DNA of 64,000 nt, from positions 310,001 to 374,000 of the forward strand of contig MFNF01000001.1 of assembly GCA_001783715.1 (NCBI GenBank). Direction: 5' to 3'. The notes beneath the pieces were generated by a model. The model did not search any database, was not told the origin of the DNA, and saw only the letters and a list, made by a program, of their open reading frames with translations. Position 1 is the stretch's first letter, and each line of letters starts with the position of its first letter. Made by a program: the position numbers and the translations under genes. Shown in pieces: positions 1 to 64,000 of the stretch. The stretch is from Candidatus Lambdaproteobacteria bacterium RIFOXYD2_FULL_56_26. GTDB lineage: Bacteria; SAR324; XYD2-FULL-50-16.

Positions 1-269
1 GGTCCCGGCCAAAGGGGGACCTTGAAAGCATATCTATCAGAAGGGTAATGCAAAGAAAACGCAAAAACCTGAAGTTTGACCAAATTATTTCGCAAGCAGG
101 TTTGCATCCAACTGTCCGGCAAGGGGATTCACTCCAAAGTATGGGGGGCAACACAAAAAGGTTTTTTCCCCTGGCTGGCGGCAATTGTCGTCCAGGGCAA
201 AAAAAGGTTGCCAGTAAATAATGAATATATTATTCAGAAATTCACTTTAACTCTATCCGAAGGAAACCA
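1..269. other. Upstream region of hcp, no gene supported
   Basis: I see no credible gene here. A short frame running from 76 into hcp is out of frame with it and resembles nothing I know. The first 21 bases contain GGTCCC and GGGACC, which could be the end of a hairpin belonging to a gene to the left of the window. A perfect palindrome sits just before hcp and is listed separately. Confidence 0.5.
222..236. promoter_or_regulatory. Palindrome upstream of hcp, possible operator
   Basis: The sequence TGAATA-TAT-TATTCA is a perfect inverted repeat with 6-base arms, centred about 41 bases before the hcp start codon. hcp genes are commonly controlled by nitrosative-stress or redox regulators of the CRP/FNR or Rrf2 families. 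The arms match neither TTGTGA-N6-TCACAA (HcpR) nor TTGAT-N4-ATCAA (FNR), so the binding protein is unknown. The position fits an operator overlapping a core promoter. Confidence 0.35.
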
Positions 270-1586
270 ATGCAGATGTTTTGTAACCAATGTGAGATGA
301 GCGTTCCCGGTGGGTGCGGCTCGAAAGGCCGTGATATTGGCACTTGCGGCAAAGATGCCAACCTGACCCGCCTTCAGGACGTGATGGTGTATGGCCTCAA
401 AGGGTTGGCCGCCTACAGGGAACATGCCCGCCAGTTGGGTGCGCCTACCCAGGAAGTGGACGATGTCATTGCCGACAGTCTTTATTTCACCATGACCAAC
501 GTCAACTTCAACTTCGGAGAGCACATTGCCCAGTTGATGAAGATCGGCCAAGCCGGGGTCACGTCCATGAACCTGCTCAGCGAAGCCCACACCAAACGCT
601 TGGGTGTCCCGACCCCGGTCAAGGTCAGCCAAAACCATGCCGAAGGACATGGAATCCTGGTCAGCGGCCACAACCTGGATATGTTGCAAAAACTCTTGCA
701 AGACACCGAAGGCAAAGGGATCAATGTTTATACCCACTCGGAGATGCTCCCGGCGCACGCTTACCCGGAGCTGAAAAAATTCTCCCACCTCAAGGGCAAC
801 ATCGGCAAAGCTTGGCATGACCAAGGCAAACTGTTCAACCACTGGCCAGGGACCTTGGTGGTCAACACCAACTGTATCGTCCCGCCCGAAGTCGGCAGCC
901 ACTACCTGGACCGGTTGTTTACCTACAAAAACGTCGGCGTGGAAGGGGCCCACAAGATCGAAAACGACGATTTCTCCGCCTTGATCGCCAAAACCCTTGC
1001 CAGCCCCAAGATCACCGGTTTTGATTCGGAAGAAACCCTGGTCACCGGTCACCACTACCAAACCGTTTTGACCTTGGCCCCGCAGATTTTGGAAGCGGTC
1101 ACGGCAGGGAAGATCAAAAAGTTTTTTGTCATCGCCGGTTGTGATGCGCCGGGCAAGCCGGGGGAATACTACCGGGAATTGGCTTTGAGCCTGCCCAAGA
1201 ACTGTGTGGTGGTCACCAGCAGCTGCGGCAAGTTCCGGTTCAACGACCATGACTTCGGCAAGGTCCCCGGCACCGAGATCCCCAGATACTTGGACCTGGG
1301 CCAGTGCAACGACTCCAACGGAGCGGTGCACATTGCCTTGGCCCTTTCGGGAGCCACCGGCCTGCCGGTCAACGAACTGCCGATCAAGATCGTTTTGAGT
1401 TGGATGGAGCAAAAGGCGGTGATCATCCTGCTGGCCCTGTTCAGCCTGGGGATCCAGAACATCACCATTGGCCCCAAGCCCCCACAGTTCGTCAACCAGG
1501 ACATCATGGACTTCCTGGTCCAGCAGTTCAATTTGAGCCTGACCGGTGAAGCCAAAGACGATCTCAAGGCCTTCCTGGCCGCTTGA
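270..1586 (+). CDS. hcp: Hybrid-cluster protein (hydroxylamine reductase), short class
   Basis: Cytoplasmic Fe-S enzyme that reduces NO or hydroxylamine in nitrosative-stress defence. At 438 residues it is about 110 shorter than the usual 550, which matches the class III form that lacks one helical bundle near the N-terminus. Expected hybrid-cluster ligands are visible: H134 (SGHNLD), E158, C202 (NTNCI), C291 (AGCD), C319, C346 (GQCND) and E380 (SWMEQK). The N-terminal cluster cysteines are C5, C8, C16 and C26, giving CX2CX7CX9C. That differs from the CX2CX7-8CX5C and CX2CX11CX6C spacings I know. The start is backed by AAGGA five bases upstream. It is a single gene and no hcr-type reductase is adjacent. 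Family is certain; exact physiological substrate is not. Confidence 0.95.
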   Translation: MQMFCNQCEMSVPGGCGSKGRDIGTCGKDANLTRLQDVMVYGLKGLAAYREHARQLGAPTQEVDDVIADSLYFTMTNVNFNFGEHIAQLMKIGQAGVTSMNLLSEAHTKRLGVPTPVKVSQNHAEGHGILVSGHNLDMLQKLLQDTEGKGINVYTHSEMLPAHAYPELKKFSHLKGNIGKAWHDQGKLFNHWPGTLVVNTNCIVPPEVGSHYLDRLFTYKNVGVEGAHKIENDDFSALIAKTLASPKITGFDSEETLVTGHHYQTVLTLAPQILEAVTAGKIKKFFVIAGCDAPGKPGEYYRELALSLPKNCVVVTSSCGKFRFNDHDFGKVPGTEIPRYLDLGQCNDSNGAVHIALALSGATGLPVNELPIKIVLSWMEQKAVIILLALFSLGIQNITIGPKPPQFVNQDIMDFLVQQFNLSLTGEAKDDLKAFLAA

Positions 1587-1602
1587 TCGGAATTTCTTTC
1601 CC

Positions 1603-1631
1603 CAAGGGGTGGCCCCGGCGGCCACTCCTTG
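1603..1631. terminator. Hairpin between convergent genes, possible bidirectional terminator
   Basis: A 12-bp stem (CAAGGGGTGGCC against GGCCACTCCTTG, one G-T pair) with a 5-base loop lies between the stop codons of hcp and the facing membrane-protein gene. There is no clean T-run on either side, so factor-independent termination is plausible rather than certain. Confidence 0.5.
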
Positions 1632-1636
1632 TGTAC

Positions 1637-3568
1637 CTACTGCCGGTTGACCAAAAAAAGAGTTACGTCTGGACGGGTTGAGAACAATTTGAGGCAGGAA
1701 TAGTCCGCCAAGTTGTTTGGCAAGGGGTGAATCCTGGTTTGCCAATAAACCGCTTCTACGTTGTACTCTGCCAGAAATTCACAGCTTTGGGTCGGCGCAA
1801 GGCTGCCAGAGTAAAAGGTTTCTACTTTCTCAAGTAAAGGCAGGTAGGTAGCTTCGTCTTGGTTGATCGCCCCGGTTTGGAAGTTACTTACCAGGGAATG
1901 CCGTCCGGTCAGTCCCACAAAACTCCACAGTTGTCGAATTTTGTAATAGTTACTCAGCACGTACCCGTTGCTGGAGGTTTGGTGTCTGACTTCCCTGATC
2001 GCTTCCATCTCGGTTGCCGAGTGTTCATAATGTGACTTGGGGCCCCGAAAATGCTTCCCATCCGCATAACCCCCAAAGTAAAGCAAAAACAAAATGAGCC
2101 CCCCCAACAGTCCAACTCCCCACGGCAAGGACCGCTTGTGTTGGCTCAAAACCTGGGCGAAAGCGGCAAGAGCGGCGGCTTCCAAGAGCCAGCTGCCAAA
2201 AAAAATGAAATAGACGATCGACCCTTCCGACCCTCCGGTCGGGAACTTGAACAGTCCAAACACAACCATGCTGGCCCAACCACCCAGAATTAGGTACAAA
2301 AAGCCCCGCAATTGCTTGAACGGAGACCAACACAAGGCAAATCCGGCGATCAAAAACCCGGTTAGTTCATAAACCAGGGGAACCCAGACAAAGTATCCGG
2401 GACTGCCAAACAAGCGATTGGTCCAGTCCAAGAGGTAGGCGAAGACCGTAATCCCGTATTGCTCTGAGATCCTGGAGGCATAAACAAAAGCCCAGTAGTG
2501 ATTGGGGTCAAACTGCAGGAAGGGCTGCGCAGAGGAGCTTTCACCCCGGACCAACCACAGATACCAAAAGACCGCCAGCCCAGACCCCAAGGTCCCGATA
2601 GCAACCAGGGTTTTGACCTGGATTTTTTTAAACTGATTGGGGTCCAGTACAAACAAAGGCACGGCCAACAAGAAAGGAGTCAGGGCCAGGAGTTTGATTC
2701 CCACCAAGGCGGAAAGGCACCAAGCAGCCACGGCCAAATTTCCCCATTTTTGGGGGCGGTCCAAAAAATCCAACAGAAGTTTGGCCCCGAACAGCATATG
2801 GGCCAAGGCAAAGGTGTTTTGCCGGAAGGTCAGGTGAGAGATTTTTTGGTCACCCGGAATCCCCTGTAACCCAAAAAAAATACCAAACAAAAGTAAGGTA
2901 AGCCAGGGCCGGTTGGGCTTGCTGGTTCCCACCAGCACCCAAAAACCCAACAAGATACTAAGCCAGTTAAAAAGCAGATTCCAATGAAGATAGACGCTGC
3001 GAAGTTTCAGCTGTGAGGCCTGGGACAAGGTTGCGGCCCAAAGCTCGTTGAAGTTGTAGTACTTGTAAAATTCATCGGTATAAACAAACAGGTCAACCGG
3101 AGGAAAGTGTTGCTTGATCCCCTGGGCTATGGCCATTCTTTGGTATTCGTCTTGGTAGTAGGCTCCCTGAGGCCGCAGGGTGAAGAAAACAAAGACCAGG
3201 ACCAACAGCCCCGTAGCGACCAAAAAAGGCAGCAGGTGGGGGCGCAAAACCTCCAGCCAGCGTTGCCGCCGTTGTTGCCAAACCGCTCGCTCCTGTACGT
3301 CACGCAGCCCCCAGAGGACAAACAGGAACATAACCACATAAATCAAGGTAAAGCCCCAAAAGGGGAGCCCTAAGGGAGAAATCATCACCCGGTAGAGGAT
3401 GCTGGGGACCAGTACAAGGCAAGAACTAAGGCCCAAGAAAAAGGCGGGTTGTTGCGTTCCAAACCGCAGACGAACCGCCTTGAATTGGTCCAAAAAAGCG
3501 AGGGGGACCAAATGAAAAAACCCAGCGATACAAAAAAAATAAACTAACTCAATGGCATATCCGAACAT
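1637..3568 (-). CDS. Multi-pass membrane protein, GT-C glycosyltransferase-like, paralogue of the 32-34 kb protein
   Basis: About 643 residues with many hydrophobic helices and one hydrophilic loop near residues 125-160. That loop carries QDEYQR followed by a conserved PP-x4-VY-x5-YYNF pattern. An acidic DE pair in the first external loop is typical of GT-C enzymes that use lipid-linked sugars. The protein at 32166-34157 has the same loop (QDEQQR, YYNF) and a similar C-terminal region, including FxxGGxx(S/G)S and GAINQD, so the two are paralogues. I could not assign a characterised family. Start: ATG at 3566-3568 (MFGYAIEL) is preferred over an in-frame TTG 11 codons upstream; neither has a strong ribosome site. 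It may be co-transcribed with uppP, whose undecaprenyl phosphate recycling would suit a lipid-linked glycosylation role (inference). Confidence 0.6.
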   Translation of the reverse strand: MFGYAIELVYFFCIAGFFHLVPLAFLDQFKAVRLRFGTQQPAFFLGLSSCLVLVPSILYRVMISPLGLPFWGFTLIYVVMFLFVLWGLRDVQERAVWQQRRQRWLEVLRPHLLPFLVATGLLVLVFVFFTLRPQGAYYQDEYQRMAIAQGIKQHFPPVDLFVYTDEFYKYYNFNELWAATLSQASQLKLRSVYLHWNLLFNWLSILLGFWVLVGTSKPNRPWLTLLLFGIFFGLQGIPGDQKISHLTFRQNTFALAHMLFGAKLLLDFLDRPQKWGNLAVAAWCLSALVGIKLLALTPFLLAVPLFVLDPNQFKKIQVKTLVAIGTLGSGLAVFWYLWLVRGESSSAQPFLQFDPNHYWAFVYASRISEQYGITVFAYLLDWTNRLFGSPGYFVWVPLVYELTGFLIAGFALCWSPFKQLRGFLYLILGGWASMVVFGLFKFPTGGSEGSIVYFIFFGSWLLEAAALAAFAQVLSQHKRSLPWGVGLLGGLILFLLYFGGYADGKHFRGPKSHYEHSATEMEAIREVRHQTSSNGYVLSNYYKIRQLWSFVGLTGRHSLVSNFQTGAINQDEATYLPLLEKVETFYSGSLAPTQSCEFLAEYNVEAVYWQTRIHPLPNNLADYSCLKLFSTRPDVTLFLVNRQ

Positions 3569-3698
3569 TGTGCAACTCGGTGTTTGGGTTGAAAAGATCA
3601 AAAAGGGAAATTTTCCTGAGAATTCTCAGCCGGTATCTGCCGGAACCCTAGCACATAACCAACGAATTCATTGCAACATACTGAATATGCGGAATATT

Positions 3699-4517
3699 TC
3701 AAACCAAAAAATAAACAACCGCCCCAAGGACGATACGGTAAATCCCAAAGGGAATCAAGCCTATTTTCCCCAGCACTCCGATGAACCAACGGATCGAGAC
3801 CCAAGCAATGGCAAAGGCCACCACAAACCCCAGCCCAAAGACCGCTAGGTCCGACTGGTCCAAAAATCCCCAGGATTTGTAGAGATCATAACCCACCGCT
3901 GCCACCATGACCGGAACAGCGATGATAAAGGAAAAGTCCGCCGCCGCTTGGGCACGGACTCCCACCAAGAGCCCGGTGATCAAGGTGGAGCCGGACCGGG
4001 ACATGCCCGGCCAGATGGCCATACATTGCCCCAGGCCGATCAACCCGGCCTGTTTGAGGCTGATTTGGTCCACCTCTTCGGCACTGTAACGTTTGGGCAT
4101 CAGCTGTACCAGAATCATCATCACCCCGCCGACCATCAGCCCGACCGCCACCACCGAGACGGAAAAAAGCTGTTCCTTGATCACCTTGTGCAGCAGCAAC
4201 CCGGCCACCAGGATCGGCAACACCGCCACCACAAAATGAACCGCCGTGGGCCGACTGTTCCCCCACAAAAGCCGCTTCCAAAAGGGTTCTTCCCCAGGCC
4301 CAGGGATCAGGCCCAAGAACCGCTCCTTGTACAGCCAAAAGGCGGCCAGGATCGCCCCCAGTTGGATGAACACCGCAAAGGTGGCGGCCTTTTCGCCGGT
4401 AAACTCTATCCAGTCTTCCAGCAGAATCATGTGCCCGGTGGAAGAAACCGGCACGAACTCGGTCAAGCCTTCCACCACTGCGGTCAAAAAGGCTTTGAAG
4501 TAAAGGTTTTCCAACAA
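3699..4517 (-). CDS. uppP: Undecaprenyl-diphosphatase UppP/BacA
   Basis: Integral membrane phosphatase that recycles undecaprenyl pyrophosphate to the monophosphate carrier used for peptidoglycan and polysaccharide synthesis; it also confers bacitracin tolerance. The protein has both family signatures: EGLTEFVPVSSTGH near the N-terminus and GMSRSGST in the second half. About 272 residues, normal for the family. I chose the TTG at 4515-4517 because AAAGGA lies six bases before it and the product begins with the usual short N-terminus. An upstream in-frame TTG at 4547 would add ten residues without such a site. It follows the diguanylate cyclase by 37 bases on the same strand, so an operon is likely. 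Confidence 0.93.
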   Translation of the reverse strand: MLENLYFKAFLTAVVEGLTEFVPVSSTGHMILLEDWIEFTGEKAATFAVFIQLGAILAAFWLYKERFLGLIPGPGEEPFWKRLLWGNSRPTAVHFVVAVLPILVAGLLLHKVIKEQLFSVSVVAVGLMVGGVMMILVQLMPKRYSAEEVDQISLKQAGLIGLGQCMAIWPGMSRSGSTLITGLLVGVRAQAAADFSFIIAVPVMVAAVGYDLYKSWGFLDQSDLAVFGLGFVVAFAIAWVSIRWFIGVLGKIGLIPFGIYRIVLGAVVYFLV

Positions 4518-4554
4518 GTCTATTCCTTTGGGTTCTAAGGGGGGCAATCGGGGC

Positions 4555-6489
4555 TTATTCCTTGTCCATCTGCTCGATCAACTGGGGGGTAAACTTGACC
4601 ACTTTGTTGCGGCCACTCTTTTTAGCCGAGTACATGGCGATGTCCGCATGTTTGATGCAGATCCAAAAGTGGTCCGCTGTCTCGGGGTATTCGGTGTAGC
4701 CGATGCTGGCGGTTTTTTTGATCACCAGATTCCCGTAGGGGAAGTTGGCTTCTTCGATGTTGGCACGGATCTTTTCGGCCAGCTTTTTGGTCTCCCCAGA
4801 CCGGGTGTGGAAGGAGAGGATCAGGATCTCCTCGCCGCCGAAGCGGATCACCATGTCTTTGGATCCGACGCTTTTTTTCACCACCTGGGCAATACCCCGC
4901 AGGATCAGGTCTCCGGCATCGTGGCCCTGCTCGTCGTTGACCCGTTTGAAGTGGTCGATGTCCAGCATCATAAAGCCCAAACGGCGGTCCTTGTACTTCT
5001 CGATGAAGTCGGCGGCGATTTCCTCCAAATACCTGCGGTTGTACAAGGTGGTTAATTCGTCCTTGAGGGACTGTTCCTTGATGAAGTCCATGGCGCTCTT
5101 GATCTCTAGGACCGGAGAGGCTTGCTCCATGTAGCTTTTTAGGTAGGGGACGATCCCATCCACCCGTTCGTTTTGGTCCTTGGGGCAGATCAGCTGGATG
5201 ATCGAAACCATTTCCGCCCCAAACCGGGGGATGCACTTGTGCACCGGAGCCGAGGCCCTTTCTTCTTCGGGGAAGTACTTGCAGTACCGTTCTACGCTGA
5301 AGGAATCGTACCTACTCTTGAACTTGACCACCGGGCAAAGCTCGGGGTTGTGTTCGAGCAGGGCGGCGCAGTCGTGGACCGGGTTGAGGTCGCCCAACTC
5401 CGGGTCCAGGTCTCCCTGGTAGCGGGTCGGGTCGTCGGCGATGGTTTCTTCCCGGACGCATTGGTCGAGCACAAAGTGGAATTCCTTTTTCCTGAAGTTG
5501 GCCTCATAGATGCCAAACCGCTTGACTCCCATTCGTTTGAGGACGTCTTGGAAACGGACGTAAACCCCGAACTTGGTCTCTTCCCGTTCGGCGTTTTTCT
5601 TGAAGTTGTAGATTTGTAGCAGCTGGTCCACATTGTGGACCGTGTCGGTGATCACATTCCCTGACCGCTGGAAGTCAAAGCCCACCAGGGAATAAACCTT
5701 TTGGCAAATCTCGGTGAAGGTGCCGTTGAGGGTGCGCATCATCCGGTTGAAACTTTTGGCCACATCCCCCGCTTCATCGTCGAGAGTCTCGCCAACCCTG
5801 ACATGCATATGGCCCATTTCCAGTTCCCCAAAGCCGGTTTGCAGTTCCGAAAAAAAGGCGGAATAGGGGGTAAAAAACCGGTAAATCATCCAGAAGATGA
5901 AGAGGATACTGGAAAAGGTCAGGACGGAAATGGCAAAGATGGTCCAAAGCCCTACGTTACGTTGGGCGGAAAGGTCAAAGCTGATGCTGATCGCCCCGAG
6001 CACCTGCCCCTCTTCTGCGTGGTGGCAGTTCAGGCAATTGATCCGGCCTTTGGCGGAGGCCTTGTAAGGGATGACCAAGTTATAGACCGGACTGGAAAAC
6101 CCCTCAAGCAGCTCCTCTTGCATCTCCCCGGTTTCCAGGACCTTAAACTCCATCGCCGTTTCGGCGGCCTCTGCCTTGTGGGGAGCGCCGAATTGGGCGA
6201 TGACCCGGCTGCCTCGGATCACCTTGAGTTTTTTGATGGCGCTCAAGGTGTCGGTGTCCATCATCCCGGCCAAAAAGATGTCCCGCTGGCTGATTACGCC
6301 CAGGTACATCAGGCTGGTGATCCCGTCTCGGATGGTCTTGGCCACCGAAAGGGCGTTTTCCTTGGCCGCAGAGAGGGTAAGGTACCGAAAGCTCATCGAC
6401 AGGGTGCCGAAGATGAGCATAAAGAGCACAAGGAAGGTGATGGAGAACCGAAAGACGAGCTTAAATTGGATCTTCCTGCTTTGGCCCAT
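4555..6489 (-). CDS. Membrane diguanylate cyclase with heme-c-motif sensor domain
   Basis: Predicted to make cyclic di-GMP from two GTP. Order: N-terminal membrane helix (residues ~10-35), periplasmic sensor of the DUF3365/Tll0287-like kind containing CLNCH at ~149-153, second membrane helix (~175-200), HAMP-like linker, a middle region rich in Cys and His (~330-450), and a C-terminal GGDEF domain with GGEEI at ~548. CXXCH in an exported domain suggests covalent heme c and hence redox, NO or O2 sensing. The residues before GGEEI are GSKD, not RxxD, so the product-inhibition I-site appears lost. The ATG at 6489 begins MGQSRKI just before the first helix; 69 upstream codons in the same frame look non-coding. 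Divergent from fliN, so a motility link is plausible. Confidence 0.88.
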   Translation of the reverse strand: MGQSRKIQFKLVFRFSITFLVLFMLIFGTLSMSFRYLTLSAAKENALSVAKTIRDGITSLMYLGVISQRDIFLAGMMDTDTLSAIKKLKVIRGSRVIAQFGAPHKAEAAETAMEFKVLETGEMQEELLEGFSSPVYNLVIPYKASAKGRINCLNCHHAEEGQVLGAISISFDLSAQRNVGLWTIFAISVLTFSSILFIFWMIYRFFTPYSAFFSELQTGFGELEMGHMHVRVGETLDDEAGDVAKSFNRMMRTLNGTFTEICQKVYSLVGFDFQRSGNVITDTVHNVDQLLQIYNFKKNAEREETKFGVYVRFQDVLKRMGVKRFGIYEANFRKKEFHFVLDQCVREETIADDPTRYQGDLDPELGDLNPVHDCAALLEHNPELCPVVKFKSRYDSFSVERYCKYFPEEERASAPVHKCIPRFGAEMVSIIQLICPKDQNERVDGIVPYLKSYMEQASPVLEIKSAMDFIKEQSLKDELTTLYNRRYLEEIAADFIEKYKDRRLGFMMLDIDHFKRVNDEQGHDAGDLILRGIAQVVKKSVGSKDMVIRFGGEEILILSFHTRSGETKKLAEKIRANIEEANFPYGNLVIKKTASIGYTEYPETADHFWICIKHADIAMYSAKKSGRNKVVKFTPQLIEQMDKE

Positions 6490-6588
6490 AAAGCGCTGGG
6501 GGCTTGTGATCCGTCGTTTTTTAAAACACTCGGTGGCTGGAAAGCTTGGCAATACTCTTTCCAATTGGCTTGGACTTGTCAAGAAATG

Positions 6589-6604
6589 TGGAACCATTCT
6601 TGCT
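6589..6604 (+). promoter_or_regulatory. Sigma-54-type -24/-12 promoter upstream of fliN
   Basis: TGGAACcattcTTGCT matches the TGGCAC-N5-TTGCW consensus at all positions of the -24 and -12 elements except one base of TGGCAC. The GG and GC dinucleotides have the required 12-base offset. It lies about 136 bases before the fliN start. RpoN control of flagellar genes is well established in many bacteria, which supports the match. No activator site was identified. Confidence 0.5.
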
Positions 6605-6739
6605 TTTTCTTTTGGGAACAACGGCAGCTTGGGACCCTTCCCTCTCGACCCGGAAAGGTCGGCGGTGGGCTCCCCAAAAGGCTTGCCTAGGACCACCCAA
6701 ACCGTTTACCTTAGAACGATACCCACCCAGCGAGGGAAG

Positions 6740-7111
6740 ATGCCAGAAGAGATGGACGAGGACCTGTTCACCGGTGGGGGCCGTGGCCCCCGGTCGTTGA
6801 AACAGGCGTTGATGCAGCAGGAGATCTCCGATGAGGACATCCCCAAAGGTGAAGTCGAGTACATGCATGATGTACCACTCAAGCTGATTGCCCAAATCGG
6901 GCAGGTGGAAAAATCCATGCGTGAGGTACTCAACCTCAAGCCCAACCAAGTGATCGAGTTCGACAAGGTGGTCGGAGAACCGATGGACGTTTTTATCGGT
7001 GGCCGTTTGATGTGCCGCGGGGAGATCGTGGTGGTCAACGAGCGCTATGGGATTCGGATCTCGGAAGTGGTCCGCTCCGACGACTCGGCCCGGTACTCCA
7101 AAAACGCCTGA
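6740..7111 (+). CDS. fliN: Flagellar motor switch protein FliN
   Basis: Component of the flagellar C-ring that, with FliM and FliG, sets rotation direction. 123 residues. The C-terminal ~75 residues form a SpoA/FliN domain (VPLKLIAQIG through VVVNERYGIRI), which is the family core. The N-terminal ~45 residues are acidic and poorly conserved, as usual. The ATG at 6740 has GAGG four bases upstream; an ATG four codons later is an alternative. No other flagellar gene lies in the window, so it is detached from the usual fliM-fliN cluster. A sigma-54-like site lies upstream. It could be one of several FliN-like paralogues, or a type III secretion SpoA protein, but the length and motif favour FliN. 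Confidence 0.88.
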   Translation: MPEEMDEDLFTGGGRGPRSLKQALMQQEISDEDIPKGEVEYMHDVPLKLIAQIGQVEKSMREVLNLKPNQVIEFDKVVGEPMDVFIGGRLMCRGEIVVVNERYGIRISEVVRSDDSARYSKNA

Positions 7112-7151
7112 ACTTACGCCTCCTGCTTGGTTCTTTTCCTGCTTTAGCCTT

Positions 7152-8135
7152 ATGATCCAAGCCTCGCTGCTCAACAAAAGCTTCCGTATCCACAAAAAGC
7201 AACCAGGGTTCATCGGGGCCCTGGGCAATTTTTTCAACCGGGAATACCACTCCAAACCGGCGGTGGTGGACTTTGAGGTAACGGTCCGCCCCGGCGAGGT
7301 GATCGGGCTGTTGGGGCCCAACGGGGCGGGCAAGACCACCTTGATGAAGATGTTCACCGGCATCATTGTGCCCAGCGCCGGGGAACTCAAGGTCTTGGGC
7401 CAAACCCCCCACCTTAGGTCCCGAGAATTCCGCAAACAAATCGCCTTGGTGATGGGCCAAAAGTCCCAGCTTTGGTGGGACCTCCCGGCGTTGGATTCCT
7501 TTTTGCTGCTCCAAAAGTACTACGAAATCCCCAAGGCCGACTTCAAACGGAGGTTGGATGAATTGTCCACCCTCCTGGGGGTGATCGACCTGCTGGAGGT
7601 CCACGTACGCAAGCTCTCCTTGGGGGAGCGGATGAAGCTGGAACTGATGAGCTGCCTGCTCCACGAACCTAAAATCCTCTTTTTGGACGAACCTACCATT
7701 GGCCTGGACTTGGTGGCCCAGCGGAACATCCGGGCTTTTTTGGCTCGGTACCAAAAGGAAAAAGGCACCACCTTGATCCTGACCAGCCACTACATGGCCG
7801 ACGTAGAGGCGCTGTGCCAAAGGCTGGTACTGATCTTGGGCGGGAAAAAACGGTTTGACGGCAAGATCGAGGATTTTGAACAAATTTTGGGCAACAACAA
7901 GATTGTCGCCTATGACTTCGACCGCCCGCTGTCCACCGAGGACCCGGTCCTGGCCCCCTTTGCCCCGGTGTGGAACGAAGACCGTACGAGGGTCGAATTG
8001 ACCATTCCGGCCTTGCAGCTTAGGGAGCTGAGCCAAAAGATCCTCAAAGACTATCCAGTGGTGGACTTTCACACCGAAAAACTGCCGATCGAAAGGGTGA
8101 TGACCCAGTTGATGGACCGGCCCGAACTGCTATGA
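7152..8135 (+). CDS. ABC-2 exporter ATP-binding subunit (COG4586 type)
   Basis: ATPase of an ABC-2 family exporter. About 327 residues. Walker A GPNGAGKT is near residue 55, the Q-loop region reads MGQKSQLWWDLP (a hallmark of the COG4586 group), the signature is LSLGERMK, Walker B is ILFLDEPTIGLD, and the switch histidine is in TSHYM. About 80 residues follow the nucleotide-binding domain. The ATG at 7152 (MIQASLL) gives the standard family N-terminus; upstream codons in frame overlap fliN and are rejected. It is followed with ATGA overlap by two ABC-2 permeases, the usual COG4586-4587-3694 arrangement. The substrate is unknown; related systems are annotated as multidrug or uncharacterised exporters. 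Confidence 0.92.
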   Translation: MIQASLLNKSFRIHKKQPGFIGALGNFFNREYHSKPAVVDFEVTVRPGEVIGLLGPNGAGKTTLMKMFTGIIVPSAGELKVLGQTPHLRSREFRKQIALVMGQKSQLWWDLPALDSFLLLQKYYEIPKADFKRRLDELSTLLGVIDLLEVHVRKLSLGERMKLELMSCLLHEPKILFLDEPTIGLDLVAQRNIRAFLARYQKEKGTTLILTSHYMADVEALCQRLVLILGGKKRFDGKIEDFEQILGNNKIVAYDFDRPLSTEDPVLAPFAPVWNEDRTRVELTIPALQLRELSQKILKDYPVVDFHTEKLPIERVMTQLMDRPELL

Positions 8136-8956
8136 ACCCCAAAGCCCTCTGGAGCCTGTACCTGCCCAAATGGGGGGCGACCATGCAGGTGGCTTGGTCC
8201 AACCTACTGGTTTACCGACTCAACTTTTTGCTTTCGGCGATTGCGCCTTTGGTGGTCTTTTTGGTGGTCAAGTTGAGCCTCTGGTACCGGGTGTACGAAG
8301 GAGCCCCTTCAGCCTTGGTAGGCGGGTTCACCTTCAGCCAAATGGCCACCTACCACCTCTGGGTTTTCCTGACCAGCCTCCTGGTCTTCAACGGCAACGC
8401 TACCAAAATCTCCGAAGACATCAGGATGGGCAAGATCACCTCCTACCTGATCTACCCCTTTTCCCTCTGGGAGTTCCACGGAGCCACCTTTTTGGCCCGG
8501 ACCCTGGTCCAGCTGGGAATCGCCGCCACTACCCTGACCGGGGTGTGGGCCTTTTTGAGCGGACAGGTGCATTTCCCCGAACCCCACACCTTGGCCTTGG
8601 GCCTTCTGCTTACCTTGATGGCCGCCGGTTTTTGGTTTTGGGCCAATTACCTGGTGGGGTTGATCGGCTTTTGGATGGAGGAAACCTGGACTTTGATGGT
8701 GATGTTGCAAATTTTGGCTTACTTTCTTTCCGGCTCCCTGATCCCTTTGAGCTTCTACCCCCCCTGGCTGCAAGGCCTGTTGAACTATACCCCCTTCCCG
8801 GCCATTGCCTACCTTCCCGCCAGGGTCTTGATGGGCGAGTCTGCCGGGGTAATTCAGGCCCTTTGGGTGCTGGGTTTTTGGAACCTTGGGGCAGCGTTGC
8901 TGGCCCAATTGGTCTGGAAAAAGGGGCTTCGGCTTTACACCGCTGCGGGGATGTAG
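8132..8956 (+). CDS. ABC-2 exporter permease, first subunit (COG4587/DUF990-like)
   Basis: Inner-membrane subunit of the three-gene exporter. 274 residues with about six hydrophobic helices, no signal peptide, and a short cytoplasmic N-terminus (MNPKALWSLYLPKWGATM). Its start overlaps the ATPase stop as ATGA, indicating translational coupling and equimolar expression. The KISEDIRMGKI(T)SYLIYPFS segment after the second helix is typical of this permease family. Two distinct permeases encoded back to back imply a heterodimeric channel. Confidence 0.88.
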   Translation: MNPKALWSLYLPKWGATMQVAWSNLLVYRLNFLLSAIAPLVVFLVVKLSLWYRVYEGAPSALVGGFTFSQMATYHLWVFLTSLLVFNGNATKISEDIRMGKITSYLIYPFSLWEFHGATFLARTLVQLGIAATTLTGVWAFLSGQVHFPEPHTLALGLLLTLMAAGFWFWANYLVGLIGFWMEETWTLMVMLQILAYFLSGSLIPLSFYPPWLQGLLNYTPFPAIAYLPARVLMGESAGVIQALWVLGFWNLGAALLAQLVWKKGLRLYTAAGM

Positions 8957-8958
8957 GG

Positions 8959-9753
8959 ATGGGCAGTCGGATCAAACAGTATTTGAGCATTTATGGCAGC
9001 TTTTTTTCCACCAGCTTCTCGGCGGCCATGAGCTTCCGGGGGCACTTTGTGCTCCTGATCCTGATGGACCTGGTGTTTTATTACACCCATCTGGTCAGTA
9101 TCGACATCCTTTATGACCACATCCAAACCATCGGGATTTGGGACCGGCAGCAACTGCTCTTTTTTGCCTCGGTGATGTTGGCGATCAACCAGATCTCCAT
9201 GACCTTGGTCAGCGAAAACTACTGGATATTTCCCCTGTCCATCCGTACCGGGGAACTGGATTTTTCCTTGATCAAGCCGGTAAACGCCGTGTTCTTAAGC
9301 TTTTTTCGGATCATCCGGCCCGGCAGCTTGATCAACGTCTGTTTCACCGGCCCGGCGGTGGTTTATTTTGGCCTCCAGGTTGGCTTGAGTCCCTTGGCCT
9401 GGGTCTGTTTGCCCTTTGCCGTGGTGGGCGGTTTTTTGCTGCAAAATGCCATAGAGATGTTTTTGAGTTGCGCCATGTTTTGGATGATGGATGGGACGGG
9501 GATCAACTTCATCCGGGTCGAACTGCAACAGCTTGCCCGGTGGCCCGACTTTGTTTACCCTCGCCTGCTCCGCAGCAGCCTGACCTTGGTTTTACCGGTT
9601 CTGTTGATCGGCAGCGGTCCGGTGCGGTTTCTCCTGGACCCTACCGACGGCTGGCCCCTGGTTTGGCTGGTGGGGTTTTTGGGACTGTTTTGGCTGCTCT
9701 TGGGGTTCTTCTGGCGGTTGGGCCTCAAGGCCTACGAATCCGCCTCATCTTGA
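8959..9753 (+). CDS. ABC-2 exporter permease, second subunit (COG3694-like)
   Basis: Second membrane subunit, 264 residues with about six helices. The segment VSENYWIFPLSIRTGELDF parallels the IRxGxIxxxLIxPxN motif between helices 2 and 3 of such permeases, confirming homology with the preceding gene. The ATG at 8959 lies two bases after the preceding stop codon and has GTAGGG just upstream. A much longer frame opening at 8170 in this phase is a shadow of the first permease gene. The end of this gene is followed by a promoter for the next one. Confidence 0.87.
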   Translation: MGSRIKQYLSIYGSFFSTSFSAAMSFRGHFVLLILMDLVFYYTHLVSIDILYDHIQTIGIWDRQQLLFFASVMLAINQISMTLVSENYWIFPLSIRTGELDFSLIKPVNAVFLSFFRIIRPGSLINVCFTGPAVVYFGLQVGLSPLAWVCLPFAVVGGFLLQNAIEMFLSCAMFWMMDGTGINFIRVELQQLARWPDFVYPRLLRSSLTLVLPVLLIGSGPVRFLLDPTDGWPLVWLVGFLGLFWLLLGFFWRLGLKAYESASS

Positions 9754-9769
9754 TTTAACAGTAATTTAC

Positions 9770-9799
9770 TTGGCCATTCTCTCTCTGCAAGGTTATACT
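9770..9799 (+). promoter_or_regulatory. Sigma-70-type promoter before the Hsp70-like gene
   Basis: TTGGCC (9770-9775), an 18-base spacer, then TATACT (9794-9799), which matches five of six -10 positions. It lies 65 bases before the Hsp70-like start, in the only sizeable gap between the exporter and the following six-gene run. It could therefore drive that whole run. Confidence 0.5.
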
Positions 9800-9864
9800 C
9801 ACCCCAAAACGTGGGTTTTTGGCCTGGGGCCAAAGCTACCCCTTCCTAACCCAGAAGGTACCCC

Positions 9865-11409
9865 ATGAAGCTAGGCATCGACTTCGGCACCACTCACACG
9901 GTCGCCGCCCTGACCGACCAAGGCAATTTCCCGGTGGTCAATTTTTCTTCCCCCGAAGGGGACTGGTTCGATTATTTCCCCTCCCTGATTGCGGTCAACG
10001 GTACCCAGGTCAAATTTGGCTTTGAGGCCTATCAGGTCTTGGACAACCCGAACTGGACCCTGGTGCGGTCGGTCAAGTCCCTGCTCAAGCACATCGGCCA
10101 AAACGAGGTGCTGGAGATCGAAGGACACCGGTATGGGATCAAAAAGCTGTTGATCGACTTTTTTTCCGCCTTCAAAGAAGCCCTGTCCAACGCCAGCAGC
10201 CTCGACTTGGGGACGGAACCGATCAGCGCCTCGGTGGCGGTCCCGGCGAACACCAACAACACCCAGCGGTTTGTCACCCAAGATGCCTTCACCGGCGGCG
10301 GGTTCGACCTGATCAACGTGCTCAACGAACCTTCGGCGGCGACCATGGAATACACCCGCCACTTCTTCCGGGCGGTTGGCTTGAGCCCCAAGCGATTTTT
10401 ACTGGTCTATGACCTGGGGGGCGGCACCTTTGACGCTTCGGTGGCGGAGATCCACGACCATTACCACCAAATCATCGCCACCCAAGGGATCGAAGACCTG
10501 GGGGGGGATCAGTTTGATCAGGTTTTGGCCGAAATGGTCATGGACGCTGCCGGGATTGCCGGTCCCTTGAGTTACGCCGAACGGGTGAGCCTCTTGGAAA
10601 TGGCTCGGGAGAAAAAAGAGTCCCTGACCCCGCACAGCAAATCCCTGCTCTTTGAATGGGCCCCCAAGGGGCAGGCCCCCCAAGTGATCCGCATTGAGGT
10701 CAAGGACTACCTAACCTTGTGCGAGCCCCTGGTGGACCGTACCCTGGCGGTGACCGAAGCCCTGATCGAGCGGGTCAGCGGCAAACGGGGCATCGAAGGG
10801 CTGGAGGACTTTACCGCCGTTTATCTGGTAGGCGGCATGGCCAACTTCCCCTTGGTCGCCCGAAAGCTCAAACAGCTTTACGGCCAACACAAGGTAAAAA
10901 AATCCCACCATGCCAAGTCCTCAGTGGCCATCGGTCTGGCCATTCTGGGGGACAGTAGTTTTGAGGATCTGGTGCTCAAGGAGTCCTTGACCCGCCACTT
11001 TGGGCTTTGGCGGGAGGGAGACAAGGGGGAATCCCTGGTCTTTGACCTGCTTTTTGAAAAGGACCAGCCTTTGCCCGCCAAAAACGAGCCTCCCTTGGTG
11101 CTGCGCCGTAGATACCGCCCAAGCCACAACATCGGGGTTTTTCGGTTCCAGGAATGTGGAGCCCTGGAGGAAGGAAGGCCAACCGGGTTGGTGACCGTCT
11201 GGCGGCAAATCAACTGCCCCTTTGATCCGCAACTTTTGGGCCAGGACCTGGGCGACCTGGAGGTGACAAGGACCCAAGAGCCGCTGGACTTTGAGGTAGA
11301 GGAGCTTTACAGTCTCAACCATCAGGGGGAAATCAGCTTTACGGTGATCAACCACTGGAACGGCCATGCCCAAACCTTTCAGCTTTCAAGGATGAGCGCA
11401 ATTCAATGA
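9865..11409 (+). CDS. Lidless Hsp70 family chaperone-like ATPase
   Basis: Actin-fold ATPase of the Hsp70 family. 514 residues against about 640 for DnaK. The nucleotide-binding domain covers ~1-375, with phosphate 1 motif GIDFGTTHT at 3-11, NEPSAATMEY, phosphate 2 motif VYDLGGGTFDAS, and adenosine motif VYLVGGMANFP. The remaining ~130 residues resemble the DnaK beta substrate-binding domain (LPAKNEPP..., LLGQDLGDLEV..., GEISFTVINHWNGHAQTFQL), then the protein stops, so the alpha-helical lid is missing. No dnaJ or grpE neighbour. It overlaps orn by ATGA. Probably a specialised, fast-exchange chaperone or regulator (inference); family membership is firm. Confidence 0.85.
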   Translation: MKLGIDFGTTHTVAALTDQGNFPVVNFSSPEGDWFDYFPSLIAVNGTQVKFGFEAYQVLDNPNWTLVRSVKSLLKHIGQNEVLEIEGHRYGIKKLLIDFFSAFKEALSNASSLDLGTEPISASVAVPANTNNTQRFVTQDAFTGGGFDLINVLNEPSAATMEYTRHFFRAVGLSPKRFLLVYDLGGGTFDASVAEIHDHYHQIIATQGIEDLGGDQFDQVLAEMVMDAAGIAGPLSYAERVSLLEMAREKKESLTPHSKSLLFEWAPKGQAPQVIRIEVKDYLTLCEPLVDRTLAVTEALIERVSGKRGIEGLEDFTAVYLVGGMANFPLVARKLKQLYGQHKVKKSHHAKSSVAIGLAILGDSSFEDLVLKESLTRHFGLWREGDKGESLVFDLLFEKDQPLPAKNEPPLVLRRRYRPSHNIGVFRFQECGALEEGRPTGLVTVWRQINCPFDPQLLGQDLGDLEVTRTQEPLDFEVEELYSLNHQGEISFTVINHWNGHAQTFQLSRMSAIQ

Positions 11410-11963
11410 AAACAAAACCGGACGACAATAAACCCAAGGTGCTGGTCTGGATGGACCTGGAAATGACCGGGCTGGATCCCAAAAAGGACAAGATCATCGA
11501 GATTGCCTGTCTGGCCACCGATTGGGACCTCAACGTCATCGCCTCGGGACCCGACTTGGCCATCCACTGGCCCAAGCGGCACTTTGACCAGATGGACGAA
11601 TGGTGTACCGAGCACCACGGCCTAAGCGGCCTGACCCAGCGGTGCCTGGACTCCAAAATCAAACTCAAACAGGCGGAACAGGAGACCTTGGCTTGGGTCA
11701 GGGCCCTGGTCCCCGCTGGGACCGTTCCCCTTTGTGGCAACTCAATCCACCAAGACCGCAAGTTCCTGGCCGACCAAATGCCCGAACTGGAAGCCTACTT
11801 CCATTACCGGAACATTGACGTCAGCACGGTCAAGGAATTGGTCAAACGTTGGTACCCCAAACTGGGCTCCTACAAAAAGGCCGGCAAGCACCAAGCCCTG
11901 GACGACATCATCGAATCCATCGAAGAACTGCGGTTTTACCGCCAACAGGTTTTTATCCCTTAG
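11406..11963 (+). CDS. orn: Oligoribonuclease
   Basis: 3'-5' exonuclease that degrades 2-5-mer RNA and the cyclic-di-GMP breakdown product pGpG. 185 residues, standard length. DEDDh catalytic motifs: WMDLEMTGLD (first D and E), GNSIHQDRKFL (second D), and HQALDDI (H and last D). The start overlaps the Hsp70-like stop as ATGA. Most bacteria with Orn are proteobacteria or actinobacteria. Since the window also encodes a diguanylate cyclase, Orn completes the disposal route for c-di-GMP. Confidence 0.96.
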   Translation: MKTKPDDNKPKVLVWMDLEMTGLDPKKDKIIEIACLATDWDLNVIASGPDLAIHWPKRHFDQMDEWCTEHHGLSGLTQRCLDSKIKLKQAEQETLAWVRALVPAGTVPLCGNSIHQDRKFLADQMPELEAYFHYRNIDVSTVKELVKRWYPKLGSYKKAGKHQALDDIIESIEELRFYRQQVFIP

Positions 11964-11976
11964 GAGCCTAGAAATC

Positions 11977-13266
11977 ATGCTGGTACCCTTGACCCCCGAA
12001 CAAACCAAGGTCAAATGCCTTGGGACCCCCAAAATCGACAGCCCCTTTTCCTTCCAACAAGAAGAGGTCTTGGAACGGCACATCCTCTACGACCCTTATT
12101 ACCAACCGGGAGTGGAAAAGCCGCCGGTCTTTTTTGAGACCAGCCACCCGAGCAAACAGGTCTTTTTTGACCCCAACAAGGTCTCGGCGGCAGTGGTCAC
12201 CTGCGGGGGGATATGCCCCGGCCTCAACGATGTCATCCGGTCGATCGTGCTGCGCCTGTATTTTGGCTACGGGGTCCGGCGGATCCTGGGGGTACGGTTC
12301 GGGCTCGAAGGGTTTATCGCCAAGTACGGCCTGCCCTTTGTGGACCTGACCCCCGAATTTGTCACCAACATCCACGAGCTGGGCGGTACCTGCCTGGGCA
12401 GCAGCCGAGGGGACCAGTCGGTTGAAGCGATTGTGGACGTGATGGAGCGCCAAGGGATCAACATTTTGTTTGTGATCGGCGGGGACGGCTCCCTACGGGC
12501 GGCCTTGAAGATCCAGCAGGAAGTTGAAGCCAGGGGCCGGTTGATTTCAGTCGTGGCGATCCCTAAAACCATCGACAACGACATCAGCTTCATCTCTCGG
12601 AGCTTCGGCTTTGAAACCGCCGTGGACGCTGCTTGTGAGGCGATCAAATGCGCCCATTCGGAAGCCAAGTCCTTCCCCGATGGGATCGGTCTGGTCAAGC
12701 TGATGGGTCGGTATTCCGGTTTCATCGCCGCCGCTGCCGCCTTGAGCCAACGGGACGTAAACTACGTCCTGGTCCCGGAATTTGATTTTGACCTTCATGG
12801 CCCCCATGGACTGTTTGCAGACGTGGAAAAGAGGCTCAAGGAAAGGCACCATGCGGTGATTGTGGTCGCCGAAGGGGCCGGGCAAAAGTTTTTTGCCGGC
12901 CAATCGGACCGAAGAGACGCTTCGGGCAACAAGCTACTTGATGACATTGGGGTTTACATCAAGGATGAACTGAAGACCTACTTCAAGGGCAAACGGGACA
13001 TCAACCTCAAGTACATCGACCCGAGCTACATGATCCGCAGTATCCCGGCGAACACCAACGACGGGCTTTATTGCGCCACCTTGGGCCAAAACGCAGTCCA
13101 TGCGGCCATGGCCGGCAAGACCTCGATGGTGGTTTCCTTGTGGCATGGGGTGTACTGCAACATCCCGATTGAACTGGCGGTCAGTAAAAGAAAGACCCTG
13201 CTGGATGCCGGACGGATGTGGCGTGACGTGATCGAATCCACCGGCCAGCCCACCTGTTTGCCCTGA
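11977..13266 (+). CDS. pfkA: 6-phosphofructokinase, TP0108-like (clade X)
   Basis: Phosphorylates fructose-6-phosphate at the committed glycolytic step. 429 residues. Nucleotide-binding GGICPG is near residue 75, VIGGDGS near 170, and the catalytic loop is PKTIDNDI. GGDGS (G rather than D) predicts ATP as donor, while the lysine in PKTIDND is the residue usually seen in pyrophosphate-dependent enzymes. This mixed pattern typifies the TP0108/trypanosomal subgroup, which uses ATP. The ATG at 11977 follows the orn stop by 13 bases, with GGAG eleven bases upstream. Longer upstream readings overlap orn and are rejected. Donor specificity cannot be proven from sequence. Confidence 0.93.
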   Translation: MLVPLTPEQTKVKCLGTPKIDSPFSFQQEEVLERHILYDPYYQPGVEKPPVFFETSHPSKQVFFDPNKVSAAVVTCGGICPGLNDVIRSIVLRLYFGYGVRRILGVRFGLEGFIAKYGLPFVDLTPEFVTNIHELGGTCLGSSRGDQSVEAIVDVMERQGINILFVIGGDGSLRAALKIQQEVEARGRLISVVAIPKTIDNDISFISRSFGFETAVDAACEAIKCAHSEAKSFPDGIGLVKLMGRYSGFIAAAAALSQRDVNYVLVPEFDFDLHGPHGLFADVEKRLKERHHAVIVVAEGAGQKFFAGQSDRRDASGNKLLDDIGVYIKDELKTYFKGKRDINLKYIDPSYMIRSIPANTNDGLYCATLGQNAVHAAMAGKTSMVVSLWHGVYCNIPIELAVSKRKTLLDAGRMWRDVIESTGQPTCLP

Positions 13267-13268
13267 CC

Positions 13269-15449
13269 ATGGGACGACACCAGAGGAACCAGGGGGCGAG
13301 AAGGTTTTGGCTCACCACGGCCAAGCTTCTGGTGTTTTTCCTGCTGGCCTTGGCCGGTTGGTGGGTGTGGCGGGACCAACTCTTTGCCCACTTGGATCTC
13401 GGTTGGGCCAAGGTCCAGCGGAACAACTTCCAAGCCCTCTACGAACAAAGCCCGGTTGAGACTTGGTGGGTTTTTTTTGTCTTGTACCTCTCGGCTAGCG
13501 CCTTTGCCCTGCCGGGCATGGTCTGGCTGACGCTGCTGGTCGGGGCCTTGTTTGGCTTTTGGCCGGGGCTGCTGTTGGTTTCCCTGGCCAGCACCCTGGG
13601 TGCTTGTGCGACCTTCGGGACCGCCCGGTTTTTGTTCAAAAACCTCCTGAGCCGTAGATTCCCGGCCAAAACCCAGTTGATCAACCAGGGGATCCAGCGG
13701 GACGGCATCTTTTATCTTTTCAGCCTTCGGCTGATCCCCTTGTTCCCCTTTTTTCTGGTCAACCTCTTGATGGGTTTAACCGCCCTGCGGTTGCGGACCT
13801 TTTTTTGGGTCAGCCAGTTGGGGATGCTGCCCGGAACCGCCTTGTACATCCTGGCCGGGCAGGAGTTGGGGCAGCTGCAAAGCCTGGGGGAGGTGGTCAA
13901 CCTGCATGTCCTCGGGGCTTTGACCCTGCTGGGCCTGTTCCCTTGGGTGACCAAGGGGGGCTTGGGGTACTGGCAGACCCGCAAGCTCTACCGCCCCTTT
14001 GACCGGCCCACTAGCTTTGAGTACGACCTGATCGCCATTGGTGCCGGTTCGGCCGGTCTGGTGAGTTCCTACCTGGGGGCCGTTTTGGGGGCCAAGGTGG
14101 CACTGGTGGAAGCCGGGCGGATGGGCGGGGACTGCCTCAATACCGGTTGTGTGCCTTCCAAGAGCCTGATCAAAACCGCCTCCCTGGTCGCCTTGGCCCG
14201 CAAAACCGCCCCCCTAGGCCTAGCCCCCGCTCCCTTGGCGGTGGACTTCAGGGTGGTGATGGCTGCGGTGAAGGAAAAAATCGCCGCCGTAGCCCCCCAC
14301 GATTCGGTGGACCGATACCAAAAACTGGGGGTGGAGGTGTTCCATGGTCGGGGACAACTGTTGGACCCCTTTCGGGTCAAGGTAGGCGAGCGGGTCTTGA
14401 CCGGCCGCAACCTGATTTTGGCCACCGGTGCCCGCCCCAAACTGCCCGATCTGCCTGGGTTGGAGCAGGTCCCCTACTTGACCAGCGAAACTCTCTGGGA
14501 CCTGGAAAAACTCCCTCCCCGGTTGTTGGTGATCGGCGGCGGGCCGATCGGCTGCGAAATGGCCCAAGCCTTTGCCCGCTTGGGCTCGAAGGTGACCTTG
14601 CTGCAACGGGGCCGGAGGCTCTTGCCTAAAGAGGACCCAGAGGTCAGCGCCCTGTTGGCCCAGCGGCTCGAAGAAGAAGGGGTGGACCTGAAAATGGCCT
14701 ACCTCCCCCAAGGTTTTGAGGTCCAGGAAGGAGAGTTTCAATTGGTCGCCCAAGGCCCCCAAGAAAAGGTGCGGATCGGGTTTGACCAAGTCCTTTTTGC
14801 GGTGGGCCGGGTGCCCAATACCGAGGGGCTGGGCCTGGAAGCCTTGGGCATTGAATTGGGGCCAGAAGGGCAGATCCAAACGGACCGGCAGTTGCGGACC
14901 AAATTCCCCAACATCCTTTGCGCCGGAGATGTGCAAGGCCGCTTTCAGTTCACCCACACCGCCAGCCTGCAAGCGGGGTTCGCCACCCTCAACGGCCTCT
15001 TTTGGCCCCTCAAGTCCTTCACCCCCGACTACCGGGTGATCCCCTGGGCCACTTTTACCGATCCTGAGGTAGCCCGGGTAGGCATCAACGAAACCTTGGC
15101 CCGGGAATTGGGCCTGGAATTTGAGGTGACCTCCTTTGACCTCAAGGAGTTGGACCGGGCGATCACCGAAGGGGAAAACCTGGGGTTCGTGAAACTCTTG
15201 ACGGCAAAGGGGAAAGACCAGATTCTAGGGGTGACCGCCGTAGGTCCCCATGCCGGGGAATGGATCGGCGAATGGGTCTTGGCGATGAAACACCATTTGG
15301 GAGTGAAGGGGATTTTTGACTGTCCCCACATCTACCCCACCTTGGCCGAGGCCAACAAGGCGGTCGCCGGGCGGTGGCGGCAGGACCATACGCCCGCTTG
15401 GGCAATGAGGCTTTTCTCCAGGTGGTTTGCCTGGGCTCGTCACTTTTGA
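13269..15449 (+). CDS. Fusion of TVP38/DedA membrane domain and FAD-dependent disulfide oxidoreductase
   Basis: Two proteins in one 726-residue chain. Residues ~1-235 are a TVP38/TMEM64 (DedA-superfamily) membrane domain with about five helices, a F-GxxRFLFK-like stretch, and SLRLIPLFPFFLVN. Residues ~255-726 are a mercuric-reductase/lipoamide-dehydrogenase-like flavoprotein. It has the FAD motif IGAGSAGL, the redox pair in GGDCLNTGCVPSK (C~291 and C~296), the NAD(P) motif VIGGGPIGCEMA, the second FAD motif CAGDV, and a C-terminal dimerisation domain with HIYPTLAEA. There is no N-terminal HMA domain or C-terminal Cys pair, so mercury reduction is unlikely. Such fusions are known but uncharacterised. 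It follows the phosphofructokinase stop by two bases. Probably a membrane-anchored thiol or quinone reductase (inference). Confidence 0.9.
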   Translation: MGRHQRNQGARRFWLTTAKLLVFFLLALAGWWVWRDQLFAHLDLGWAKVQRNNFQALYEQSPVETWWVFFVLYLSASAFALPGMVWLTLLVGALFGFWPGLLLVSLASTLGACATFGTARFLFKNLLSRRFPAKTQLINQGIQRDGIFYLFSLRLIPLFPFFLVNLLMGLTALRLRTFFWVSQLGMLPGTALYILAGQELGQLQSLGEVVNLHVLGALTLLGLFPWVTKGGLGYWQTRKLYRPFDRPTSFEYDLIAIGAGSAGLVSSYLGAVLGAKVALVEAGRMGGDCLNTGCVPSKSLIKTASLVALARKTAPLGLAPAPLAVDFRVVMAAVKEKIAAVAPHDSVDRYQKLGVEVFHGRGQLLDPFRVKVGERVLTGRNLILATGARPKLPDLPGLEQVPYLTSETLWDLEKLPPRLLVIGGGPIGCEMAQAFARLGSKVTLLQRGRRLLPKEDPEVSALLAQRLEEEGVDLKMAYLPQGFEVQEGEFQLVAQGPQEKVRIGFDQVLFAVGRVPNTEGLGLEALGIELGPEGQIQTDRQLRTKFPNILCAGDVQGRFQFTHTASLQAGFATLNGLFWPLKSFTPDYRVIPWATFTDPEVARVGINETLARELGLEFEVTSFDLKELDRAITEGENLGFVKLLTAKGKDQILGVTAVGPHAGEWIGEWVLAMKHHLGVKGIFDCPHIYPTLAEANKAVAGRWRQDHTPAWAMRLFSRWFAWARHF

Positions 15450-15457
15450 AGGTTCTT

Positions 15458-16210
15458 ATGGGTCGGTTTGTTCTTGGCTTGGTCTTTTGCCTGCTCCCGG
15501 TTTTGGGGTTGGCCTTCGACCATGGTTACAAAGGTTATGACAAGCTGCTGAAGGACCATGTCCACTACTTGGGACCCCAGTCCACCTTTGATTACGACTG
15601 GCTTAGGCAGCACCCGGTCGAGCTGGACTATGTTTTGGCCGAGTTTTCCTCTGTGGACCGGCCCACCTTCGAGGCCTGGGAACCGAACCAACAGAAGGCC
15701 TTTTTAGTGAACGCCCACAACGCCTTTTGCCTGAAGTTGGTTTTGGACCACTACCCGATCAGCTCTATCCTGGACACCGCCCCCAAGATGCACAGCCCTT
15801 TTGCCAAACCCTTTTTCCAGCTGTTCGGCAAGAAGTTCACCTTGGACAAGATCGAAGCGGAGCTGGCCAAAGCCCCGGAGCCAGACCCCAGGGTGCACTT
15901 GGCCTTGACCAAGGCTTCTTTGGGCGGCCCCAATCTGCCTTCGGCGGCCTACCGGCCCGAAACCCTGGATGAACAGTTGGACCAAAGCGTCAAAAACTTT
16001 TTGACCGACCCGGACAAAAACCAAATCCAAGCAGGAAGGCTCTACCTTTCCAAAATCTTTGATTGGCACGAAGAAGCCTTCCGGGAAAAGTCCGACAGCC
16101 TTGCCCGCTTTTTGGAGCCCTATTGGCCCGCAGCCGCCAAGTTGATTGAAAAGGGCAGGATGAAGTTTCGGCCCTACCGCTGGACCCTCAATGACACCAG
16201 ACTGCCATGA
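15458..16210 (+). CDS. Exported DUF547 domain protein
   Basis: 250 residues with a Sec signal peptide (MGRFVLGLVFCLLPVLGLA, cleavage near residue 19). The rest matches DUF547: AFLVNAHNAFCLKLVLDHYP in the centre, DTAPKMHSPF, and LALTKASLGGPNLPSAAYRPE, in which family members usually have ALVCAAxSCP. The family is uncharacterised; the fold is thought papain-like, but the usual Cys in SCPPL is replaced here by GGPNL, so activity is doubtful. The ATG at 15458 has AAGG six bases upstream and lies eight bases after the previous stop. ATGA overlap with the next gene. Confidence 0.8.
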   Translation: MGRFVLGLVFCLLPVLGLAFDHGYKGYDKLLKDHVHYLGPQSTFDYDWLRQHPVELDYVLAEFSSVDRPTFEAWEPNQQKAFLVNAHNAFCLKLVLDHYPISSILDTAPKMHSPFAKPFFQLFGKKFTLDKIEAELAKAPEPDPRVHLALTKASLGGPNLPSAAYRPETLDEQLDQSVKNFLTDPDKNQIQAGRLYLSKIFDWHEEAFREKSDSLARFLEPYWPAAAKLIEKGRMKFRPYRWTLNDTRLP

Positions 16211-16689
16211 CTCCCTTTTGGGACCAAAAGCCGCTAAAAAAAATGAGCCCCGAAGAGTGGGAGTCCCTGTGCGACCATTGCGGGCTTTGCTGCCTCAAGA
16301 AGGTGATCTACCAAAACCCTCACGAGGTTCGCTACACCTCCGTGGCCTGCCGGTTTTTGGATCTGAAGACCGCAACCTGCAAGGACTACCCCAACCGGAC
16401 CCGGAACCAGCCGGAGTGCGTCCAGCTGGAGGTGGACCACTTGGCCATTCCCCAGCTGATGCCTAAAAGTTGCGCTTATTTTAGGATCTACCAGGGATTG
16501 GGCCTGCCCCCCTGGCACCCTTTGGTCAGCGGGGACCCTAATGGGGCGCACAAGGCGGGGGTGAGTCTGCTGGGCCGGATGGTCAGCGAAAGGGAAGTAT
16601 CCGACGAACAGCTGGAAGACCTGCTTTTGCCCAAAAAAGCCTCTCCCAACCTCCCCAAACCGGGGCGCAAGGGAAAGAACCAGGGCTAG
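16207..16689 (+). CDS. ycgN: YcgN family cysteine-cluster protein (UPF0260)
   Basis: 160 residues. Contains the YcgN/UPF0260 cysteine pattern: LCDHCGLCCLKK near residue 22, VACRFLD, TCKDYPNR, EC, and KSCAYFR. These are candidate metal or Fe-S ligands. Function is unknown; the family is widespread in proteobacteria. Its start overlaps the DUF547 stop as ATGA. Its stop TAG lies inside a CTAG that also supplies the stop of convergent dapB, so the two 3' ends overlap by four bases. Confidence 0.88.
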   Translation: MTPFWDQKPLKKMSPEEWESLCDHCGLCCLKKVIYQNPHEVRYTSVACRFLDLKTATCKDYPNRTRNQPECVQLEVDHLAIPQLMPKSCAYFRIYQGLGLPPWHPLVSGDPNGAHKAGVSLLGRMVSEREVSDEQLEDLLLPKKASPNLPKPGRKGKNQG

Positions 16690-17432
16690 GCCAGCAGGTG
16701 GGCCATCATTTCCTTTTCCGTGTAAAAGCCCTTCTGCCCGGCGATCCACTTGGCGGCCAACAGAACCCCGGTGGCAAAACCGCCTCGATTCCGGGCCCGG
16801 TGGGTCAGTTCGATGGTGTCGAATTCGGAATCAAAAAGAACGCTGTGGGTGCCGGGGATGCTGCCGCCCCGGACCGAGGCAAAATGGATCTCCCCCGGCT
16901 CGGGCCTGCGGTCCAGCCGCTCTGTGGCCAGCTTCGTTTTGCCGTCCAGGTTTTCCAGCAACAGTTGGCCCAAGGTCAAGGCGGTACCGGAGGGAGAATC
17001 TTTTTTCAGTTTGTGGTGGGCTTCCAGGGCCAAGGTGTCGTACATCTCAAAGCGGTTCATGATCTTGGCCGCCTGGGCGACGATCTGGAAAAAAAGGTTC
17101 ACCCCTAAGGAAAAGTTGGATGAATAAACCATGCCCACCCCGGCTTGGGCCACCAGGGCGGCCACTTGGTCCTTGTGCTCCAGCCAGCCGGTGGTACCCA
17201 TGACCAGATGCCTTTTGGCACCCAGCACCGCCTTGATGTTCTCCAAGGCCGCTTCGGGGCTGGTAAAACAAATCGCCACTTCGGCACCGTTGAGGGTGGT
17301 TTCGTTGATTTCCTTGGCCTGGGCAAGCTTGGAGAAAGGGTCGATGCGGCTGACCACTTCCAGGCCCGCAGGGGCCGCCAAGTTGTCGATCATTTGGCCC
17401 ATTTGGCCATAGCCGACCAGAGCGATTTTCAT
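16686..17432 (-). CDS. dapB: 4-hydroxy-tetrahydrodipicolinate reductase
   Basis: NAD(P)H-dependent step of lysine and meso-diaminopimelate synthesis. 248 residues. N-terminal Rossmann motif VGYGQMGQM, then TTGW, SSNFSLGVN, the active-site signature EAHHKLKKDSPSGTA (residues ~136-150), and a C-terminal AKWIAGQKGFYT. The glycine motif is GYGxMG rather than the usual GxxGxMG, as seen in several short DapB proteins. Start supported by AAGGG five bases upstream. Single gene, divergent from the Smr gene by 73 bases. Confidence 0.95.
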   Translation of the reverse strand: MKIALVGYGQMGQMIDNLAAPAGLEVVSRIDPFSKLAQAKEINETTLNGAEVAICFTSPEAALENIKAVLGAKRHLVMGTTGWLEHKDQVAALVAQAGVGMVYSSNFSLGVNLFFQIVAQAAKIMNRFEMYDTLALEAHHKLKKDSPSGTALTLGQLLLENLDGKTKLATERLDRRPEPGEIHFASVRGGSIPGTHSVLFDSEFDTIELTHRARNRGGFATGVLLAAKWIAGQKGFYTEKEMMAHLLA

Positions 17433-17505
17433 GGATTCCCTTTTGCCTGGGGTTTGTGTTTGTATTGGGCAAGCTTAGCCCTTTGGGCCTTCAATTTCCA
17501 GCGCC

Positions 17506-17997
17506 ATGAGCGAAGAGAAAGAATTTTTGGACCAAATGCACCGGCTGGGGGTCAAGCCCCTGGACCCGCAAAAGGCTACAGCCCAGTCTCTTGAGCCCAA
17601 GAAACTGGTTTTGCAGACCCCAAAAGCCCCCGCAAGCCCAGCCAAGGCTGTCCCCAAGCCCAAGTACACCGGCCCTGTGCCCCATCCCTCCAGCACCAGA
17701 CCCAAACGCCTGCCCCGGGACTTTGAGCCCGACCTGGTGGTGGACCTGCACGGCATGGTGCAGCCGGAGGCGCTTAAAACCACCAGGAACCTATTGGCCG
17801 GGGCCTACAACAAAGGGTACGACCATGTCCTTTTGATCACCGGCAAGGGGCTCAATTCGGAGGTGGAAGGTGGGGTTCTGCCCAAGGCGGTTTGGCGGTG
17901 GCTGGAAGAGGAGGCAGAAAGTTTCGTGGCGGAGTTTGAATTGGCCCCTCCCTTTTTGGGTGGCACCGGGGCCATTCTGGTCTTTTTTTTCCGTTAG
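17506..17997 (+). CDS. Smr (MutS2 C-terminal-like) domain protein
   Basis: 163 residues. The first ~75 are proline-, lysine- and alanine-rich and probably disordered. Residues ~78-163 are an Smr domain with VVDLHGM, LLITGKGLNS and GGTGAILVFF, the three characteristic stretches. Stand-alone Smr proteins are nucleases acting on structured DNA or on RNA in ribosome quality control. Cytoplasmic. No clear Shine-Dalgarno sequence precedes the ATG. Confidence 0.9.
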   Translation: MSEEKEFLDQMHRLGVKPLDPQKATAQSLEPKKLVLQTPKAPASPAKAVPKPKYTGPVPHPSSTRPKRLPRDFEPDLVVDLHGMVQPEALKTTRNLLAGAYNKGYDHVLLITGKGLNSEVEGGVLPKAVWRWLEEEAESFVAEFELAPPFLGGTGAILVFFFR

Positions 17998-18330
17998 GGC
18001 TTGGTAAAATAGCCCACCCTTTGGACTGATTGGACTTTCGGGGAATCTGTGGAAAACCTGTGCATAACCGGGCAAAACGGGCGGGATTTTGGCTGTGAAC
18101 GGCTCGGCTTTTCCTGACTGATTCTAGGGTGTACCCCTTTTCACCTCAAAAAAATACGCTACAGTTACAGGTAGATAACCGTACAAAGGCCAGGGCTGGG
18201 GGGAATTTTTTTTTTTGCTCCTGTTGACAAAACCCAAAGGAGCGAACTTTTCAACAGGCTTGGAGAGTTAGGGGCCAAATGTCAAGAAACCGTAAGGACC
18301 ATGGCCCCCAATCTGGGGAAGAAAAACCGA
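17998..18330. other. Intergenic region between convergent genes with DnaA-box-like and inverted-repeat sequences
   Basis: 333 bases without a credible gene, between the ends of the Smr and R3H genes. It holds two tandem near-matches to the DnaA box (TGTGGAAAA at 18048-18056 and TGTGCATAA at 18059-18067), a T-run at 18206-18216, and an 8-bp inverted repeat (CCTGTTGA at 18220-18227, TCAACAGG at 18251-18258) with a 23-base spacer. No clear terminator stem precedes the T-run. Origin function is not supported by the neighbouring genes. Confidence 0.4.
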
Positions 18331-18810
18331 CTACCAGCGGGGGCTGTCGATCTCAAGAATCTGGTTGGCTTTGACCTTAAACGAACCCTTGGTGATCCGT
18401 TTTTTGGCCAACAGCGGTAGAGTGACCGAATCATCCCAAAGGCCGATCGATCCGTCTTTGGCCAGATAAACGTCAACGAACCTTTGCATGGGGTCCACAA
18501 AAAATTCCTTGTCCCCAAAGTTCCAGACCATCGGGAAGGCGGATTCTTCGCTCACCGGTACCGAGGTTTGCTCGGTTTTGGTGACTACGATGTGCCGGTC
18601 CCGGTCCTCCCCTTCCGAGCGAGTTTCCAGGCCGTAGTCGGTGGCTAGCTGGTGGGTCAACCGGCGGAAAAAGGAGTTCATTGGCCGCAGGTGCTGTTCG
18701 GTCTCTTCGGAGCCAACAAACTCGTTTAAAACCTGGGCCACGTCCTCCAAAAACTCTTCTTCGGTGACTTGGTAGGGATCTTGTTCTTCACCTCGGTATG
18801 ATTCAGCCAT
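18331..18810 (-). CDS. R3H domain protein
   Basis: 159 residues from the ATG at 18810, which has AAGGAC about eight bases upstream. An acidic N-terminus (~1-43) precedes an R3H-like motif at ~44-80: RRLTHQLATDYGLETRSEGE then DRDRHIVV. This is the Arg-x3-His pattern of single-stranded nucleic-acid-binding R3H domains. The remaining ~75 residues are a small beta-rich region without a family I recognise. It lies 13 bases after the pentapeptide lipoprotein on the same strand, so the two are probably co-transcribed. Function unknown beyond likely RNA or ssDNA binding. Confidence 0.72.
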   Translation of the reverse strand: MAESYRGEEQDPYQVTEEEFLEDVAQVLNEFVGSEETEQHLRPMNSFFRRLTHQLATDYGLETRSEGEDRDRHIVVTKTEQTSVPVSEESAFPMVWNFGDKEFFVDPMQRFVDVYLAKDGSIGLWDDSVTLPLLAKKRITKGSFKVKANQILEIDSPRW

Positions 18811-18823
18811 CAGACTTGTCCTT

Positions 18824-19522
18824 TCAATGTTTCTCGCAGTGGCCCAAAGAACCGTCCCCACATTCGCCGCCGTCCACCCAGGTAGCGCCTTCGAGGCGAG
18901 AACCGGTAAAATCGGCTCCCTCGACAATGGCATCCTTGAAGTTGACGAAACGTAAGTTGGTGTTCTTGAATTGGGCGTTTTTCAGGTTTGCCTTGTGCAG
19001 AACCGCCTTCTCAAGGTTGGTGCCTTCAAAAACCCGGCCTTCAAATTGCGCTTGGAACAGGTTGCATTCCTGGCAATCGTTGGTGGCATTGAGTTTTTGC
19101 AATGCAGTTTTGTAACAGATGCCGATCGACCCTTTCTGGCAGCGGAACCCTTCGATCCAGATGGCCCCGGAGACATCGGTATTGGTGAAGTCGGCCCCAT
19201 CGATCTGGGCGTTTCGCAAATTGGCGGCCACCAGCAGCGCATCCTTGAAGTTCACCCCCGAGAGGTCAGCGTTCATCAAGGTGGTGTTAAACAGGTAGGC
19301 TCCCTCGAAGTTTGCACCCTTAAGCTTGGCCCCTTCAAAAATGGAACCCAACAGGTTGGTCTTGGAAAGGTCTGCCCCTTCCAGGTCGGCATTCTTGAAG
19401 TAACCGTTGGTCAGGTTGCAGCCAGGGCATTTTTTGCTTTCAAGCAGCTGCTTGGCCTTGTTGTCGCAAGCGCCGAGCAAAAGCAGCAGGGACAAGGAGA
19501 AAAGAAGGGTACTTAGTTTCAT
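18824..19522 (-). CDS. Pentapeptide-repeat lipoprotein
   Basis: 232 residues. The lipoprotein signal peptide ends in LLGAC, making C19 the acylation site. The mature protein has two runs of A(D/N)LXX pentapeptide repeats (ADLEGADLSKTNL, ANFEGAYLF, NADLSGVNF; later NLEKAVLHKANLKNAQF). These fold into a right-handed quadrilateral beta-helix. Each run is preceded by a CPGCNL or CQECNL pair, and a short WIEG/WVDG plus Cys-Gly-GS element follows each, suggesting internal duplication of a ~110-residue unit. Probably periplasmic, membrane-anchored; role unknown. Confidence 0.88.
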   Translation of the reverse strand: MKLSTLLFSLSLLLLLGACDNKAKQLLESKKCPGCNLTNGYFKNADLEGADLSKTNLLGSIFEGAKLKGANFEGAYLFNTTLMNADLSGVNFKDALLVAANLRNAQIDGADFTNTDVSGAIWIEGFRCQKGSIGICYKTALQKLNATNDCQECNLFQAQFEGRVFEGTNLEKAVLHKANLKNAQFKNTNLRFVNFKDAIVEGADFTGSRLEGATWVDGGECGDGSLGHCEKH

Positions 19523-19560
19523 GGGCAGCCGGAAGGAATAAAGGTCTTTCTTAGCCCTCG

Positions 19561-19589
19561 AATCTATGCCAGGGCCTTGAAGATGGCAA
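19561..19589 (-). promoter_or_regulatory. Sigma-70-type promoter for the pentapeptide lipoprotein
   Basis: On the minus strand: TTGCCA (19584-19589), a 17-base spacer, TAGATT (19561-19566). It lies about 38 bases before the lipoprotein ATG, just past the recD stop, and so separates the lipoprotein-R3H pair from the recCBD operon. Confidence 0.5.
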
Positions 19590-19597
19590 GGGTTTTC

Positions 19598-21385
19598 TTA
19601 ACCCTCCCCCTCTCCCCAAAGGGCCTCCCTTAGCCCGGAACGCCGGGTACTGCGGACTTTCAGCGCCCCCTCGAAGACCGGCCTTTCCCCCAGCAAAAGG
19701 AACCTTTTTTTGGCTCGGGTCAGGGCGGTGTAAAGCAGTTCCAAGGACAAAATCTCCTGGGTGGTGGGGGGCAAGACCAAGGCCACTTCCTCGTATTCGC
19801 TCCCTTGAGATTTGTGCACGGTCAAGGCAAAGGCTGGTTCATGGGGCGGCAACAGGGACAAGGCCACCGCCCTGGGACCTTGGGGCCCCTCAAACCAGGC
19901 TTGGCCTCCCAAGATCACCCCAGGGTCGCCGTTGAACAGGCCCAGGTCGGGATCGTTGGCGGTGATCAGGATTGGGCGGATAGGCAGTTGGTCCCAGAGG
20001 GTCCCCGGAAAAAGCAATTCCTGCAACCGCCGGTTGAGCCCCGAGACCCCAAAGGGGCCTTCCCTCAGGGCACATAGCAACTGCACTCTTTTGATGGCCC
20101 CCAAGGCCGCACTTGGGTCCTTGGCGTTCAACAGGGGCCGGTAGGGCTCCTGCTCCTTGACCCAAAGCTCCAGGGACTGGCCTAACTGCAGGGGGCTGGA
20201 GGCTGGTTTTTGGGCCAAGTCCCCGGAGTTTACAAAATGGTCCCAAGCCGTCTCGTCGCCGGTCCTCAAGGCCTGGGCCAGTTGGCCAATTCCGGTTTGT
20301 TCCGCAAACCGGTGGCTGTAGGTGAGCCGCAACCGGTGGTCCAAAAGCTTGGGTCCCAAGGCCCCCAACTCCACTGCTGGGGGCAGGCTTTGCTTGAGCC
20401 GCACACTGGGCCGCCGGAGGTCCTGGTCTTGGGTCAGGTCTTTGAATACCGCCCCGGACTCCACCGCCGCCAACTGGTCCGGGTCACCCATCAGGATCAC
20501 CTGGGCACCCAAAGGAATCGCCTCCAGCAGTTTGACGAACAAAGGCAGATCGACCATCGAGGCTTCGTCCACCAGCACCAGCTCCCGGTCACTCTGGTTC
20601 TCCTGGTGGTACAAAAACCGACCCTGCCCTTGGGGCAAGAAGCCCAGAAACCGGTGGATGGTCTGGGCCTCGACCTTCAAGCAGGCTGCCAAAAGCGGGT
20701 CCAACGCCGGGGCATGGTGGGCCAGCTGGGCGGCTACCGATTCGCTCAACCTCGCCGCTGCCTTTCCAGTCGGGGCGAGCAACGCCAGTTTGAGTGGTTC
20801 TTTGCCGGAGCGCAGCCTTCGGGCCTGGGCCAAGGTGAGAACCCAAAAGGCGGTGGTGGTTTTGCCGGTCCCCGGCCCGCCGGTGAGCAGGAAAAACTCC
20901 TGGGCCAGGGCCAAACCAGCGGCCAGTTTTTGCCCCTCCCAAGGGCCAGTGGGGAACCAGCGGTCCAGGTCGGCCAAGGTCGCCGGGTCCAAGGAGTGGC
21001 TCGGACGGTCCAACCGCTCCCTCACCAGGGTGATCAGCCGTTGTTGGTACCGGTGGTACTTGTGCAGGTACAACAATCCCCCTTCAAGGACCAAAGGCCG
21101 GTAGTCCCCCGGACCGCCCAAAAAGGAGGTTCGGGAGAGGATTTTCAGCAGTTCCTCCACCGCCGGGGCCTCAAACTCCAAGGGGCCGTCGGGACTGAGG
21201 TAACGGCTTTGGCACAGGTCCTCCAAGGCGCAACCTATGTGCCCCAGGCCCAAGGAACGGCGCACCAGGGCCAAGGTGGCGTACAGCTCCGCCGGTTGGC
21301 CCGGTCCAGCCAAGTGCAGGGCAAATTGCCGGTCCAGGCTCGAAAGCAGCTTGGCCTTGGCCAAATTTATCAGGTTCCATCTCAT
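19598..21385 (-). CDS. recD: RecBCD enzyme subunit RecD
   Basis: 5'-3' helicase subunit of exonuclease V, the double-strand-break repair and foreign-DNA-degrading machine. 595 residues, close to E. coli RecD (608). Walker A GGPGTGKTTT near residue 168; helicase motif LVDEASMVDL; ALTVHKSQGSEYEEV; ELLYTALTRAK. The ATG at 21385 overlaps the recB stop as ATGA; six further in-frame codons upstream are not needed. Last gene of recC-recB-recD. Confidence 0.95.
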   Translation of the reverse strand: MRWNLINLAKAKLLSSLDRQFALHLAGPGQPAELYATLALVRRSLGLGHIGCALEDLCQSRYLSPDGPLEFEAPAVEELLKILSRTSFLGGPGDYRPLVLEGGLLYLHKYHRYQQRLITLVRERLDRPSHSLDPATLADLDRWFPTGPWEGQKLAAGLALAQEFFLLTGGPGTGKTTTAFWVLTLAQARRLRSGKEPLKLALLAPTGKAAARLSESVAAQLAHHAPALDPLLAACLKVEAQTIHRFLGFLPQGQGRFLYHQENQSDRELVLVDEASMVDLPLFVKLLEAIPLGAQVILMGDPDQLAAVESGAVFKDLTQDQDLRRPSVRLKQSLPPAVELGALGPKLLDHRLRLTYSHRFAEQTGIGQLAQALRTGDETAWDHFVNSGDLAQKPASSPLQLGQSLELWVKEQEPYRPLLNAKDPSAALGAIKRVQLLCALREGPFGVSGLNRRLQELLFPGTLWDQLPIRPILITANDPDLGLFNGDPGVILGGQAWFEGPQGPRAVALSLLPPHEPAFALTVHKSQGSEYEEVALVLPPTTQEILSLELLYTALTRAKKRFLLLGERPVFEGALKVRSTRRSGLREALWGEGEG

Positions 21386-24300
21386 CCTTCTTGCCCCCCC
21401 CACAATCGCCCGAAGGCCTCCAGTTGGTCTCGGTCGGGCCGCAGGAAGACCGAGCCTTGCCCCGCTTGGTTCAGCCCCCGGAGAAACAGGTAGATCACCC
21501 CGCCAAAGTGGTTTTCATAGTCATACCCGGCCATCCTGGCCTCCAGGTGCCGGTGGGCGGCTAGGGCGTAGATCCAGGCCTGCAAGGGATAATGGTGGTG
21601 CTCCATCTCCGTTTGCAACCTTGCGGGTTGGTAGTCTGACGGGTTGGGACCCAGGTAGTTGGATTTGTAGTCCAAGACATAATACCGACCTTGCGCCCGG
21701 AACCACAGGTCCACAAAGCCCTTTAAATGACCCTGCAGGGTTTGAAAGGTCAATTTTCTTAGCTGCCCGGCGTAGGCCGTTTGTCCCAGGGCCTCAAAGG
21801 TCTGGGCCAGGGCGGCAGGGTTGACCGGGTTGAGGACCGGCAGGGTAAATTCCATCTCCACCAGTTTGTCCAGGTTGCCGATCTTGCCCAAACAAAGCTC
21901 CCGGTCCCCCGGCACCAGAGGGGCCCCCAAGGCGGTGGGAAGCCAGTCCACCAACAGCCGGGTCCACAAGGCCGGGTCCAAACGAAACCGGGCCAACTCC
22001 CGGCGCACCGCCGCTTCCAGGGATTGGGGGGCGGTTTGGGTGAAGTTCAGGTGTTCAAACAAAGAATGGAAAAAATGCCCCACTTCCATCCCCCTGGGGA
22101 ATTCCCACAAGGGGACCTTCTCGCCCCACCCTGTCGGTTGTGGCTCTGCCGTAGGTTTGGGGTCCAGGTCACGGCCCAGCTCCTGGGCCGGTCCTTTGGT
22201 CGCTTTGGCGATCAGCCCCGAATAACTGCCGATCCTGGGCCCTTGGCCAAAACTCCTGGAGAGGCTCCGGCGTTGCCACTTGGGGGCCGGGGCTGAGGGG
22301 GGCCGGTACCGGTCCGTCTGGGGTGGGTGGGCCAGCCTGAGCTTGGCCCCTGCACCCAACTCCCCAACCAAGGCTTCGGTCCGGGACCACAAGCCTTCGG
22401 AATCCAGTTTGGGCAGGTCTGCGACCAAAGCGCCGGTTTGGTCCGAATACAGCAGATAACTCAGCCCACTGGATTCGTAACTTCCCAGCGGCCCCAGGTA
22501 CAGGTGGGTCTGGTGTTTGGACCGGGTCAGGGCCACATAAAGCAGCCGCAGGTCTTCGGCCAGGGCCTCCTGCCCGATCCGTTCCGCCTGGGGGTGGTCT
22601 TTTTTGGCGGTCCCTTTCCCCGCTAGATCAAGTTTGAGCCGATAGGGAGGGTCCGGTTCATGCCACAGGCTACGCTCGGGGGTGCGGACAGCGGTCCAGG
22701 CGAAGGGGACCAACACCACCCCATATTGCAGCCCCTTGGACTTGTGGATGGTCAAGACCCGAACCGCCGGGCGGTCGCTGCTCAAGAGCACCTCTTCAGC
22801 GTGGGGATCCTCTCCGTTGGTCCGGGTTTCGAGGCAATGCAAGGTTTGGGAGGGGGTCAGGTGGTGTTTGGTGGTTTCCTGCAACAGGCTGAGGAGCAGT
22901 TGGTTGATCCGGCAAAAACTCTCCTCCCCTCCTGCCTGAGCGAGCAACCGGGGGCCATAGCCGGTGACCGAACCCAAGGCGGCGGTCAGGGCGGCAAAAC
23001 CTTGTTTTTTCCAAAGCCCCGACAGCTCCCCAAACCGTTTGGCCCACAAGGCGGTTTGTTCGTCATTGGCCGCAATTTGGAACAGATCCTGGGCATTGAG
23101 CCCAAAAAAGCTTCCACTCAAGGCCGCCCGCAGTTCCTTGGGCCGCAAGGGCTGGAGCAGGGTTTTTAGAAACCGGGCGAGGTCAAGGGCCTCGGGGGTT
23201 TCGTAAAGCTTGACCTCCCCCAAAAAGACTGCATCCAACCCCCGTTTGACCAAGGCCTCCCGGACCGCTTTGCCTTGGGCGTTGGTCCGCACCAATACCG
23301 CCAAGTCTTGGGGCACCAGCGCCCTGGGCTCCCGGCCCGGCTCGTCCAGGGTGGAACCCGAACCCAGCAGGTCCAGGCAGTTTTGGGCCACCAAGTGGGG
23401 CAGCTCCAACAAGGCCCAGTCCTGGGTAATCTTGGCTCCATTGCCCCGCTGCGGCCCCGGCAGGGGTTGTTTGGGGTCAAACTTCTCCTTGTGCACAAAA
23501 TGCAGGGTCAAAGGCGCAAAATCCGGCCGACCAATTTTGAGCCGGTCCGGGTGCTTGGCCTCAACCGGCACAAAGCCGATCCGGTCAAAATAAAAAGGCC
23601 GAGGGTGCCGGTCAAACAGCTGGTTGGTGGCCTCTACCAGGGTTTGGTCGGAACGGTGGTTGACCCCAAGGTTCAAAGGGCTGCCCGCCTCTTCCAGGGC
23701 GTTGAAGTAGGCAAAGATGTCTCCGCCTCGGAAGGAATAAATCGCCTGTTTGGGGTCGCCGATCAAAAACAAGGGGGCCGCAGTCCCGGCGAACAGGGCC
23801 TTAAAAATTCGGTATTGGACCGGGTCGGTGTCTTGGAATTCGTCAACCAACGCCGCTTTGTAGGCCTCGGTGGCCATTTGTTGGAGCTTGGGGCCTTGGG
23901 GACCTTGCAGGGCCAAGTCCAACTGGGTGAGCAGGTCTTCAAAAAACTGCAGCCCTTGGGCTTCCTTGGTTTTTTCCAACATCGGCCCGACCTGGGCCAG
24001 ACAGTTCGCTTCAAAGTGGAGGGACCAGATTTTGAGGGCTTCCTCCAGACGGGCCGATTCCTGCCACAGTTCTTCGGCCAAGTCCAGCAGAGGGTGGTTG
24101 GGTGGAACCTGGCCTTTGAGAGTCCCGGCCACAACCTTGTGCCGGGTCAGGGATTCAAACTTTTCGGGCAAGGCTTGGCCCGGCTGCCAACCTGACCGAA
24201 CCCAGGCCCCGGTGGTTTGGATCATCCCTTGGATCTGCTCGGGCTGGTAACTTTTTTGGTTCAACCTTGCCTGGACCAAAAGCCGCTCCAGCTCCTCCGG

Positions 24301-24990
24301 GTTCCAAAGCCGGACCCACTCCGCCCAAAGCTCCAAGGCCCGCTCCGGGCCGGGGACTTGGACCGGCGGGGGCAAGGGGACCAGTTCCAGGGAGGCTCGG
24401 TTGCTCAGGTTATACAGTTTGAGCAGCCCACTGGGGGTGATCTGGTTGCGCTGGAGACCGGCCAGATACATCGGCCCCAAAGGGTAGGTTTCCTTCGCCC
24501 AAAAGTCTTGGACCGCCTGTGCGGTCCAAGGCCTGGGGTCCGGCTCCAAGGTAACCTGGAAGGGGCGGGAAGACTCGAAGGCAAACTGGCTCAACAGGCC
24601 CTTGCAAAACCCGTGGATGGTAAAGATATTGGCATTGTCCAGGCTTTGGACCGCCAGATTGAGCCTCTTGGCCGCCTGGACCACCCGGCCCGACTCTTGG
24701 GCTTCCCGGAGCAGGCCCAACAAAAAAACATCCTCCCGGTCCAAGACCTTTTCTTGCCCCAAAGCCAAGGCTGCAACCCGAAGGCGGGAGCCGATCCGCT
24801 CCACCAATTCTTGGGTGCTCGCCTCGGTAAAGCTGACCACCAGAATCTCTTCAAGCCGCAAAGGGGCGGCGGGGTTCAGCAGCAGGCGCAAGACCAGATT
24901 GGTGATCGCAAAGGTCTTGCCGGTCCCGGCACTGGCTTCGATCAGCTGCACCCCCTCCAGGGGCACTGTGGCACTGTTGAAGGGCCTCAT
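21382..24990 (-). CDS. recB: RecBCD enzyme subunit RecB
   Basis: 3'-5' helicase and nuclease subunit of exonuclease V. 1202 residues (E. coli 1180). UvrD-type helicase motifs: EASAGTGKTFA near residue 18, ALVDEFQDTDPVQYRIF, IGDPKQAIYSFRGGD, LTIHKSKGLQY, LLYVALTRSK. The C-terminal nuclease domain carries VLDYKSN near residue 1105, with the catalytic Asp and Lys, so nuclease activity should be intact. ATGA overlaps with recC before and recD after it. Confidence 0.96.
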   Translation of the reverse strand: MRPFNSATVPLEGVQLIEASAGTGKTFAITNLVLRLLLNPAAPLRLEEILVVSFTEASTQELVERIGSRLRVAALALGQEKVLDREDVFLLGLLREAQESGRVVQAAKRLNLAVQSLDNANIFTIHGFCKGLLSQFAFESSRPFQVTLEPDPRPWTAQAVQDFWAKETYPLGPMYLAGLQRNQITPSGLLKLYNLSNRASLELVPLPPPVQVPGPERALELWAEWVRLWNPEELERLLVQARLNQKSYQPEQIQGMIQTTGAWVRSGWQPGQALPEKFESLTRHKVVAGTLKGQVPPNHPLLDLAEELWQESARLEEALKIWSLHFEANCLAQVGPMLEKTKEAQGLQFFEDLLTQLDLALQGPQGPKLQQMATEAYKAALVDEFQDTDPVQYRIFKALFAGTAAPLFLIGDPKQAIYSFRGGDIFAYFNALEEAGSPLNLGVNHRSDQTLVEATNQLFDRHPRPFYFDRIGFVPVEAKHPDRLKIGRPDFAPLTLHFVHKEKFDPKQPLPGPQRGNGAKITQDWALLELPHLVAQNCLDLLGSGSTLDEPGREPRALVPQDLAVLVRTNAQGKAVREALVKRGLDAVFLGEVKLYETPEALDLARFLKTLLQPLRPKELRAALSGSFFGLNAQDLFQIAANDEQTALWAKRFGELSGLWKKQGFAALTAALGSVTGYGPRLLAQAGGEESFCRINQLLLSLLQETTKHHLTPSQTLHCLETRTNGEDPHAEEVLLSSDRPAVRVLTIHKSKGLQYGVVLVPFAWTAVRTPERSLWHEPDPPYRLKLDLAGKGTAKKDHPQAERIGQEALAEDLRLLYVALTRSKHQTHLYLGPLGSYESSGLSYLLYSDQTGALVADLPKLDSEGLWSRTEALVGELGAGAKLRLAHPPQTDRYRPPSAPAPKWQRRSLSRSFGQGPRIGSYSGLIAKATKGPAQELGRDLDPKPTAEPQPTGWGEKVPLWEFPRGMEVGHFFHSLFEHLNFTQTAPQSLEAAVRRELARFRLDPALWTRLLVDWLPTALGAPLVPGDRELCLGKIGNLDKLVEMEFTLPVLNPVNPAALAQTFEALGQTAYAGQLRKLTFQTLQGHLKGFVDLWFRAQGRYYVLDYKSNYLGPNPSDYQPARLQTEMEHHHYPLQAWIYALAAHRHLEARMAGYDYENHFGGVIYLFLRGLNQAGQGSVFLRPDRDQLEAFGRLWGGQEG

Positions 24991-27900
24991 GGGGCCTCCT
25001 TGAGGTGTTCCTTCATGGTTCCAAAAATCAAATTGCTCAGTTCCTTAAACCGCTCCTGGGCCGCTTGGGCACGGGGGTCGGAGAGCAGGTCCAGGTCCCC
25101 AAAGGCCCTTTGGTAGGTACCCAAGTCTTTGGGGGTTACCTGCCCGACCCAGCCGACCTTTTGCTTTTGGATAAACTCCCACCCTTCCTTGGGGAAAAAG
25201 GGCAGGGGTTCTCTCAGCCCTTCCTGGTAGATCTCCACCAGCCCCGCCAGTAGCTCCAAGGGTTTTTGCGGGACCGTCCAGGCAAAGGTTTCCGCTCCCG
25301 CCGTTTTGGAACGGGCCACCACTTGGGTCTCACAAGGCCCCAGGGCAGCATTGGCAAACAGATGGTCGATCCAATGCCCCAGCAACATCTTGCCGTGCCC
25401 CTCAGAGGTGCTGCAAACCACCCTCGGTTGCTTGGCCGTGGTCCCTTTGAGGGTCAACCCGGGCCAGGAGACTTGGGCCTGGACCCGGCGGCCCAAGGTT
25501 TGTTCGGCCAGGAGGGCCCGGTAACGGCCAAAGACCGGGGCCACTTCGCCGGCCAAGGTGCCAAAGAGCCGCAACCCCTCACCGGCAAAGGGCAGCAGAC
25601 CTTGGCCCTGCAACTGCCGCAAGATCCGGCTTTGGTCTTGGCCTTCCACCAACCGGGACAAGATCTCTTCCCTGAGCTGGTACAGGTCCAAATGACCGGG
25701 TTCCTGGGGCTCACGGTCGAGCAGCGCCTCTTCGAGCCGGGGGAATTCCAGGGAAAGTCCAAACCGGAAAAAACCGCCGATCAGGTCCCTAAAAAAGGCC
25801 TTGAGTCTGGCCAGCTCCAATTGTTCGAGTGGGAGGGCGGGCAGAGGGTCTTTGAGGAACCGGCCTGGTGCAGGCCCCAGGATCGCTTGCCCGTTGAGCC
25901 AGTCTTCAAGGCTGTAGCTGGCGGTCCTGGGTTCCTGGGGGTCAAAGGCCAACAGGTCGTGGGACCAAAGGGGCTGGGTGACGGTCAAAGCCAGGCTGGG
26001 TTTGACTCCTGCCAACAAATACCGCTGGTCCAGGTAGTCCAAAAGCTCGGAAACCACCACCGAAGGAGGCAGGGGACTGTTGTCCTTGGCGCTTTGGCCT
26101 TGGTAACAGAGCACCAACCGGGAGCGAACCGCCAGCAGGGCTTCCAAAAACAGATATTTGTCATCTTCCTTTTTGGACCGGTCCCCCAAGCGAGGGTGCA
26201 ACCGGGTCAGGTCAAAACTGACCGGCAGGACCTGACCGGGGAACTGGCGGTGGCCCAAGCCCAGCATGACCACCAGGGGGAAGGGGATGCTGCGCATTGG
26301 CTTCATGCCCGAGAGGTTGACCCCGTTGGACAAAAACCCCCGGCCCGACTCCGCCGCCCCCAACTGGGCCTGCAAAACCAAGCCAAAACCCCGTTTGTCC
26401 AAGGCCAGGGGACTGGGTCCCAGTTCCTGTAGCTTTTCCACCAAGCCGCGAAACTCCAGCCACTCCCAATCCTCAGTCGAGTCGGGCTCCAAGAAGGTCT
26501 CGGCCACCCACCCCATCAGCTCGGTCCATTGGGCCAGGGTCTTTTCCCCTTCCAGCCGCTCCATCAGCCCCAAAAAGGCATCCCAGAAGTCCGCCAGGGG
26601 GCCGAGCCGGTCAAAGTCCTTTCCTTCCACCCCAGCCGAAGGCCAAACCCCTTGGATCAGCTCCTGGGGCTCTATGGCGTAGCCCCAAAACAGCCGTTTG
26701 AGCCCAAATTCCCAACTGTTGGCCGGTTCCTCCGGTTGGCCCAGTTGCGCCTTTTGTTTGCCGCTGGCCCCCCAGCGGACACCAGCCTCGGCCAGTTGGG
26801 TTTTGATCCAGTCCAGGTCTTGGGGGGTAAAACCGAACCTTTGGCGGATCGGCTCGATCTCGGCCCAACTGAGCACCTCCAGGAGGCTGTACCTGGGGGC
26901 TGCGCCTTGGAGCAGTCCCAAAAGTGAACCTACCAGCAGACTTTCCTGTTCCAAGGGCCGGTCGGCGACACAGTAGGGCAGCTTGGGTTCCTGGTCGAAC
27001 ACCGCCGCCACCAAGGGACCGTAGGTCTCCAGGTCGCTGACCAGGACCGCCACATCTTTGGGCTGGGCGGTCGGGTTGGCCTCCAAAAAGGCTAGGATGC
27101 GGTTTTTGGCCGTTTGCACCTCCCGCAAGGGGCTGTGGCACCGGTGGACCTCCAGGCTTTGGTCCGGGCCGATCTCCTCAGGTTGGTCCGGGACTTGGGT
27201 CAGGTCCCTCAAGTCCCGCTGCAACCGGCCCACCAAACTTTGGGGTTCGGGCAGTTCAAAAGCCTCCAGCCCGGAATCGTAGGCCCCCAGTTGCTCTTCG
27301 ATCAGCACCAAAAACTCCTGGCCCATCCGGCCCAAAAAGGCCAGCAGGCTGTTGGACTGGTCAAAAAACAGTTCCTCAAAGGCCTGGGCCTTGGCTTCGG
27401 CTTGCAGTTCCTGTTTCAGACTTTTTTTACGGTCAAACAGGTCGGCCCAGTATTGGTCGGTAGGGGTCAGGAGGTAAAGATGCAGCTCCGTATGGCTGCC
27501 CAGGGCCTGCAAGAGCTCCAAAAATTGGGGCGGCAAGGTGGCGAGGCCAAAGAGGTCGATCCGCTTTGGCAGGCCTGAAGGCCGCTTTTGCCAGAGTGCG
27601 GCAATCGCCTTTTGGGTCAGATTGGCCCAATGGTGGGGGCCCAAAACCTCGACCAACGACCGCCACAAGGACCGCTGCCAAGCTTGGGTGGGATTGTCGG
27701 TCGGGCCTAAGGACCGGGCCTCGAAGTCAAAGACCCAGTCGGGCCGGTACACCAGGTATTGGTCAAAACATCCGGCAATCCGTTGGGCCAATTCCAGGCT
27801 GCCGTAGGAGCTGGGCCTTTTGGACAGGTATTCTCGCAACAATGCCGACTCCGGCGGACTTTGGGCCAACCGCTCGGCCAGAGCCAAGGTCATCGTCCCC

Positions 27901-28166
27901 GGCTCCCAGGCCTTGAGCCCCTCCACTTCCTGGCCCAAGGTCAGGTAGAGCACCCGTTCAATCAACCGTTTGGGAAAAAAAACCTGCCCGTTCGCCCAGA
28001 CTCCAAACCGTTCGCTCAGCCGCAAGTCCAGCCATTTGGTCATCCCCGGATTTTGGGTGACCAGCCATAACTTTTCAAACGGGTCGGCGGAAGCCTCGCC
28101 CAGGTTGGCCGCAAGTTGGCCAAACAGAGATTCGATGCGGTTGGAACGGTGGAGAAATAAAGCCAT
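24987..28166 (-). CDS. recC: RecBCD enzyme subunit RecC
   Basis: Chi-recognition and strand-splitting subunit of exonuclease V. 1059 residues (E. coli 1122). Typical RecC N-terminus MALFLHRSNRIESLFGQLA; later VFFPKRLIERVL, CHSPLREVQTAKNRIL, and RSIPFPLVVMLGLG (family form RxIPFRVVCLLG). It carries no intact Walker A, as expected for this inactivated helicase fold. First gene of the operon, which also contains recB and recD and ends at recD. The order recC-recB-recD lacks the ptrA gene found in enterobacteria. Confidence 0.95.
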   Translation of the reverse strand: MALFLHRSNRIESLFGQLAANLGEASADPFEKLWLVTQNPGMTKWLDLRLSERFGVWANGQVFFPKRLIERVLYLTLGQEVEGLKAWEPGTMTLALAERLAQSPPESALLREYLSKRPSSYGSLELAQRIAGCFDQYLVYRPDWVFDFEARSLGPTDNPTQAWQRSLWRSLVEVLGPHHWANLTQKAIAALWQKRPSGLPKRIDLFGLATLPPQFLELLQALGSHTELHLYLLTPTDQYWADLFDRKKSLKQELQAEAKAQAFEELFFDQSNSLLAFLGRMGQEFLVLIEEQLGAYDSGLEAFELPEPQSLVGRLQRDLRDLTQVPDQPEEIGPDQSLEVHRCHSPLREVQTAKNRILAFLEANPTAQPKDVAVLVSDLETYGPLVAAVFDQEPKLPYCVADRPLEQESLLVGSLLGLLQGAAPRYSLLEVLSWAEIEPIRQRFGFTPQDLDWIKTQLAEAGVRWGASGKQKAQLGQPEEPANSWEFGLKRLFWGYAIEPQELIQGVWPSAGVEGKDFDRLGPLADFWDAFLGLMERLEGEKTLAQWTELMGWVAETFLEPDSTEDWEWLEFRGLVEKLQELGPSPLALDKRGFGLVLQAQLGAAESGRGFLSNGVNLSGMKPMRSIPFPLVVMLGLGHRQFPGQVLPVSFDLTRLHPRLGDRSKKEDDKYLFLEALLAVRSRLVLCYQGQSAKDNSPLPPSVVVSELLDYLDQRYLLAGVKPSLALTVTQPLWSHDLLAFDPQEPRTASYSLEDWLNGQAILGPAPGRFLKDPLPALPLEQLELARLKAFFRDLIGGFFRFGLSLEFPRLEEALLDREPQEPGHLDLYQLREEILSRLVEGQDQSRILRQLQGQGLLPFAGEGLRLFGTLAGEVAPVFGRYRALLAEQTLGRRVQAQVSWPGLTLKGTTAKQPRVVCSTSEGHGKMLLGHWIDHLFANAALGPCETQVVARSKTAGAETFAWTVPQKPLELLAGLVEIYQEGLREPLPFFPKEGWEFIQKQKVGWVGQVTPKDLGTYQRAFGDLDLLSDPRAQAAQERFKELSNLIFGTMKEHLKEAP

Positions 28167-28187
28167 TTTTGACCCTTGGGACTCTTC

Positions 28188-28202
28188 TGTTAGGGTCTAA
28201 CA
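28188..28202. promoter_or_regulatory. Palindrome in the recC/aminotransferase divergent region
   Basis: TGTTAG-GGT-CTAACA is a perfect inverted repeat with 6-base arms, 22 bases upstream of the recC start on its promoter side. It could be an operator. It does not match LexA boxes I know, so the regulator is unassigned. Confidence 0.35.
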
Positions 28203-28328
28203 AAATTGCCTCCAAAAAGCCAGAGCCAACCAACCAAACAACTTGTACCGGTTTTCATTGCCAAAGTGCCAAGGGATGCCTACTTACAAAAGAGCAGTTC
28301 TTCACCTTTTCAAAAAAAACAAGAAGCC

Positions 28329-29543
28329 ATGAACCAACCTTTCCCTTCCCCGGTTACCATCCCGCTCAACCAAATCCTGCCCCAAGAACCGCTGTTGCTC
28401 ATGGGAGCCGGACCGGTCCCGATTCCGGCGGCGGTAGCCCAGGCGAACGGGGTGGTGATCAACCACTTGGGCGACACCATGAACCAGGTGATCGCCGGGC
28501 TCAAGCAAATGGCCCGGTATGCCTTCCAGACCGGGAACGAGGTGGTGATGGGCGTGGCTGGTCCGGCTTCGGCGGCTATGGAAATGGGGGTCACCAACCT
28601 GTTGTGGCCGGGCCGCAAGGCGTTGGTGCTCGAAAACGGGACCTTTTCCGCTCGGATGGGCAGCATGGCCGAAGCGGTGGGCGCAGAGGTGGATCGTTTG
28701 AAGTTCCCCGAGCCTTCGATGATCGACATTGAACAGGTCAAGGCCGCCTTGGCCAAAAAACAATATGATGTGGTCACCTTGGTCCAAGGGGAAACCAGCT
28801 GCGGGATCCACAATGCCAACCTGCCCGAGATCGTGGCCCTGTGCAAGGCCCATGGGGCCTTGGTGGTGGTGGACGCAGTGGTCACCTTGACCACCATGCC
28901 CTTGTGGATGGACCAGTGGAAGATTGACGTTTGTATCTCCGGGGGACAAAAGGGCATCAGCTCCATCCCTGGCGTTTCCTTGATCGCTTTTTCCAAGGAG
29001 GCCTGGGAGGTGATTGAAGGGCGCAGCGGCTCCATGCCCCACTGGTGCCTGGATGCCCGTAAGGCCTATCGGTTTTGGGGTTTCCAGCAGTACCACTACA
29101 CCGCCCCGGTGCCGGGAATTCTGGCGCTGTACGAAGCGCTCCGGTTGATTTGTGAAGAAACTTTGCAAAAACGGTTTGAACGGCACAAAAAAAGCTCCGA
29201 GGCGCTACAAGCTGGGATCGAAGCCATGGGCTTAGAACTGTTTGTCCCCAAGGAATACCGGCTCAACTCCGTGGTGGCCATTTCGATCCCCAAAGGGGTG
29301 GACGGCTATCAGATCAGAAAACTGATGGCCACCAAGTTTAACGTGGAAATCGCCGGAGCCTTTGGACTCGACATTTTAAGGATCGGCCAGATGGGCGAAC
29401 AATGCCGGAGCCACAACGTTTTTAAAACCCTGTATGCCATGGGCATGTCGTTCAAGCAGGCAGGTTTTGCGGTGAACCTCGCCGCCGGTATGGCCGCCTT
29501 GGAAGAAGGGTTGGGAGCAGACATCTACAACTATGTACCTTAG
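28329..29543 (+). CDS. Class V aminotransferase (alanine/serine-glyoxylate aminotransferase family)
   Basis: PLP enzyme transferring amino groups to glyoxylate or a related oxo acid. 404 residues. Family features: MGAGPVPIPAAV (binding-loop start), HLGDTMNQV, NGTFSARMGSMAEAVGAEV, QGETSCGI, VVDAVVTL, and SGGQKGISSIPG with the PLP lysine near residue 207. The ATG at 28329 (MNQPFPSP) is chosen; 41 upstream in-frame codons lack any recognisable domain and cross the likely promoter. Substrate could be alanine, serine or a purine-degradation intermediate (PucG-like). Its 3' end overlaps the cytochrome gene by 11 bases, so the two are coupled. Confidence 0.9.
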   Translation: MNQPFPSPVTIPLNQILPQEPLLLMGAGPVPIPAAVAQANGVVINHLGDTMNQVIAGLKQMARYAFQTGNEVVMGVAGPASAAMEMGVTNLLWPGRKALVLENGTFSARMGSMAEAVGAEVDRLKFPEPSMIDIEQVKAALAKKQYDVVTLVQGETSCGIHNANLPEIVALCKAHGALVVVDAVVTLTTMPLWMDQWKIDVCISGGQKGISSIPGVSLIAFSKEAWEVIEGRSGSMPHWCLDARKAYRFWGFQQYHYTAPVPGILALYEALRLICEETLQKRFERHKKSSEALQAGIEAMGLELFVPKEYRLNSVVAISIPKGVDGYQIRKLMATKFNVEIAGAFGLDILRIGQMGEQCRSHNVFKTLYAMGMSFKQAGFAVNLAAGMAALEEGLGADIYNYVP

Positions 29544-30111
29544 CCCGTTTGCTCTGGCCTTGTTGCTGCTTTTGTGGCCTGGGAGCGGGTTTGCCGCTTT
29601 GCCCAAGTACATGGGGGTGGCCCGTTGCCAGACCTGCCACGAGGTCCCGCCCAGCGTAGTGTTTGGCCGGTGGGCCGAAAGCAGCCACGCCAAGGCCTAC
29701 AAGACCTTGGGGACCGACAAGGCCAAAACCTTGGCCCAACCTCTGGGGGTCAAAGACCCCCAAAACTCCCCGGCCTGTCTGGTTTGCCACACCACGGCCT
29801 ATGGAGAAAAGCCTTGGCGTTATTCCCCAAGCTTCACCTTGGAAGAAGGGGTGGGTTGCGAGGCCTGCCACGGTGCGGGGCAGAAGTATGCCCGGTTTGA
29901 GGTGATGAGCAAAGTGGCGATGTTGCGACAAAGAAAACCCGAACAGGGGGCGAAGTTCGCCGCTGAATTCGGGTTGCACTACCGGGGCCGGGAGGGATGT
30001 GCCTCCTGTCACGGCCAGGGCCGATCGGCGGAAGGGAAGAACTACCGCTGTCCGGCCGAAAAACCGCTGGACCTGGAAGTGGCATTGCCTTTGATTCGGC
30101 ATTGGCGGTGA
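29533..30111 (+). CDS. Exported tetraheme cytochrome c (cytochrome c554-like)
   Basis: 192 residues with a Sec signal peptide (MYLSPFALALLLLLWPGSGFA). Four CXXCH heme-binding motifs at residues 32-36, 82-86, 109-113 and 156-160. The arrangement CQTCH, then SSHAKAY, CLVCH, VGCEACHGAG, then REGCASCHG matches cytochrome c554 and related periplasmic multiheme families. Likely a periplasmic electron carrier or part of a nitrogen or sulfur redox chain. No catalytic partner lies nearby, though hcp elsewhere in the window hints at nitrogen-oxide chemistry (inference). Starts inside the end of the aminotransferase gene. Confidence 0.9.
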   Translation: MYLSPFALALLLLLWPGSGFAALPKYMGVARCQTCHEVPPSVVFGRWAESSHAKAYKTLGTDKAKTLAQPLGVKDPQNSPACLVCHTTAYGEKPWRYSPSFTLEEGVGCEACHGAGQKYARFEVMSKVAMLRQRKPEQGAKFAAEFGLHYRGREGCASCHGQGRSAEGKNYRCPAEKPLDLEVALPLIRHWR

Positions 30112-30189
30112 TTCTTGCTTGACAAGTCTTTGCCGGTTAGGCATCGTTTGTTATTCAGACCGATTTAACCTTTACGAGCTCGGATTGAG

Positions 30190-30828
30190 ATGTTGAACGG
30201 ATTGTTAGGCAAAAAAGTGGGCATGACCCAGATCTTCAACGAAGCTGGCGAACGGGTTCCCGTAACGGTGATCCAAGCCGGTCCGGTAACCGTCACCCAA
30301 AAGAAAACCAAAGACCATGAAGGCTACGATGCCGTCCAGGTCGGGTATGACGAACTGAACGAAGCCAAGGCCCGCAAGGTGACCAAGGCGCTGCAAGGCC
30401 ACTTTGGCGAAAACAAAGCCACCCGGCACCTGCATGAGTTTCCGGTAGCCGATATCGCTGCCGTGGAAGTAGGTCAAAGCTTTGACGTGACCATCTTTGA
30501 GAAAGGTCAGATGGTTGACGTTTCGGGCACCAGCAAAGGCCGGGGTTTTGCCGGTGTAGTCAAGAGACACCATTTTAACGGTGGTGCCATGAGTCACGGT
30601 CACCGCCGGGGCACTCGGGGTACCGGTTCGATTGGTCAGTCCGCTTGGCCTTCTCGGGTCTTCAAAAACAAACGGATGCCTGGCCACTTCGGCAACGAGC
30701 GGGTCACCATCTTGAACCTTGAAGTGATCGAAGTCAGGCCCGAGTTGGGCGTGATCCTGGTCAAAGGTGCAATCCCGGGTCCCTCGGGCCGGTTGGTTGA
30801 GATCCGCAAGGCTGTAAAAGCCAGCTGA
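30190..30828 (+). CDS. rplC: 50S ribosomal protein L3
   Basis: Ribosomal large-subunit assembly protein near the peptidyl-transferase centre. 212 residues. MLNGLLGKKVGMTQIF at the N-terminus, KGRGFAGVVKRHHF(N)GG, SHGHRRGTRGTGSIGQ, and KRMPGHFGNERVT. All conserved L3 stretches are present, including the glutamine (in GSIGQ) that PrmB methylates in some species. Strikingly alone: no rpsJ, rplD or other S10-operon gene is adjacent, and a strong terminator follows directly. TTGACA at 30119-30124 may be its -35 element, but no good -10 stands at the right spacing. It could be the sole L3 gene relocated, or a second copy. Confidence 0.97.
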   Translation: MLNGLLGKKVGMTQIFNEAGERVPVTVIQAGPVTVTQKKTKDHEGYDAVQVGYDELNEAKARKVTKALQGHFGENKATRHLHEFPVADIAAVEVGQSFDVTIFEKGQMVDVSGTSKGRGFAGVVKRHHFNGGAMSHGHRRGTRGTGSIGQSAWPSRVFKNKRMPGHFGNERVTILNLEVIEVRPELGVILVKGAIPGPSGRLVEIRKAVKAS

Positions 30829-30850
30829 TCTTTCCCCAAGGAAAAAAACA

Positions 30851-30879
30851 AAAAGGCGGCTTCGGTCGCCTTTTTTTTT
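30851..30879 (+). terminator. Rho-independent terminator after rplC
   Basis: GGCGGC-TTCG-GTCGCC stem with a UUCG tetraloop, flanked by an A-run on the left and nine T residues on the right. It ends the rplC transcript about 22 bases after the stop codon. Confidence 0.93.
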
Positions 30880-31178
30880 GCCCAAAATTGGAGGTTTTTT
30901 TATTTTTTTAAGTAGTTTCCTCCGAGGTCCCTAAAAACATCCCTCTATAAATAGGAAAAACTAGATCAATTCGTTTTACGGCGTTTGTTTAGTTAAATGC
31001 AAAAATATGAACTTCAGGTCGAACAGGGTCGTAAAAAACAGTTTAAAGGCCGTTAATTAAGTAGAATATTTTCTGGTTTTGATCAAACAACTAGCTCTTG
31101 ACTGATTCCAAAAAAGTGAACAGATTTTCCTTATCCGCCAGTTGTGGGTATAATTGAACTTATCTACACAACCTATCG
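30880..31178. other. AT-rich intergenic region between rplC and the recombinase
   Basis: About 300 bases, clearly more AT-rich than the surrounding coding DNA, with no credible gene. Contains a perfect TTTGATCAAA palindrome at 31078-31087, AT-rich stretches such as GTTAATTAAG, and a consensus TATAAT just before the recombinase. I looked for a dif-like 11-6-11 site for the adjacent recombinase and found none I could defend. Confidence 0.5.
31149..31154 (+). promoter_or_regulatory. Consensus -10 box before the tyrosine recombinase
   Basis: A perfect TATAAT with only a weak -35 (TTTTCC or TTTCCT at 17-18 bases). Transcription would begin about 18 bases before the ATG. No Shine-Dalgarno sequence lies in that short leader. 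Confidence 0.5.
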
Positions 31179-32156
31179 ATGGACCTGACCCCAAAAATTC
31201 CTTCCCCCAACCGGGGCTTTTTGAGCAAAAGCTACCAAGCCGCCCAGGAGTACAAACGGGACCGGCTTTGGCAGGAGCTTTCCAAAATGACCGTCGCCCA
31301 GGCCGCCGAGGCTTGGCTCCTGGGGCTGGGGACCTACACAAAGCGCAATTACCTTTGTGGCTTCCGGGCTTTGGCCGCATTGGGGATTTTGGACCCCGAG
31401 TTGACCTTGCAGGAATTTTCCCTGGTCAACCACGAAAGCCGGGTGGACCAGATCAAGCTGTTGCCCAATTGGGCCGAGTCCACCAAACAGGCAAGAGCGG
31501 CGGCCTACATTGGGTTCACCGCCTTTTTGCAACGTCGGACCCAGGGACTGATCGTCAAGGCGCTTTCCAACCGGGAGGGGGCAAGCAAAACCTTTTTTAA
31601 GGTTCGGGAGAAGGTAAAAACCAATCCCCTCAGCGAGGTACAGACCAAGCAATTCCTGACCGCCTTGGGCCAGCTCAACCCACGGGACCAACTGGTCGCC
31701 AAGTTGATCCTGCAAGGGGGCAAACGTAAAGGCGAGGTTTTGGGGTTGAAGATCGAACAGATCAACTTTGAAAGCAGAGTGATCCGGTTTCGGCAGTCCA
31801 AGACCAAGGGGGTCGAAAAGGAGACCTGGATCACCTACCCCCAATCGGTCCTCAACGAGCTTTTGGCCTACCTGAACGGGCGGACCAAGGGGGTTTGTTT
31901 TGTCACCAGAAACGGCCTTCCCCTGGCAGCCAACCAGTTGGACCGCAATTTTCTCAAAGCCGGAGCCTTGGCGGGGGTACCCTTTCCGGTCACCCCCCAC
32001 GTCCTGCGGGTCACGTTGGTGACGAGGCTCAAGGAACTGAAGGTCCAGGATTCGGACATCATCAAGATCACCGGCCACGCCAGCCCGGTCCAGCTCTTGG
32101 CTTACGACCGCACCGACCCGGCGGACAACGCCAGCACTAGGTTTTCCCTGGTTTGA
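31179..32156 (+). CDS. Tyrosine recombinase (XerC/XerD-type integrase)
   Basis: 325 residues; site-specific DNA recombinase. An N-terminal SAM-like core-binding domain covers ~30-125 and the catalytic domain ~150-320. Catalytic residues can all be placed: R183 (in GGKRKGEV), a beta-hairpin lysine at ~208-210, H274 and R277 (PHVLR), H300 (ITGH), and the nucleophile Y309 (LLAYDRT). It is intact and should be active. The length suits a chromosome-dimer-type Xer or an integron/phage-like solo integrase. No phage, transposon or gene-cassette genes are adjacent. The leader lacks a ribosome site. It lies convergent to the GT-C-like gene, ten bases apart. Confidence 0.88.
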   Translation: MDLTPKIPSPNRGFLSKSYQAAQEYKRDRLWQELSKMTVAQAAEAWLLGLGTYTKRNYLCGFRALAALGILDPELTLQEFSLVNHESRVDQIKLLPNWAESTKQARAAAYIGFTAFLQRRTQGLIVKALSNREGASKTFFKVREKVKTNPLSEVQTKQFLTALGQLNPRDQLVAKLILQGGKRKGEVLGLKIEQINFESRVIRFRQSKTKGVEKETWITYPQSVLNELLAYLNGRTKGVCFVTRNGLPLAANQLDRNFLKAGALAGVPFPVTPHVLRVTLVTRLKELKVQDSDIIKITGHASPVQLLAYDRTDPADNASTRFSLV

Positions 32157-32165
32157 CCGGTTTTT

Positions 32166-34157
32166 TTAGGGTACCGGTGGTGCCGGTGCCTTCGCTCCCG
32201 GAGGCAAGGCGGTGCCCGGCTCCCCTCTGGGTGGCAGCATTTCTTGCCGGACCCGATAGAGAGTCACGTTCTCCTGGGCATCAAAAACCGTCTCCAACAG
32301 GGCCTGCCCCGAAGGGAGCATGTCGGTCAGCCGGTAGTTCCACATCACCCACTTGACCTCATGGTTGGCCAAAAACTGGGCCGCTTCGGCTTGGTCCATT
32401 TGGCCCAAGAAATACCGGTCCGCCAAAGGACGAATGGCATCATAAACCAAGTTGTCCTGGTTGATCGCTCCTCGCACCTGACTGCTCAAAACCGCTCTTC
32501 TGGCGCACAGGGAGTTGAAGCTCCACATGCTCGGGTATCGGTAGTAGTTGTGCAGCACCCAATCTTGGGGCTCACTTCTTTGGATCAAGTCTTTGCAGGC
32601 GTTGACCTCGGGGCTGGTGTGGCCGAAGTGGTTGTCCAACCCTTCAAATGCATACATGTCTTTGAATTGGTAGAGGTTCATGGAAATCAAAACCACCATG
32701 ACCATCATAACCGCCGCACCCCAGTTCCGGGTTTTGGCTACCCCTTCCGCAAAGACAGCCGCCCCTTGGGCCGAAACCAGCCAAGCCCCAAAAAAGAGAA
32801 AGTACTCGATCGAACTGGAGGAACCGCCGATGTCAAACCGGAACAACATAAAAACCTCCATGCTCGCCCACCCGCCCAGGATGACAAAAAGCGGTCCGGG
32901 ACGGCGGAAAAAGTCTTTCCGGCCCCACATGGCCCAACCGGCCAAAGCCAGGGCGACAAACTCCAGGCAGTAGAAAAAAGGCATCCACAAGCCTAACTTG
33001 GTTCCGCCCCAATGGGCCTCTCCATAGGTCTGCAGCCAGCCAAACAGGGTGTTGTGGTAAGGGGTGACCATCTGGCGCTCGTAAAAGCCGACCCAGTAAT
33101 GAGCGGTATCATAAATCAGCCCCTGGTGGGCGGTCAGGGAAGGGTTGTAGATCACCATGCGGTAGATCCCCAAAACCGCCACCACCAACGCCACTGCGCC
33201 GAGCCCCAGCTCAACCACCTTGATCCGTTGCCGGACCAAGGCCCAAAGACCAATCAAGGGCAAAGCGGCCACCAAAGGCGTAACCGCCAAAAGCTTCACC
33301 CCGGTGATCAGGGCCACCAGAGTCAATCCTAGATAAAAATAGGCCTTCCCCTTGCCGTCCAAAAACTTCAGGAACAGAGCCACGGCAACCAAGCTGAGCC
33401 CTAGGGCAAAGGTGTTTTGCCGTAAGGTGAAGTGCAGAATCTTTTCGGCCCCTCCGGGTCCCTGGACCAAAAAAAACATCATGAACAAGGGCACAACAAT
33501 CCAGCCTGACCGCTTGGAGTGAGCCCCCGCCAAGGCCCAAAAGCCGACGAAGATCAGCAGCCAATTAAAAATGAGCAATTGGTGCATGTACACATCCACC
33601 ACCGGCATATGGGAAAACTGGGCCAAGTTGACTGCAAAAACCTCGGCGAAGTTGTAGTACCGGTAAGTAGAGTGAGAATAAACCTGAAACTCCGGCGGCG
33701 GGTAGGCAATGGTGATCGCCTGGGCGATGGAAGCCCGTTGCTGCTCGTCTTGGAAGTAGATTTGGGCCGGTTTGTTTTGGTAGCGAATGAACATCTGGGT
33801 GACAAAAATCAACCCCAACAAAAAGGAGAGACCGGTACCGGAAAACACCAGTTTGGTGAACCCCAGCAGCTTTTCCCCAATCCAGGCCTTTTGGTCCTTG
33901 TGTCGGTAAAACCAGTACCCCCAGCCCAAGAGATGGGCTCCGGCATAGACCCAATAGGGCATGGGCAAGAGGTTACAAAGCAGCCGGAAGAGGATGGAGC
34001 TGACCAAATGGAAGGCCAGGGCAAAAGCCAGCCAAAAAATCGGACTGAGCGGCAAAACCTGGCTCTTGGCCCAACGGGAAGTGGCTCCCCAAACGGCAGG
34101 CCCCAAAAGTTGCACCAGAAAAAAGGCGGCTAAACTGGCAAGTTCAAGATAAAACAT
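32166..34157 (-). CDS. Multi-pass membrane protein, GT-C glycosyltransferase-like, paralogue of the 1.6-3.6 kb protein
   Basis: 663 residues with about ten or more hydrophobic helices. The loop after the early helices has QDEQQR at ~residue 135, then YPPPEFQVYSHSTYRYYNF. The paralogue at 1637-3568 has QDEYQR at the same position and the same spacing to YYNF. Shared C-terminal elements include a GG-x-SS(I)EYF-type stretch, GAINQD and a final globular region ending in a Pro/Ala-rich tail. The acidic pair in the first large loop suggests a GT-C catalytic site using a polyprenyl-linked donor, but this is inference; I do not recognise a named family. Six bases downstream of a small membrane protein, so co-transcribed. 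Confidence 0.6.
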   Translation of the reverse strand: MFYLELASLAAFFLVQLLGPAVWGATSRWAKSQVLPLSPIFWLAFALAFHLVSSILFRLLCNLLPMPYWVYAGAHLLGWGYWFYRHKDQKAWIGEKLLGFTKLVFSGTGLSFLLGLIFVTQMFIRYQNKPAQIYFQDEQQRASIAQAITIAYPPPEFQVYSHSTYRYYNFAEVFAVNLAQFSHMPVVDVYMHQLLIFNWLLIFVGFWALAGAHSKRSGWIVVPLFMMFFLVQGPGGAEKILHFTLRQNTFALGLSLVAVALFLKFLDGKGKAYFYLGLTLVALITGVKLLAVTPLVAALPLIGLWALVRQRIKVVELGLGAVALVVAVLGIYRMVIYNPSLTAHQGLIYDTAHYWVGFYERQMVTPYHNTLFGWLQTYGEAHWGGTKLGLWMPFFYCLEFVALALAGWAMWGRKDFFRRPGPLFVILGGWASMEVFMLFRFDIGGSSSSIEYFLFFGAWLVSAQGAAVFAEGVAKTRNWGAAVMMVMVVLISMNLYQFKDMYAFEGLDNHFGHTSPEVNACKDLIQRSEPQDWVLHNYYRYPSMWSFNSLCARRAVLSSQVRGAINQDNLVYDAIRPLADRYFLGQMDQAEAAQFLANHEVKWVMWNYRLTDMLPSGQALLETVFDAQENVTLYRVRQEMLPPRGEPGTALPPGAKAPAPPVP

Positions 34158-34163
34158 AAGAGA

Positions 34164-34544
34164 CTAGTCGAGACGACGTTGGTGAAACAGGGAATAATAA
34201 CGGACCGAGCCGGGGGCGTGGGAGATCAGCGAACTGAAAACCAACAGGCCCAACAAAACAAAAATTTGGCTGTCCCCCCAAAGGGTGAGCTGGGAGACCA
34301 CCAGCAGTTTGAGCAGGATCACCACCCCCCGGTTTTGCATCAACCAGTTGGCGTTTTTGTTGAAAAACAGAGCCATCAAGGCAGCTCCGCTGACCACCAC
34401 CGCCACAAAGTACGGTTTCAGGACCTCCGGGGACTGGCCAAACCAAACCCCGCCCAGGTAGAGGGAAATGGCCCCCAAGTGGCAGGTTCGGGCCAAGATC
34501 CTCATCCACCGTAGAGGGCTGTTGTCGCTAGGTTTAACCGCCAT
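34164..34544 (-). CDS. Small four-helix membrane protein of unknown function
   Basis: 126 residues: a short charged N-terminus, then four predicted membrane helices (~18-38, 46-64, 72-92, 93-110) and a basic C-terminal tail (APGSVRYYSLFHQRRLD). A histidine in helix 1 (ARTCHLGA) and another in SHAPG could be functional. I do not recognise a family. Six bases upstream of the GT-C-like gene on the same strand; probably a partner or regulator of that enzyme. Confidence 0.65.
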   Translation of the reverse strand: MAVKPSDNSPLRWMRILARTCHLGAISLYLGGVWFGQSPEVLKPYFVAVVVSGAALMALFFNKNANWLMQNRGVVILLKLLVVSQLTLWGDSQIFVLLGLLVFSSLISHAPGSVRYYSLFHQRRLD

Positions 34545-34606
34545 GGCTCCTGGTACAAAGGTTGAACGCTCCCCCAGTCTAGGGGACCCAAGCCATTCTC
34601 ACAAGC

Positions 34607-37600
34607 CTAGGGCTCCAAAAGCCGCTCCAAACCTCCCAACAAGACAGCAACGGCGGCCAAGACCGAGTCGGGCTGTTTTTTATACAACTCCAGTTCCTTC
34701 TGGTAGGCCCCCAAGGGGCCAGCCTTGAGGGTCAAATAGGGTCCCAGGCTGCCCGGCTGTCCAACCCTGCGGCCCTGGGCCGCCTGCAAAATTTGGATGC
34801 TTAAGCCTTGGCACCGCCGAACCAACACCGCCCTTTGTTTGACCACCCAAGGGGTGTCCAGCTTGAGCGCCAGGAGGTCTTCCTCAAGTCTGGAGAGGGC
34901 AAAGGTGGCTTCCAGTTCCTGGGTCACCGCACCGGCTGCGGACAGGGAGAGACCCAGCAGCTGGGCGTACCGGGCCACCTTGAGGCTTTGGGTTTGCAGA
35001 GACAACCCCACCAATCCTTGGGCCAAGGGGATGGGGACGGACAGGGCGCTCAGAGCGGTCACTTGGGGCTCCATCGCCCCTTGCCGGACCGACAAAACCG
35101 CTTGAGCCTGGAGCTGGGCGACCGGTTCCTGGTACCGGCCCAACAGGCTCCAGTTGAGGTCCTTGCCTTGGTGGAGCAGCAAAAGCCCCACCACCTGGAG
35201 GAACAAAAATTCTTCCACCTGGACCAACAAACGGTAGGCTTCCAACTGCCCCAGAGGCCCCACCGACCGGTGGACCTCCTCCCGGAGCGCCTGGAGCCCA
35301 AACAGCCGGTCGGCCACAAAGTAGGCTACCAAAACCTCGGGGCCGGTGGCTTGGGTCAGTTCCTCGACCCTGGGCAGCAAAGTGACCCCAGCTTGGTCGA
35401 GCACTTGGTTGACCAATAGGGTGCCCAAGATCTCCCGGCCCAAGGGGTGCGGCGGGTTGGACAGGTCAAACCGGTCCTGCAAAGGTTGGGGGAAATAACG
35501 CAGGTAAAGGGGCACCAACTCCGGCCCGGCCAGCAGCTGGGGTTGGGCCATCAGGTCCTTGAACAGGGCCATTTTGCTGTAGCTCAAGACCACCGCCAAG
35601 TCCGGCTTGGCCAACCCTGCCTCCCCCAGCCCCAGAAGTAGGCTGTCGGGGCTCAGGTGTTCGGTGCGCCGGTTGAGCAGGCCGGTTTGGGTCAGAGCGC
35701 CAATCGCTTTGACAAATCCTTGGGGATTCTTTTGGGACCGAAGTTGGTCCATGCCCAAGACCTGGCTTTGTGCTTTGTTGTGGGCGACTACCTGGGCGGC
35801 AATCTCTTCGGTCAAGGAACGCAACAGCTCCAGCCTCGGCCCTCCCGCTTGGAGCCTACCGGCAGCAATTTGCTGTCCAATCAGGATCTTCAAGTTGACT
35901 TCGTGGTCCGAGGTGTCCACCCCCGCCGAGTTGTCGATTGCATCGGTGTTGATCTTGCCTCCCTTGAGCGCATATTCCACCCGCCCTTCCTGGGTGAAGC
36001 CCAGGTTTCCCCCCTCGCCCACCACCAGAGCCCGAAGGTCCTTGCCGTCCACCCGCACCGCTTCGTTGCTCAAGTCCCCCACCTGAAAGTGGGATTCTTG
36101 GGTGGATTTGACGTAGGTCCCGATCCCGCCGTTCCAGAGCAGATCCACCGGGGCGCAGAGCAGGACTTTGATCAGCCCCTCTCCGCTCAGTTGGTCTGGG
36201 TCGGTTCCCAGAGCCTGTTTGACCTCGGCGCTGAGGGGGATCAACTTGGCGTTCCGCTCGAAGACACCTCCGCCCTGACTGATTTGGTCGGCACGGTAGT
36301 CCTTCCAGCTGGAACCGGGCAGTTCAAACAAACGCTTGCGCTCCGCCCAACTGGCTTGTGGGTCCGGGTTGGGGTCCAGAAAAATGTGGGCATGGTTGAA
36401 GGCAGCCACCAGCTTGATCTTTTTAGAAAGCAGCAAGCCGTTGCCGAATACGTCTCCCGCCATGTCGCCGATCCCGATGGCCGTAAACTCTTGGGTCTGG
36501 ATGTCCCGGCCCAATTCCAGGAAGTGCAGTTTGACGCTTTCCCAAGCTCCTTTGGCGGTTATGCCCATTTTTTTGTGGTCATACCCCTCGCTGCCCCCGG
36601 AGGCGAACGCATCTTGCAGCCAAAACCCTCGTTTGGTGCTGATTTCGTTGGCCGTATCGGAAAGGTGGGCCGTGCCTTTGTCGGCGGCAACTACCAGGTA
36701 AGGGTCCCATTCGTCCCACACCCGGACCCCTTCGGGGTGCACCAGGGTTTCCCCCTGTCGGTTGTCGGTCAGGGAAAGCAGGCTGTTCATGAAGACCTGA
36801 TACTGCCGTTTGACCTCCGCCGCCTGGGCCTTGGGCTCCAGGCCCCGATTCTTGGTGACGAAGCCCCCCTTGGAGCCTTCAGGGACGATCACTACGTTTT
36901 TCATCATCTGGGTTTTCATCAACCCCAATACCTCGGTCCGAAAATCATCGGGCCGGTCGGAATAACGGATCCCCCCCCGGGCAATCCGTCCACCCCGGAG
37001 GTGGATCGCCTCCAGCTCCGGGTTTTGGACAAAGATCTCAAACAAAGGTTTGGGCAAGGGCAGGGCCTCGATCATGGAGCTGCGGAACTTGATCGCCAAG
37101 GCGGTGTCGGGGGTGGGGACAAAATAATTGGTCCTGACCGCACTTTGCAGCAGGTTGAACAACTGTTTGAACAGCTGCTCCTCCCGCAGGGTTTTGACCT
37201 CATTGAGCCGGCCCAAAAACAGTTGTTCCAACGGTTCCAAATCCGCCTCTTGGGGGCCAAACTTGGCCAAAAAGTAGTCTTTGAGCAGGCCCACCAAGGC
37301 GGGATGTTTGAGCAGTACCCCATTGATACTCTCTCGGCCCATGACAAAGCCAATTTGTTGCAGGTAGTTGCGCAGTAGGATCCAAAGGTGAATCTCTTTG
37401 ACATCCAGTCCGCCACCAAACAACAGGCCGTTCAAAAAGTCCGACTCGGCCCTGCCGGCCAGGACCGCCAACAAAAGCTCTTCCCCCTTGGCCTTGAGCC
37501 GTTCCAAGTCCCCGGCCCCCAGCCCCGGATATTCCACATGGAAGTGGTTCAAATAGACTTTTTGATCGTCCGGCAGGGTCAAGTCAAACTTGTTTTCGTC

Positions 37601-39346
37601 CAGGATCACCAGCCCCATCCGGTGCAGGTGGGGGATCAGCTGGGTCAAGGTGACTTCGGTTTTGAGGTACACCTGCAAGCTGAAGCGGCCAGGGCGAGGT
37701 CCTGTGCGGAACTCGACCTGGGTCAAGCCGGTACAGCCCAGGGTTTCCAAGGCAGGCAGGTCCTGGAGGGCTTCCAAGGGGCTGAATTGGGCCATGTAGG
37801 ACTTGGGGAAGGCCCAAGCCAGCTTTTGGGACCAAAGGGCAGACAGGCCCTGCTGTGAGGCCAAGATTTGGGTCAGCTGTTCCGGCCAGCCCTGGGTGAG
37901 TCCGTCCAACCAGGATTCCAGCACCAAAGGGTCCAGCCCGCTGGGCCCCGGATAACCTGCGGGCAGGTAAAAGGCGTGGTGGCTGTAAGTATTGGGGCCT
38001 AAGGTGACATAAAACCGGACCTCTGAGGAAAGGCCCATCACTTGGGCCAAACGGCCTTCGATCTCTTCAAACACCTCGGGGCTGAACAGCCGGGCGGAAA
38101 GGGCGAAGGTGAACCGCAAGTAGCCCCGAGAAGAGTCCTGGTAGCTGAACAAACGGCTTCGGTCGTATTCGTTGAAAAACTGGACCTGGTCAAGCAGCCC
38201 CAACAGCTCCGCCGGGTCCAGCCGGAACAGCTCGCTTTTGGGGAACCGGGTAAAAAGCTCGATCGACTGTTTGTAACGGTGGCTGGCGGTCGAACCGGCA
38301 AAGGTGAGGGCGACGGAGCGGACCTTCTCTTGGGCCAAGGGGATATGGTCGGCCCGAGAAAAAATGGCCTGCCGGGTGAAGAGGATCAAAAAATAGGACA
38401 ACATCACCCTACCGTCCCCGTCTTCCTGCCGGGTCAAAACCAGCTGGAGCCGGTCGGGCCGGTGGACCGGGGAGCGGGTGGAAAGCTCAAAGAGACTGAC
38501 TTTTAAAGAGCTGCGCAAAAAATGTTGGCCCCATTTGACCATCTGGGGCAGCAGTTCCCGGCCCAGGTCGGGACGGCGAAACAGGCCCAGGGGCTGGACC
38601 AGCTGTTCGTACTCCAGTTGGGCCAGCTGGATCTCATAAACCTGAGTGGTGCCCAAAAAAATCGCATTGTCTTCGGCCATCCAGCCAAAGAGTGCCGAAA
38701 CCGCTTCGTACCCGGCTTTTTTTTGGTTCCTCTGGGCCAGCTCTTGGGCCTTGTCCCTCATGGGAGCAAAGTCTTCGGTGGCCTGGGTGATTTGCCCCAG
38801 CAAGGTTTCCAGCTTGTCGGTCAAGCCGGGGACCTCGGTGGCAGTAAACCCCGGTAATCCGAAGGCGGTCAGGCTGTAAAGCGGCTCTTCCCCCAGATTG
38901 CCTTCCGCCCCATGGATGCCGGTGATCTGGCCTTGCGGGTCGTGGGTCAGCCGGAGCAGGGGATTAAAAAAAAAGGGAGATTGGTAGGAAGAGCGGTGTA
39001 GAAATTCAACCAGTGAGTCGTCCAAAAACTTCCGGTCCACACAGAGCAGGTTGACCAAAAAAAGCCCCGAGTCCAGGGGTTTGATCTCTGTCTCAAAGGG
39101 TTTGTGTTGGGCCCGTTTGAGGATCTCCAAGCTGCCCAGGGCGATTTGGTACAGCTTTGGAGGCTCCAGTTCCTCCAATCTGCGGCTGTTGATCCCGCCG
39201 TAAAACAGGGAACCCAGCTGGTAAAGCAATTCTTTGTGGGGGCAGTCGGACTGCCGGTCGATCCAGTCTTTGAGGCCTTGGCGGCGCTTGGCGAGCAGTT
39301 CAGTTTTTTGTAAACCCAGACGAGGATCGGAAAAAAACGGTTCCAT
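34607..39346 (-). CDS. gdhB: NAD-specific glutamate dehydrogenase, 180-kDa class
   Basis: Oxidatively deaminates glutamate to 2-oxoglutarate using NAD, mainly catabolic. 1579 residues, the length of the GDH-180 family. The catalytic region begins near residue 785 with GGRIARGGIRYSDRPDDFRT; the substrate-binding loop follows as VVIVPEGSKGGFV. The NAD domain contains IGIGDMAGDVFGNG; downstream are FNHAHIFLDPNPD and DNSAGVDTSDHEVN. Large N- and C-terminal regulatory parts flank this core. All signature stretches are intact. Preceded by the NmrA-like gene on the same strand, with a 146-base gap holding a large inverted repeat. Confidence 0.96.
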   Translation of the reverse strand: MEPFFSDPRLGLQKTELLAKRRQGLKDWIDRQSDCPHKELLYQLGSLFYGGINSRRLEELEPPKLYQIALGSLEILKRAQHKPFETEIKPLDSGLFLVNLLCVDRKFLDDSLVEFLHRSSYQSPFFFNPLLRLTHDPQGQITGIHGAEGNLGEEPLYSLTAFGLPGFTATEVPGLTDKLETLLGQITQATEDFAPMRDKAQELAQRNQKKAGYEAVSALFGWMAEDNAIFLGTTQVYEIQLAQLEYEQLVQPLGLFRRPDLGRELLPQMVKWGQHFLRSSLKVSLFELSTRSPVHRPDRLQLVLTRQEDGDGRVMLSYFLILFTRQAIFSRADHIPLAQEKVRSVALTFAGSTASHRYKQSIELFTRFPKSELFRLDPAELLGLLDQVQFFNEYDRSRLFSYQDSSRGYLRFTFALSARLFSPEVFEEIEGRLAQVMGLSSEVRFYVTLGPNTYSHHAFYLPAGYPGPSGLDPLVLESWLDGLTQGWPEQLTQILASQQGLSALWSQKLAWAFPKSYMAQFSPLEALQDLPALETLGCTGLTQVEFRTGPRPGRFSLQVYLKTEVTLTQLIPHLHRMGLVILDENKFDLTLPDDQKVYLNHFHVEYPGLGAGDLERLKAKGEELLLAVLAGRAESDFLNGLLFGGGLDVKEIHLWILLRNYLQQIGFVMGRESINGVLLKHPALVGLLKDYFLAKFGPQEADLEPLEQLFLGRLNEVKTLREEQLFKQLFNLLQSAVRTNYFVPTPDTALAIKFRSSMIEALPLPKPLFEIFVQNPELEAIHLRGGRIARGGIRYSDRPDDFRTEVLGLMKTQMMKNVVIVPEGSKGGFVTKNRGLEPKAQAAEVKRQYQVFMNSLLSLTDNRQGETLVHPEGVRVWDEWDPYLVVAADKGTAHLSDTANEISTKRGFWLQDAFASGGSEGYDHKKMGITAKGAWESVKLHFLELGRDIQTQEFTAIGIGDMAGDVFGNGLLLSKKIKLVAAFNHAHIFLDPNPDPQASWAERKRLFELPGSSWKDYRADQISQGGGVFERNAKLIPLSAEVKQALGTDPDQLSGEGLIKVLLCAPVDLLWNGGIGTYVKSTQESHFQVGDLSNEAVRVDGKDLRALVVGEGGNLGFTQEGRVEYALKGGKINTDAIDNSAGVDTSDHEVNLKILIGQQIAAGRLQAGGPRLELLRSLTEEIAAQVVAHNKAQSQVLGMDQLRSQKNPQGFVKAIGALTQTGLLNRRTEHLSPDSLLLGLGEAGLAKPDLAVVLSYSKMALFKDLMAQPQLLAGPELVPLYLRYFPQPLQDRFDLSNPPHPLGREILGTLLVNQVLDQAGVTLLPRVEELTQATGPEVLVAYFVADRLFGLQALREEVHRSVGPLGQLEAYRLLVQVEEFLFLQVVGLLLLHQGKDLNWSLLGRYQEPVAQLQAQAVLSVRQGAMEPQVTALSALSVPIPLAQGLVGLSLQTQSLKVARYAQLLGLSLSAAGAVTQELEATFALSRLEEDLLALKLDTPWVVKQRAVLVRRCQGLSIQILQAAQGRRVGQPGSLGPYLTLKAGPLGAYQKELELYKKQPDSVLAAVAVLLGGLERLLEP

Positions 39347-39420
39347 TGGACCCTGGTTAAGAGATTGGGAAAGAGTTTTCCCCAGCCTACCTTCTTTAAC
39401 CTACGAAAACAAGGCAGGTT

Positions 39421-39467
39421 CCGGGGAAAAGGACCGGCAAAATCCGAGTGCCAACCCTTTTCCCCGG
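39421..39467. repeat. Perfect 12-bp inverted repeat with internal hairpin
   Basis: CCGGGGAAAAGG (39421-39432) pairs perfectly with CCTTTTCCCCGG (39456-39467). The 23-base loop contains a further GGCA/TGCC pair, allowing an extended cruciform. It lies between the NmrA-like gene and gdhB. There is no T-run, so it is not a standard terminator. It could be a transcript-stabilising or attenuating structure, or a REP-like element. Confidence 0.6.
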
Positions 39468-39492
39468 TCTTGGGCCGTTTTGGTATTTCCCC

Positions 39493-40368
39493 CTACAAGC
39501 TGTAAGCGGCTTTAAGGTATTCCTCCAAAGACAAAGGGGCTCTACCCAAGAAGTTTTTGACTTCAGGACTGGGAGAGTCAAACTCTTGCTCCAAAATGGC
39601 TTGGGAAAAATTTGCAGCCATTTCGATTTGGATTTGCGGCACCCCTGCCTTAGCCAGTTCCTTCTTGAATGTCTGTGGGTCAGGGGAGACATAGGCGATC
39701 TGTTTTCCGCTGAGTTTGCTTAAGGTTTCCGCCAATTCAGAGAAAGACCAAGACCGGGTGTTGGAAAGGTTGTAGCTCTTTTTTTCGTGCCCCGAACCGG
39801 TCAACAGGTGAGCGCCCACCTCGGCCAGATCCTTCCGGGAGACAAAAGACCCCTTGCCTGCTCCGGCGGGCAAAAAGATCGTTTTTTGTTCCAGTACCTG
39901 AGGACCCAAAAACATCGGCAGGATGTCAAAGTATAGGTTGTGCCGCAAAAATGTGTAATTCAGCCCGGACTCCCGTAACAACCGTTCGGTTTCCAGGTGG
40001 GCCTTGGACAAAGCGGCCAGAGGGGAAGTAGTGGTTTCGTTTTTCCTCTGGAAACTGGTGTAAACCACCAGTGAAAGACCACATTTTTTGGCGGCAGCCA
40101 CTACCTTGGCTTGTTGGGCTGTCCGGTGCTCCACCTCATTGCCCGAAACAAAGTACAGTTTTTCAACCCCTTGGAAGGCCCGCTCCAAAGATCCCAAATC
40201 GCCGTAGTCTCCCTGGCGTACCTCTATGCCCCGGTCTTGCCAGGATTTTGCCTTGGCCGGGTCTCTGACCAGGACAGCCAAATCCTTCAACTCCATCTTT
40301 TTGGCCAAAAAACCCGCTACCCCGCCACCCAAGGGACCCGTAGCCCCTGTAACCAGAATCTTTGCCAT
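39493..40368 (-). CDS. NmrA-like NAD(P)-binding oxidoreductase, QorB/YtfG type
   Basis: 291 residues. N-terminal Rossmann motif VTGATGPLGGGV at ~6-17, then VRDPAKA, GDYGDLGSLERAFQGVEKLYFVSG, and AAKKCGLSLVVYTSF, all as in NmrA-type atypical short-chain dehydrogenases such as E. coli YtfG (quinone oxidoreductase 2). There is no catalytic Tyr-Lys pair, as expected. Divergent from an HxlR regulator with a palindromic operator between, the same arrangement as ytfG-ytfH in enterobacteria. Probable role: response to quinones or electrophiles. Confidence 0.85.
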   Translation of the reverse strand: MAKILVTGATGPLGGGVAGFLAKKMELKDLAVLVRDPAKAKSWQDRGIEVRQGDYGDLGSLERAFQGVEKLYFVSGNEVEHRTAQQAKVVAAAKKCGLSLVVYTSFQRKNETTTSPLAALSKAHLETERLLRESGLNYTFLRHNLYFDILPMFLGPQVLEQKTIFLPAGAGKGSFVSRKDLAEVGAHLLTGSGHEKKSYNLSNTRSWSFSELAETLSKLSGKQIAYVSPDPQTFKKELAKAGVPQIQIEMAANFSQAILEQEFDSPSPEVKNFLGRAPLSLEEYLKAAYSL

Positions 40369-40412
40369 AACAAATCTCCGATGTTTTATGTTGCTAACAA
40401 TAAAAGAGCAGA

Positions 40413-40425
40413 TTACTCTTCGTAA
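40413..40425. promoter_or_regulatory. Second, imperfect HxlR-type operator
   Basis: TTAC-TCTTC-GTAA, followed by GTGC, shares its half-site (GTAAGTGC) with the stronger palindrome 60 bases to the right. It lies about 45 bases upstream of the NmrA-like gene, where a repressor would block that promoter. Confidence 0.45.
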
Positions 40426-40478
40426 GTGCTAGATAACAAACCACCGCAGCCTCCACAAGAAGGCACTCTTTTTTCACT

Positions 40479-40498
40479 CACTTACCTCCAGGTAAGTG
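40479..40498. promoter_or_regulatory. HxlR-type operator, 20-bp palindrome
   Basis: CACTTACCT-CC-AGGTAAGTG, perfect 9-base arms with a 2-base centre, 16 bases before the hxlR-like start. It resembles known DUF24/HxlR sites, which feature ACTTAC/GTAAGT half-sites. It probably gives autoregulation and co-control of the divergent NmrA-like gene. Confidence 0.7.
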
Positions 40499-40514
40499 CC
40501 TTTCCAACCAAACA

Positions 40515-40949
40515 ATGGACCTTTTGCCACCCAAGTACGCCAAATCGGACTCTTGCCCAGTCAGAAACATCTTGGACCGTTTTGGCGACAAATGGTCGGT
40601 ACTGGTGATTTTGGTGCTGGGGGAAGTGGGAGTGATGCGCTTTAACGAACTAAACCACCAAATCGGCGATGTTTCCCAAAAGATGCTTTCGGTCACGCTC
40701 AAAACACTGGAGGCAGACGGACTGGTGGACAGAAAGGCCTATTTGGTCATCCCGCCCAAGGTAGAGTACCAGCTGACCCCGGTCGGCCAGAGCCTGCTGC
40801 CTCTGGTCCGCCAGCTGACTCAATGGGCGATGGTCAACATGGAGACGATCCAACGTTCCAGGGAGGCCTACAAAAACAAATCGGTTGGGTTGGAGGAAGG
40901 TAAAGCGGCCCGACCTTTGGGGGGCGGGCCGGTGGCGGGGAAAACCTAA
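40515..40949 (+). CDS. HxlR family transcriptional regulator, YtfH-like
   Basis: 144 residues. Winged-helix core: CPVRNILDRFGDKWSVLVI, MRFNELNHQIGDVSQKMLSVTLKTLEADGLV, and VEYQLTPVGQSLLPLV, all diagnostic of HxlR/DUF24. A cysteine near the N-terminus (SDSCPV, residue ~14) sits where redox-sensing HxlR proteins (YodB, HypR, QorR) carry their reactive thiol. Likely represses the divergent oxidoreductase until electrophile or oxidative stress. Ends seven bases from a convergent hydrolase gene. Confidence 0.92.
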   Translation: MDLLPPKYAKSDSCPVRNILDRFGDKWSVLVILVLGEVGVMRFNELNHQIGDVSQKMLSVTLKTLEADGLVDRKAYLVIPPKVEYQLTPVGQSLLPLVRQLTQWAMVNMETIQRSREAYKNKSVGLEEGKAARPLGGGPVAGKT

Positions 40950-40956
40950 AAAAGGC

Positions 40957-41781
40957 TTAGAGGTGTTTTTCCAGCCAAGCCAGGATTTTGGAAGTCATCT
41001 CCAGTTCCGGGCGGTCTTGAAGTATCTCGTGGCCACAGTCGGCGTAGGCGACCAACTCCTTGTCCTTGGATTTGGCTCGGTAAAAAAAGGCCAGTAGCTT
41101 TTCTGGGCTCACCACCTTGTCGGTCCGGCTGGAGAAAACCAACAGCGGCAAGGTCAGGGATTTGGCCTTTTGGTGGAGTAGTTTGGACCACTCGATCATA
41201 CCCAAAAACAGCGCCGGTGAAAGAGTGTTGAGCCGCAAAGGATCCGAGGTGTATTCGGGCCAACGGGCCTTGATTTGGGTCAGGTCGGTGGCATCCAAGG
41301 GCTTGGGGATCAAGCGGCTCTTGTCGTGGCGGCCCAAAAACCGGGCCACTAACCCCATGACCGCACTGAAAGCGGGGTCAAAGCCAGTCAAGGGACTGCT
41401 CAAGATCAGCCCTTTGGCGAACTCTGGTTGTTGGATACAAAGGTGAGCGGAGATCAAACCGCCCATGCTGTGACCCATTACAAACAGGGGCTTGTCGGCC
41501 AAGTGTTCCGGGTTGGTTTGGATGAACCAATGGAGCTGGTCGATGTACTCCTGGAAACGGTCGATGTGCCCCCGTTTGCCCCCGGCCAGCCCGTGTCCGG
41601 GGAGGTCGAAGGCATGAACGGTAAACCCGGCTAAGGCCAAGTTTTGGGCAAACCGGTGGTACCGGCGGTAATGTTCGGCGTAACCGTGGAGTAAATAAAC
41701 TTGGCCCTTCGGACTGGAGGCGGGCCAAGTGGCATGTGGGACCGCTCGGCCTTGGGGGTCGATCAATTCTCCGGTTTTCAA
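40957..41781 (-). CDS. Alpha/beta hydrolase, lysophospholipase/monoacylglycerol lipase-like
   Basis: 274 residues. LLHGYAEHYRRY oxyanion region, DLPGHGLAGGKRG, nucleophile elbow GHSMGG (Ser near 114), acid in SSRTDKVV, and His in ADCGHEIL: a complete triad as in PldB/monoacylglycerol lipases. Cytoplasmic; no signal peptide. Start is TTG at 41781, overlapping the plsY stop as TTGA, with GGAG eight bases upstream. Its place after plsY fits phospholipid turnover (inference). Last gene of the five-gene operon. Confidence 0.88.
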   Translation of the reverse strand: MKTGELIDPQGRAVPHATWPASSPKGQVYLLHGYAEHYRRYHRFAQNLALAGFTVHAFDLPGHGLAGGKRGHIDRFQEYIDQLHWFIQTNPEHLADKPLFVMGHSMGGLISAHLCIQQPEFAKGLILSSPLTGFDPAFSAVMGLVARFLGRHDKSRLIPKPLDATDLTQIKARWPEYTSDPLRLNTLSPALFLGMIEWSKLLHQKAKSLTLPLLVFSSRTDKVVSPEKLLAFFYRAKSKDKELVAYADCGHEILQDRPELEMTSKILAWLEKHL

Positions 41782-42425
41782 GGGAGTTTCTCCTTTGTGG
41801 TCTTTAGTTTTCCCTCCGCCCCGCCAAGCAGTCGGGCAATGTTTGATTTATGCAGTATGATCAAATAAATAGAAAGCAAACTTGCCAGATACAAACGGTC
41901 GTCCAGGGACTCAAACAAAAAGACCACCAAGGGCATCAGCGCCAGAGCCGTCAAGGCAGCCAGGCTGCTGATCTTTTTCCATAAAAAGACCCCCACCCAC
42001 AAAGCAGCCAGCGCCAGAAAGACCCGCCAATCCAAAGCGGCCCAAACCCCAAAGTTGGTGGCCACCCCTTTGCCGCCGGTGAACTTGAGAAAAACCGACT
42101 TGGTGTGCCCCAAAACCGCCAAGAACCCGGCTAGGATCGAAAAGATTTCCGGGGCATGGAAGTAGCCGGAACAAAGCCAGACCGCCAAGAATCCCTTGCC
42201 GAAGTCCAAAAGGAAGGTGGCGATCCCCGCTTTTTTCCCTCCGGTGCGCATGACGTTGGTCATGCCGATGTTCCCGCTGCCTTTGGTCCGAGGGTCAAAA
42301 CCCAAAAAGACCTTGGCGATCACCAGTCCCCAGGGCACCGAGCCCAAAAGGTAGGCGGCCAACAACAGCCAAGGGGCCAGCTCGAATTGCCGAATCTCGT
42401 ACAGATGCAGTTGCAGATGCTCCAT
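41778..42425 (-). CDS. plsY: Acyl-phosphate glycerol-3-phosphate acyltransferase PlsY
   Basis: Inner-membrane enzyme making lysophosphatidic acid from acyl-phosphate and glycerol-3-phosphate. 215 residues. The three conserved PlsY loops are present: SVPWGLVIAK, then KGSGNIGMTNVMRTGGKKAG, HTKSVFLKFTGGKGVATNFG, and the C-terminal IILHKSNIARLLGGAEGKL. The ATG at 42425 has AGGA five to six bases upstream. A longer upstream reading is a shadow of mnmA. Starts two bases after mnmA ends. Confidence 0.95.
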   Translation of the reverse strand: MEHLQLHLYEIRQFELAPWLLLAAYLLGSVPWGLVIAKVFLGFDPRTKGSGNIGMTNVMRTGGKKAGIATFLLDFGKGFLAVWLCSGYFHAPEIFSILAGFLAVLGHTKSVFLKFTGGKGVATNFGVWAALDWRVFLALAALWVGVFLWKKISSLAALTALALMPLVVFLFESLDDRLYLASLLSIYLIILHKSNIARLLGGAEGKLKTTKEKLP

Positions 42426-42427
42426 CG

Positions 42428-43480
42428 CTATCCTAACAGGATACCTCCACCGACCAACAAATCCCCATCGTAAAACACCGCCGCCTGACCTGGGGTAAGG
42501 TCCTTGACCGGTTCCAAAAAGTGCAACTTGGCCAGGGGCCCGTGGGGCTCCAGTCTGGCGAATCTTTCCTGGGAATTGTACCGCACCTGAACGGCCACCT
42601 CCCGGCCCCAGTAGGGCCCTGGGTCCTGCTGCCACAACAGCTGGTCCACCAGCGCCAGGGAAGCCTCACGGGCCGACTCTCGGCCCAGGACCACTTGGTT
42701 TTTGTCCCGGTCCAGCCGGACCACATAAAGCGGCTCGGGCAGGCTCAGCCCCAGGCCCTTGCGCTGGCCAATGGTGTAAAGTGGCAAGCCCTTGTGTCGG
42801 CCCAAAACCCGGCCCTGGGTGTCCACAAAGTTTCCCGAACCAAAGGCTCCGTTTGCCCTGCGGGCCAAAAAGCCCCGGTAGCCGTCGTCTCCAACAAAAC
42901 AAAGGTCCTGGCTGTCTGGCTTAGACGCTACCTCAAGTCCAAACTCTTTGGCTAGCGCCCTGGTTTGGGACTTTTCCATCCCCCCCAAAGGGAAGAGGCA
43001 GCGGGCAAGTTGGGCCTGAGAAAGCTGATAGAGTACATAACTTTGGTCCTTGCGGGGGTCCAATCCCTTTTTGAGCAAAAACCGCCCCGCCTGTTCCTCC
43101 AACCGTACATAATGGCCGGTCACCAATTTGTCTGCCCCCAAAGCCAAGGCCTCCTCCATCATCGCCCCGAACCGGACCAGCCGGTTGCAACTCAGGCAGG
43201 GGTTGGGGGTCGCTCCGGCTAAATAGGTGCCCACAAAAGGGTCCACCACCTTTTGCTTGAACACTTGTTTGTAGTCGAGCACATAAAAGGGGATGCCCAA
43301 TTGCCTTGCCACGGACCGGGCTTGGTCCACCGCCTCAGGGGCACAGCAACGGTTGTCCCTACAGCCCTCTTCGGCCCAAAGCTTGAGCATCAGCCCGATC
43401 ACCTCGTGGCCCTGTTGGACCAGCAAGGCTGCCGCCACCGAACTGTCCACCCCGCCACTCATGCCGACCACGACCTTCAT
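42428..43480 (-). CDS. mnmA: tRNA-specific 2-thiouridylase MnmA
   Basis: Thiolates the wobble uridine 34 of Lys, Glu and Gln tRNAs. 350 residues. PP-loop GMSGGVDSSVAA at ~6-17, CCAPEAVDQARSVA, the first catalytic Cys in TPNPCLSCNRLVRFG (~98-101), second in SQDLCFVG, and TIGQRKGLG. It directly follows the cysteine desulfurase with ATGA overlap, which would supply the persulfide sulfur, so the pair forms one pathway. Confidence 0.96.
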   Translation of the reverse strand: MKVVVGMSGGVDSSVAAALLVQQGHEVIGLMLKLWAEEGCRDNRCCAPEAVDQARSVARQLGIPFYVLDYKQVFKQKVVDPFVGTYLAGATPNPCLSCNRLVRFGAMMEEALALGADKLVTGHYVRLEEQAGRFLLKKGLDPRKDQSYVLYQLSQAQLARCLFPLGGMEKSQTRALAKEFGLEVASKPDSQDLCFVGDDGYRGFLARRANGAFGSGNFVDTQGRVLGRHKGLPLYTIGQRKGLGLSLPEPLYVVRLDRDKNQVVLGRESAREASLALVDQLLWQQDPGPYWGREVAVQVRYNSQERFARLEPHGPLAKLHFLEPVKDLTPGQAAVFYDGDLLVGGGILLG

Positions 43481-44592
43481 GGCTGCCTCAGGATTCGGGT
43501 CATCACCTCTCTCAGTCTGTCCAAGGACTCGGGCCGACTGTCGGCCCCAAAACTGAACCGCAAAACCGACCGAGCCAAGGCCGGGTCGAGGCCCATGGCC
43601 AGCAGCACCGGGCTGGGTTCGTCGTTGCCCACCGAACAGGCGGAGCCGCTGCCCACCTCAAAGCCCTCTAGGTCCAGGCGCATCAACAACCGTTGGGCCA
43701 AAAAACCGGGGAACAGGTAACTTCTGATTTGGGGCAAAACGGGGGTTTGGGGCTCCAGGACTGGCTGACCAAGGCCTTCCAGGGCTAGATCTAGGGTTTG
43801 GGTCAAGGCCAAAAAGTTTTGCACCCGTTTGGTCCTTTCCTGGTAGGCTAGCGCCAAGGCTTGGGCAAAACCCCAGATTCCAGGCAGATTTTCTGTGCCC
43901 GAACGAAGGCCCCGCTCCTGCCCACCACCCAAAACCAAGGGCTCCAACTTGAGCCGTTCATTTACATAAAGCAGCCCTACCCCTTTGGGGCCGTGGAGCT
44001 TGTGGGCCGAGAGGCTCATCAAGTCCACCCCCAGTTGGGCGGGGTTTAGGTCCAGACTAGGTGAGGCTTGGGCAGCATCACAAAAAAGCGGCACCTGGGC
44101 TTTTTGGGTAACCTTGGCCAACTCGGTCACCGGCTGGACCGCTCCGGTTTCGTTGTTGGCCCACTGGATAGCCACCAAGGCAGTATTAAGCCTGATCCTC
44201 GATTTTAAGACTACCGGATCAACCAACCCTTGCCCGTTGACCGGCAAGACCTCCAACTCCACCCCAAACTTGACGCTCATCCGTTCCAGTGGCAAAAGAA
44301 CCGAAGGATGCTCCACCGGGCTAACCAGCATATGGCTCCCTGGCTTGGCCAAGCCCCAGACCGCCAGATTGTTGGCTTCAGTGCCGCCGCTGGTAAAAAC
44401 CAGTTCTTGGGGTTTCACGGCCAAAAGCTTGGCGATATTTTGTCTGGCTTGGGTCAATGCCGCCGCAGCCTGTTGGCCGGACTGGTGGATTCCGCTGGGG
44501 TTGGCGGCGGAAAAAAACGGGCTCTGGGCCTCCAAAACCCTGGGGTCCAGGGGCGTGGAAGCGGCGTGGTCCAGATAGACCCTAACGTTCAT
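43477..44592 (-). CDS. Cysteine desulfurase (NifS/IscS family)
   Basis: PLP enzyme that releases sulfur from cysteine as an enzyme-bound persulfide. 371 residues. YLDHAASTPLDP near the N-terminus, TSGGTEANNLA, WANNETGAVQP, PLP lysine in SAHKLHGPKG (~198), GGGQERGLRSGTEN, active-site Cys in GSGSACSVG (~318). A short active-site loop indicates a group I (IscS/NifS) enzyme. Upstream of mnmA with ATGA overlap and 11 bases overlapping the end of the preceding gene. Likely devoted to tRNA thiolation. Confidence 0.93.
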   Translation of the reverse strand: MNVRVYLDHAASTPLDPRVLEAQSPFFSAANPSGIHQSGQQAAAALTQARQNIAKLLAVKPQELVFTSGGTEANNLAVWGLAKPGSHMLVSPVEHPSVLLPLERMSVKFGVELEVLPVNGQGLVDPVVLKSRIRLNTALVAIQWANNETGAVQPVTELAKVTQKAQVPLFCDAAQASPSLDLNPAQLGVDLMSLSAHKLHGPKGVGLLYVNERLKLEPLVLGGGQERGLRSGTENLPGIWGFAQALALAYQERTKRVQNFLALTQTLDLALEGLGQPVLEPQTPVLPQIRSYLFPGFLAQRLLMRLDLEGFEVGSGSACSVGNDEPSPVLLAMGLDPALARSVLRFSFGADSRPESLDRLREVMTRILRQP

Positions 44593-45316
44593 GGAGCTGT
44601 TGGGGCTTGATCTGGTGGAACGAGGTTTCCACCTGTTCGGGCAAGCTGACCTTCTCCAGCGCCAAGACCAAGTCCGCCTCTTTGGACAAAAAAAGCTGCC
44701 GCACGAACAGAGGCACCGCTCCGGGCTGGATCAAACCGGGCAACACGCCCAGGGCCGGGGTTCCGGCTCGGTCGAAGTGCTGCAAAAAACGGGTGCAGTG
44801 GGTCTCCAGGGCTTCCTGCTCCGGTGCCTTGAGGGTCAAGCGGTACAGCTCCAAGGTGGCCGTGGGGGCCAGGAGTTCGGGCAGTTCCAGGGCCTCCCAA
44901 TGGTCGGTCCGAAAGCGGTCGGTACCGGTTCTCTTAAGCTTGCCCAGACCAATCAGGCAGCCTTGTACCAAGCCCAAGGCCCCGTTGAGCTTGACCTCAA
45001 ACAGCCCATTTTCGCCGGTCAAAACCTGGAAATATGGGTGCCTTGCATCGGCGATCCGCAGCACCACCGCCTCTTTGGGTTCGGTGTGCCGGTGGTGGCC
45101 GCCGGGCCGGTACTTGAAGGCAAAGCTCTCCTGGTCCTTGAGGCCCAAGAGGTGGGTGACGATCTCAAATTCCAAGATCGGCTTGCCCTCGAACCTTTGG
45201 CAGGGGTGCAGCGCCCAGGCCCCCGGTGCATAGTCCACCAGTTGGGGCTGGTCACCTTTGACCAAAAAGGTTAAGGCTTTGCAGTTCGGGCAGTAAAAGG
45301 GCAGCAGGAGCTTCAT
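44582..45316 (-). CDS. Conserved-looking protein of unknown function with N-terminal zinc-ribbon cysteines
   Basis: 244 residues. The N-terminus MKLLLPFYCPNCKAL has a CPNC knuckle; a third Cys lies in LHPCQRF near 39. The rest is rich in Leu and beta-prone segments (EFEIVTHLLGLKDQESFAFKYRP, then NGLFEVKLNGALGLVQG), with no signal peptide or membrane helix and no family I recognise. It is the first gene of an operon with cysteine desulfurase (11-base overlap) and mnmA. A role in sulfur transfer or tRNA modification is the simplest guess, without direct evidence. Confidence 0.75.
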   Translation of the reverse strand: MKLLLPFYCPNCKALTFLVKGDQPQLVDYAPGAWALHPCQRFEGKPILEFEIVTHLLGLKDQESFAFKYRPGGHHRHTEPKEAVVLRIADARHPYFQVLTGENGLFEVKLNGALGLVQGCLIGLGKLKRTGTDRFRTDHWEALELPELLAPTATLELYRLTLKAPEQEALETHCTRFLQHFDRAGTPALGVLPGLIQPGAVPLFVRQLFLSKEADLVLALEKVSLPEQVETSFHQIKPQQLHER

Positions 45317-45405
45317 GTAGGTCTCAATAAAAAGGAAAGGCTAACCCAAGTTCTTTGGATTTGCAATCCCCGGCGGCTAGGTTGACTGGACAATTTGGCC
45401 GATTC

Positions 45406-45414
45406 TGTTAGAAT
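45406..45414 (+). promoter_or_regulatory. Extended -10 promoter for the DtxR-family gene
   Basis: TG-T-TAGAAT, an extended -10 box 26 bases before the ATG. TTGACT lies upstream at 45382-45387, but the 21-base spacing is too long for a normal -35 pairing. The region also divides this gene from the divergent zinc-ribbon gene. Confidence 0.45.
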
Positions 45415-45439
45415 CTCGCAAACTTCAAACAAAAAACAG

Positions 45440-46114
45440 ATGGCGGTTGAACGAAACTCGGTGGTGGTGGAGGAATATCTCCAGGTGATCTATGCCTTAA
45501 CCGGGTCCGAGGGGCCGGTCAAGGCGATTCAGCTGGCCACAAGGCTGGCTTCGAGCCCCAGCACCGTGCACGCCACCTTGAGCCGGATGCAGCGAGACGG
45601 CTTGGTGGAAGTGGGGCCCAAAAAAGAGGTCCTGCTCACTTCCAAAGGCCAGACCAAGGCGGAGTCCCTGGTTTACCGGCACCAGTTGGTGGAAAGCTTT
45701 TTGTGTGACCGGTTGGGGATCCCCTGGCACGAAGTCCACCACCATGCCCACATCTTGGAACATGGTCTGACCCCATTGGTGGTGGAGCGGTTGGCCGAGT
45801 TTCTGGGCTTTCCGGGCTTTTGCCCTCACGGTACCCCCATGCCCGGTTCGGGAACCAACCTACCGGCTTCCACCTTGGCCCTTTCGGCGCTGGAAGAGGG
45901 GAGGGATTTTCAGGTGGTGGTGATCCGGGAGGTGTTGGAAGACCAACAGGAATTGATGGAGTTTCTGGAACGCCACCACCTGCAACCGGGAGAGCGGCTA
46001 AAATTTCTTGAAAAAATCAAAGCCACCGACTCGATGCTGTTGGAATACCAAGGGACCAGCTTTTCTCTCCCCCTAGGGGTCGCCGACAAAATCGGCATTT
46101 TGCCCTTGGCCTAA
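45440..46114 (+). CDS. DtxR/MntR family metal-dependent transcriptional regulator
   Basis: 224 residues. N-terminal winged helix (VEEYLQVIYAL, IQLATRLASSPSTVHATLSRMQRDGLV), then a metal-binding/dimerisation domain with VYRHQLVESFL, WHEVHHHAHILEHGL and CPHGTPMPG, the metal ligands typical of IdeR/DtxR proteins. A C-terminal FeoA/SH3-like domain follows (LLEYQGTSFSLPLGVADKI). Three-domain length points to the iron-type (IdeR/DtxR) rather than short MntR form. No metal transporter lies nearby. Start ATG at 45440; upstream codons in frame are promoter sequence. Ends two bases from the facing transporter gene. Confidence 0.92.
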   Translation: MAVERNSVVVEEYLQVIYALTGSEGPVKAIQLATRLASSPSTVHATLSRMQRDGLVEVGPKKEVLLTSKGQTKAESLVYRHQLVESFLCDRLGIPWHEVHHHAHILEHGLTPLVVERLAEFLGFPGFCPHGTPMPGSGTNLPASTLALSALEEGRDFQVVVIREVLEDQQELMEFLERHHLQPGERLKFLEKIKATDSMLLEYQGTSFSLPLGVADKIGILPLA

Positions 46115-46116
46115 AC

Positions 46117-48306
46117 TCAAAGCCGTTCCTTTTTTCCGTACCAGCCCCACTGGAGCCCGGTAAAGACCAGCAGCACCAAAAAGACCCCATAGGCTACCGC
46201 CGAAGCGTAACCCATTTCCTGCCGGTGGAAGGCCAGGTCATAGAGATAATAAACCGCCGTTTCCGAAGACCGCAGCGGCCCGCCCCGGGTCATCAGCAAG
46301 ACTTCCCCAAACACCTGGAACGCCAAGATTGAATCCATTACCGTCGCCACCAGCAAGGTCGGTTTAAGCAGCGGTAGGGTGATGGTAAAAAACTGCCGGA
46401 CCTTGCCCGCCCCTTCGAGGCCGGAGGCCTCATAATATTCCTGGGGAATCGCCTGGAGCCCGGCGAGCAACATCAAGGTGTAAAACCCAAAACTCGCCCA
46501 GATGTTCATTACCATGATCGAAGGCAAGGCCCAATTGGGGTCCTTGAGCCAATGGTGCCCCGGCACCCCGACCCAGGAAAGAACCTGATTGACCAACCCT
46601 ACGGGGCTGTAAAGCTCGACAAACAAGGCAGCGATGACCATCACGCTGGTGACCACCGGGACAAAAAAGCTGACCCGGTAAAAGGTTTTTAAACGGATCC
46701 GCTGGTTCAACACCACTGCCAACACCAAGGCCAGCACCAAAATCGCCGGGACCGTGCCCAGCACAAAATAAAAGCTGTGCCCCATGGAAGCCCAAAAATG
46801 GGGGTCTTGCCACATCCGGCCATAGTTGGCCCAGCCCACCCAAGCAGGCGGGAGGCCGTCGGTTGCCTCAAAGTCGGTGAAGCTCAGGTAAACCGAATGG
46901 GCAATCGGGTACAGGCTGAACACCCCAAACACCAGAATCCAAGGCCCCAAAAAGACCAGGGTGTCTTTGTGGTACCGCCAAGCCTTGGCGGTTTTGGCCC
47001 GGTTTGTAGCGGTGGCACCCCGGTACCGGAGCGCCTGCCAAAGCCCGTAGCCCAGAGCCAAAAAAGCGCAGGCTCCCCCAAGGAGTTTAAGAAACAGCCC
47101 CCACCGGTCAAGTCCGTCCTGGACCGCCCGGACCTTGGGGTTCAAAAGCGGCTCTATGTCTTGGGCCAAGGTCTCCAAGGCCGCTGCCGGTTCGTCGAGG
47201 CCGTACAAAACCCGTTCCAACCCTTGGGAGAAAACCTCTTGGATCTCAACCCACCTTGGATGGGAGGGGGGGGCGGTGCTTTGTTGCAGGATCTTAAGGA
47301 AGACCAACAACTCTGGGTGCTCGTTCCGGTAGAAGTCGGAACCGGCGGCATCCTTGTGGGCTGGAAACAGGGTGGTGATCCGACCAGTGATGGCGGCGCT
47401 GACCTCGGGGCGGACCAGAAAGTCCACCAACATCCGGGCTTCCTTTGGGGAGGCGCTGGTTTTGGCAATGGCCAACATCTGCCCTCCCCCAAAAGCAATG
47501 CTTTGCCCACCCCGCTCGGGCGGGGGCAGGGGGACCACGGCGAACCGGAGTTTAGGGTTTTCTCGTTTGAACCGCTCGATCTGCCCCGGCTCTTCGAGCA
47601 TCAGGCCCAGCTTGCCTTCCCCAAAGGCCTTGCGGACCACTTGGTTCTCGTCGAACTGGCCCACCTGCTTGAGCTTGCGGTAAAACTCCAGGGCCTCCAA
47701 AAAGGCCGGGTCCCTGAGGCCGGTACCCCCTTCTGGTTTGAGCAACCGGGAGCCTTTGGACCAAACAAAGGGCAGGAAGGTCTGGCTGGTGGTGTAGGTG
47801 CCGGTCTTGACCCCATAACCGTGGACCTGGTGCCCCAGCGCCTCGATCTTGGTTGCGGCGGCCAAAAGCCCAGCCCAGTCTAAAGGCAGCTCCGCCCCGG
47901 CCTGTTCCAAAAGGTCCAGGTTCACAAACAGGGCATTGGTCGAGAGGGTCCAGGGGACGGCGTAAAACTTCCCTTGGTAGGCGGCAGGGTCCCAGCCGTT
48001 GAGTTTGCCTGCCAACGGGCCGGGGTCGAGGGGGCTTAAGCCCGAAGAGAATCCGGCCACCCAGGTGGAGCCGATTTCCATCACGTCGGGGCTCTGCCCG
48101 GCCGCCATGGCGGTCAGGATCTTGTTGAGCCCGTCTCCCCAGGTCAACCGTTCCACCTGTACGGTGATCCCGGTTTCCGCCTCAAACTTGGCCAGCTCGG
48201 GGGCCAGCCACTCTGAGGGCCAGAATTGCCAGAATTGCAAGACCTTGGCCTCCAGGGGAGAAGCCAAGGCCAGGAAGGCCAACCAAAGCAGCAGGGATCT
48301 GGCCAT
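46117..48306 (-). CDS. Fused ABC transporter: sugar-type substrate-binding protein plus MalF-like permease
   Basis: 729 residues joining two normally separate proteins. Residues 1-20 are a signal peptide (LLLWLAFLALASPLEA). Residues ~21-400 are a family 1 (MalE-like) solute-binding protein: WQFWPSEW, ERLTWGDG, AAGQSPDVMEIGSTW, and VPWTLSTNALFVNLDLLEQAG. A first helix at ~415-435 leads to a MalF-type permease (~455-729) with PIAHSVYLSFTDFE and the EAA loop EYYEASGLEGAGKVRQFF near 618-640. No second permease (MalG) or ATPase is in the window. Tethering would keep the binding protein at its own channel. 17 bases after mtnP, so probably co-transcribed. Substrate: likely a sugar or glycerol-phosphate, unproven. 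Confidence 0.9.
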   Translation of the reverse strand: MARSLLLWLAFLALASPLEAKVLQFWQFWPSEWLAPELAKFEAETGITVQVERLTWGDGLNKILTAMAAGQSPDVMEIGSTWVAGFSSGLSPLDPGPLAGKLNGWDPAAYQGKFYAVPWTLSTNALFVNLDLLEQAGAELPLDWAGLLAAATKIEALGHQVHGYGVKTGTYTTSQTFLPFVWSKGSRLLKPEGGTGLRDPAFLEALEFYRKLKQVGQFDENQVVRKAFGEGKLGLMLEEPGQIERFKRENPKLRFAVVPLPPPERGGQSIAFGGGQMLAIAKTSASPKEARMLVDFLVRPEVSAAITGRITTLFPAHKDAAGSDFYRNEHPELLVFLKILQQSTAPPSHPRWVEIQEVFSQGLERVLYGLDEPAAALETLAQDIEPLLNPKVRAVQDGLDRWGLFLKLLGGACAFLALGYGLWQALRYRGATATNRAKTAKAWRYHKDTLVFLGPWILVFGVFSLYPIAHSVYLSFTDFEATDGLPPAWVGWANYGRMWQDPHFWASMGHSFYFVLGTVPAILVLALVLAVVLNQRIRLKTFYRVSFFVPVVTSVMVIAALFVELYSPVGLVNQVLSWVGVPGHHWLKDPNWALPSIMVMNIWASFGFYTLMLLAGLQAIPQEYYEASGLEGAGKVRQFFTITLPLLKPTLLVATVMDSILAFQVFGEVLLMTRGGPLRSSETAVYYLYDLAFHRQEMGYASAVAYGVFLVLLVFTGLQWGWYGKKERL

Positions 48307-48323
48307 TGGAGGGAAGGGGTTTT

Positions 48324-49172
48324 TTAGGAAACGTATTTCCCGATGATCAGTTTGAGCTTTTCCTTGGTCGCCGCCGGGATCAGTTCCGGCTTGGTCATGA
48401 TGGCGTATTTGAGGGAGGAATCGTGGCCACAGGTGCCGCCGGGGCTGTAGCTTTCCACCAGGGCCTTCAAGATCGCCTTGCTGTTGCCCACGTTTTGGGC
48501 CATGACCTTCAAGACCGCTTCCAAGGTCACTTCTTCATCGTGCCAGCAGTCGTAGTCGGTCGAAAGGGCGATGGTGCCAAAGCAAAGCTCTGCTTCCCTG
48601 GCCAACTTGGCTTCCTGGAGGTTGGTCATGCCGATCACCGCAGCGCCGATCTGCCGGTAAAACTCCGATTCCGCCTTGGTGGAGAACAGGGGGCCTTCCA
48701 TGCAAACGTAAGTACCGCCCCGGTGGTAGGTCACCCCCACCTTCTTGACCGCCGCTTCCAGGCCGTTGCAAAGGTCGGCGCAGACCGGGTGGCCAAACTG
48801 GAGGTGGGCCACCACTCCTTCCCCAAAAAAGGTGGAAGGGCGGTCTTTGGTGCGGTCAAAAAATTGGTCGGGAATGACGATGTGCCCAGGAGCGATTTCC
48901 TCCTTGAGGCTGCCCACGGCGCTGACCGAAACCAGATGGGTCACGCCCAGGCTTTTCATGGCCCAGATGTTGGCCCTGTAGTTGATCTCGCTGGGCAAAA
49001 TCCGGTGGCCCCGGCCATGACGGGGCAAAAAGACCATGTCCTTGCCCAACAGCTTGCCTTGGACCAAGGCATCCGAAGGGTCGCCAAAGGGGGTTTTGAC
49101 GGTCAATTCGGAAACCCCTTCCATTCCTTCCATTTCATACAGGCCACTGCCGCCGATCACACCAAATTTCAT
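48324..49172 (-). CDS. mtnP: S-methyl-5'-thioadenosine phosphorylase
   Basis: Cleaves methylthioadenosine, a by-product of polyamine and quorum-signal synthesis, to adenine and methylthioribose-1-phosphate. 282 residues. IGGSGLYEMEG, phosphate-binding RHGRGHRILPSEINYRAN, CMEGPLFSTKAESEFYR, IGMTNLQEAKLAREAELCF and ALSTDYDCWH are all family signatures, the last favouring MTA over inosine. Follows truA by 67 bases and precedes the fused transporter by 17. Confidence 0.95.
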   Translation of the reverse strand: MKFGVIGGSGLYEMEGMEGVSELTVKTPFGDPSDALVQGKLLGKDMVFLPRHGRGHRILPSEINYRANIWAMKSLGVTHLVSVSAVGSLKEEIAPGHIVIPDQFFDRTKDRPSTFFGEGVVAHLQFGHPVCADLCNGLEAAVKKVGVTYHRGGTYVCMEGPLFSTKAESEFYRQIGAAVIGMTNLQEAKLAREAELCFGTIALSTDYDCWHDEEVTLEAVLKVMAQNVGNSKAILKALVESYSPGGTCGHDSSLKYAIMTKPELIPAATKEKLKLIIGKYVS

Positions 49173-49239
49173 CCGGTTCCTTAGTTTAGGAGGTCAAAAC
49201 CAATGGTTGTTTTACCCTTACGGGCTTTGTTTGGGCAGC

Positions 49240-50082
49240 TTAGACAAAAAAGGACTTGCTGACAAGAGCGGGATCGTTTTGGCCCCAGTCCCCCTGCCCA
49301 TTTTTGAGTCCCCTGGTGACAAACGGGTCCGGGTCGTAAAAGACCTTTTCCAGCCAAAGCCCGTGGGCCGGAGCGGTTTGGCCGGTGTGGCTCCGTTGGC
49401 CGGAGCCCAGCGCCTTGGCCACCGTCCCCTGGGGCTTTTGCCCCCAAGCGATTTCCACCAAGGTGCCCACCATGATCCGCACCATGTTGCGCAAAAAGGA
49501 ATCCCCGGAAATCACCAAGGTCACAATCTGCCCATTGACCTCCGGGGTGACCAAAAGCTTGACCGCAAAGATGGACTTTTGAGCGCTGGTGGACTGGCAA
49601 CCCCGGCCCCGGAAGGCGGAGAAGTCGTGGGTGCCTACAAACTCTTGGGCCGCCGTTTCCAAGGCGTTGAGGTCCAAGGGCTTGGTGGACCACCAGTGGT
49701 CTTTGAGTCTAAAAGGAGAGGGGTAGGGGCTTTGCCAGATTTGGTAGCGGTATTCCTTGCCTTGGGTTTCCTTGACCCGAAAGTCCGGGGGAACCAAAAC
49801 CAAGTCCTTGAGGGCAATGTCCGACGGTAGGTAGGTATTGATGCCCAACAGAACACGGTTGAGCGGCAAAAGAGGGGCATCAAAGGCGATCACTTGCCCA
49901 CGGGCGTGGACACCGGCATCGGTACGGCTGGGCACGGTCACCCAGGTGGAACGGCCAAACAGCTTGGAGGCCGCCTCAACCAGTTTTTCCTGGACCGTTG
50001 GCCCCTGGGGTTGGACTTGCCACCCCAGGTAACCGGTTCCTTCATACTCCACCAAACCCAAATACCGGCAAACAGGCTCCAA
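49240..50082 (-). CDS. truA: tRNA pseudouridine(38-40) synthase TruA
   Basis: Modifies U38-40 in the anticodon arm. 280 residues. EYEGTGYLGWQVQP near the start, catalytic Asp in SRTDAGVHARGQV (~55), FRVKETQGKEYRY, GDSFLRNMVRIMVGTL. The frame opens with TTG at 50082, giving MEPVCRYLGL, close to the standard N-terminus; no better codon is available upstream. 14 bases after trxA on the same strand. Confidence 0.93.
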   Translation of the reverse strand: MEPVCRYLGLVEYEGTGYLGWQVQPQGPTVQEKLVEAASKLFGRSTWVTVPSRTDAGVHARGQVIAFDAPLLPLNRVLLGINTYLPSDIALKDLVLVPPDFRVKETQGKEYRYQIWQSPYPSPFRLKDHWWSTKPLDLNALETAAQEFVGTHDFSAFRGRGCQSTSAQKSIFAVKLLVTPEVNGQIVTLVISGDSFLRNMVRIMVGTLVEIAWGQKPQGTVAKALGSGQRSHTGQTAPAHGLWLEKVFYDPDPFVTRGLKNGQGDWGQNDPALVSKSFFV

Positions 50083-50096
50083 GGGACTGCTGCGGA

Positions 50097-50420
50097 TCAG
50101 GCGGATTCCACCATCTTCTTGATCTTGCCTGGATCGGCGCCGATCACGGTTTCGGCAGGTTGGCCGTTTTTAAAGAGGATCAAGGTGGGGATGCTGCGGA
50201 CCGCAAATTGGGCGGCGTATTGGGTGTGCTCGTCCACGTTGAGCTTGGCGATCATCACTTTGCCCACGTTGGCATCGGCCAATTGGTCCAAGAAGGGGGC
50301 AATGGCCTTACAAGGGCCACACCAGTCTGCCCAGAAGTCCACCAAAACCGGTTTCTCGCTCTTCAGCACCTTTTCTTCAAAATCTGCATCACTGAGGATC
50401 AGGATATTCTCGCTAGCCAT
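50097..50420 (-). CDS. trxA: Thioredoxin
   Basis: Small cytoplasmic disulfide reductase. 107 residues from the ATG at 50420; a GTG two codons upstream is an alternative. DFWADWCGPCKAIAPFLDQ holds the CGPC active site, followed by KLNVDEHTQYAAQFAVRSIPTLILF with the cis-proline. Standard thioredoxin length. A 12-bp palindrome TGCAAATTTGCA lies about 57 bases upstream (50477-50488). First gene of a likely trxA-truA-mtnP-transporter unit. Confidence 0.95.
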   Translation of the reverse strand: MASENILILSDADFEEKVLKSEKPVLVDFWADWCGPCKAIAPFLDQLADANVGKVMIAKLNVDEHTQYAAQFAVRSIPTLILFKNGQPAETVIGADPGKIKKMVESA

Positions 50421-50612
50421 AGCCACCGTTTGAGTAGGGTTATAGGTCGGGTTAATGAATCATGCTAGCTTGACCATGCAAATTTGCAAAGCCTTTTGTC
50501 CTTCCAGTAAACTTGGTTACGGTCAGGGACCACTATTGAAAACCGCAGGATTGGTAGCCAACGCTTCCAGGCAAATAGAAAAATGGCATGATTGTCGATT
50601 ACGTCACTAATT

Positions 50613-51659
50613 TCACTCAACCACTTTTGGCAAAAAGTTTTTTAGTCCTGTGTTCTCAACCAATTGATGCAAGGTCGAAAGTGTGAAGACTTTTCCGTGG
50701 GTAGCTAAGAGCATATCCTTCATGTCTTGTCTGCGGATTCCAAAGCCTCTTCCATCAATACAAGCAACCACTTCAAATGAGGGTTTTCCGGCCCTTGTCC
50801 GATCATCCCGCATGGAAGCAAGTCGCAAAATTCTAGAAACCTTGTCCCTTGCTGTTCCATCATCCCCGGTGATCTTAGCTTCAATGATCACCGATGCAGC
50901 AAATTCAGTAGGTACAAAGAAGTCAGGTGCCTGCTCAAATCCTTCGATTCTTTCAGCCCTTCTGGTCTTACGAAAGGTAATCATCCGCTTGGAGAGTTGT
51001 TCTTCAATAGCACTTTCCATGACATCGCCCACCTGTTCTGACGCAGAGTCTCGGTGGCTAGCAAAAGGACGGCCTAGATATCGTTCGTACAGCAGCACCG
51101 CATAGGGAATGTGCAAATTGGCTGCATTTTGAACTGAAGTCAGCCCGCTTGACGTATCCACTTTGGCCAAACGATGTAAGGTATCCTTTGATATCGGTGG
51201 GGCACCTTTTGCAATCAATTCAACAGCAATAGAAATTAGCGACTTGATCCGCACGTTGGTAACCTGAGCCCCCGCTTTTGGAGAAGAAAAAAAGTTCCGA
51301 TGCTTCCTGACCTTTGTGTCCAAAGTGCGAATTGCCCCTTGGGTAATATCACTGTTTCGCTCTGACCTTGCTAAATCAGCCCACTCAGGCGGTGAAAACC
51401 CCAAGATAGTTCGCAAAACGACCAGAACCAGAGCATCTTCTTTCAAAGCTTCCCAGACAGATTCCTCATCGAACCGGACAAAAGCCTGGGAATGACGCTT
51501 TAATACCTCGTATGCCGACTGAAAATCACCATATTCGACAAAGCCGGGCCCCCTGGGAAGATAAAGAAACTGGGATTGAATATCCTGAAAAGTAACGTCA
51601 ACCATGGCATCTAATTGTCGATTTAAACTTGAGAAATCAAGTTGAAAAGGGCGCACCAT
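50613..51659 (-). CDS. Putative PD-(D/E)XK restriction-type endonuclease
   Basis: 348 residues. The C-terminal third has a PD-(D/E)XK site: D246 in APDFFVP, E260 and K262 in VIIEAKI, with a preceding conserved-type acidic helix (GDVMESAIEEQL) and a downstream DKVSRI helix. The N-terminal ~200 residues are mostly helical, with no family I recognise, and could read DNA or modification. Located two bases after the methyltransferase on the same strand; GGAG eight bases before the ATG. This pairing and the lower GC suggest a restriction-modification gene acquired by transfer. Cleavage specificity is unknown. Confidence 0.72.
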   Translation of the reverse strand: MVRPFQLDFSSLNRQLDAMVDVTFQDIQSQFLYLPRGPGFVEYGDFQSAYEVLKRHSQAFVRFDEESVWEALKEDALVLVVLRTILGFSPPEWADLARSERNSDITQGAIRTLDTKVRKHRNFFSSPKAGAQVTNVRIKSLISIAVELIAKGAPPISKDTLHRLAKVDTSSGLTSVQNAANLHIPYAVLLYERYLGRPFASHRDSASEQVGDVMESAIEEQLSKRMITFRKTRRAERIEGFEQAPDFFVPTEFAASVIIEAKITGDDGTARDKVSRILRLASMRDDRTRAGKPSFEVVACIDGRGFGIRRQDMKDMLLATHGKVFTLSTLHQLVENTGLKNFLPKVVE

Positions 51660-51661
51660 TC

Positions 51662-53893
51662 TTATTTCTCCACCAAACTTGGTTCATTTCTTTTTGATAC
51701 GGCCAGGAAATCACTCACTTCAGTGACTGCGAATTCAATTTCTACCTGGTCTGAAATTTTTTTAATACACTCTGTTGCCATATCCATCTTAACTTTCAGC
51801 GGCAAAAAGCGATCCCACTTTGACTGCAATATCCGGGTTGCCAGTCTAGCGACGTGGCCCGCCATCAAACAACGAAGATCGCCTTTGGATACCCTAACAC
51901 CAGCCTGTTGCATCATTAACCCATCATCTTTTAAAATCTTAAAACACTCAACTTGGGGCTGCACTGTGAGCAGTTCCAATTGTTCATTTTTTTGCTGATT
52001 TCGGGTCATTTTTCGGCAAACGAAGACGGAGTCCAGGATGGAAGACCCAGTTTTGGCGATGTGCAATGAGGCACTCATTTCCCCAGCAGCAGGCAAAGTC
52101 GCCGTGCAAATCAGTTGAGCATCCAAAATAGCTACCACCAAGGGTAAATAGGCTGTTGGATCATTGTGATGATACGTAAAAACGAAGGGACCACCCACCT
52201 TAAGTGCTTGGGCAAAGTGGGTAAAAACCTCAGAAAGTCCATTGGTAAAGTGCTCAAGTCCTCGTTTTTCTGTCTCATTGCCAGTTAATTCCTCAGCTGA
52301 CCTAGTGCTTGGGGCCCTAAAACCTGGAAATTTTTCACCTAAAACTTGGCGCAACCAAACAAAACAAAAATCTATTAATTCAGCATATTGAACATTATCA
52401 TAGTAAGGTGGATCGGTAAAAACTCCATCCAGTGAGTCTTTAGTTAAAGGAACTGCCTGGGAGGGTTGGTTGATCAAAAACGCTTGTTTTGTCTTAAAAC
52501 CAGATGGTTGCCCAGAAACTAAAGTTGCTTTGATCGTTTCTCCGGGTATTGGGACAGTTTCCTTTTTTCCCCCCTTTTGCCTAGTTTCAAAAGGAGCGAG
52601 GCAATATTGTTTTGCCCGGATGTACTTCTCAACAAAGTGCACAAAAGCCCCAGACCCGACTTTTTCGATTCCTAGCAGATTGTTTTCGCATTGAATTAAA
52701 CCAACAGGAAACCCATGAATACTAAATATATCCTGGCATTTAAGCGCATAGGTATCATACCGACAAAGCATATTTTGGTACCTTAGGGTATCTGAAAACA
52801 CCGTTAGTAACGCTTCACGCACGGGGATATCACTTATCGCAACAATCCCTTTCAGTAAGAAACCTAAACCTAACAATTGTCTTTCATTAAAAAGTTCCCT
52901 GTACTTTGAATACCCCCAGCGGTGCAAACGATCACTTTCGTCTCCGGCAGGAATTGGGTCTTCAGGAATCGGTAGAGAATCAGAAAGAGAAGCAAGTTTT
53001 TTTTTTGCCAAGTGAAATTTTTTAAGGTCATTTGCATCTGGAGCTTTGAACTGTCTCCCTGCTTTGGTGTGATAGCAAGCTTCACAATGGTACTCAATCG
53101 CCCACATTCTATGAGCCGGAGGTTTTTTAAACTGACTGATCGAAAAGCCGTGACCGCAATGGCAGCAATCTAACTTTTTCTTTGAAACATTTCCTTCAAT
53201 ATGAACAGGTTGTTCGCAAGACTTGCAAATTGCAGGACTCTTACGAGTGGGCAGTTCTGAAAATTCATTCAGGGTGCCACATCCAGAGCAAAGTAAAAGA
53301 TTCTTCGGATGTCGAACCGCTTCGGCTAAAAGGTACCCAGGAAATAGATCATTGATACCATGGCATTTAGGGCATGGTGCCGTTTTCACCCACATGAAAT
53401 ATTTTACTTCTGCTTCTTTGCCACAATCAAGGCAGGTAGTTTGATACAAACGATCAACTTTCTGCTGTACACTTTGGACAAGGCGCTCTGCTTCTTTTCT
53501 AAAGGTATTGATCTCCAATTCGGAAAGGGACTGACGTACAATCCAATGTGCCATTGGATTGATATCACAACCGACAACGTGAAATCCAAGTCGATTGGCC
53601 TCAAATACTGGGGTTCCACCTCCCATAAAGGGGTCACCAATAACTCCCCGAAATTTTTGCGCAATCCAAAAATTGTCTTTTAGAGTTCCAGACTCACAAA
53701 ATTCTGCAAGCATGAGACTGCGAAAAAGAGTTCCTGGACGGCGAGCGAACCATTTGTGAATACCAATAATTGGCCGGTAGTTTTGCTGAATTTGTTTTTC
53801 TTTGAGTGCCAATCCAGTAGAAAAGGCTGCATCAAATCCAGACTCCAGACCTCGCAATTGAAGCTTTCTTGCTGCTGAAGAGTTTTTTCCCAC
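51662..53893 (-). CDS. Zinc-ribbon DNA methyltransferase (COG1743/DUF1156-like, adenine or cytosine N-methylase)
   Basis: About 743 residues. Motif I GDPFMGGGTPVFEANRLG near residue 86, followed by VVGCDINPMA; motif IV TDPPYYDNVQYAEL near residue 490. NPPY/DPPY-type motif IV marks amino-group (N6A or N4C) methylation. Between them is an insert of ~110 residues with six CXXC knuckles (CLDC, CPKC, CSGC, CKSC, CCHC, CEAC), enough for three zinc ribbons. N-terminal HKWFARRPGTLFRSLML resembles the WWARRP element of COG1743 enzymes. I chose GTG at 53893 because AGGA lies six bases upstream; an in-frame TTG at 53968 would add 25 residues without a ribosome site. The region is AT-richer than its flanks. 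Confidence 0.82.
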   Translation of the reverse strand: MGKNSSAARKLQLRGLESGFDAAFSTGLALKEKQIQQNYRPIIGIHKWFARRPGTLFRSLMLAEFCESGTLKDNFWIAQKFRGVIGDPFMGGGTPVFEANRLGFHVVGCDINPMAHWIVRQSLSELEINTFRKEAERLVQSVQQKVDRLYQTTCLDCGKEAEVKYFMWVKTAPCPKCHGINDLFPGYLLAEAVRHPKNLLLCSGCGTLNEFSELPTRKSPAICKSCEQPVHIEGNVSKKKLDCCHCGHGFSISQFKKPPAHRMWAIEYHCEACYHTKAGRQFKAPDANDLKKFHLAKKKLASLSDSLPIPEDPIPAGDESDRLHRWGYSKYRELFNERQLLGLGFLLKGIVAISDIPVREALLTVFSDTLRYQNMLCRYDTYALKCQDIFSIHGFPVGLIQCENNLLGIEKVGSGAFVHFVEKYIRAKQYCLAPFETRQKGGKKETVPIPGETIKATLVSGQPSGFKTKQAFLINQPSQAVPLTKDSLDGVFTDPPYYDNVQYAELIDFCFVWLRQVLGEKFPGFRAPSTRSAEELTGNETEKRGLEHFTNGLSEVFTHFAQALKVGGPFVFTYHHNDPTAYLPLVVAILDAQLICTATLPAAGEMSASLHIAKTGSSILDSVFVCRKMTRNQQKNEQLELLTVQPQVECFKILKDDGLMMQQAGVRVSKGDLRCLMAGHVARLATRILQSKWDRFLPLKVKMDMATECIKKISDQVEIEFAVTEVSDFLAVSKRNEPSLVEK

Positions 53894-54006
53894 TCTGGTT
53901 CCTGATTTTAGGATTTCTAAATTTGTGCTTTGGACTTTTTGCTTTCCTTCACCCTTCCAGGTTGGCAAGAAAGGTTACAACTGGCATGGGTTCCCAAACC
54001 CAAGCC

Positions 54007-54828
54007 CTACCCTTCCAAAAGCCTCCGGTCGGGGCCGTCGATCATCATGAAATTACACATCCCCCGCAACCGGGAGTAAATCCTCGGCCCCACCCGCTCG
54101 GCCAGGGTCTTGGGCTCCGGGTCACCGGGGCCGGTGGCCTTGTGTTCCTTGTAGGTGGTGGACTTTTGTTCGGTGTAATTGGTGGTAAAAAGGGTGGTTT
54201 TTTTCTGGGCGTACCTTGCCGAAATCAGGTTGTCCAAGATCCCCAATTCCCAATCGCTGCCCCGGCCCTTGCCCAGTTCGTCGATCACCAAAACCTCAAT
54301 CTGGCTGATCTGGGAAAGCAGGTTGGATTCGCTCAAACCCTGGTCATACTGGGACTTGATCGCCGAAAGCAGGGAGGTGAACTCCTGGAACAGGCAGGGG
54401 ACTTGGTGGTTCAAGGTGAAGTCCTGGATCAGGCTACAGACCAGTCTTGTCTTGCCGACCCCGACCCCACCCATCAGAAGCAGGCCTTTCCAGTCGCCCT
54501 TTTCAAAGTTCCGGTACAAGAATTTGGCGGTTCGTAAAGCCTCGGCCAAACTTTTGTGGGCTTTGGTGTCATAGTTGCCGAAGTGGGCATCAAAAAATTG
54601 GGCCGGCATCTTGGCCCCGTTGTACAGGGCGATTTTCCGGTCCACCTCCCGACAATCACAAGGCTCGGCCCGTTCCCGGCCCTTTTCGTCTTGGCTCAAG
54701 ATGTAGCCCAGGTTCGAGCATTTTTTGCATTCCAAAAAGCAGTCCGGGCAACGTTGGGCCACCGCCACCATGCCCTTGGGTAAAAGTTGGTATCGGTGGT
54801 CCGAACAGGTTTTGCAGGTTTTTACCAC
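54007..54828 (-). CDS. DnaC/IstB-like AAA+ ATPase with N-terminal zinc-binding cysteines
   Basis: 273 residues. N-terminal ~60 residues contain four cysteine pairs (CKTC, CPDC-x3-CKKC, CDC), then an AAA+ ATPase: LLMGGVGVGKTRL (Walker A, ~115), IEVLVIDELGKG (Walker B), LFTTNY (sensor 1), and RIYSRLRGMC (arginine-finger region). This matches the DnaC/DnaI helicase-loader family. The frame opens with GTG at 54828 directly after an in-frame stop, so no longer form exists. No dnaB or transposase adjacent. Possibly the chromosomal helicase loader, otherwise a mobile-element relic; immediately upstream of the methyltransferase island. Confidence 0.82.
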   Translation of the reverse strand: MVKTCKTCSDHRYQLLPKGMVAVAQRCPDCFLECKKCSNLGYILSQDEKGRERAEPCDCREVDRKIALYNGAKMPAQFFDAHFGNYDTKAHKSLAEALRTAKFLYRNFEKGDWKGLLLMGGVGVGKTRLVCSLIQDFTLNHQVPCLFQEFTSLLSAIKSQYDQGLSESNLLSQISQIEVLVIDELGKGRGSDWELGILDNLISARYAQKKTTLFTTNYTEQKSTTYKEHKATGPGDPEPKTLAERVGPRIYSRLRGMCNFMMIDGPDRRLLEG

Positions 54829-54979
54829 AACAGCGCTTCAGGGTAGGGCCGCCCTTTGGGGCCAAGCCAAGTTTTCAGGTTGAGCTTTTTGATCGACCCC
54901 ATTAGCATACAGGCCTGACCCAATCCTGCAAAGCCTCCTTTTGCGAGGGCAGGCTCACTTCCACGATGATAGGTTTTTT

Positions 54980-55426
54980 ATGGCCCAGCGACTGATTTTT
55001 GGCTCCGACCATGCCGGTTTCCACCTCAAGATGGCCCTCACCGCCTGGGCTTCCGCCAAGGGCTTTGAAGTCGAGGACCTGGGCTGCAAAGACGAAAATT
55101 CGGTTCACTACCCTGAATATGGCCGCAAAGTCGCCCAGGAAATCGCTTCGGGCCGGGCGGAAAAGGGGGTCCTGATCTGCGGGACCGGGATCGGGATGTC
55201 CATCACCGCAAACCGCTTCCACGGGGTTCGGGCGGCGTTGTGTCACGATGTCAAAACCGCCCAACTTTCCAGGGAACACAACAACGCCAACATTTTGGTG
55301 CTGGGGGCCAGGGTCTTGAGCGAGTCCTTGGCTGTGGAGATGCTGAAAGCCTGGCTTGACACCCCCTTTGCCGGGGGGCGGCACCAGGACCGTTTGGAAA
55401 TGCTGGACCAGCCGACCGGCCTGTGA
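54980..55426 (+). CDS. rpiB: Ribose-5-phosphate isomerase B
   Basis: Interconverts ribose-5-phosphate and ribulose-5-phosphate in the pentose phosphate pathway. 148 residues. IFGSDHAGFHLK, CKDENSVHYPEYG, the catalytic Cys in VLICGTGIGMSITANR, RAALCHD and EHNNANILVLGAR are diagnostic. The ATG at 54980 has AGG six bases upstream and gives the expected N-terminus. GTGA overlap with the next gene. Confidence 0.95.
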   Translation: MAQRLIFGSDHAGFHLKMALTAWASAKGFEVEDLGCKDENSVHYPEYGRKVAQEIASGRAEKGVLICGTGIGMSITANRFHGVRAALCHDVKTAQLSREHNNANILVLGARVLSESLAVEMLKAWLDTPFAGGRHQDRLEMLDQPTGL

Positions 55427-56187
55427 ACCTCAAATTGTTGGCACTCCGGGAAGCAATGCTCGCCGCCGGAGCGGTGTCTTTGGAGTTTGCCCACCGGATT
55501 GGGGACCTGAAGGTCAGGGAAAAATCCCCCCGAGACTTGGTCACCCAGGCGGATTTGGCGGTAGAGCAATACCTGATTGAAGCACTCAAGGACATTGAGC
55601 CCAACGCCGGGTTCTATGGCGAGGAAACCGGCCAAACCGACGACCAGAATCTGCGGTGGGTCATCGACCCGATCGACGGGACCCACAGCTTTGTGCGGGG
55701 CCAAGTCTTCTGGTCGATCAGCGTGGCCTTGGAGCGAAACGGGGTTTTGGAGCTGGGGGCGGTTTTTGCCCCTCGGCTGCACGACCTCTATCTGGCTGCA
55801 CGGGGCGAAGGGGCCAGCCTCAACGGCCAAAAGATCGAGGTATCCAAGATCTCGAATCTCTCCGAAGCGATGGTTTCGACCGGCTTTGCCTGCCTGCGGG
55901 CCGGGCTGGAGGAGAACAACCTGCCCCGGTTTGGCCGGATCGCCAAGGCAACCCTGGGTCAACGGCGCTTTGGTTCGGCGGCGCTGGACCTTTGTTTGGT
56001 TGCCCAAGGACAGGTGGACCTTTTTTGGGAGCAGGAACTGAACCTCTATGATGTCGCCGCCGGGGCCTTAATCCTGGCCGAAGCGGGCGGAGAGGTCTGC
56101 GATTTTAAGGGCCGACCTGGACTTTACCCCAAGGAAGTTTTGGCCACCAACCGCCGCTTGACCGCTGCGGTCCTGCCTCTGCTCTAG
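55423..56187 (+). CDS. Inositol monophosphatase family protein
   Basis: Mg-dependent sugar-phosphate phosphatase, SuhB/IMPase family. 254 residues. Metal-binding signatures: FYGEETGQ (Glu), WVIDPIDGTHSFVRG (Asp-x-Asp), and NLYDVAAGALILAEAGG; the last normally reads WDxAAG, here YDVAAG. DLVTQADLAVE near the N-terminus is also typical. GTG start shared with the rpiB stop (GTGA). Substrate may be inositol-1-phosphate, histidinol-phosphate or 3'-phosphoadenosine phosphate; a histidinol-phosphatase role cannot be excluded. Confidence 0.9.
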   Translation: MNLKLLALREAMLAAGAVSLEFAHRIGDLKVREKSPRDLVTQADLAVEQYLIEALKDIEPNAGFYGEETGQTDDQNLRWVIDPIDGTHSFVRGQVFWSISVALERNGVLELGAVFAPRLHDLYLAARGEGASLNGQKIEVSKISNLSEAMVSTGFACLRAGLEENNLPRFGRIAKATLGQRRFGSAALDLCLVAQGQVDLFWEQELNLYDVAAGALILAEAGGEVCDFKGRPGLYPKEVLATNRRLTAAVLPLL

Positions 56188-56233
56188 CTCCCTTCCCAAG
56201 CCGGACGGCCTTGTAGCTTGACCCGGCTTCCCT

Positions 56234-56698
56234 TCAACGCTGGTAGGTCCCCATCAACTGGGCTTGGTCCAGGATGTGGGTTTCCATCGCTTCGAGCAGC
56301 GCCATTTTGGTTGGCTCGAACAGGGGCGGCAAGATCCGGTTGAGCGCATAAATCCGGAAAAAGTACCGGTGGTTGCCGATTGGCGGACAAGGTCCGGTGT
56401 AGCCCAGCCCTCCCCGGTCATTGAGGCCGACCCCCATGGGGGCGGGGAAGTACTTGATCCCCTCGACAATCCCTTTGGAATTGGCCGGAAGATTGTACAT
56501 CACCCAATGGACAAACACCCGTTTGGGGGCCGCCGGGTCCGGGGTGTCCGGGTCTTCCATCACCAGGGCCAAGGTCTTGGCCTCGGCAGGAACGCCGGTC
56601 CAAACCAGCTCCGGGGAAAGGTTGGCCCCATCACAGGTGAATTTTTTGGGGATCTTTCCCGAAGCCGGGAAACTGGGGGTACTGAGCGAAAGGGGCAT
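56234..56698 (-). CDS. YbhB/YbcL family (PEBP/Raf kinase inhibitor-like) protein
   Basis: 154 residues. IPKKFTCDGANLSPELVW, DPDTPDP, FVHWVMYNLPAN, YTGPCPPIGNHRYFFRIYAL: the ligand-binding residues of phosphatidylethanolamine-binding proteins. Cytoplasmic; biochemical role in bacteria uncertain. Strong ribosome site AGGAGGG six bases before the ATG. Single gene, convergent with the preceding phosphatase and 80 bases downstream of thrC on the same strand. Confidence 0.93.
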   Translation of the reverse strand: MPLSLSTPSFPASGKIPKKFTCDGANLSPELVWTGVPAEAKTLALVMEDPDTPDPAAPKRVFVHWVMYNLPANSKGIVEGIKYFPAPMGVGLNDRGGLGYTGPCPPIGNHRYFFRIYALNRILPPLFEPTKMALLEAMETHILDQAQLMGTYQR

Positions 56699-56778
56699 GA
56701 CTGACCCTCCTGTACATTAAAGGTTCCTAAACCCTACATTGTTCCAACACAAACCCTGACCCTGCTTGTGCCTTGGGG

Positions 56779-58158
56779 TCAACCGATCTTTTCGGTCATC
56801 AATTTTTGGATCGCCGACTTGGTGGCGGCACTGGTCACCACTCTGGTCGGTTTGCCCTCCAAGGCCAAAATGGAGGCCGGAATCTTGGGCCGCTGACCGG
56901 TCGCTGCTTCAAAGGCCTCGCTGAACTTGGCCGGATGGGCAGTGGAAAGGCAGATCACGTCCTTCTCCCCGGACAGCTCCGCCGCCCCGACTCCAACCGC
57001 CGTGTGGGGGTCCAGGGCCGAGCCTCGTTTGAGGTAGCGGTTCATCACGTCACTAGCCAAGGTGCGGTCCACCCGGAACGCCTGGACCTCCGCCTGGGCC
57101 TTGGCGAGCAGAGCCGGTTCTAGCTTGATGGCCCCGGTTTTTCCCAATTCTTCCATCCACCGGCGCAGGACCTCGGGGTTTTGGTCGGCCAGGAAGTAGA
57201 GATACCGCTCAAAGTTGCTGGCCAACTGGATGTCCATGGAAGGGCTGATGGTCGGCACCACCGCTTTGGTGCTGTAGTCGCCCGACTGGAAGGCCCGTGA
57301 CAGGATGTCATTCTCGTTGGTCCCCAAAACCAATTTTTTGATCGGCAGGCCCATTCGTTTGGCCAGAATCCCGGCGAAAATGTCTCCAAAGTTGCCGGTA
57401 GGCACCGAAAACACCGCTGCTTGGCCGCCGGTTTTTTCCTGCCACCGGAAGTAACCGTAAAAATAATAGACGATTTGAGCCATCACCCGAGCCCAGTTGA
57501 TCGAGTTGATCGCCCCCAGGTGGTAGTGGTCCTTGAATTCCAGGTCCGAGAATATCTCTTTGACACAAGACTGGGCATCGTCAAAGGTGCCGGTCACCGC
57601 AACGTTGACCACGTTGTCGTCCAAGACCGAGGTCATCTGCCGTTCCTGGACCTGGCTCACCTTGCCTTGGGGGTGGAGGATAAAAATCCGCACCCGCTCT
57701 TTGCCCCGCACTCCGTGGATGGCCGCCGAGCCGGTGTCGCCGCTGGTGGCACCCAAGATGTTCAGCTCACCGCCGCTGCGTTTGAGCAGCACCTCAAACA
57801 GGTTGCCCAAAAACTGCAACGCCACGTCCTTAAACGCCAAGGTCGGCCCGTGCCAAAGCTCCAAAATCCAATGGTCTCCCCCCTTGACCAGCGGGGTGAT
57901 CTCCCGGTGCTCAAAGTTTTGGCAGCTCCGCTCTACCAGCTCGGCAATCTCGCCGGGGTTGAAGTCCGGGGTCATGAAGGGGGTAAAGATCTCCATCCCC
58001 AGGTCCTGGTACCGCAACCGGCTTAACTCGGACAGCCGAGAGCCAAACTGGGGAAGGCTTTCGGGCAGGTAAAGCCCCCCGTCTCGGGCCAGGCCCTCTA
58101 GGACCACTTGGGAAAAGGATAGGTCAGGGCTCAAACCTCGGGTGCTGCGGTATCTCAT
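56779..58158 (-). CDS. thrC: Threonine synthase
   Basis: Converts O-phosphohomoserine to threonine. 459 residues. MRYRSTRG start, DGGLYLPESLP, PLP lysine in GPTLAFKDVALQFLG (~117), GATSGDTGSAAIHG, NSINWARVMAQIVYYF, VPTGNFGDIFAG. The ATG at 58158 overlaps the LptF/G stop as ATGA; an upstream in-frame extension of 17 codons is rejected. Length fits the E. coli/yeast-type enzyme. Confidence 0.96.
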   Translation of the reverse strand: MRYRSTRGLSPDLSFSQVVLEGLARDGGLYLPESLPQFGSRLSELSRLRYQDLGMEIFTPFMTPDFNPGEIAELVERSCQNFEHREITPLVKGGDHWILELWHGPTLAFKDVALQFLGNLFEVLLKRSGGELNILGATSGDTGSAAIHGVRGKERVRIFILHPQGKVSQVQERQMTSVLDDNVVNVAVTGTFDDAQSCVKEIFSDLEFKDHYHLGAINSINWARVMAQIVYYFYGYFRWQEKTGGQAAVFSVPTGNFGDIFAGILAKRMGLPIKKLVLGTNENDILSRAFQSGDYSTKAVVPTISPSMDIQLASNFERYLYFLADQNPEVLRRWMEELGKTGAIKLEPALLAKAQAEVQAFRVDRTLASDVMNRYLKRGSALDPHTAVGVGAAELSGEKDVICLSTAHPAKFSEAFEAATGQRPKIPASILALEGKPTRVVTSAATKSAIQKLMTEKIG

Positions 58159-59336
58159 GGTTGTTTCGGCTTGTTTGTGCGGGTTCCCCGGAGCTGTTGG
58201 GCCAGCCAACCGGGGATGGATGTCAGATCGTAATTGATCTTAAAGTAGTTGAACAGCCCCAAAGCCACCCCAAAGACCAAAGGCAAGTACATCAGCGCCG
58301 CCGAGCCCTTGCCTTGGACCATCAGGCCCCGAGCTTGGGAATAGATGCTGTAGTAGAGCACCATCATCACGATCATGTACACGAACCGTAGGGTCTTGGG
58401 GTTCCTGGGGTCAAAGACCCCCATAGGCAGGGAGAAGATCGCAAAGGCGAAGCAGGACAAAATGGTGGTGATCCGGCCATGGAACTCGTCCAAATATTCC
58501 CGGTAGGGCTGGGACTGGGGCTCTGCCTTGCCCACCTCTTCCCAGAGCCGTTCGATGGACATTTGCATGTCGTTGAGCGGCACCGCCTTGTTGGGGTTGC
58601 GGTACCGAGAAGGCAGGTTGCTGCGGTCCGGGTCCGGGGAATTTAGGTGGTAGTCCAGTTGGGCGAAATCGATGATCCGGTGGCTCTGGTCTTCCCCCAG
58701 CTGGTGGATCCGGCCTTGGTAGAGCACCAAAAAGATCCGCCGGTGTTTTTCGTCAAACTGGATCTTCCCCTGTTTGGCCTCGATCAAACTGGCTCCTTCC
58801 GGGTCTTTCCAGTCGGCGATAAAAACCCCGGTCAGCAACTCGTCCTTTTTTTGGAAGATGTAAATGCTCTTTTGGCCAAAAAAGTTGTTGATCCTCCCTT
58901 CGGTCAGGCTGATCCGGGTTTGTTTTTTCAGGATTTCATACTTGAGCTGCTCCAGCCCCCGAACCCCCCAGGGGCTGGCGTAAAAGGAGAGCCAAGTGAC
59001 CAGCAGCGCCACCATCAGAGCAACAAAAAGCACCGGTTTGAACAAAAACCGCAACGACACCCCGGCGGCCCGCATGGCGATGATTTCGTAGTCTTGGGAA
59101 AGCCGGTTGAGCCCGGCGTAGGTGCCGACCATCAGGCTGATGGGGGTGGTCAACATGATGATGGTGGGCAGGGTGTAAACCATCATCCAGCCCAGGGGAG
59201 CCAGTTCCAGTCCGCCTGCCCGCAGGAAGGGCACAAACTTGTAGATCTGGTCCATCATCATGATGGCGCTCAAAACCCCGGCCCCCAGGCCCAAGGGGAA
59301 GAGCAGCTCGCCTACGGCGTACCAGAAGAGGATCAT
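58155..59336 (-). CDS. LptF/LptG family lipopolysaccharide export permease
   Basis: Inner-membrane permease extracting LPS for transport across the periplasm with LptB and LptC. 393 residues. Three helices at the N-terminus (first LLFPLGLGAGVLSAIMMMDQ), LTTPISLMVGTYAGLNRLSQDYEIIAMRAAGVS (the YjgP/YjgQ coupling-helix region), a periplasmic beta domain (~135-285), and three C-terminal helices. Only one of the two subunits is here; F or G cannot be told apart by eye. Start ATG at 59336. ATGA overlap with thrC and seven bases after the GT39 gene. Confidence 0.9.
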   Translation of the reverse strand: MILFWYAVGELLFPLGLGAGVLSAIMMMDQIYKFVPFLRAGGLELAPLGWMMVYTLPTIIMLTTPISLMVGTYAGLNRLSQDYEIIAMRAAGVSLRFLFKPVLFVALMVALLVTWLSFYASPWGVRGLEQLKYEILKKQTRISLTEGRINNFFGQKSIYIFQKKDELLTGVFIADWKDPEGASLIEAKQGKIQFDEKHRRIFLVLYQGRIHQLGEDQSHRIIDFAQLDYHLNSPDPDRSNLPSRYRNPNKAVPLNDMQMSIERLWEEVGKAEPQSQPYREYLDEFHGRITTILSCFAFAIFSLPMGVFDPRNPKTLRFVYMIVMMVLYYSIYSQARGLMVQGKGSAALMYLPLVFGVALGLFNYFKINYDLTSIPGWLAQQLRGTRTNKPKQP

Positions 59337-59343
59337 CGGCCCT

Positions 59344-60867
59344 TCAAGGGTGGGAGGTAAAAAGGGGCGGCAGCAGGTACAGCTCCAACCGGCGGACCAC
59401 AAAGCCCCGAAGCGCCACTTCCACCGAGGGCAGCGGCACCAGCCGGTCCCCAAACCGTTCCACTACCTGGGGCAAGAGGTTGGGGCACTCTTCGGGCGGA
59501 CAAACCACCAAGGCCCCTTGGGCCAGCACCTCCATTTCGGGCGACCAGAGGTTGCGGATCGGCTTTTCGATGCTGTGCGGCCAAGGCTGGGACTGGAGGT
59601 ACAGCGACAGTGCCCCGGAAAGGTGGTACTCCCGGCTGACCACAAACGGCGGAACCGGTTGTTGTTGGTCGGCCAAAACCTGCTCAATCTGCCGGGCCGT
59701 CTCCACCCAGCCCAAGGTCTTGGCCGCCCAGGTCTCCGGGTAGTCCAGCCGCCACAGGTTCCAGCCCAAGGCGGCCAACAGGGCCAACAGGAAAAAATAA
59801 TTGAAGGCCAAAGCCTTGAGGAGCCTTTTGCCCAGCCCCTCTTGGTTGACCCAAACCTGGGCCAGAATCAAAAACAGCCCAAAGTAGGCGACGTTGACCC
59901 AATGGGGGTCCGAACCACGGCCCTTGAAACTGGTCAGGGTAAAAAAGAAGGCCGGGGTCAGGCCGGTGCATAGGACCAGGGAGAGCAGACTGCCCGACCA
60001 GCCTTGGGTCAGGACCGCTGACCGCTGGCCCTGAAGCCAAGGTTTGAGGGACTGGGCCAACAACAGCCAAAGCAGGGGGGCCAAAAAAACCGAAAAGAGG
60101 ACCAAGTGCCCCACCGTAAACAGGGCAAAGTGCTGCATCGGGTCGCCGCCGGTCAGCCCCTTCTCGAAGTTGTACACAAAGGTCACCCACTGGTGCTGGC
60201 TATTCCAGTACAGATTGGGAGCCAACAGCCCCAGGCAGAGCAGCGCCCCGCCCCAGGTGTGGGGGGAGAAGACCAACCAAACCCAGGACCGGTTGAAGGC
60301 CAAAAAAATCACCAGTCCCATAGGCAGCAGGGCGATGATGTACTTCGACTCGGCCCCCAGCCCCAGGCACAGCCCAAAGGCCCACATCCAGGCGGGGTTG
60401 CCGGTCTTGACCAATCGCACCAAACTCCAGAGCCCCAAAAGCCAAAAGGCCATGTAGGGCTGGTCGATGTGCCAAAAGACCGAACCCATGGTGAAGTAAG
60501 GGGTGGCCTCCAAGAGCAGCAGATAAACCAACCCGCCCTTGGGACCCAAGACCTCCCGACCCAAACGGTAGGCCAGCCACAGGATCAGCACCGAAAACAA
60601 CACCGACCCAACCTTGAGGGTCAAGGGGTGGTTGCCGCCGATCATCGTGGCTAGGCGCATGGTCAAGGCCACCATGGGCGGGTGTTCATAATAACCCCAG
60701 GCCAAAAACCGGGACCACACCCAGTGGTCGGCCATGTCCGGGTGGAGGTCAAAAGGCAGGCTCAAGCCCAGCCAGATCAGGCCGTGGAGCAGTAGCACCC
60801 AAAGGGCCGCTCCCTTTGCTTGGGCAAACCGAAAGAACCAATCCCCCGGCTGGGTTGGTGAGGACAT
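59344..60867 (-). CDS. PMT/ArnT-like glycosyltransferase family 39 membrane protein
   Basis: 507 residues with about ten to twelve helices. First external loop DMADHWVWSRFLAWGYYEHPPMVALTMR matches the D-x-x-W/YYEHPP signature of PMT_2 (dolichyl/undecaprenyl-phosphate mannosyltransferase or ArnT-type) enzymes, followed by FTMGSVFWHIDQPYMAFW. Transfers a sugar from a lipid-phosphate carrier to protein, lipid A or a polysaccharide. ATG at 60867 (MSSPTQ) is preferred to an upstream TTG. Seven bases before the LptF/G gene, so LPS modification is a reasonable guess. Confidence 0.87.
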   Translation of the reverse strand: MSSPTQPGDWFFRFAQAKGAALWVLLLHGLIWLGLSLPFDLHPDMADHWVWSRFLAWGYYEHPPMVALTMRLATMIGGNHPLTLKVGSVLFSVLILWLAYRLGREVLGPKGGLVYLLLLEATPYFTMGSVFWHIDQPYMAFWLLGLWSLVRLVKTGNPAWMWAFGLCLGLGAESKYIIALLPMGLVIFLAFNRSWVWLVFSPHTWGGALLCLGLLAPNLYWNSQHQWVTFVYNFEKGLTGGDPMQHFALFTVGHLVLFSVFLAPLLWLLLAQSLKPWLQGQRSAVLTQGWSGSLLSLVLCTGLTPAFFFTLTSFKGRGSDPHWVNVAYFGLFLILAQVWVNQEGLGKRLLKALAFNYFFLLALLAALGWNLWRLDYPETWAAKTLGWVETARQIEQVLADQQQPVPPFVVSREYHLSGALSLYLQSQPWPHSIEKPIRNLWSPEMEVLAQGALVVCPPEECPNLLPQVVERFGDRLVPLPSVEVALRGFVVRRLELYLLPPLFTSHP

Positions 60868-60957
60868 AGGCGACAAGAAAAAACGGGGGTTGAGTGAAGC
60901 CGACAAACTCCGCCAGTTTTGGTCTTCGGGGCGGGATAAGTCAATCCAAAAGCCGGT

Positions 60958-61716
60958 TCAATTGAGCTTGTGGAGCCAGTAGGAGGAGACCTTTTCTTGG
61001 AGCTGCCGGTGGTTTGCATTGGCTTCCTTGCGGGCTTCCAGCTGGTTGAAGTAGGTTTCGAGGCTGTTCCTTTCGCCCAAGGTCAGGGTCTTGACCACCC
61101 CTTCAAAGTCTTCTTGCAGCGCCATCACCAGCCCACCCGGCTGGCGGCCCGGCTTTTTGGCCGCAGCTTGGACCAGCTTGGGCTCGTTGGCCTTGGAGGA
61201 CCTGGCTTCCTTGAGTTGTTCTTGGGTGTAGCCTTTGTCGGTAAAAACCTTTTTGACCAGCAACAGGCTGTTGGTTTGGTCTTGGACCGCCGCCTTGCCA
61301 TCGAGCACCACAAAAGCGGTACGTTTGTTTTCCTTGGAGCCGGTCAGGGCGGAGAACAAAAAGTTTTGGTTCAACTCGATCAGACAGGTGCCGCTGGGCA
61401 GTTCCTTCCAGCCGGACTTGAGGTGCCACACGTCCGCTTCCCCCCCGGCACCCCATTTTTGTTGGTTCACCAAGGCCATCAATTCGGAAAAGCTGTTGCG
61501 CCCCAGGCCCAAGATCGCCTTGCCTTGGGTGTCGGAGCGTTTCCTGGAGAAGTCCAGGCTGTCGGTCAGCAGGTTGCCGGAGGCACCTTTTTTGGTATTG
61601 CTGGCAATGCCCAGGTAGTACCATTTTTTCAGCAATAGGTGATGCAAGGCATCCAAGGCATTGTCCCAATTGCGGGTGACCCCCAACGCATGTACAAAAC
61701 CAGAAGTTGTTCCCAT
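60958..61716 (-). CDS. Hypothetical protein of unknown function
   Basis: 252 residues, soluble, no signal peptide. Charged, Lys- and Gln-rich C-terminal half (KKPGRQPGG, then a likely coiled coil ending SSYWLHKLN). I do not recognise a domain. ATG at 61716 has GGGAG five bases upstream and an intact sigma-70 promoter further up, so it is a real gene. It reads divergently from the peroxiredoxin gene. In-frame codons upstream of the ATG cross the promoter and are rejected. Confidence 0.75.
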   Translation of the reverse strand: MGTTSGFVHALGVTRNWDNALDALHHLLLKKWYYLGIASNTKKGASGNLLTDSLDFSRKRSDTQGKAILGLGRNSFSELMALVNQQKWGAGGEADVWHLKSGWKELPSGTCLIELNQNFLFSALTGSKENKRTAFVVLDGKAAVQDQTNSLLLVKKVFTDKGYTQEQLKEARSSKANEPKLVQAAAKKPGRQPGGLVMALQEDFEGVVKTLTLGERNSLETYFNQLEARKEANANHRQLQEKVSSYWLHKLN

Positions 61717-61746
61717 GTCTCTCCCAAAACGACTTTCTTTTTTGAT

Positions 61747-61775
61747 TCTATAGAGAACCGGACCATTACCGTCAA
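61747..61775 (-). promoter_or_regulatory. Sigma-70-type promoter for the hypothetical gene at 61 kb
   Basis: On the minus strand: TTGACG (61770-61775), 17-base spacer, TATAGA (61747-61752), with the ATG 30 bases further on and a GGGAG ribosome site between. One of the clearest promoters in the window. Confidence 0.65.
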
Positions 61776-61838
61776 GCCCCAGAGCCGCCGAGGTCCGCCT
61801 GCCCCAGGAAAACCGGGCTTGTTTTATAAACATTTAAC

Positions 61839-61867
61839 TTGGCAAACTAGAAAAAAGAAAATAAATT
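61839..61867 (+). promoter_or_regulatory. Sigma-70-type promoter for the peroxiredoxin
   Basis: TTGGCA (61839-61844), 17-base spacer of mainly A, TAAATT (61862-61867), 85 bases before the peroxiredoxin ATG. The long leader holds no evident structure. Confidence 0.5.
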
Positions 61868-61952
61868 GTTAGACAGCAAGCAACAACAAAACCGGGCTTC
61901 CCGAACCCAAAGGCAAGCCTTGTGTCCCTACAACCCATTTCTAGGAACAAAG

Positions 61953-62552
61953 ATGAGCGTATTAGTCACCAAACCGGCTCCCGATTTTAAGGCCAAAGCC
62001 GTTATGCCCGACAACACCATCAAGGCCGATTTTACCTTGAGCCAGTTTAAGGGAAAATATGTAGTCCTGTTCTTCTACCCCCTAGACTTCACCTTTGTCT
62101 GCCCTTCCGAAATCATCGCCTTCGACCATCGGTTGGCCGAATTCAAGGCCCGTGGCGTTGAAGTCGTGGGCTGCTCGATCGACAGCCACTTCACCCACTT
62201 GGCTTGGAAAAACACCCCGGTTGAAAAAGGCGGGATCGGCAACGTCCAATACCCCTTGGTCGCCGACCTGACCAAAGACATTGCTCGGGACTATGACGTG
62301 CTGATCGCTGACGAAGTGGCGCTGCGCGGCTCCTTCCTGATCGACAAGGCCGGTGTGGTTCGCCACCAAGTGATCAACGACCTGCCCTTGGGCCGGAACA
62401 TCGATGAAATGTTGCGGATGATCGATGCTCTCCAGTTCACCGAAGAGCACGGCGAAGTCTGCCCTGCCGGTTGGCACAAAGGGGAAAAGGGCATGAAGGC
62501 TACCACCGCCGGTGTGGCCTCCTACTTGGCCGAAAACGCCAAGAAACTCTAA
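61953..62552 (+). CDS. Typical 2-Cys peroxiredoxin (AhpC/Tsa family)
   Basis: Thiol peroxidase reducing H2O2 and organic peroxides. 199 residues. Peroxidatic Cys in [14 protein letters not shown] (~51), second-half signature [16 protein letters not shown], resolving Cys in HGEVCPAGW (~170). The trxA product encoded at 50 kb is a likely reductant; no AhpF lies here. ATG at 61953 with AGGA seven bases upstream; upstream in-frame codons are leader. Confidence 0.95.
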
Positions 62553-62570
62553 GCCTTTCCTTTTTTTCAG

Positions 62571-62596
62571 GCTCCCCCGTTCCGGTTCGGGGGGGC
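62571..62596 (+). terminator. Hairpin after the peroxiredoxin gene
   Basis: GCTCCCCCG-TTCCGGTT-CGGGGGGGC, a nine-bp stem with one G-T pair, 18 bases after the stop. No T-run follows (a T-run lies before it), so it may attenuate rather than end transcription. The next start codon is only ten bases on. Confidence 0.4.
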
Positions 62597-62606
62597 TTGG
62601 GTCCTT

Positions 62607-63710
62607 ATGGGCGAAATTTCCCTCGGCTTTTTTATCACCGCCCACGGCCTGGGCCACGCTTCCCGAGCGGCGGCGGTCATTGAGGCGCTGGGGAAGCTGC
62701 ACCCAAGCGTGCATTTTTTCCTTTTCACCAAAGTCCCACAGTTTTTTTTTGAGCAGTCCCTGACCGTTCCTTTCACCCGGATCGAGATGGAGACCGACTT
62801 CGGCTTGGTCCAAACCTCCGCCTTGTCTGCGGACCTCAGAGCCTCCGCCTTGGGCTTGAGCCGTTGGCTGCCCTTTGCTCCCGCCACGATTTCCAGCCTA
62901 GTCCAAACCCTCAAGGAATTGAACATTGCTGCGATTTGTTCGGACATCTCACCGCTGGGACTTGAAGCTGCAAAGGTTGCATTAGTTCCTTCCTTTCTGA
63001 TAGAGAATTTCACCTGGGATTGGATTTACGACCGCCTGGAACCCCCAGACCCTAGGTTCAAGGAAGCGGCAAGGTACTTGGGTCCAAAGTTTGTGCAGGC
63101 GGACTTCCACATCCAAACCACCCCTTTTTGTGGAGACCGGAATTCCGACTTGGTCTCCCTGCCGGTCTCCAGGGCGGTGCGCAAAGACCGGGAAACCACC
63201 CGGGCCGAACTGGGGGTCAAGGCCCAGGAAAAGCTGATCCTGCTGACCTTGGGTGGAACCAAGGGGGCCACGTTGCCGATCCCTGCACAAAACTGCCACC
63301 AGGACTGGTTTTTTGTTTGCCCCGGCGCAGCGGAGGCAGAGGAACGAGGCCCCGGTTGGCTGAAGTTGCCTTATGCCGGTCGTTTTTACCATCCAGACCT
63401 GATGGAGGCGGCCGACCTAGTGGTCTGCAAACTGGGCTACAGCACCCTGGCCGAGGCCTGGTCCAGCGGGACCCCGGTCTTGTACCTGGGCCGACCGGAC
63501 TTTCCGGAATCCGCTTTTTTGGAAGCTTTTTTGGCCTCCCATTCAATTCCCTCTTCCCCTTTGACCCTTGAGGCGGTAGAGCAAGGAACTTGGGGCCGAA
63601 AAATCTTACCGCTTTTGGACCAAAAGCAAAGGAAACCCGGCTTGGGCAATGGGGCAGAACAAATCGCCGTTTGGATATCCAACCATCTGGCCGTTTTACA
63701 AAAACCTTAG
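62607..63710 (+). CDS. Glycosyltransferase-like protein (GT-B fold, MurG/UGT-like)
   Basis: 367 residues, soluble, no signal peptide. N-terminal GFFITAHGLGHASRAAAVIEAL is the glycine-rich acceptor loop of GT-B enzymes; a C-terminal donor half has LTLGGTKG, then ADLVVCKLGYSTLAEAWSSGTPVLYLGR, the characteristic nucleotide-sugar binding stretch. Family 28/1-like; sugar and acceptor unknown. Just upstream of a response regulator, eight bases apart, so they may be co-expressed. Confidence 0.82.
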   Translation: MGEISLGFFITAHGLGHASRAAAVIEALGKLHPSVHFFLFTKVPQFFFEQSLTVPFTRIEMETDFGLVQTSALSADLRASALGLSRWLPFAPATISSLVQTLKELNIAAICSDISPLGLEAAKVALVPSFLIENFTWDWIYDRLEPPDPRFKEAARYLGPKFVQADFHIQTTPFCGDRNSDLVSLPVSRAVRKDRETTRAELGVKAQEKLILLTLGGTKGATLPIPAQNCHQDWFFVCPGAAEAEERGPGWLKLPYAGRFYHPDLMEAADLVVCKLGYSTLAEAWSSGTPVLYLGRPDFPESAFLEAFLASHSIPSSPLTLEAVEQGTWGRKILPLLDQKQRKPGLGNGAEQIAVWISNHLAVLQKP

Positions 63711-63718
63711 GTGAAGAC

Positions 63719-64000
63719 ATGGGCATTCGACGAAAGTACCGGATCCTGGTAGTGGACGACGAGGCGGTCAACCTCAAGCTGATCGCCGAGATATTAAAGG
63801 AAGAATACGAGCTGGCCTTTGCCAAAAGCGGCGAAGAGGCCTTGTCCCTGTTGCCCAACCAACCCGACTTGATCCTGCTCGACATCATGATGCCCGAGAT
63901 GGATGGATACGCCGTGGCCCGCAGGATCAAGGACGATTACCACTACCAGAACATCCCGATCATCTTCGCTACGGCGATGAACGAGCCGGTTGACGAGATC
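63719..64000 (+). CDS. Response regulator, receiver domain, cut by window end
   Basis: The first 94 residues are visible. RILVVDDEAVNLKL (acidic pair) and the phospho-acceptor Asp in LILLDIMMPEMDGY near 59; ATAMNEPVDE (Thr/Ala position) near 85. The output domain lies beyond the window. DDEAVN and the ATAMNEP wording are frequent in PleD- and RpfG-like c-di-GMP regulators, which is only a hint. AGGTGA just upstream of the ATG. Confidence 0.88.
   Translation, partial: MGIRRKYRILVVDDEAVNLKLIAEILKEEYELAFAKSGEEALSLLPNQPDLILLDIMMPEMDGYAVARRIKDDYHYQNIPIIFATAMNEPVDEI

Follow-up and report, generated by a model that had tools for sequence, protein, structure and literature searches.

DNA methyltransferases of the COG1743/DUF1156 type have been described as members of larger gene sets, namely the COG1743-DUF499-SWI2/SNF2 operon (PMC7641849) and the BREX type 3 and BREX-related systems (PMC12839542). 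The methyltransferase that is analyzed here shares with these enzymes the catalytic core, a DUF1156-like N-terminal region (a sub-threshold match in this case) and an insert between motifs I and IV. It differs from them in the company that it keeps: whereas those systems are assemblies of several genes that include ATPases and helicases (PMC12839542, PMC7641849), its sole partner is one nuclease. The open-licence papers that were searched yielded no description of a strict two-gene form.

Type II restriction-modification systems in general provide a second parallel. The likeness lies in the separate, adjacent genes for a methyltransferase and a PD-(D/E)XK nuclease with no helicase or ATPase subunit, in the patchy, mobile distribution and decayed copies, and in the occurrence of an apparently orphan phage methylase. 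The differences are that the nuclease family has no Pfam, NCBIfam or PADLOC model, and that the methyltransferase is of the large zinc-ribbon COG1743 type.

A foreign gene pair between trxA and a dnaC-like gene

The pair is located in a 64,000-nucleotide stretch of the genome of Candidatus Lambdaproteobacteria bacterium RIFOXYD2_FULL_56_26 (the window). Its principal parts are as follows.

50427..54006, no strand: insertion that separates trxA from the dnaC-like gene, by comparison with the genome G051 (locus L108)
50613..51659, minus strand: nuclease gene (348 amino acids, ATG start), a predicted type II restriction endonuclease
51662..53968, minus strand: DUF1156/COG1743-type DNA methyltransferase gene (768 amino acids as the longest open reading frame; 743 amino acids from the likely GTG start at 53893)

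Both open reading frames are free of disruptions, and a gap of 2 bp separates them. The first-pass annotation had described two genes two bases apart in an AT-richer island, with trxA and a gene for a DnaC-like ATPase as neighbors; each of these statements is borne out, and its hand counts of G/C (23 of 60 at 51661-51720, 44 of 60 at 54061-54120) are exact. The 3356 bp that span both genes have a G+C content of 43.8%, against a mean of 57.4% (SD 2.3, minimum 52.4%) for segments of equal length elsewhere in the 64 kb. GC3 is 43 for the nuclease gene and 36.5 for the methyltransferase gene, and 71-77 for neighboring genes. The IstB/DnaC-like ATPase gene on the flank belongs to the host: it is present in 10 of 10 genomes of the family, the others lacking the pair. 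One genome of the same family but another genus (G051) keeps the window's order of an inositol-monophosphatase-like gene, rpiB, the dnaC-like gene, trxA and truA; the spacing from the dnaC-like gene to trxA is ~170 bp there and 3.6 kb in the window. The nuclease is absent from all 51 other genomes of the phylum, and its nearest relatives found, at 67-72% identity, belong to Myxococcota/Kofleriaceae and deltaproteobacterial bins. Foreign composition, an empty site in a related genus, absence from 51 genomes of the phylum and nearest relatives in other lineages make horizontal acquisition of the pair, as a clean insertion, well supported. No tRNA, integrase, transposase open reading frame or convincing direct repeat or target duplication marks the ends of the insertion in the window.

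The methyltransferase

53612..53635, minus strand: motif I, DPFMGGGT, residues 112-119 (SAM binding), a conserved sequence motif
53075..53434, minus strand: zinc-knuckle region with six CXXC pairs, lying between motif I and motif IV; presumed target-recognition insert
52403..52414, minus strand: motif IV, DPPY, residues 519-522 (amino-methyltransferase), a conserved sequence motif

Motifs I and IV of a SAM-dependent amino-methyltransferase are intact and conserved, and all six of the CXXC knuckles that had been noted at first reading are present, at residues 179/182, 199/202, 227/230, 248/251, 268/271 and 295/298. Four of these pairs are kept in 76/76 paired homologues, and 60/76 keep C182 and the 295/298 knuckle. 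DPPY is by convention an adenine-type motif. In the light of what is established for amino-methyltransferases, this motif and the placing of the insert after motif I and before motif IV suggest that the enzyme is an N6-adenine methyltransferase and that its zinc-ribbon insert reads the site. Translation probably begins at GTG 53893 rather than at TTG 53968, since AGGA precedes the GTG and the alignments with most homologues begin only near residue 40. The N-terminal region is DUF1156-like (below threshold), and the protein is related to the DUF1156_antiphage, HmaB and PglXI models, in each case under NCBIfam's cutoff.

The nuclease

50841..51017, minus strand: catalytic region, fully or almost fully conserved across 77 paired homologues
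51015-51017, minus strand: E215, conserved in 77/77
50922-50924, minus strand: D246, conserved in 77/77
50880-50882, minus strand: E260, conserved in 77/77
50874-50876, minus strand: K262, conserved in 76/77
50841-50864, minus strand: DDGTARDK, residues 266-273, invariant in the 77 paired homologues
51060..51659, minus strand: all-helical N-terminal region, residues 1-200, from AlphaFold models; presumed to serve DNA recognition

The PD-(D/E)XK site, of which D246, E260 and K262 had been correctly picked out in the first-pass annotation, is intact. An AlphaFold model of the protein (mean pLDDT 89.8, pTM 0.64), for which the row from a plasmid record was left out of the alignment, retrieves a single significant match in a Foldseek search of the PDB: BstEII in complex with DNA (PDB 9ibq; E 1.4e-4, probability 1.00). 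This best fold match is a partial one, with modest TM scores of 0.35/0.40, an rmsd of 9.3 and 12% identity. EcoT38I, BsoBI and SgrAI, which rank next, are not significant. The ~200-residue N-terminal part, previously left unplaced, is predicted to be all-helical, and residues 1-200 searched alone with Foldseek match no solved fold and no known DNA-binding fold. Among viral structural models the nuclease finds generic nucleases only.

The window nuclease has no hit in NCBIfam or PADLOC and only a sub-threshold one in Pfam, and none of the PADLOC REase_II models matches it at E up to 1; weak Pfam hits recur among members of its family (TPD in 41/48, PDDEXK_11 in 15/48). Sequence searches of the PDB yield no relative and no profile-level match to BstEII, and across the Pfam, NCBIfam, PADLOC and PDB searches the nuclease matches no named restriction enzyme in sequence. 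Phage records match neither protein. A scan of viral contigs with the single nuclease sequence also returned nothing; the alignment-based scan did find matches.

A conserved two-gene unit

An alignment of three nuclease sequences, scanned against ~85,000 species genomes, detected 362 relatives, of which the best 80, chosen by nuclease similarity alone, were taken for analysis. In all 80 of these genome loci, and in two viral contigs (L004 and L012), a methyltransferase gene lies directly upstream on the same strand: 82/82 for the branch of the window nuclease (clade A). The arrangement is constant, with the methyltransferase first, the nuclease second and their ends usually overlapping: the median distance is -17 bp, which places the methyltransferase stop inside the start of the nuclease gene, and 57/82 loci overlap. 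The two are separate open reading frames and not one polypeptide, that is, not a Type IIG fusion. Carriers belong to Myxococcota, Acidobacteria, Chloroflexota, Actinobacteria, deltaproteobacterial lineages, Nitrospirae, Planctomycetota, Verrucomicrobia and others; cultured strains among them are Nocardia uniformis NBRC 13702 (L029), Pilimelia terevasa JCM 3091 (L031) and Desulfacinum hydrothermale DSM 13146 (L082). Near 81 loci there is no conserved third gene (the largest shared cluster, at scattered positions, is found at 7/81), nor is an NTP-dependent translocase subunit conserved there. The two proteins have also diverged together: their pairwise distances correlate with r = 0.63, a value that none of 2000 permutations reaches (permutation maximum, 0.13).

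The METHYLTRANSFERASE-side check, made on samples of three phyla (345 + 195 + 297 = 837 genomes), approaches the linkage from the other partner. Every one of the 15 genomes with a methyltransferase of the close subfamily (49-64% identity) has the nuclease adjacent; in one of them (G143), where the methyltransferase is full-length, the contig ends within the adjacent nuclease. Next to the distant COG1743/DUF1156 loci (28-35% identity) in the same 837 genomes the nuclease was found in 0/21 cases. The distribution is patchy, with 2 to 10 carriers among the 195-345 genomes per phylum; these counts (10, 3 and 2) include the known carriers that led to the choice of phyla, so that prevalence is slightly overstated. 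The suggestion that methylase and nuclease form a compact restriction or defense module is thus supported by co-occurrence, in 80/80 genome loci and 15/15 sampled genomes, and in place of homologues that never co-occur the neighborhood survey finds co-occurrence that is essentially complete. The companion statement that COG1743-like methylases usually inhabit larger loci is right for those already described (PMC7641849, PMC12839542) but does not hold for this subfamily.

At one locus in a genome that shares its phylum with a Myxococcota carrier (L117; G412:C213:10500-17000) the pair is adjacent but convergent, at 1626-2828(+) and 2835-5342(-). The methyltransferase there has an N-terminal extension that by eye resembles a MerR-like helix-turn-helix, and the nuclease is divergent, with its motifs kept; the locus is possibly a self-regulated variant.

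Distant branches and changed partners

A second nuclease branch (clade B), 23-28% identical, is represented on a Microbacterium plasmid (L002), in viral contigs L013-L015 and in genomes L097-L099 and L118. Its members adjoin small PF01555-type methyltransferases with a TSPPY motif. An XRE-like helix-turn-helix suggested by eye in the clade B N-terminal region is supported by neither Pfam nor Foldseek. On the Microbacterium plasmid, a protein with the annotation "Shedu immune nuclease family protein" is encoded near the pair (9274-9669). Members of a third, very distant branch (L102-L105) have one or two neighboring methyltransferases, of the TSPPY and ADPPF types; both types are seen in L102 and L104. 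These sets of methyltransferases suggest an asymmetric recognition site. In their catalytic part the L102-L105 nucleases match DpnII (PF04556) above the Pfam cutoff and BanI (PF24447) below it; the window nuclease, in contrast, matches neither at E up to 1.

The association of one catalytic part with unrelated methylase partners is what would be expected of a restriction endonuclease superfamily, and the TSPPY or double methyltransferases beside distant nucleases fit a restriction nuclease that needs a cognate methylase. The chances are about even that the window nuclease founds a family of type II endonucleases that is both widespread and unrecognized and that uses a novel helical domain for recognition, with branches that have exchanged partners among COG1743 N6-adenine enzymes of the zinc-ribbon type, small TSPPY (m4C-like) methylases and pairs of methylases for asymmetric sites. 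New means here absent from the Pfam, NCBIfam and PADLOC models; REBASE may list the family as a putative type II system. It is a new restriction-modification family and not a new kind of defense system.

Function of the pair

The pair is very probably a horizontally acquired type II restriction-modification system, composed of a predicted N6-adenine methyltransferase and a site-specific endonuclease. The methyltransferase would read a short site with its zinc-ribbon insert and methylate an exocyclic amino group in it, probably adenine N6. The helical N-terminal region of the nuclease would find the same site, to be cut, when unmethylated, by the D246/E260/K262 center with the assistance of E215. 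Host DNA would be protected and incoming phage or plasmid DNA cut; to judge from family, mobility and viral occurrence, the pair probably protects the cell from foreign DNA.

Strict pairing and correlated divergence would also be expected of one enzyme split in two, type IIG- or IIB-like, with a nuclease that contributes no specificity and cuts as a subunit only, the site being located by the zinc-ribbon insert of the methyltransferase to which it is bound; that the N-terminal region of the nuclease has no known DNA-binding fold is likewise in its favor. This reading is unlikely: distant nuclease relatives stand beside entirely different methyltransferases, the convergent arrangement of L117 exists, and the nuclease has the length of stand-alone type II enzymes. 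The unassigned N-terminal region could instead read modified bases, making the nuclease one that cuts modified DNA, with either the methyltransferase marking foreign DNA or the marks of a phage being read. A strictly linked methylase that made the substrate for cleavage would kill its host, however, and a phage methyltransferase without nuclease in the stretch examined (L003) fits protection rather than targeting, so that such a mechanism is very unlikely.

That the methyltransferase is related, though under the NCBIfam cutoff, to the DUF1156_antiphage, HmaB and PglXI models gives some color to descent from a larger COG1743 defense system (BREX-related or of the DUF499-helicase type), of which the pair would be a remnant or side branch with the other parts lost. 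The two-gene form that is found intact, and without a third gene, in 80 genomes from many phyla, the undisrupted genes of the window and distant COG1743 loci that never carry the nuclease (0/21) make this extremely improbable. That the two genes are neighbors by chance, or form a housekeeping pair for repair that has no link with restriction, is scarcely credible in view of linkage in 82/82 loci, which already contradicts it, and of patchy distribution, foreign composition and decayed copies.

With the type II reading, a restriction-modification family that is widespread in many bacterial phyla has been invisible to the profile libraries of defense annotation; current tools would miss it, since no model exists for the nuclease. 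The pair, being two genes that are easily cloned, may supply new cutting specificities. Among COG1743/DUF1156 methylases, one branch has a simple nuclease as its dedicated partner, the papers found describing such methylases only from larger defense operons, and the exchange of partners within one nuclease superfamily offers a usable case for how restriction enzymes change methylase and target.

Viral and decayed copies

Viruses provide exceptions to the pairing: the methyltransferase of viral contig L003 (5959-8163) is 60% identical, has no nuclease in the stretch examined and lies two genes before a phage integrase; it is likely an orphan protective methylase and plausibly serves phage self-protection. 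Extra copies of the nuclease or methyltransferase, truncated or deleted, are found in L067 (12766-13656), L101 (202-862) and L070 (10163-10810), and are signs of the decay that is typical of restriction-modification turnover. In L012 (6307-13938), a 43-kb contig of the viral collection, several large genes in a row come after the pair; by eye they include SMC-like and OLD-like ATPases, and the whole looks like a defense island.
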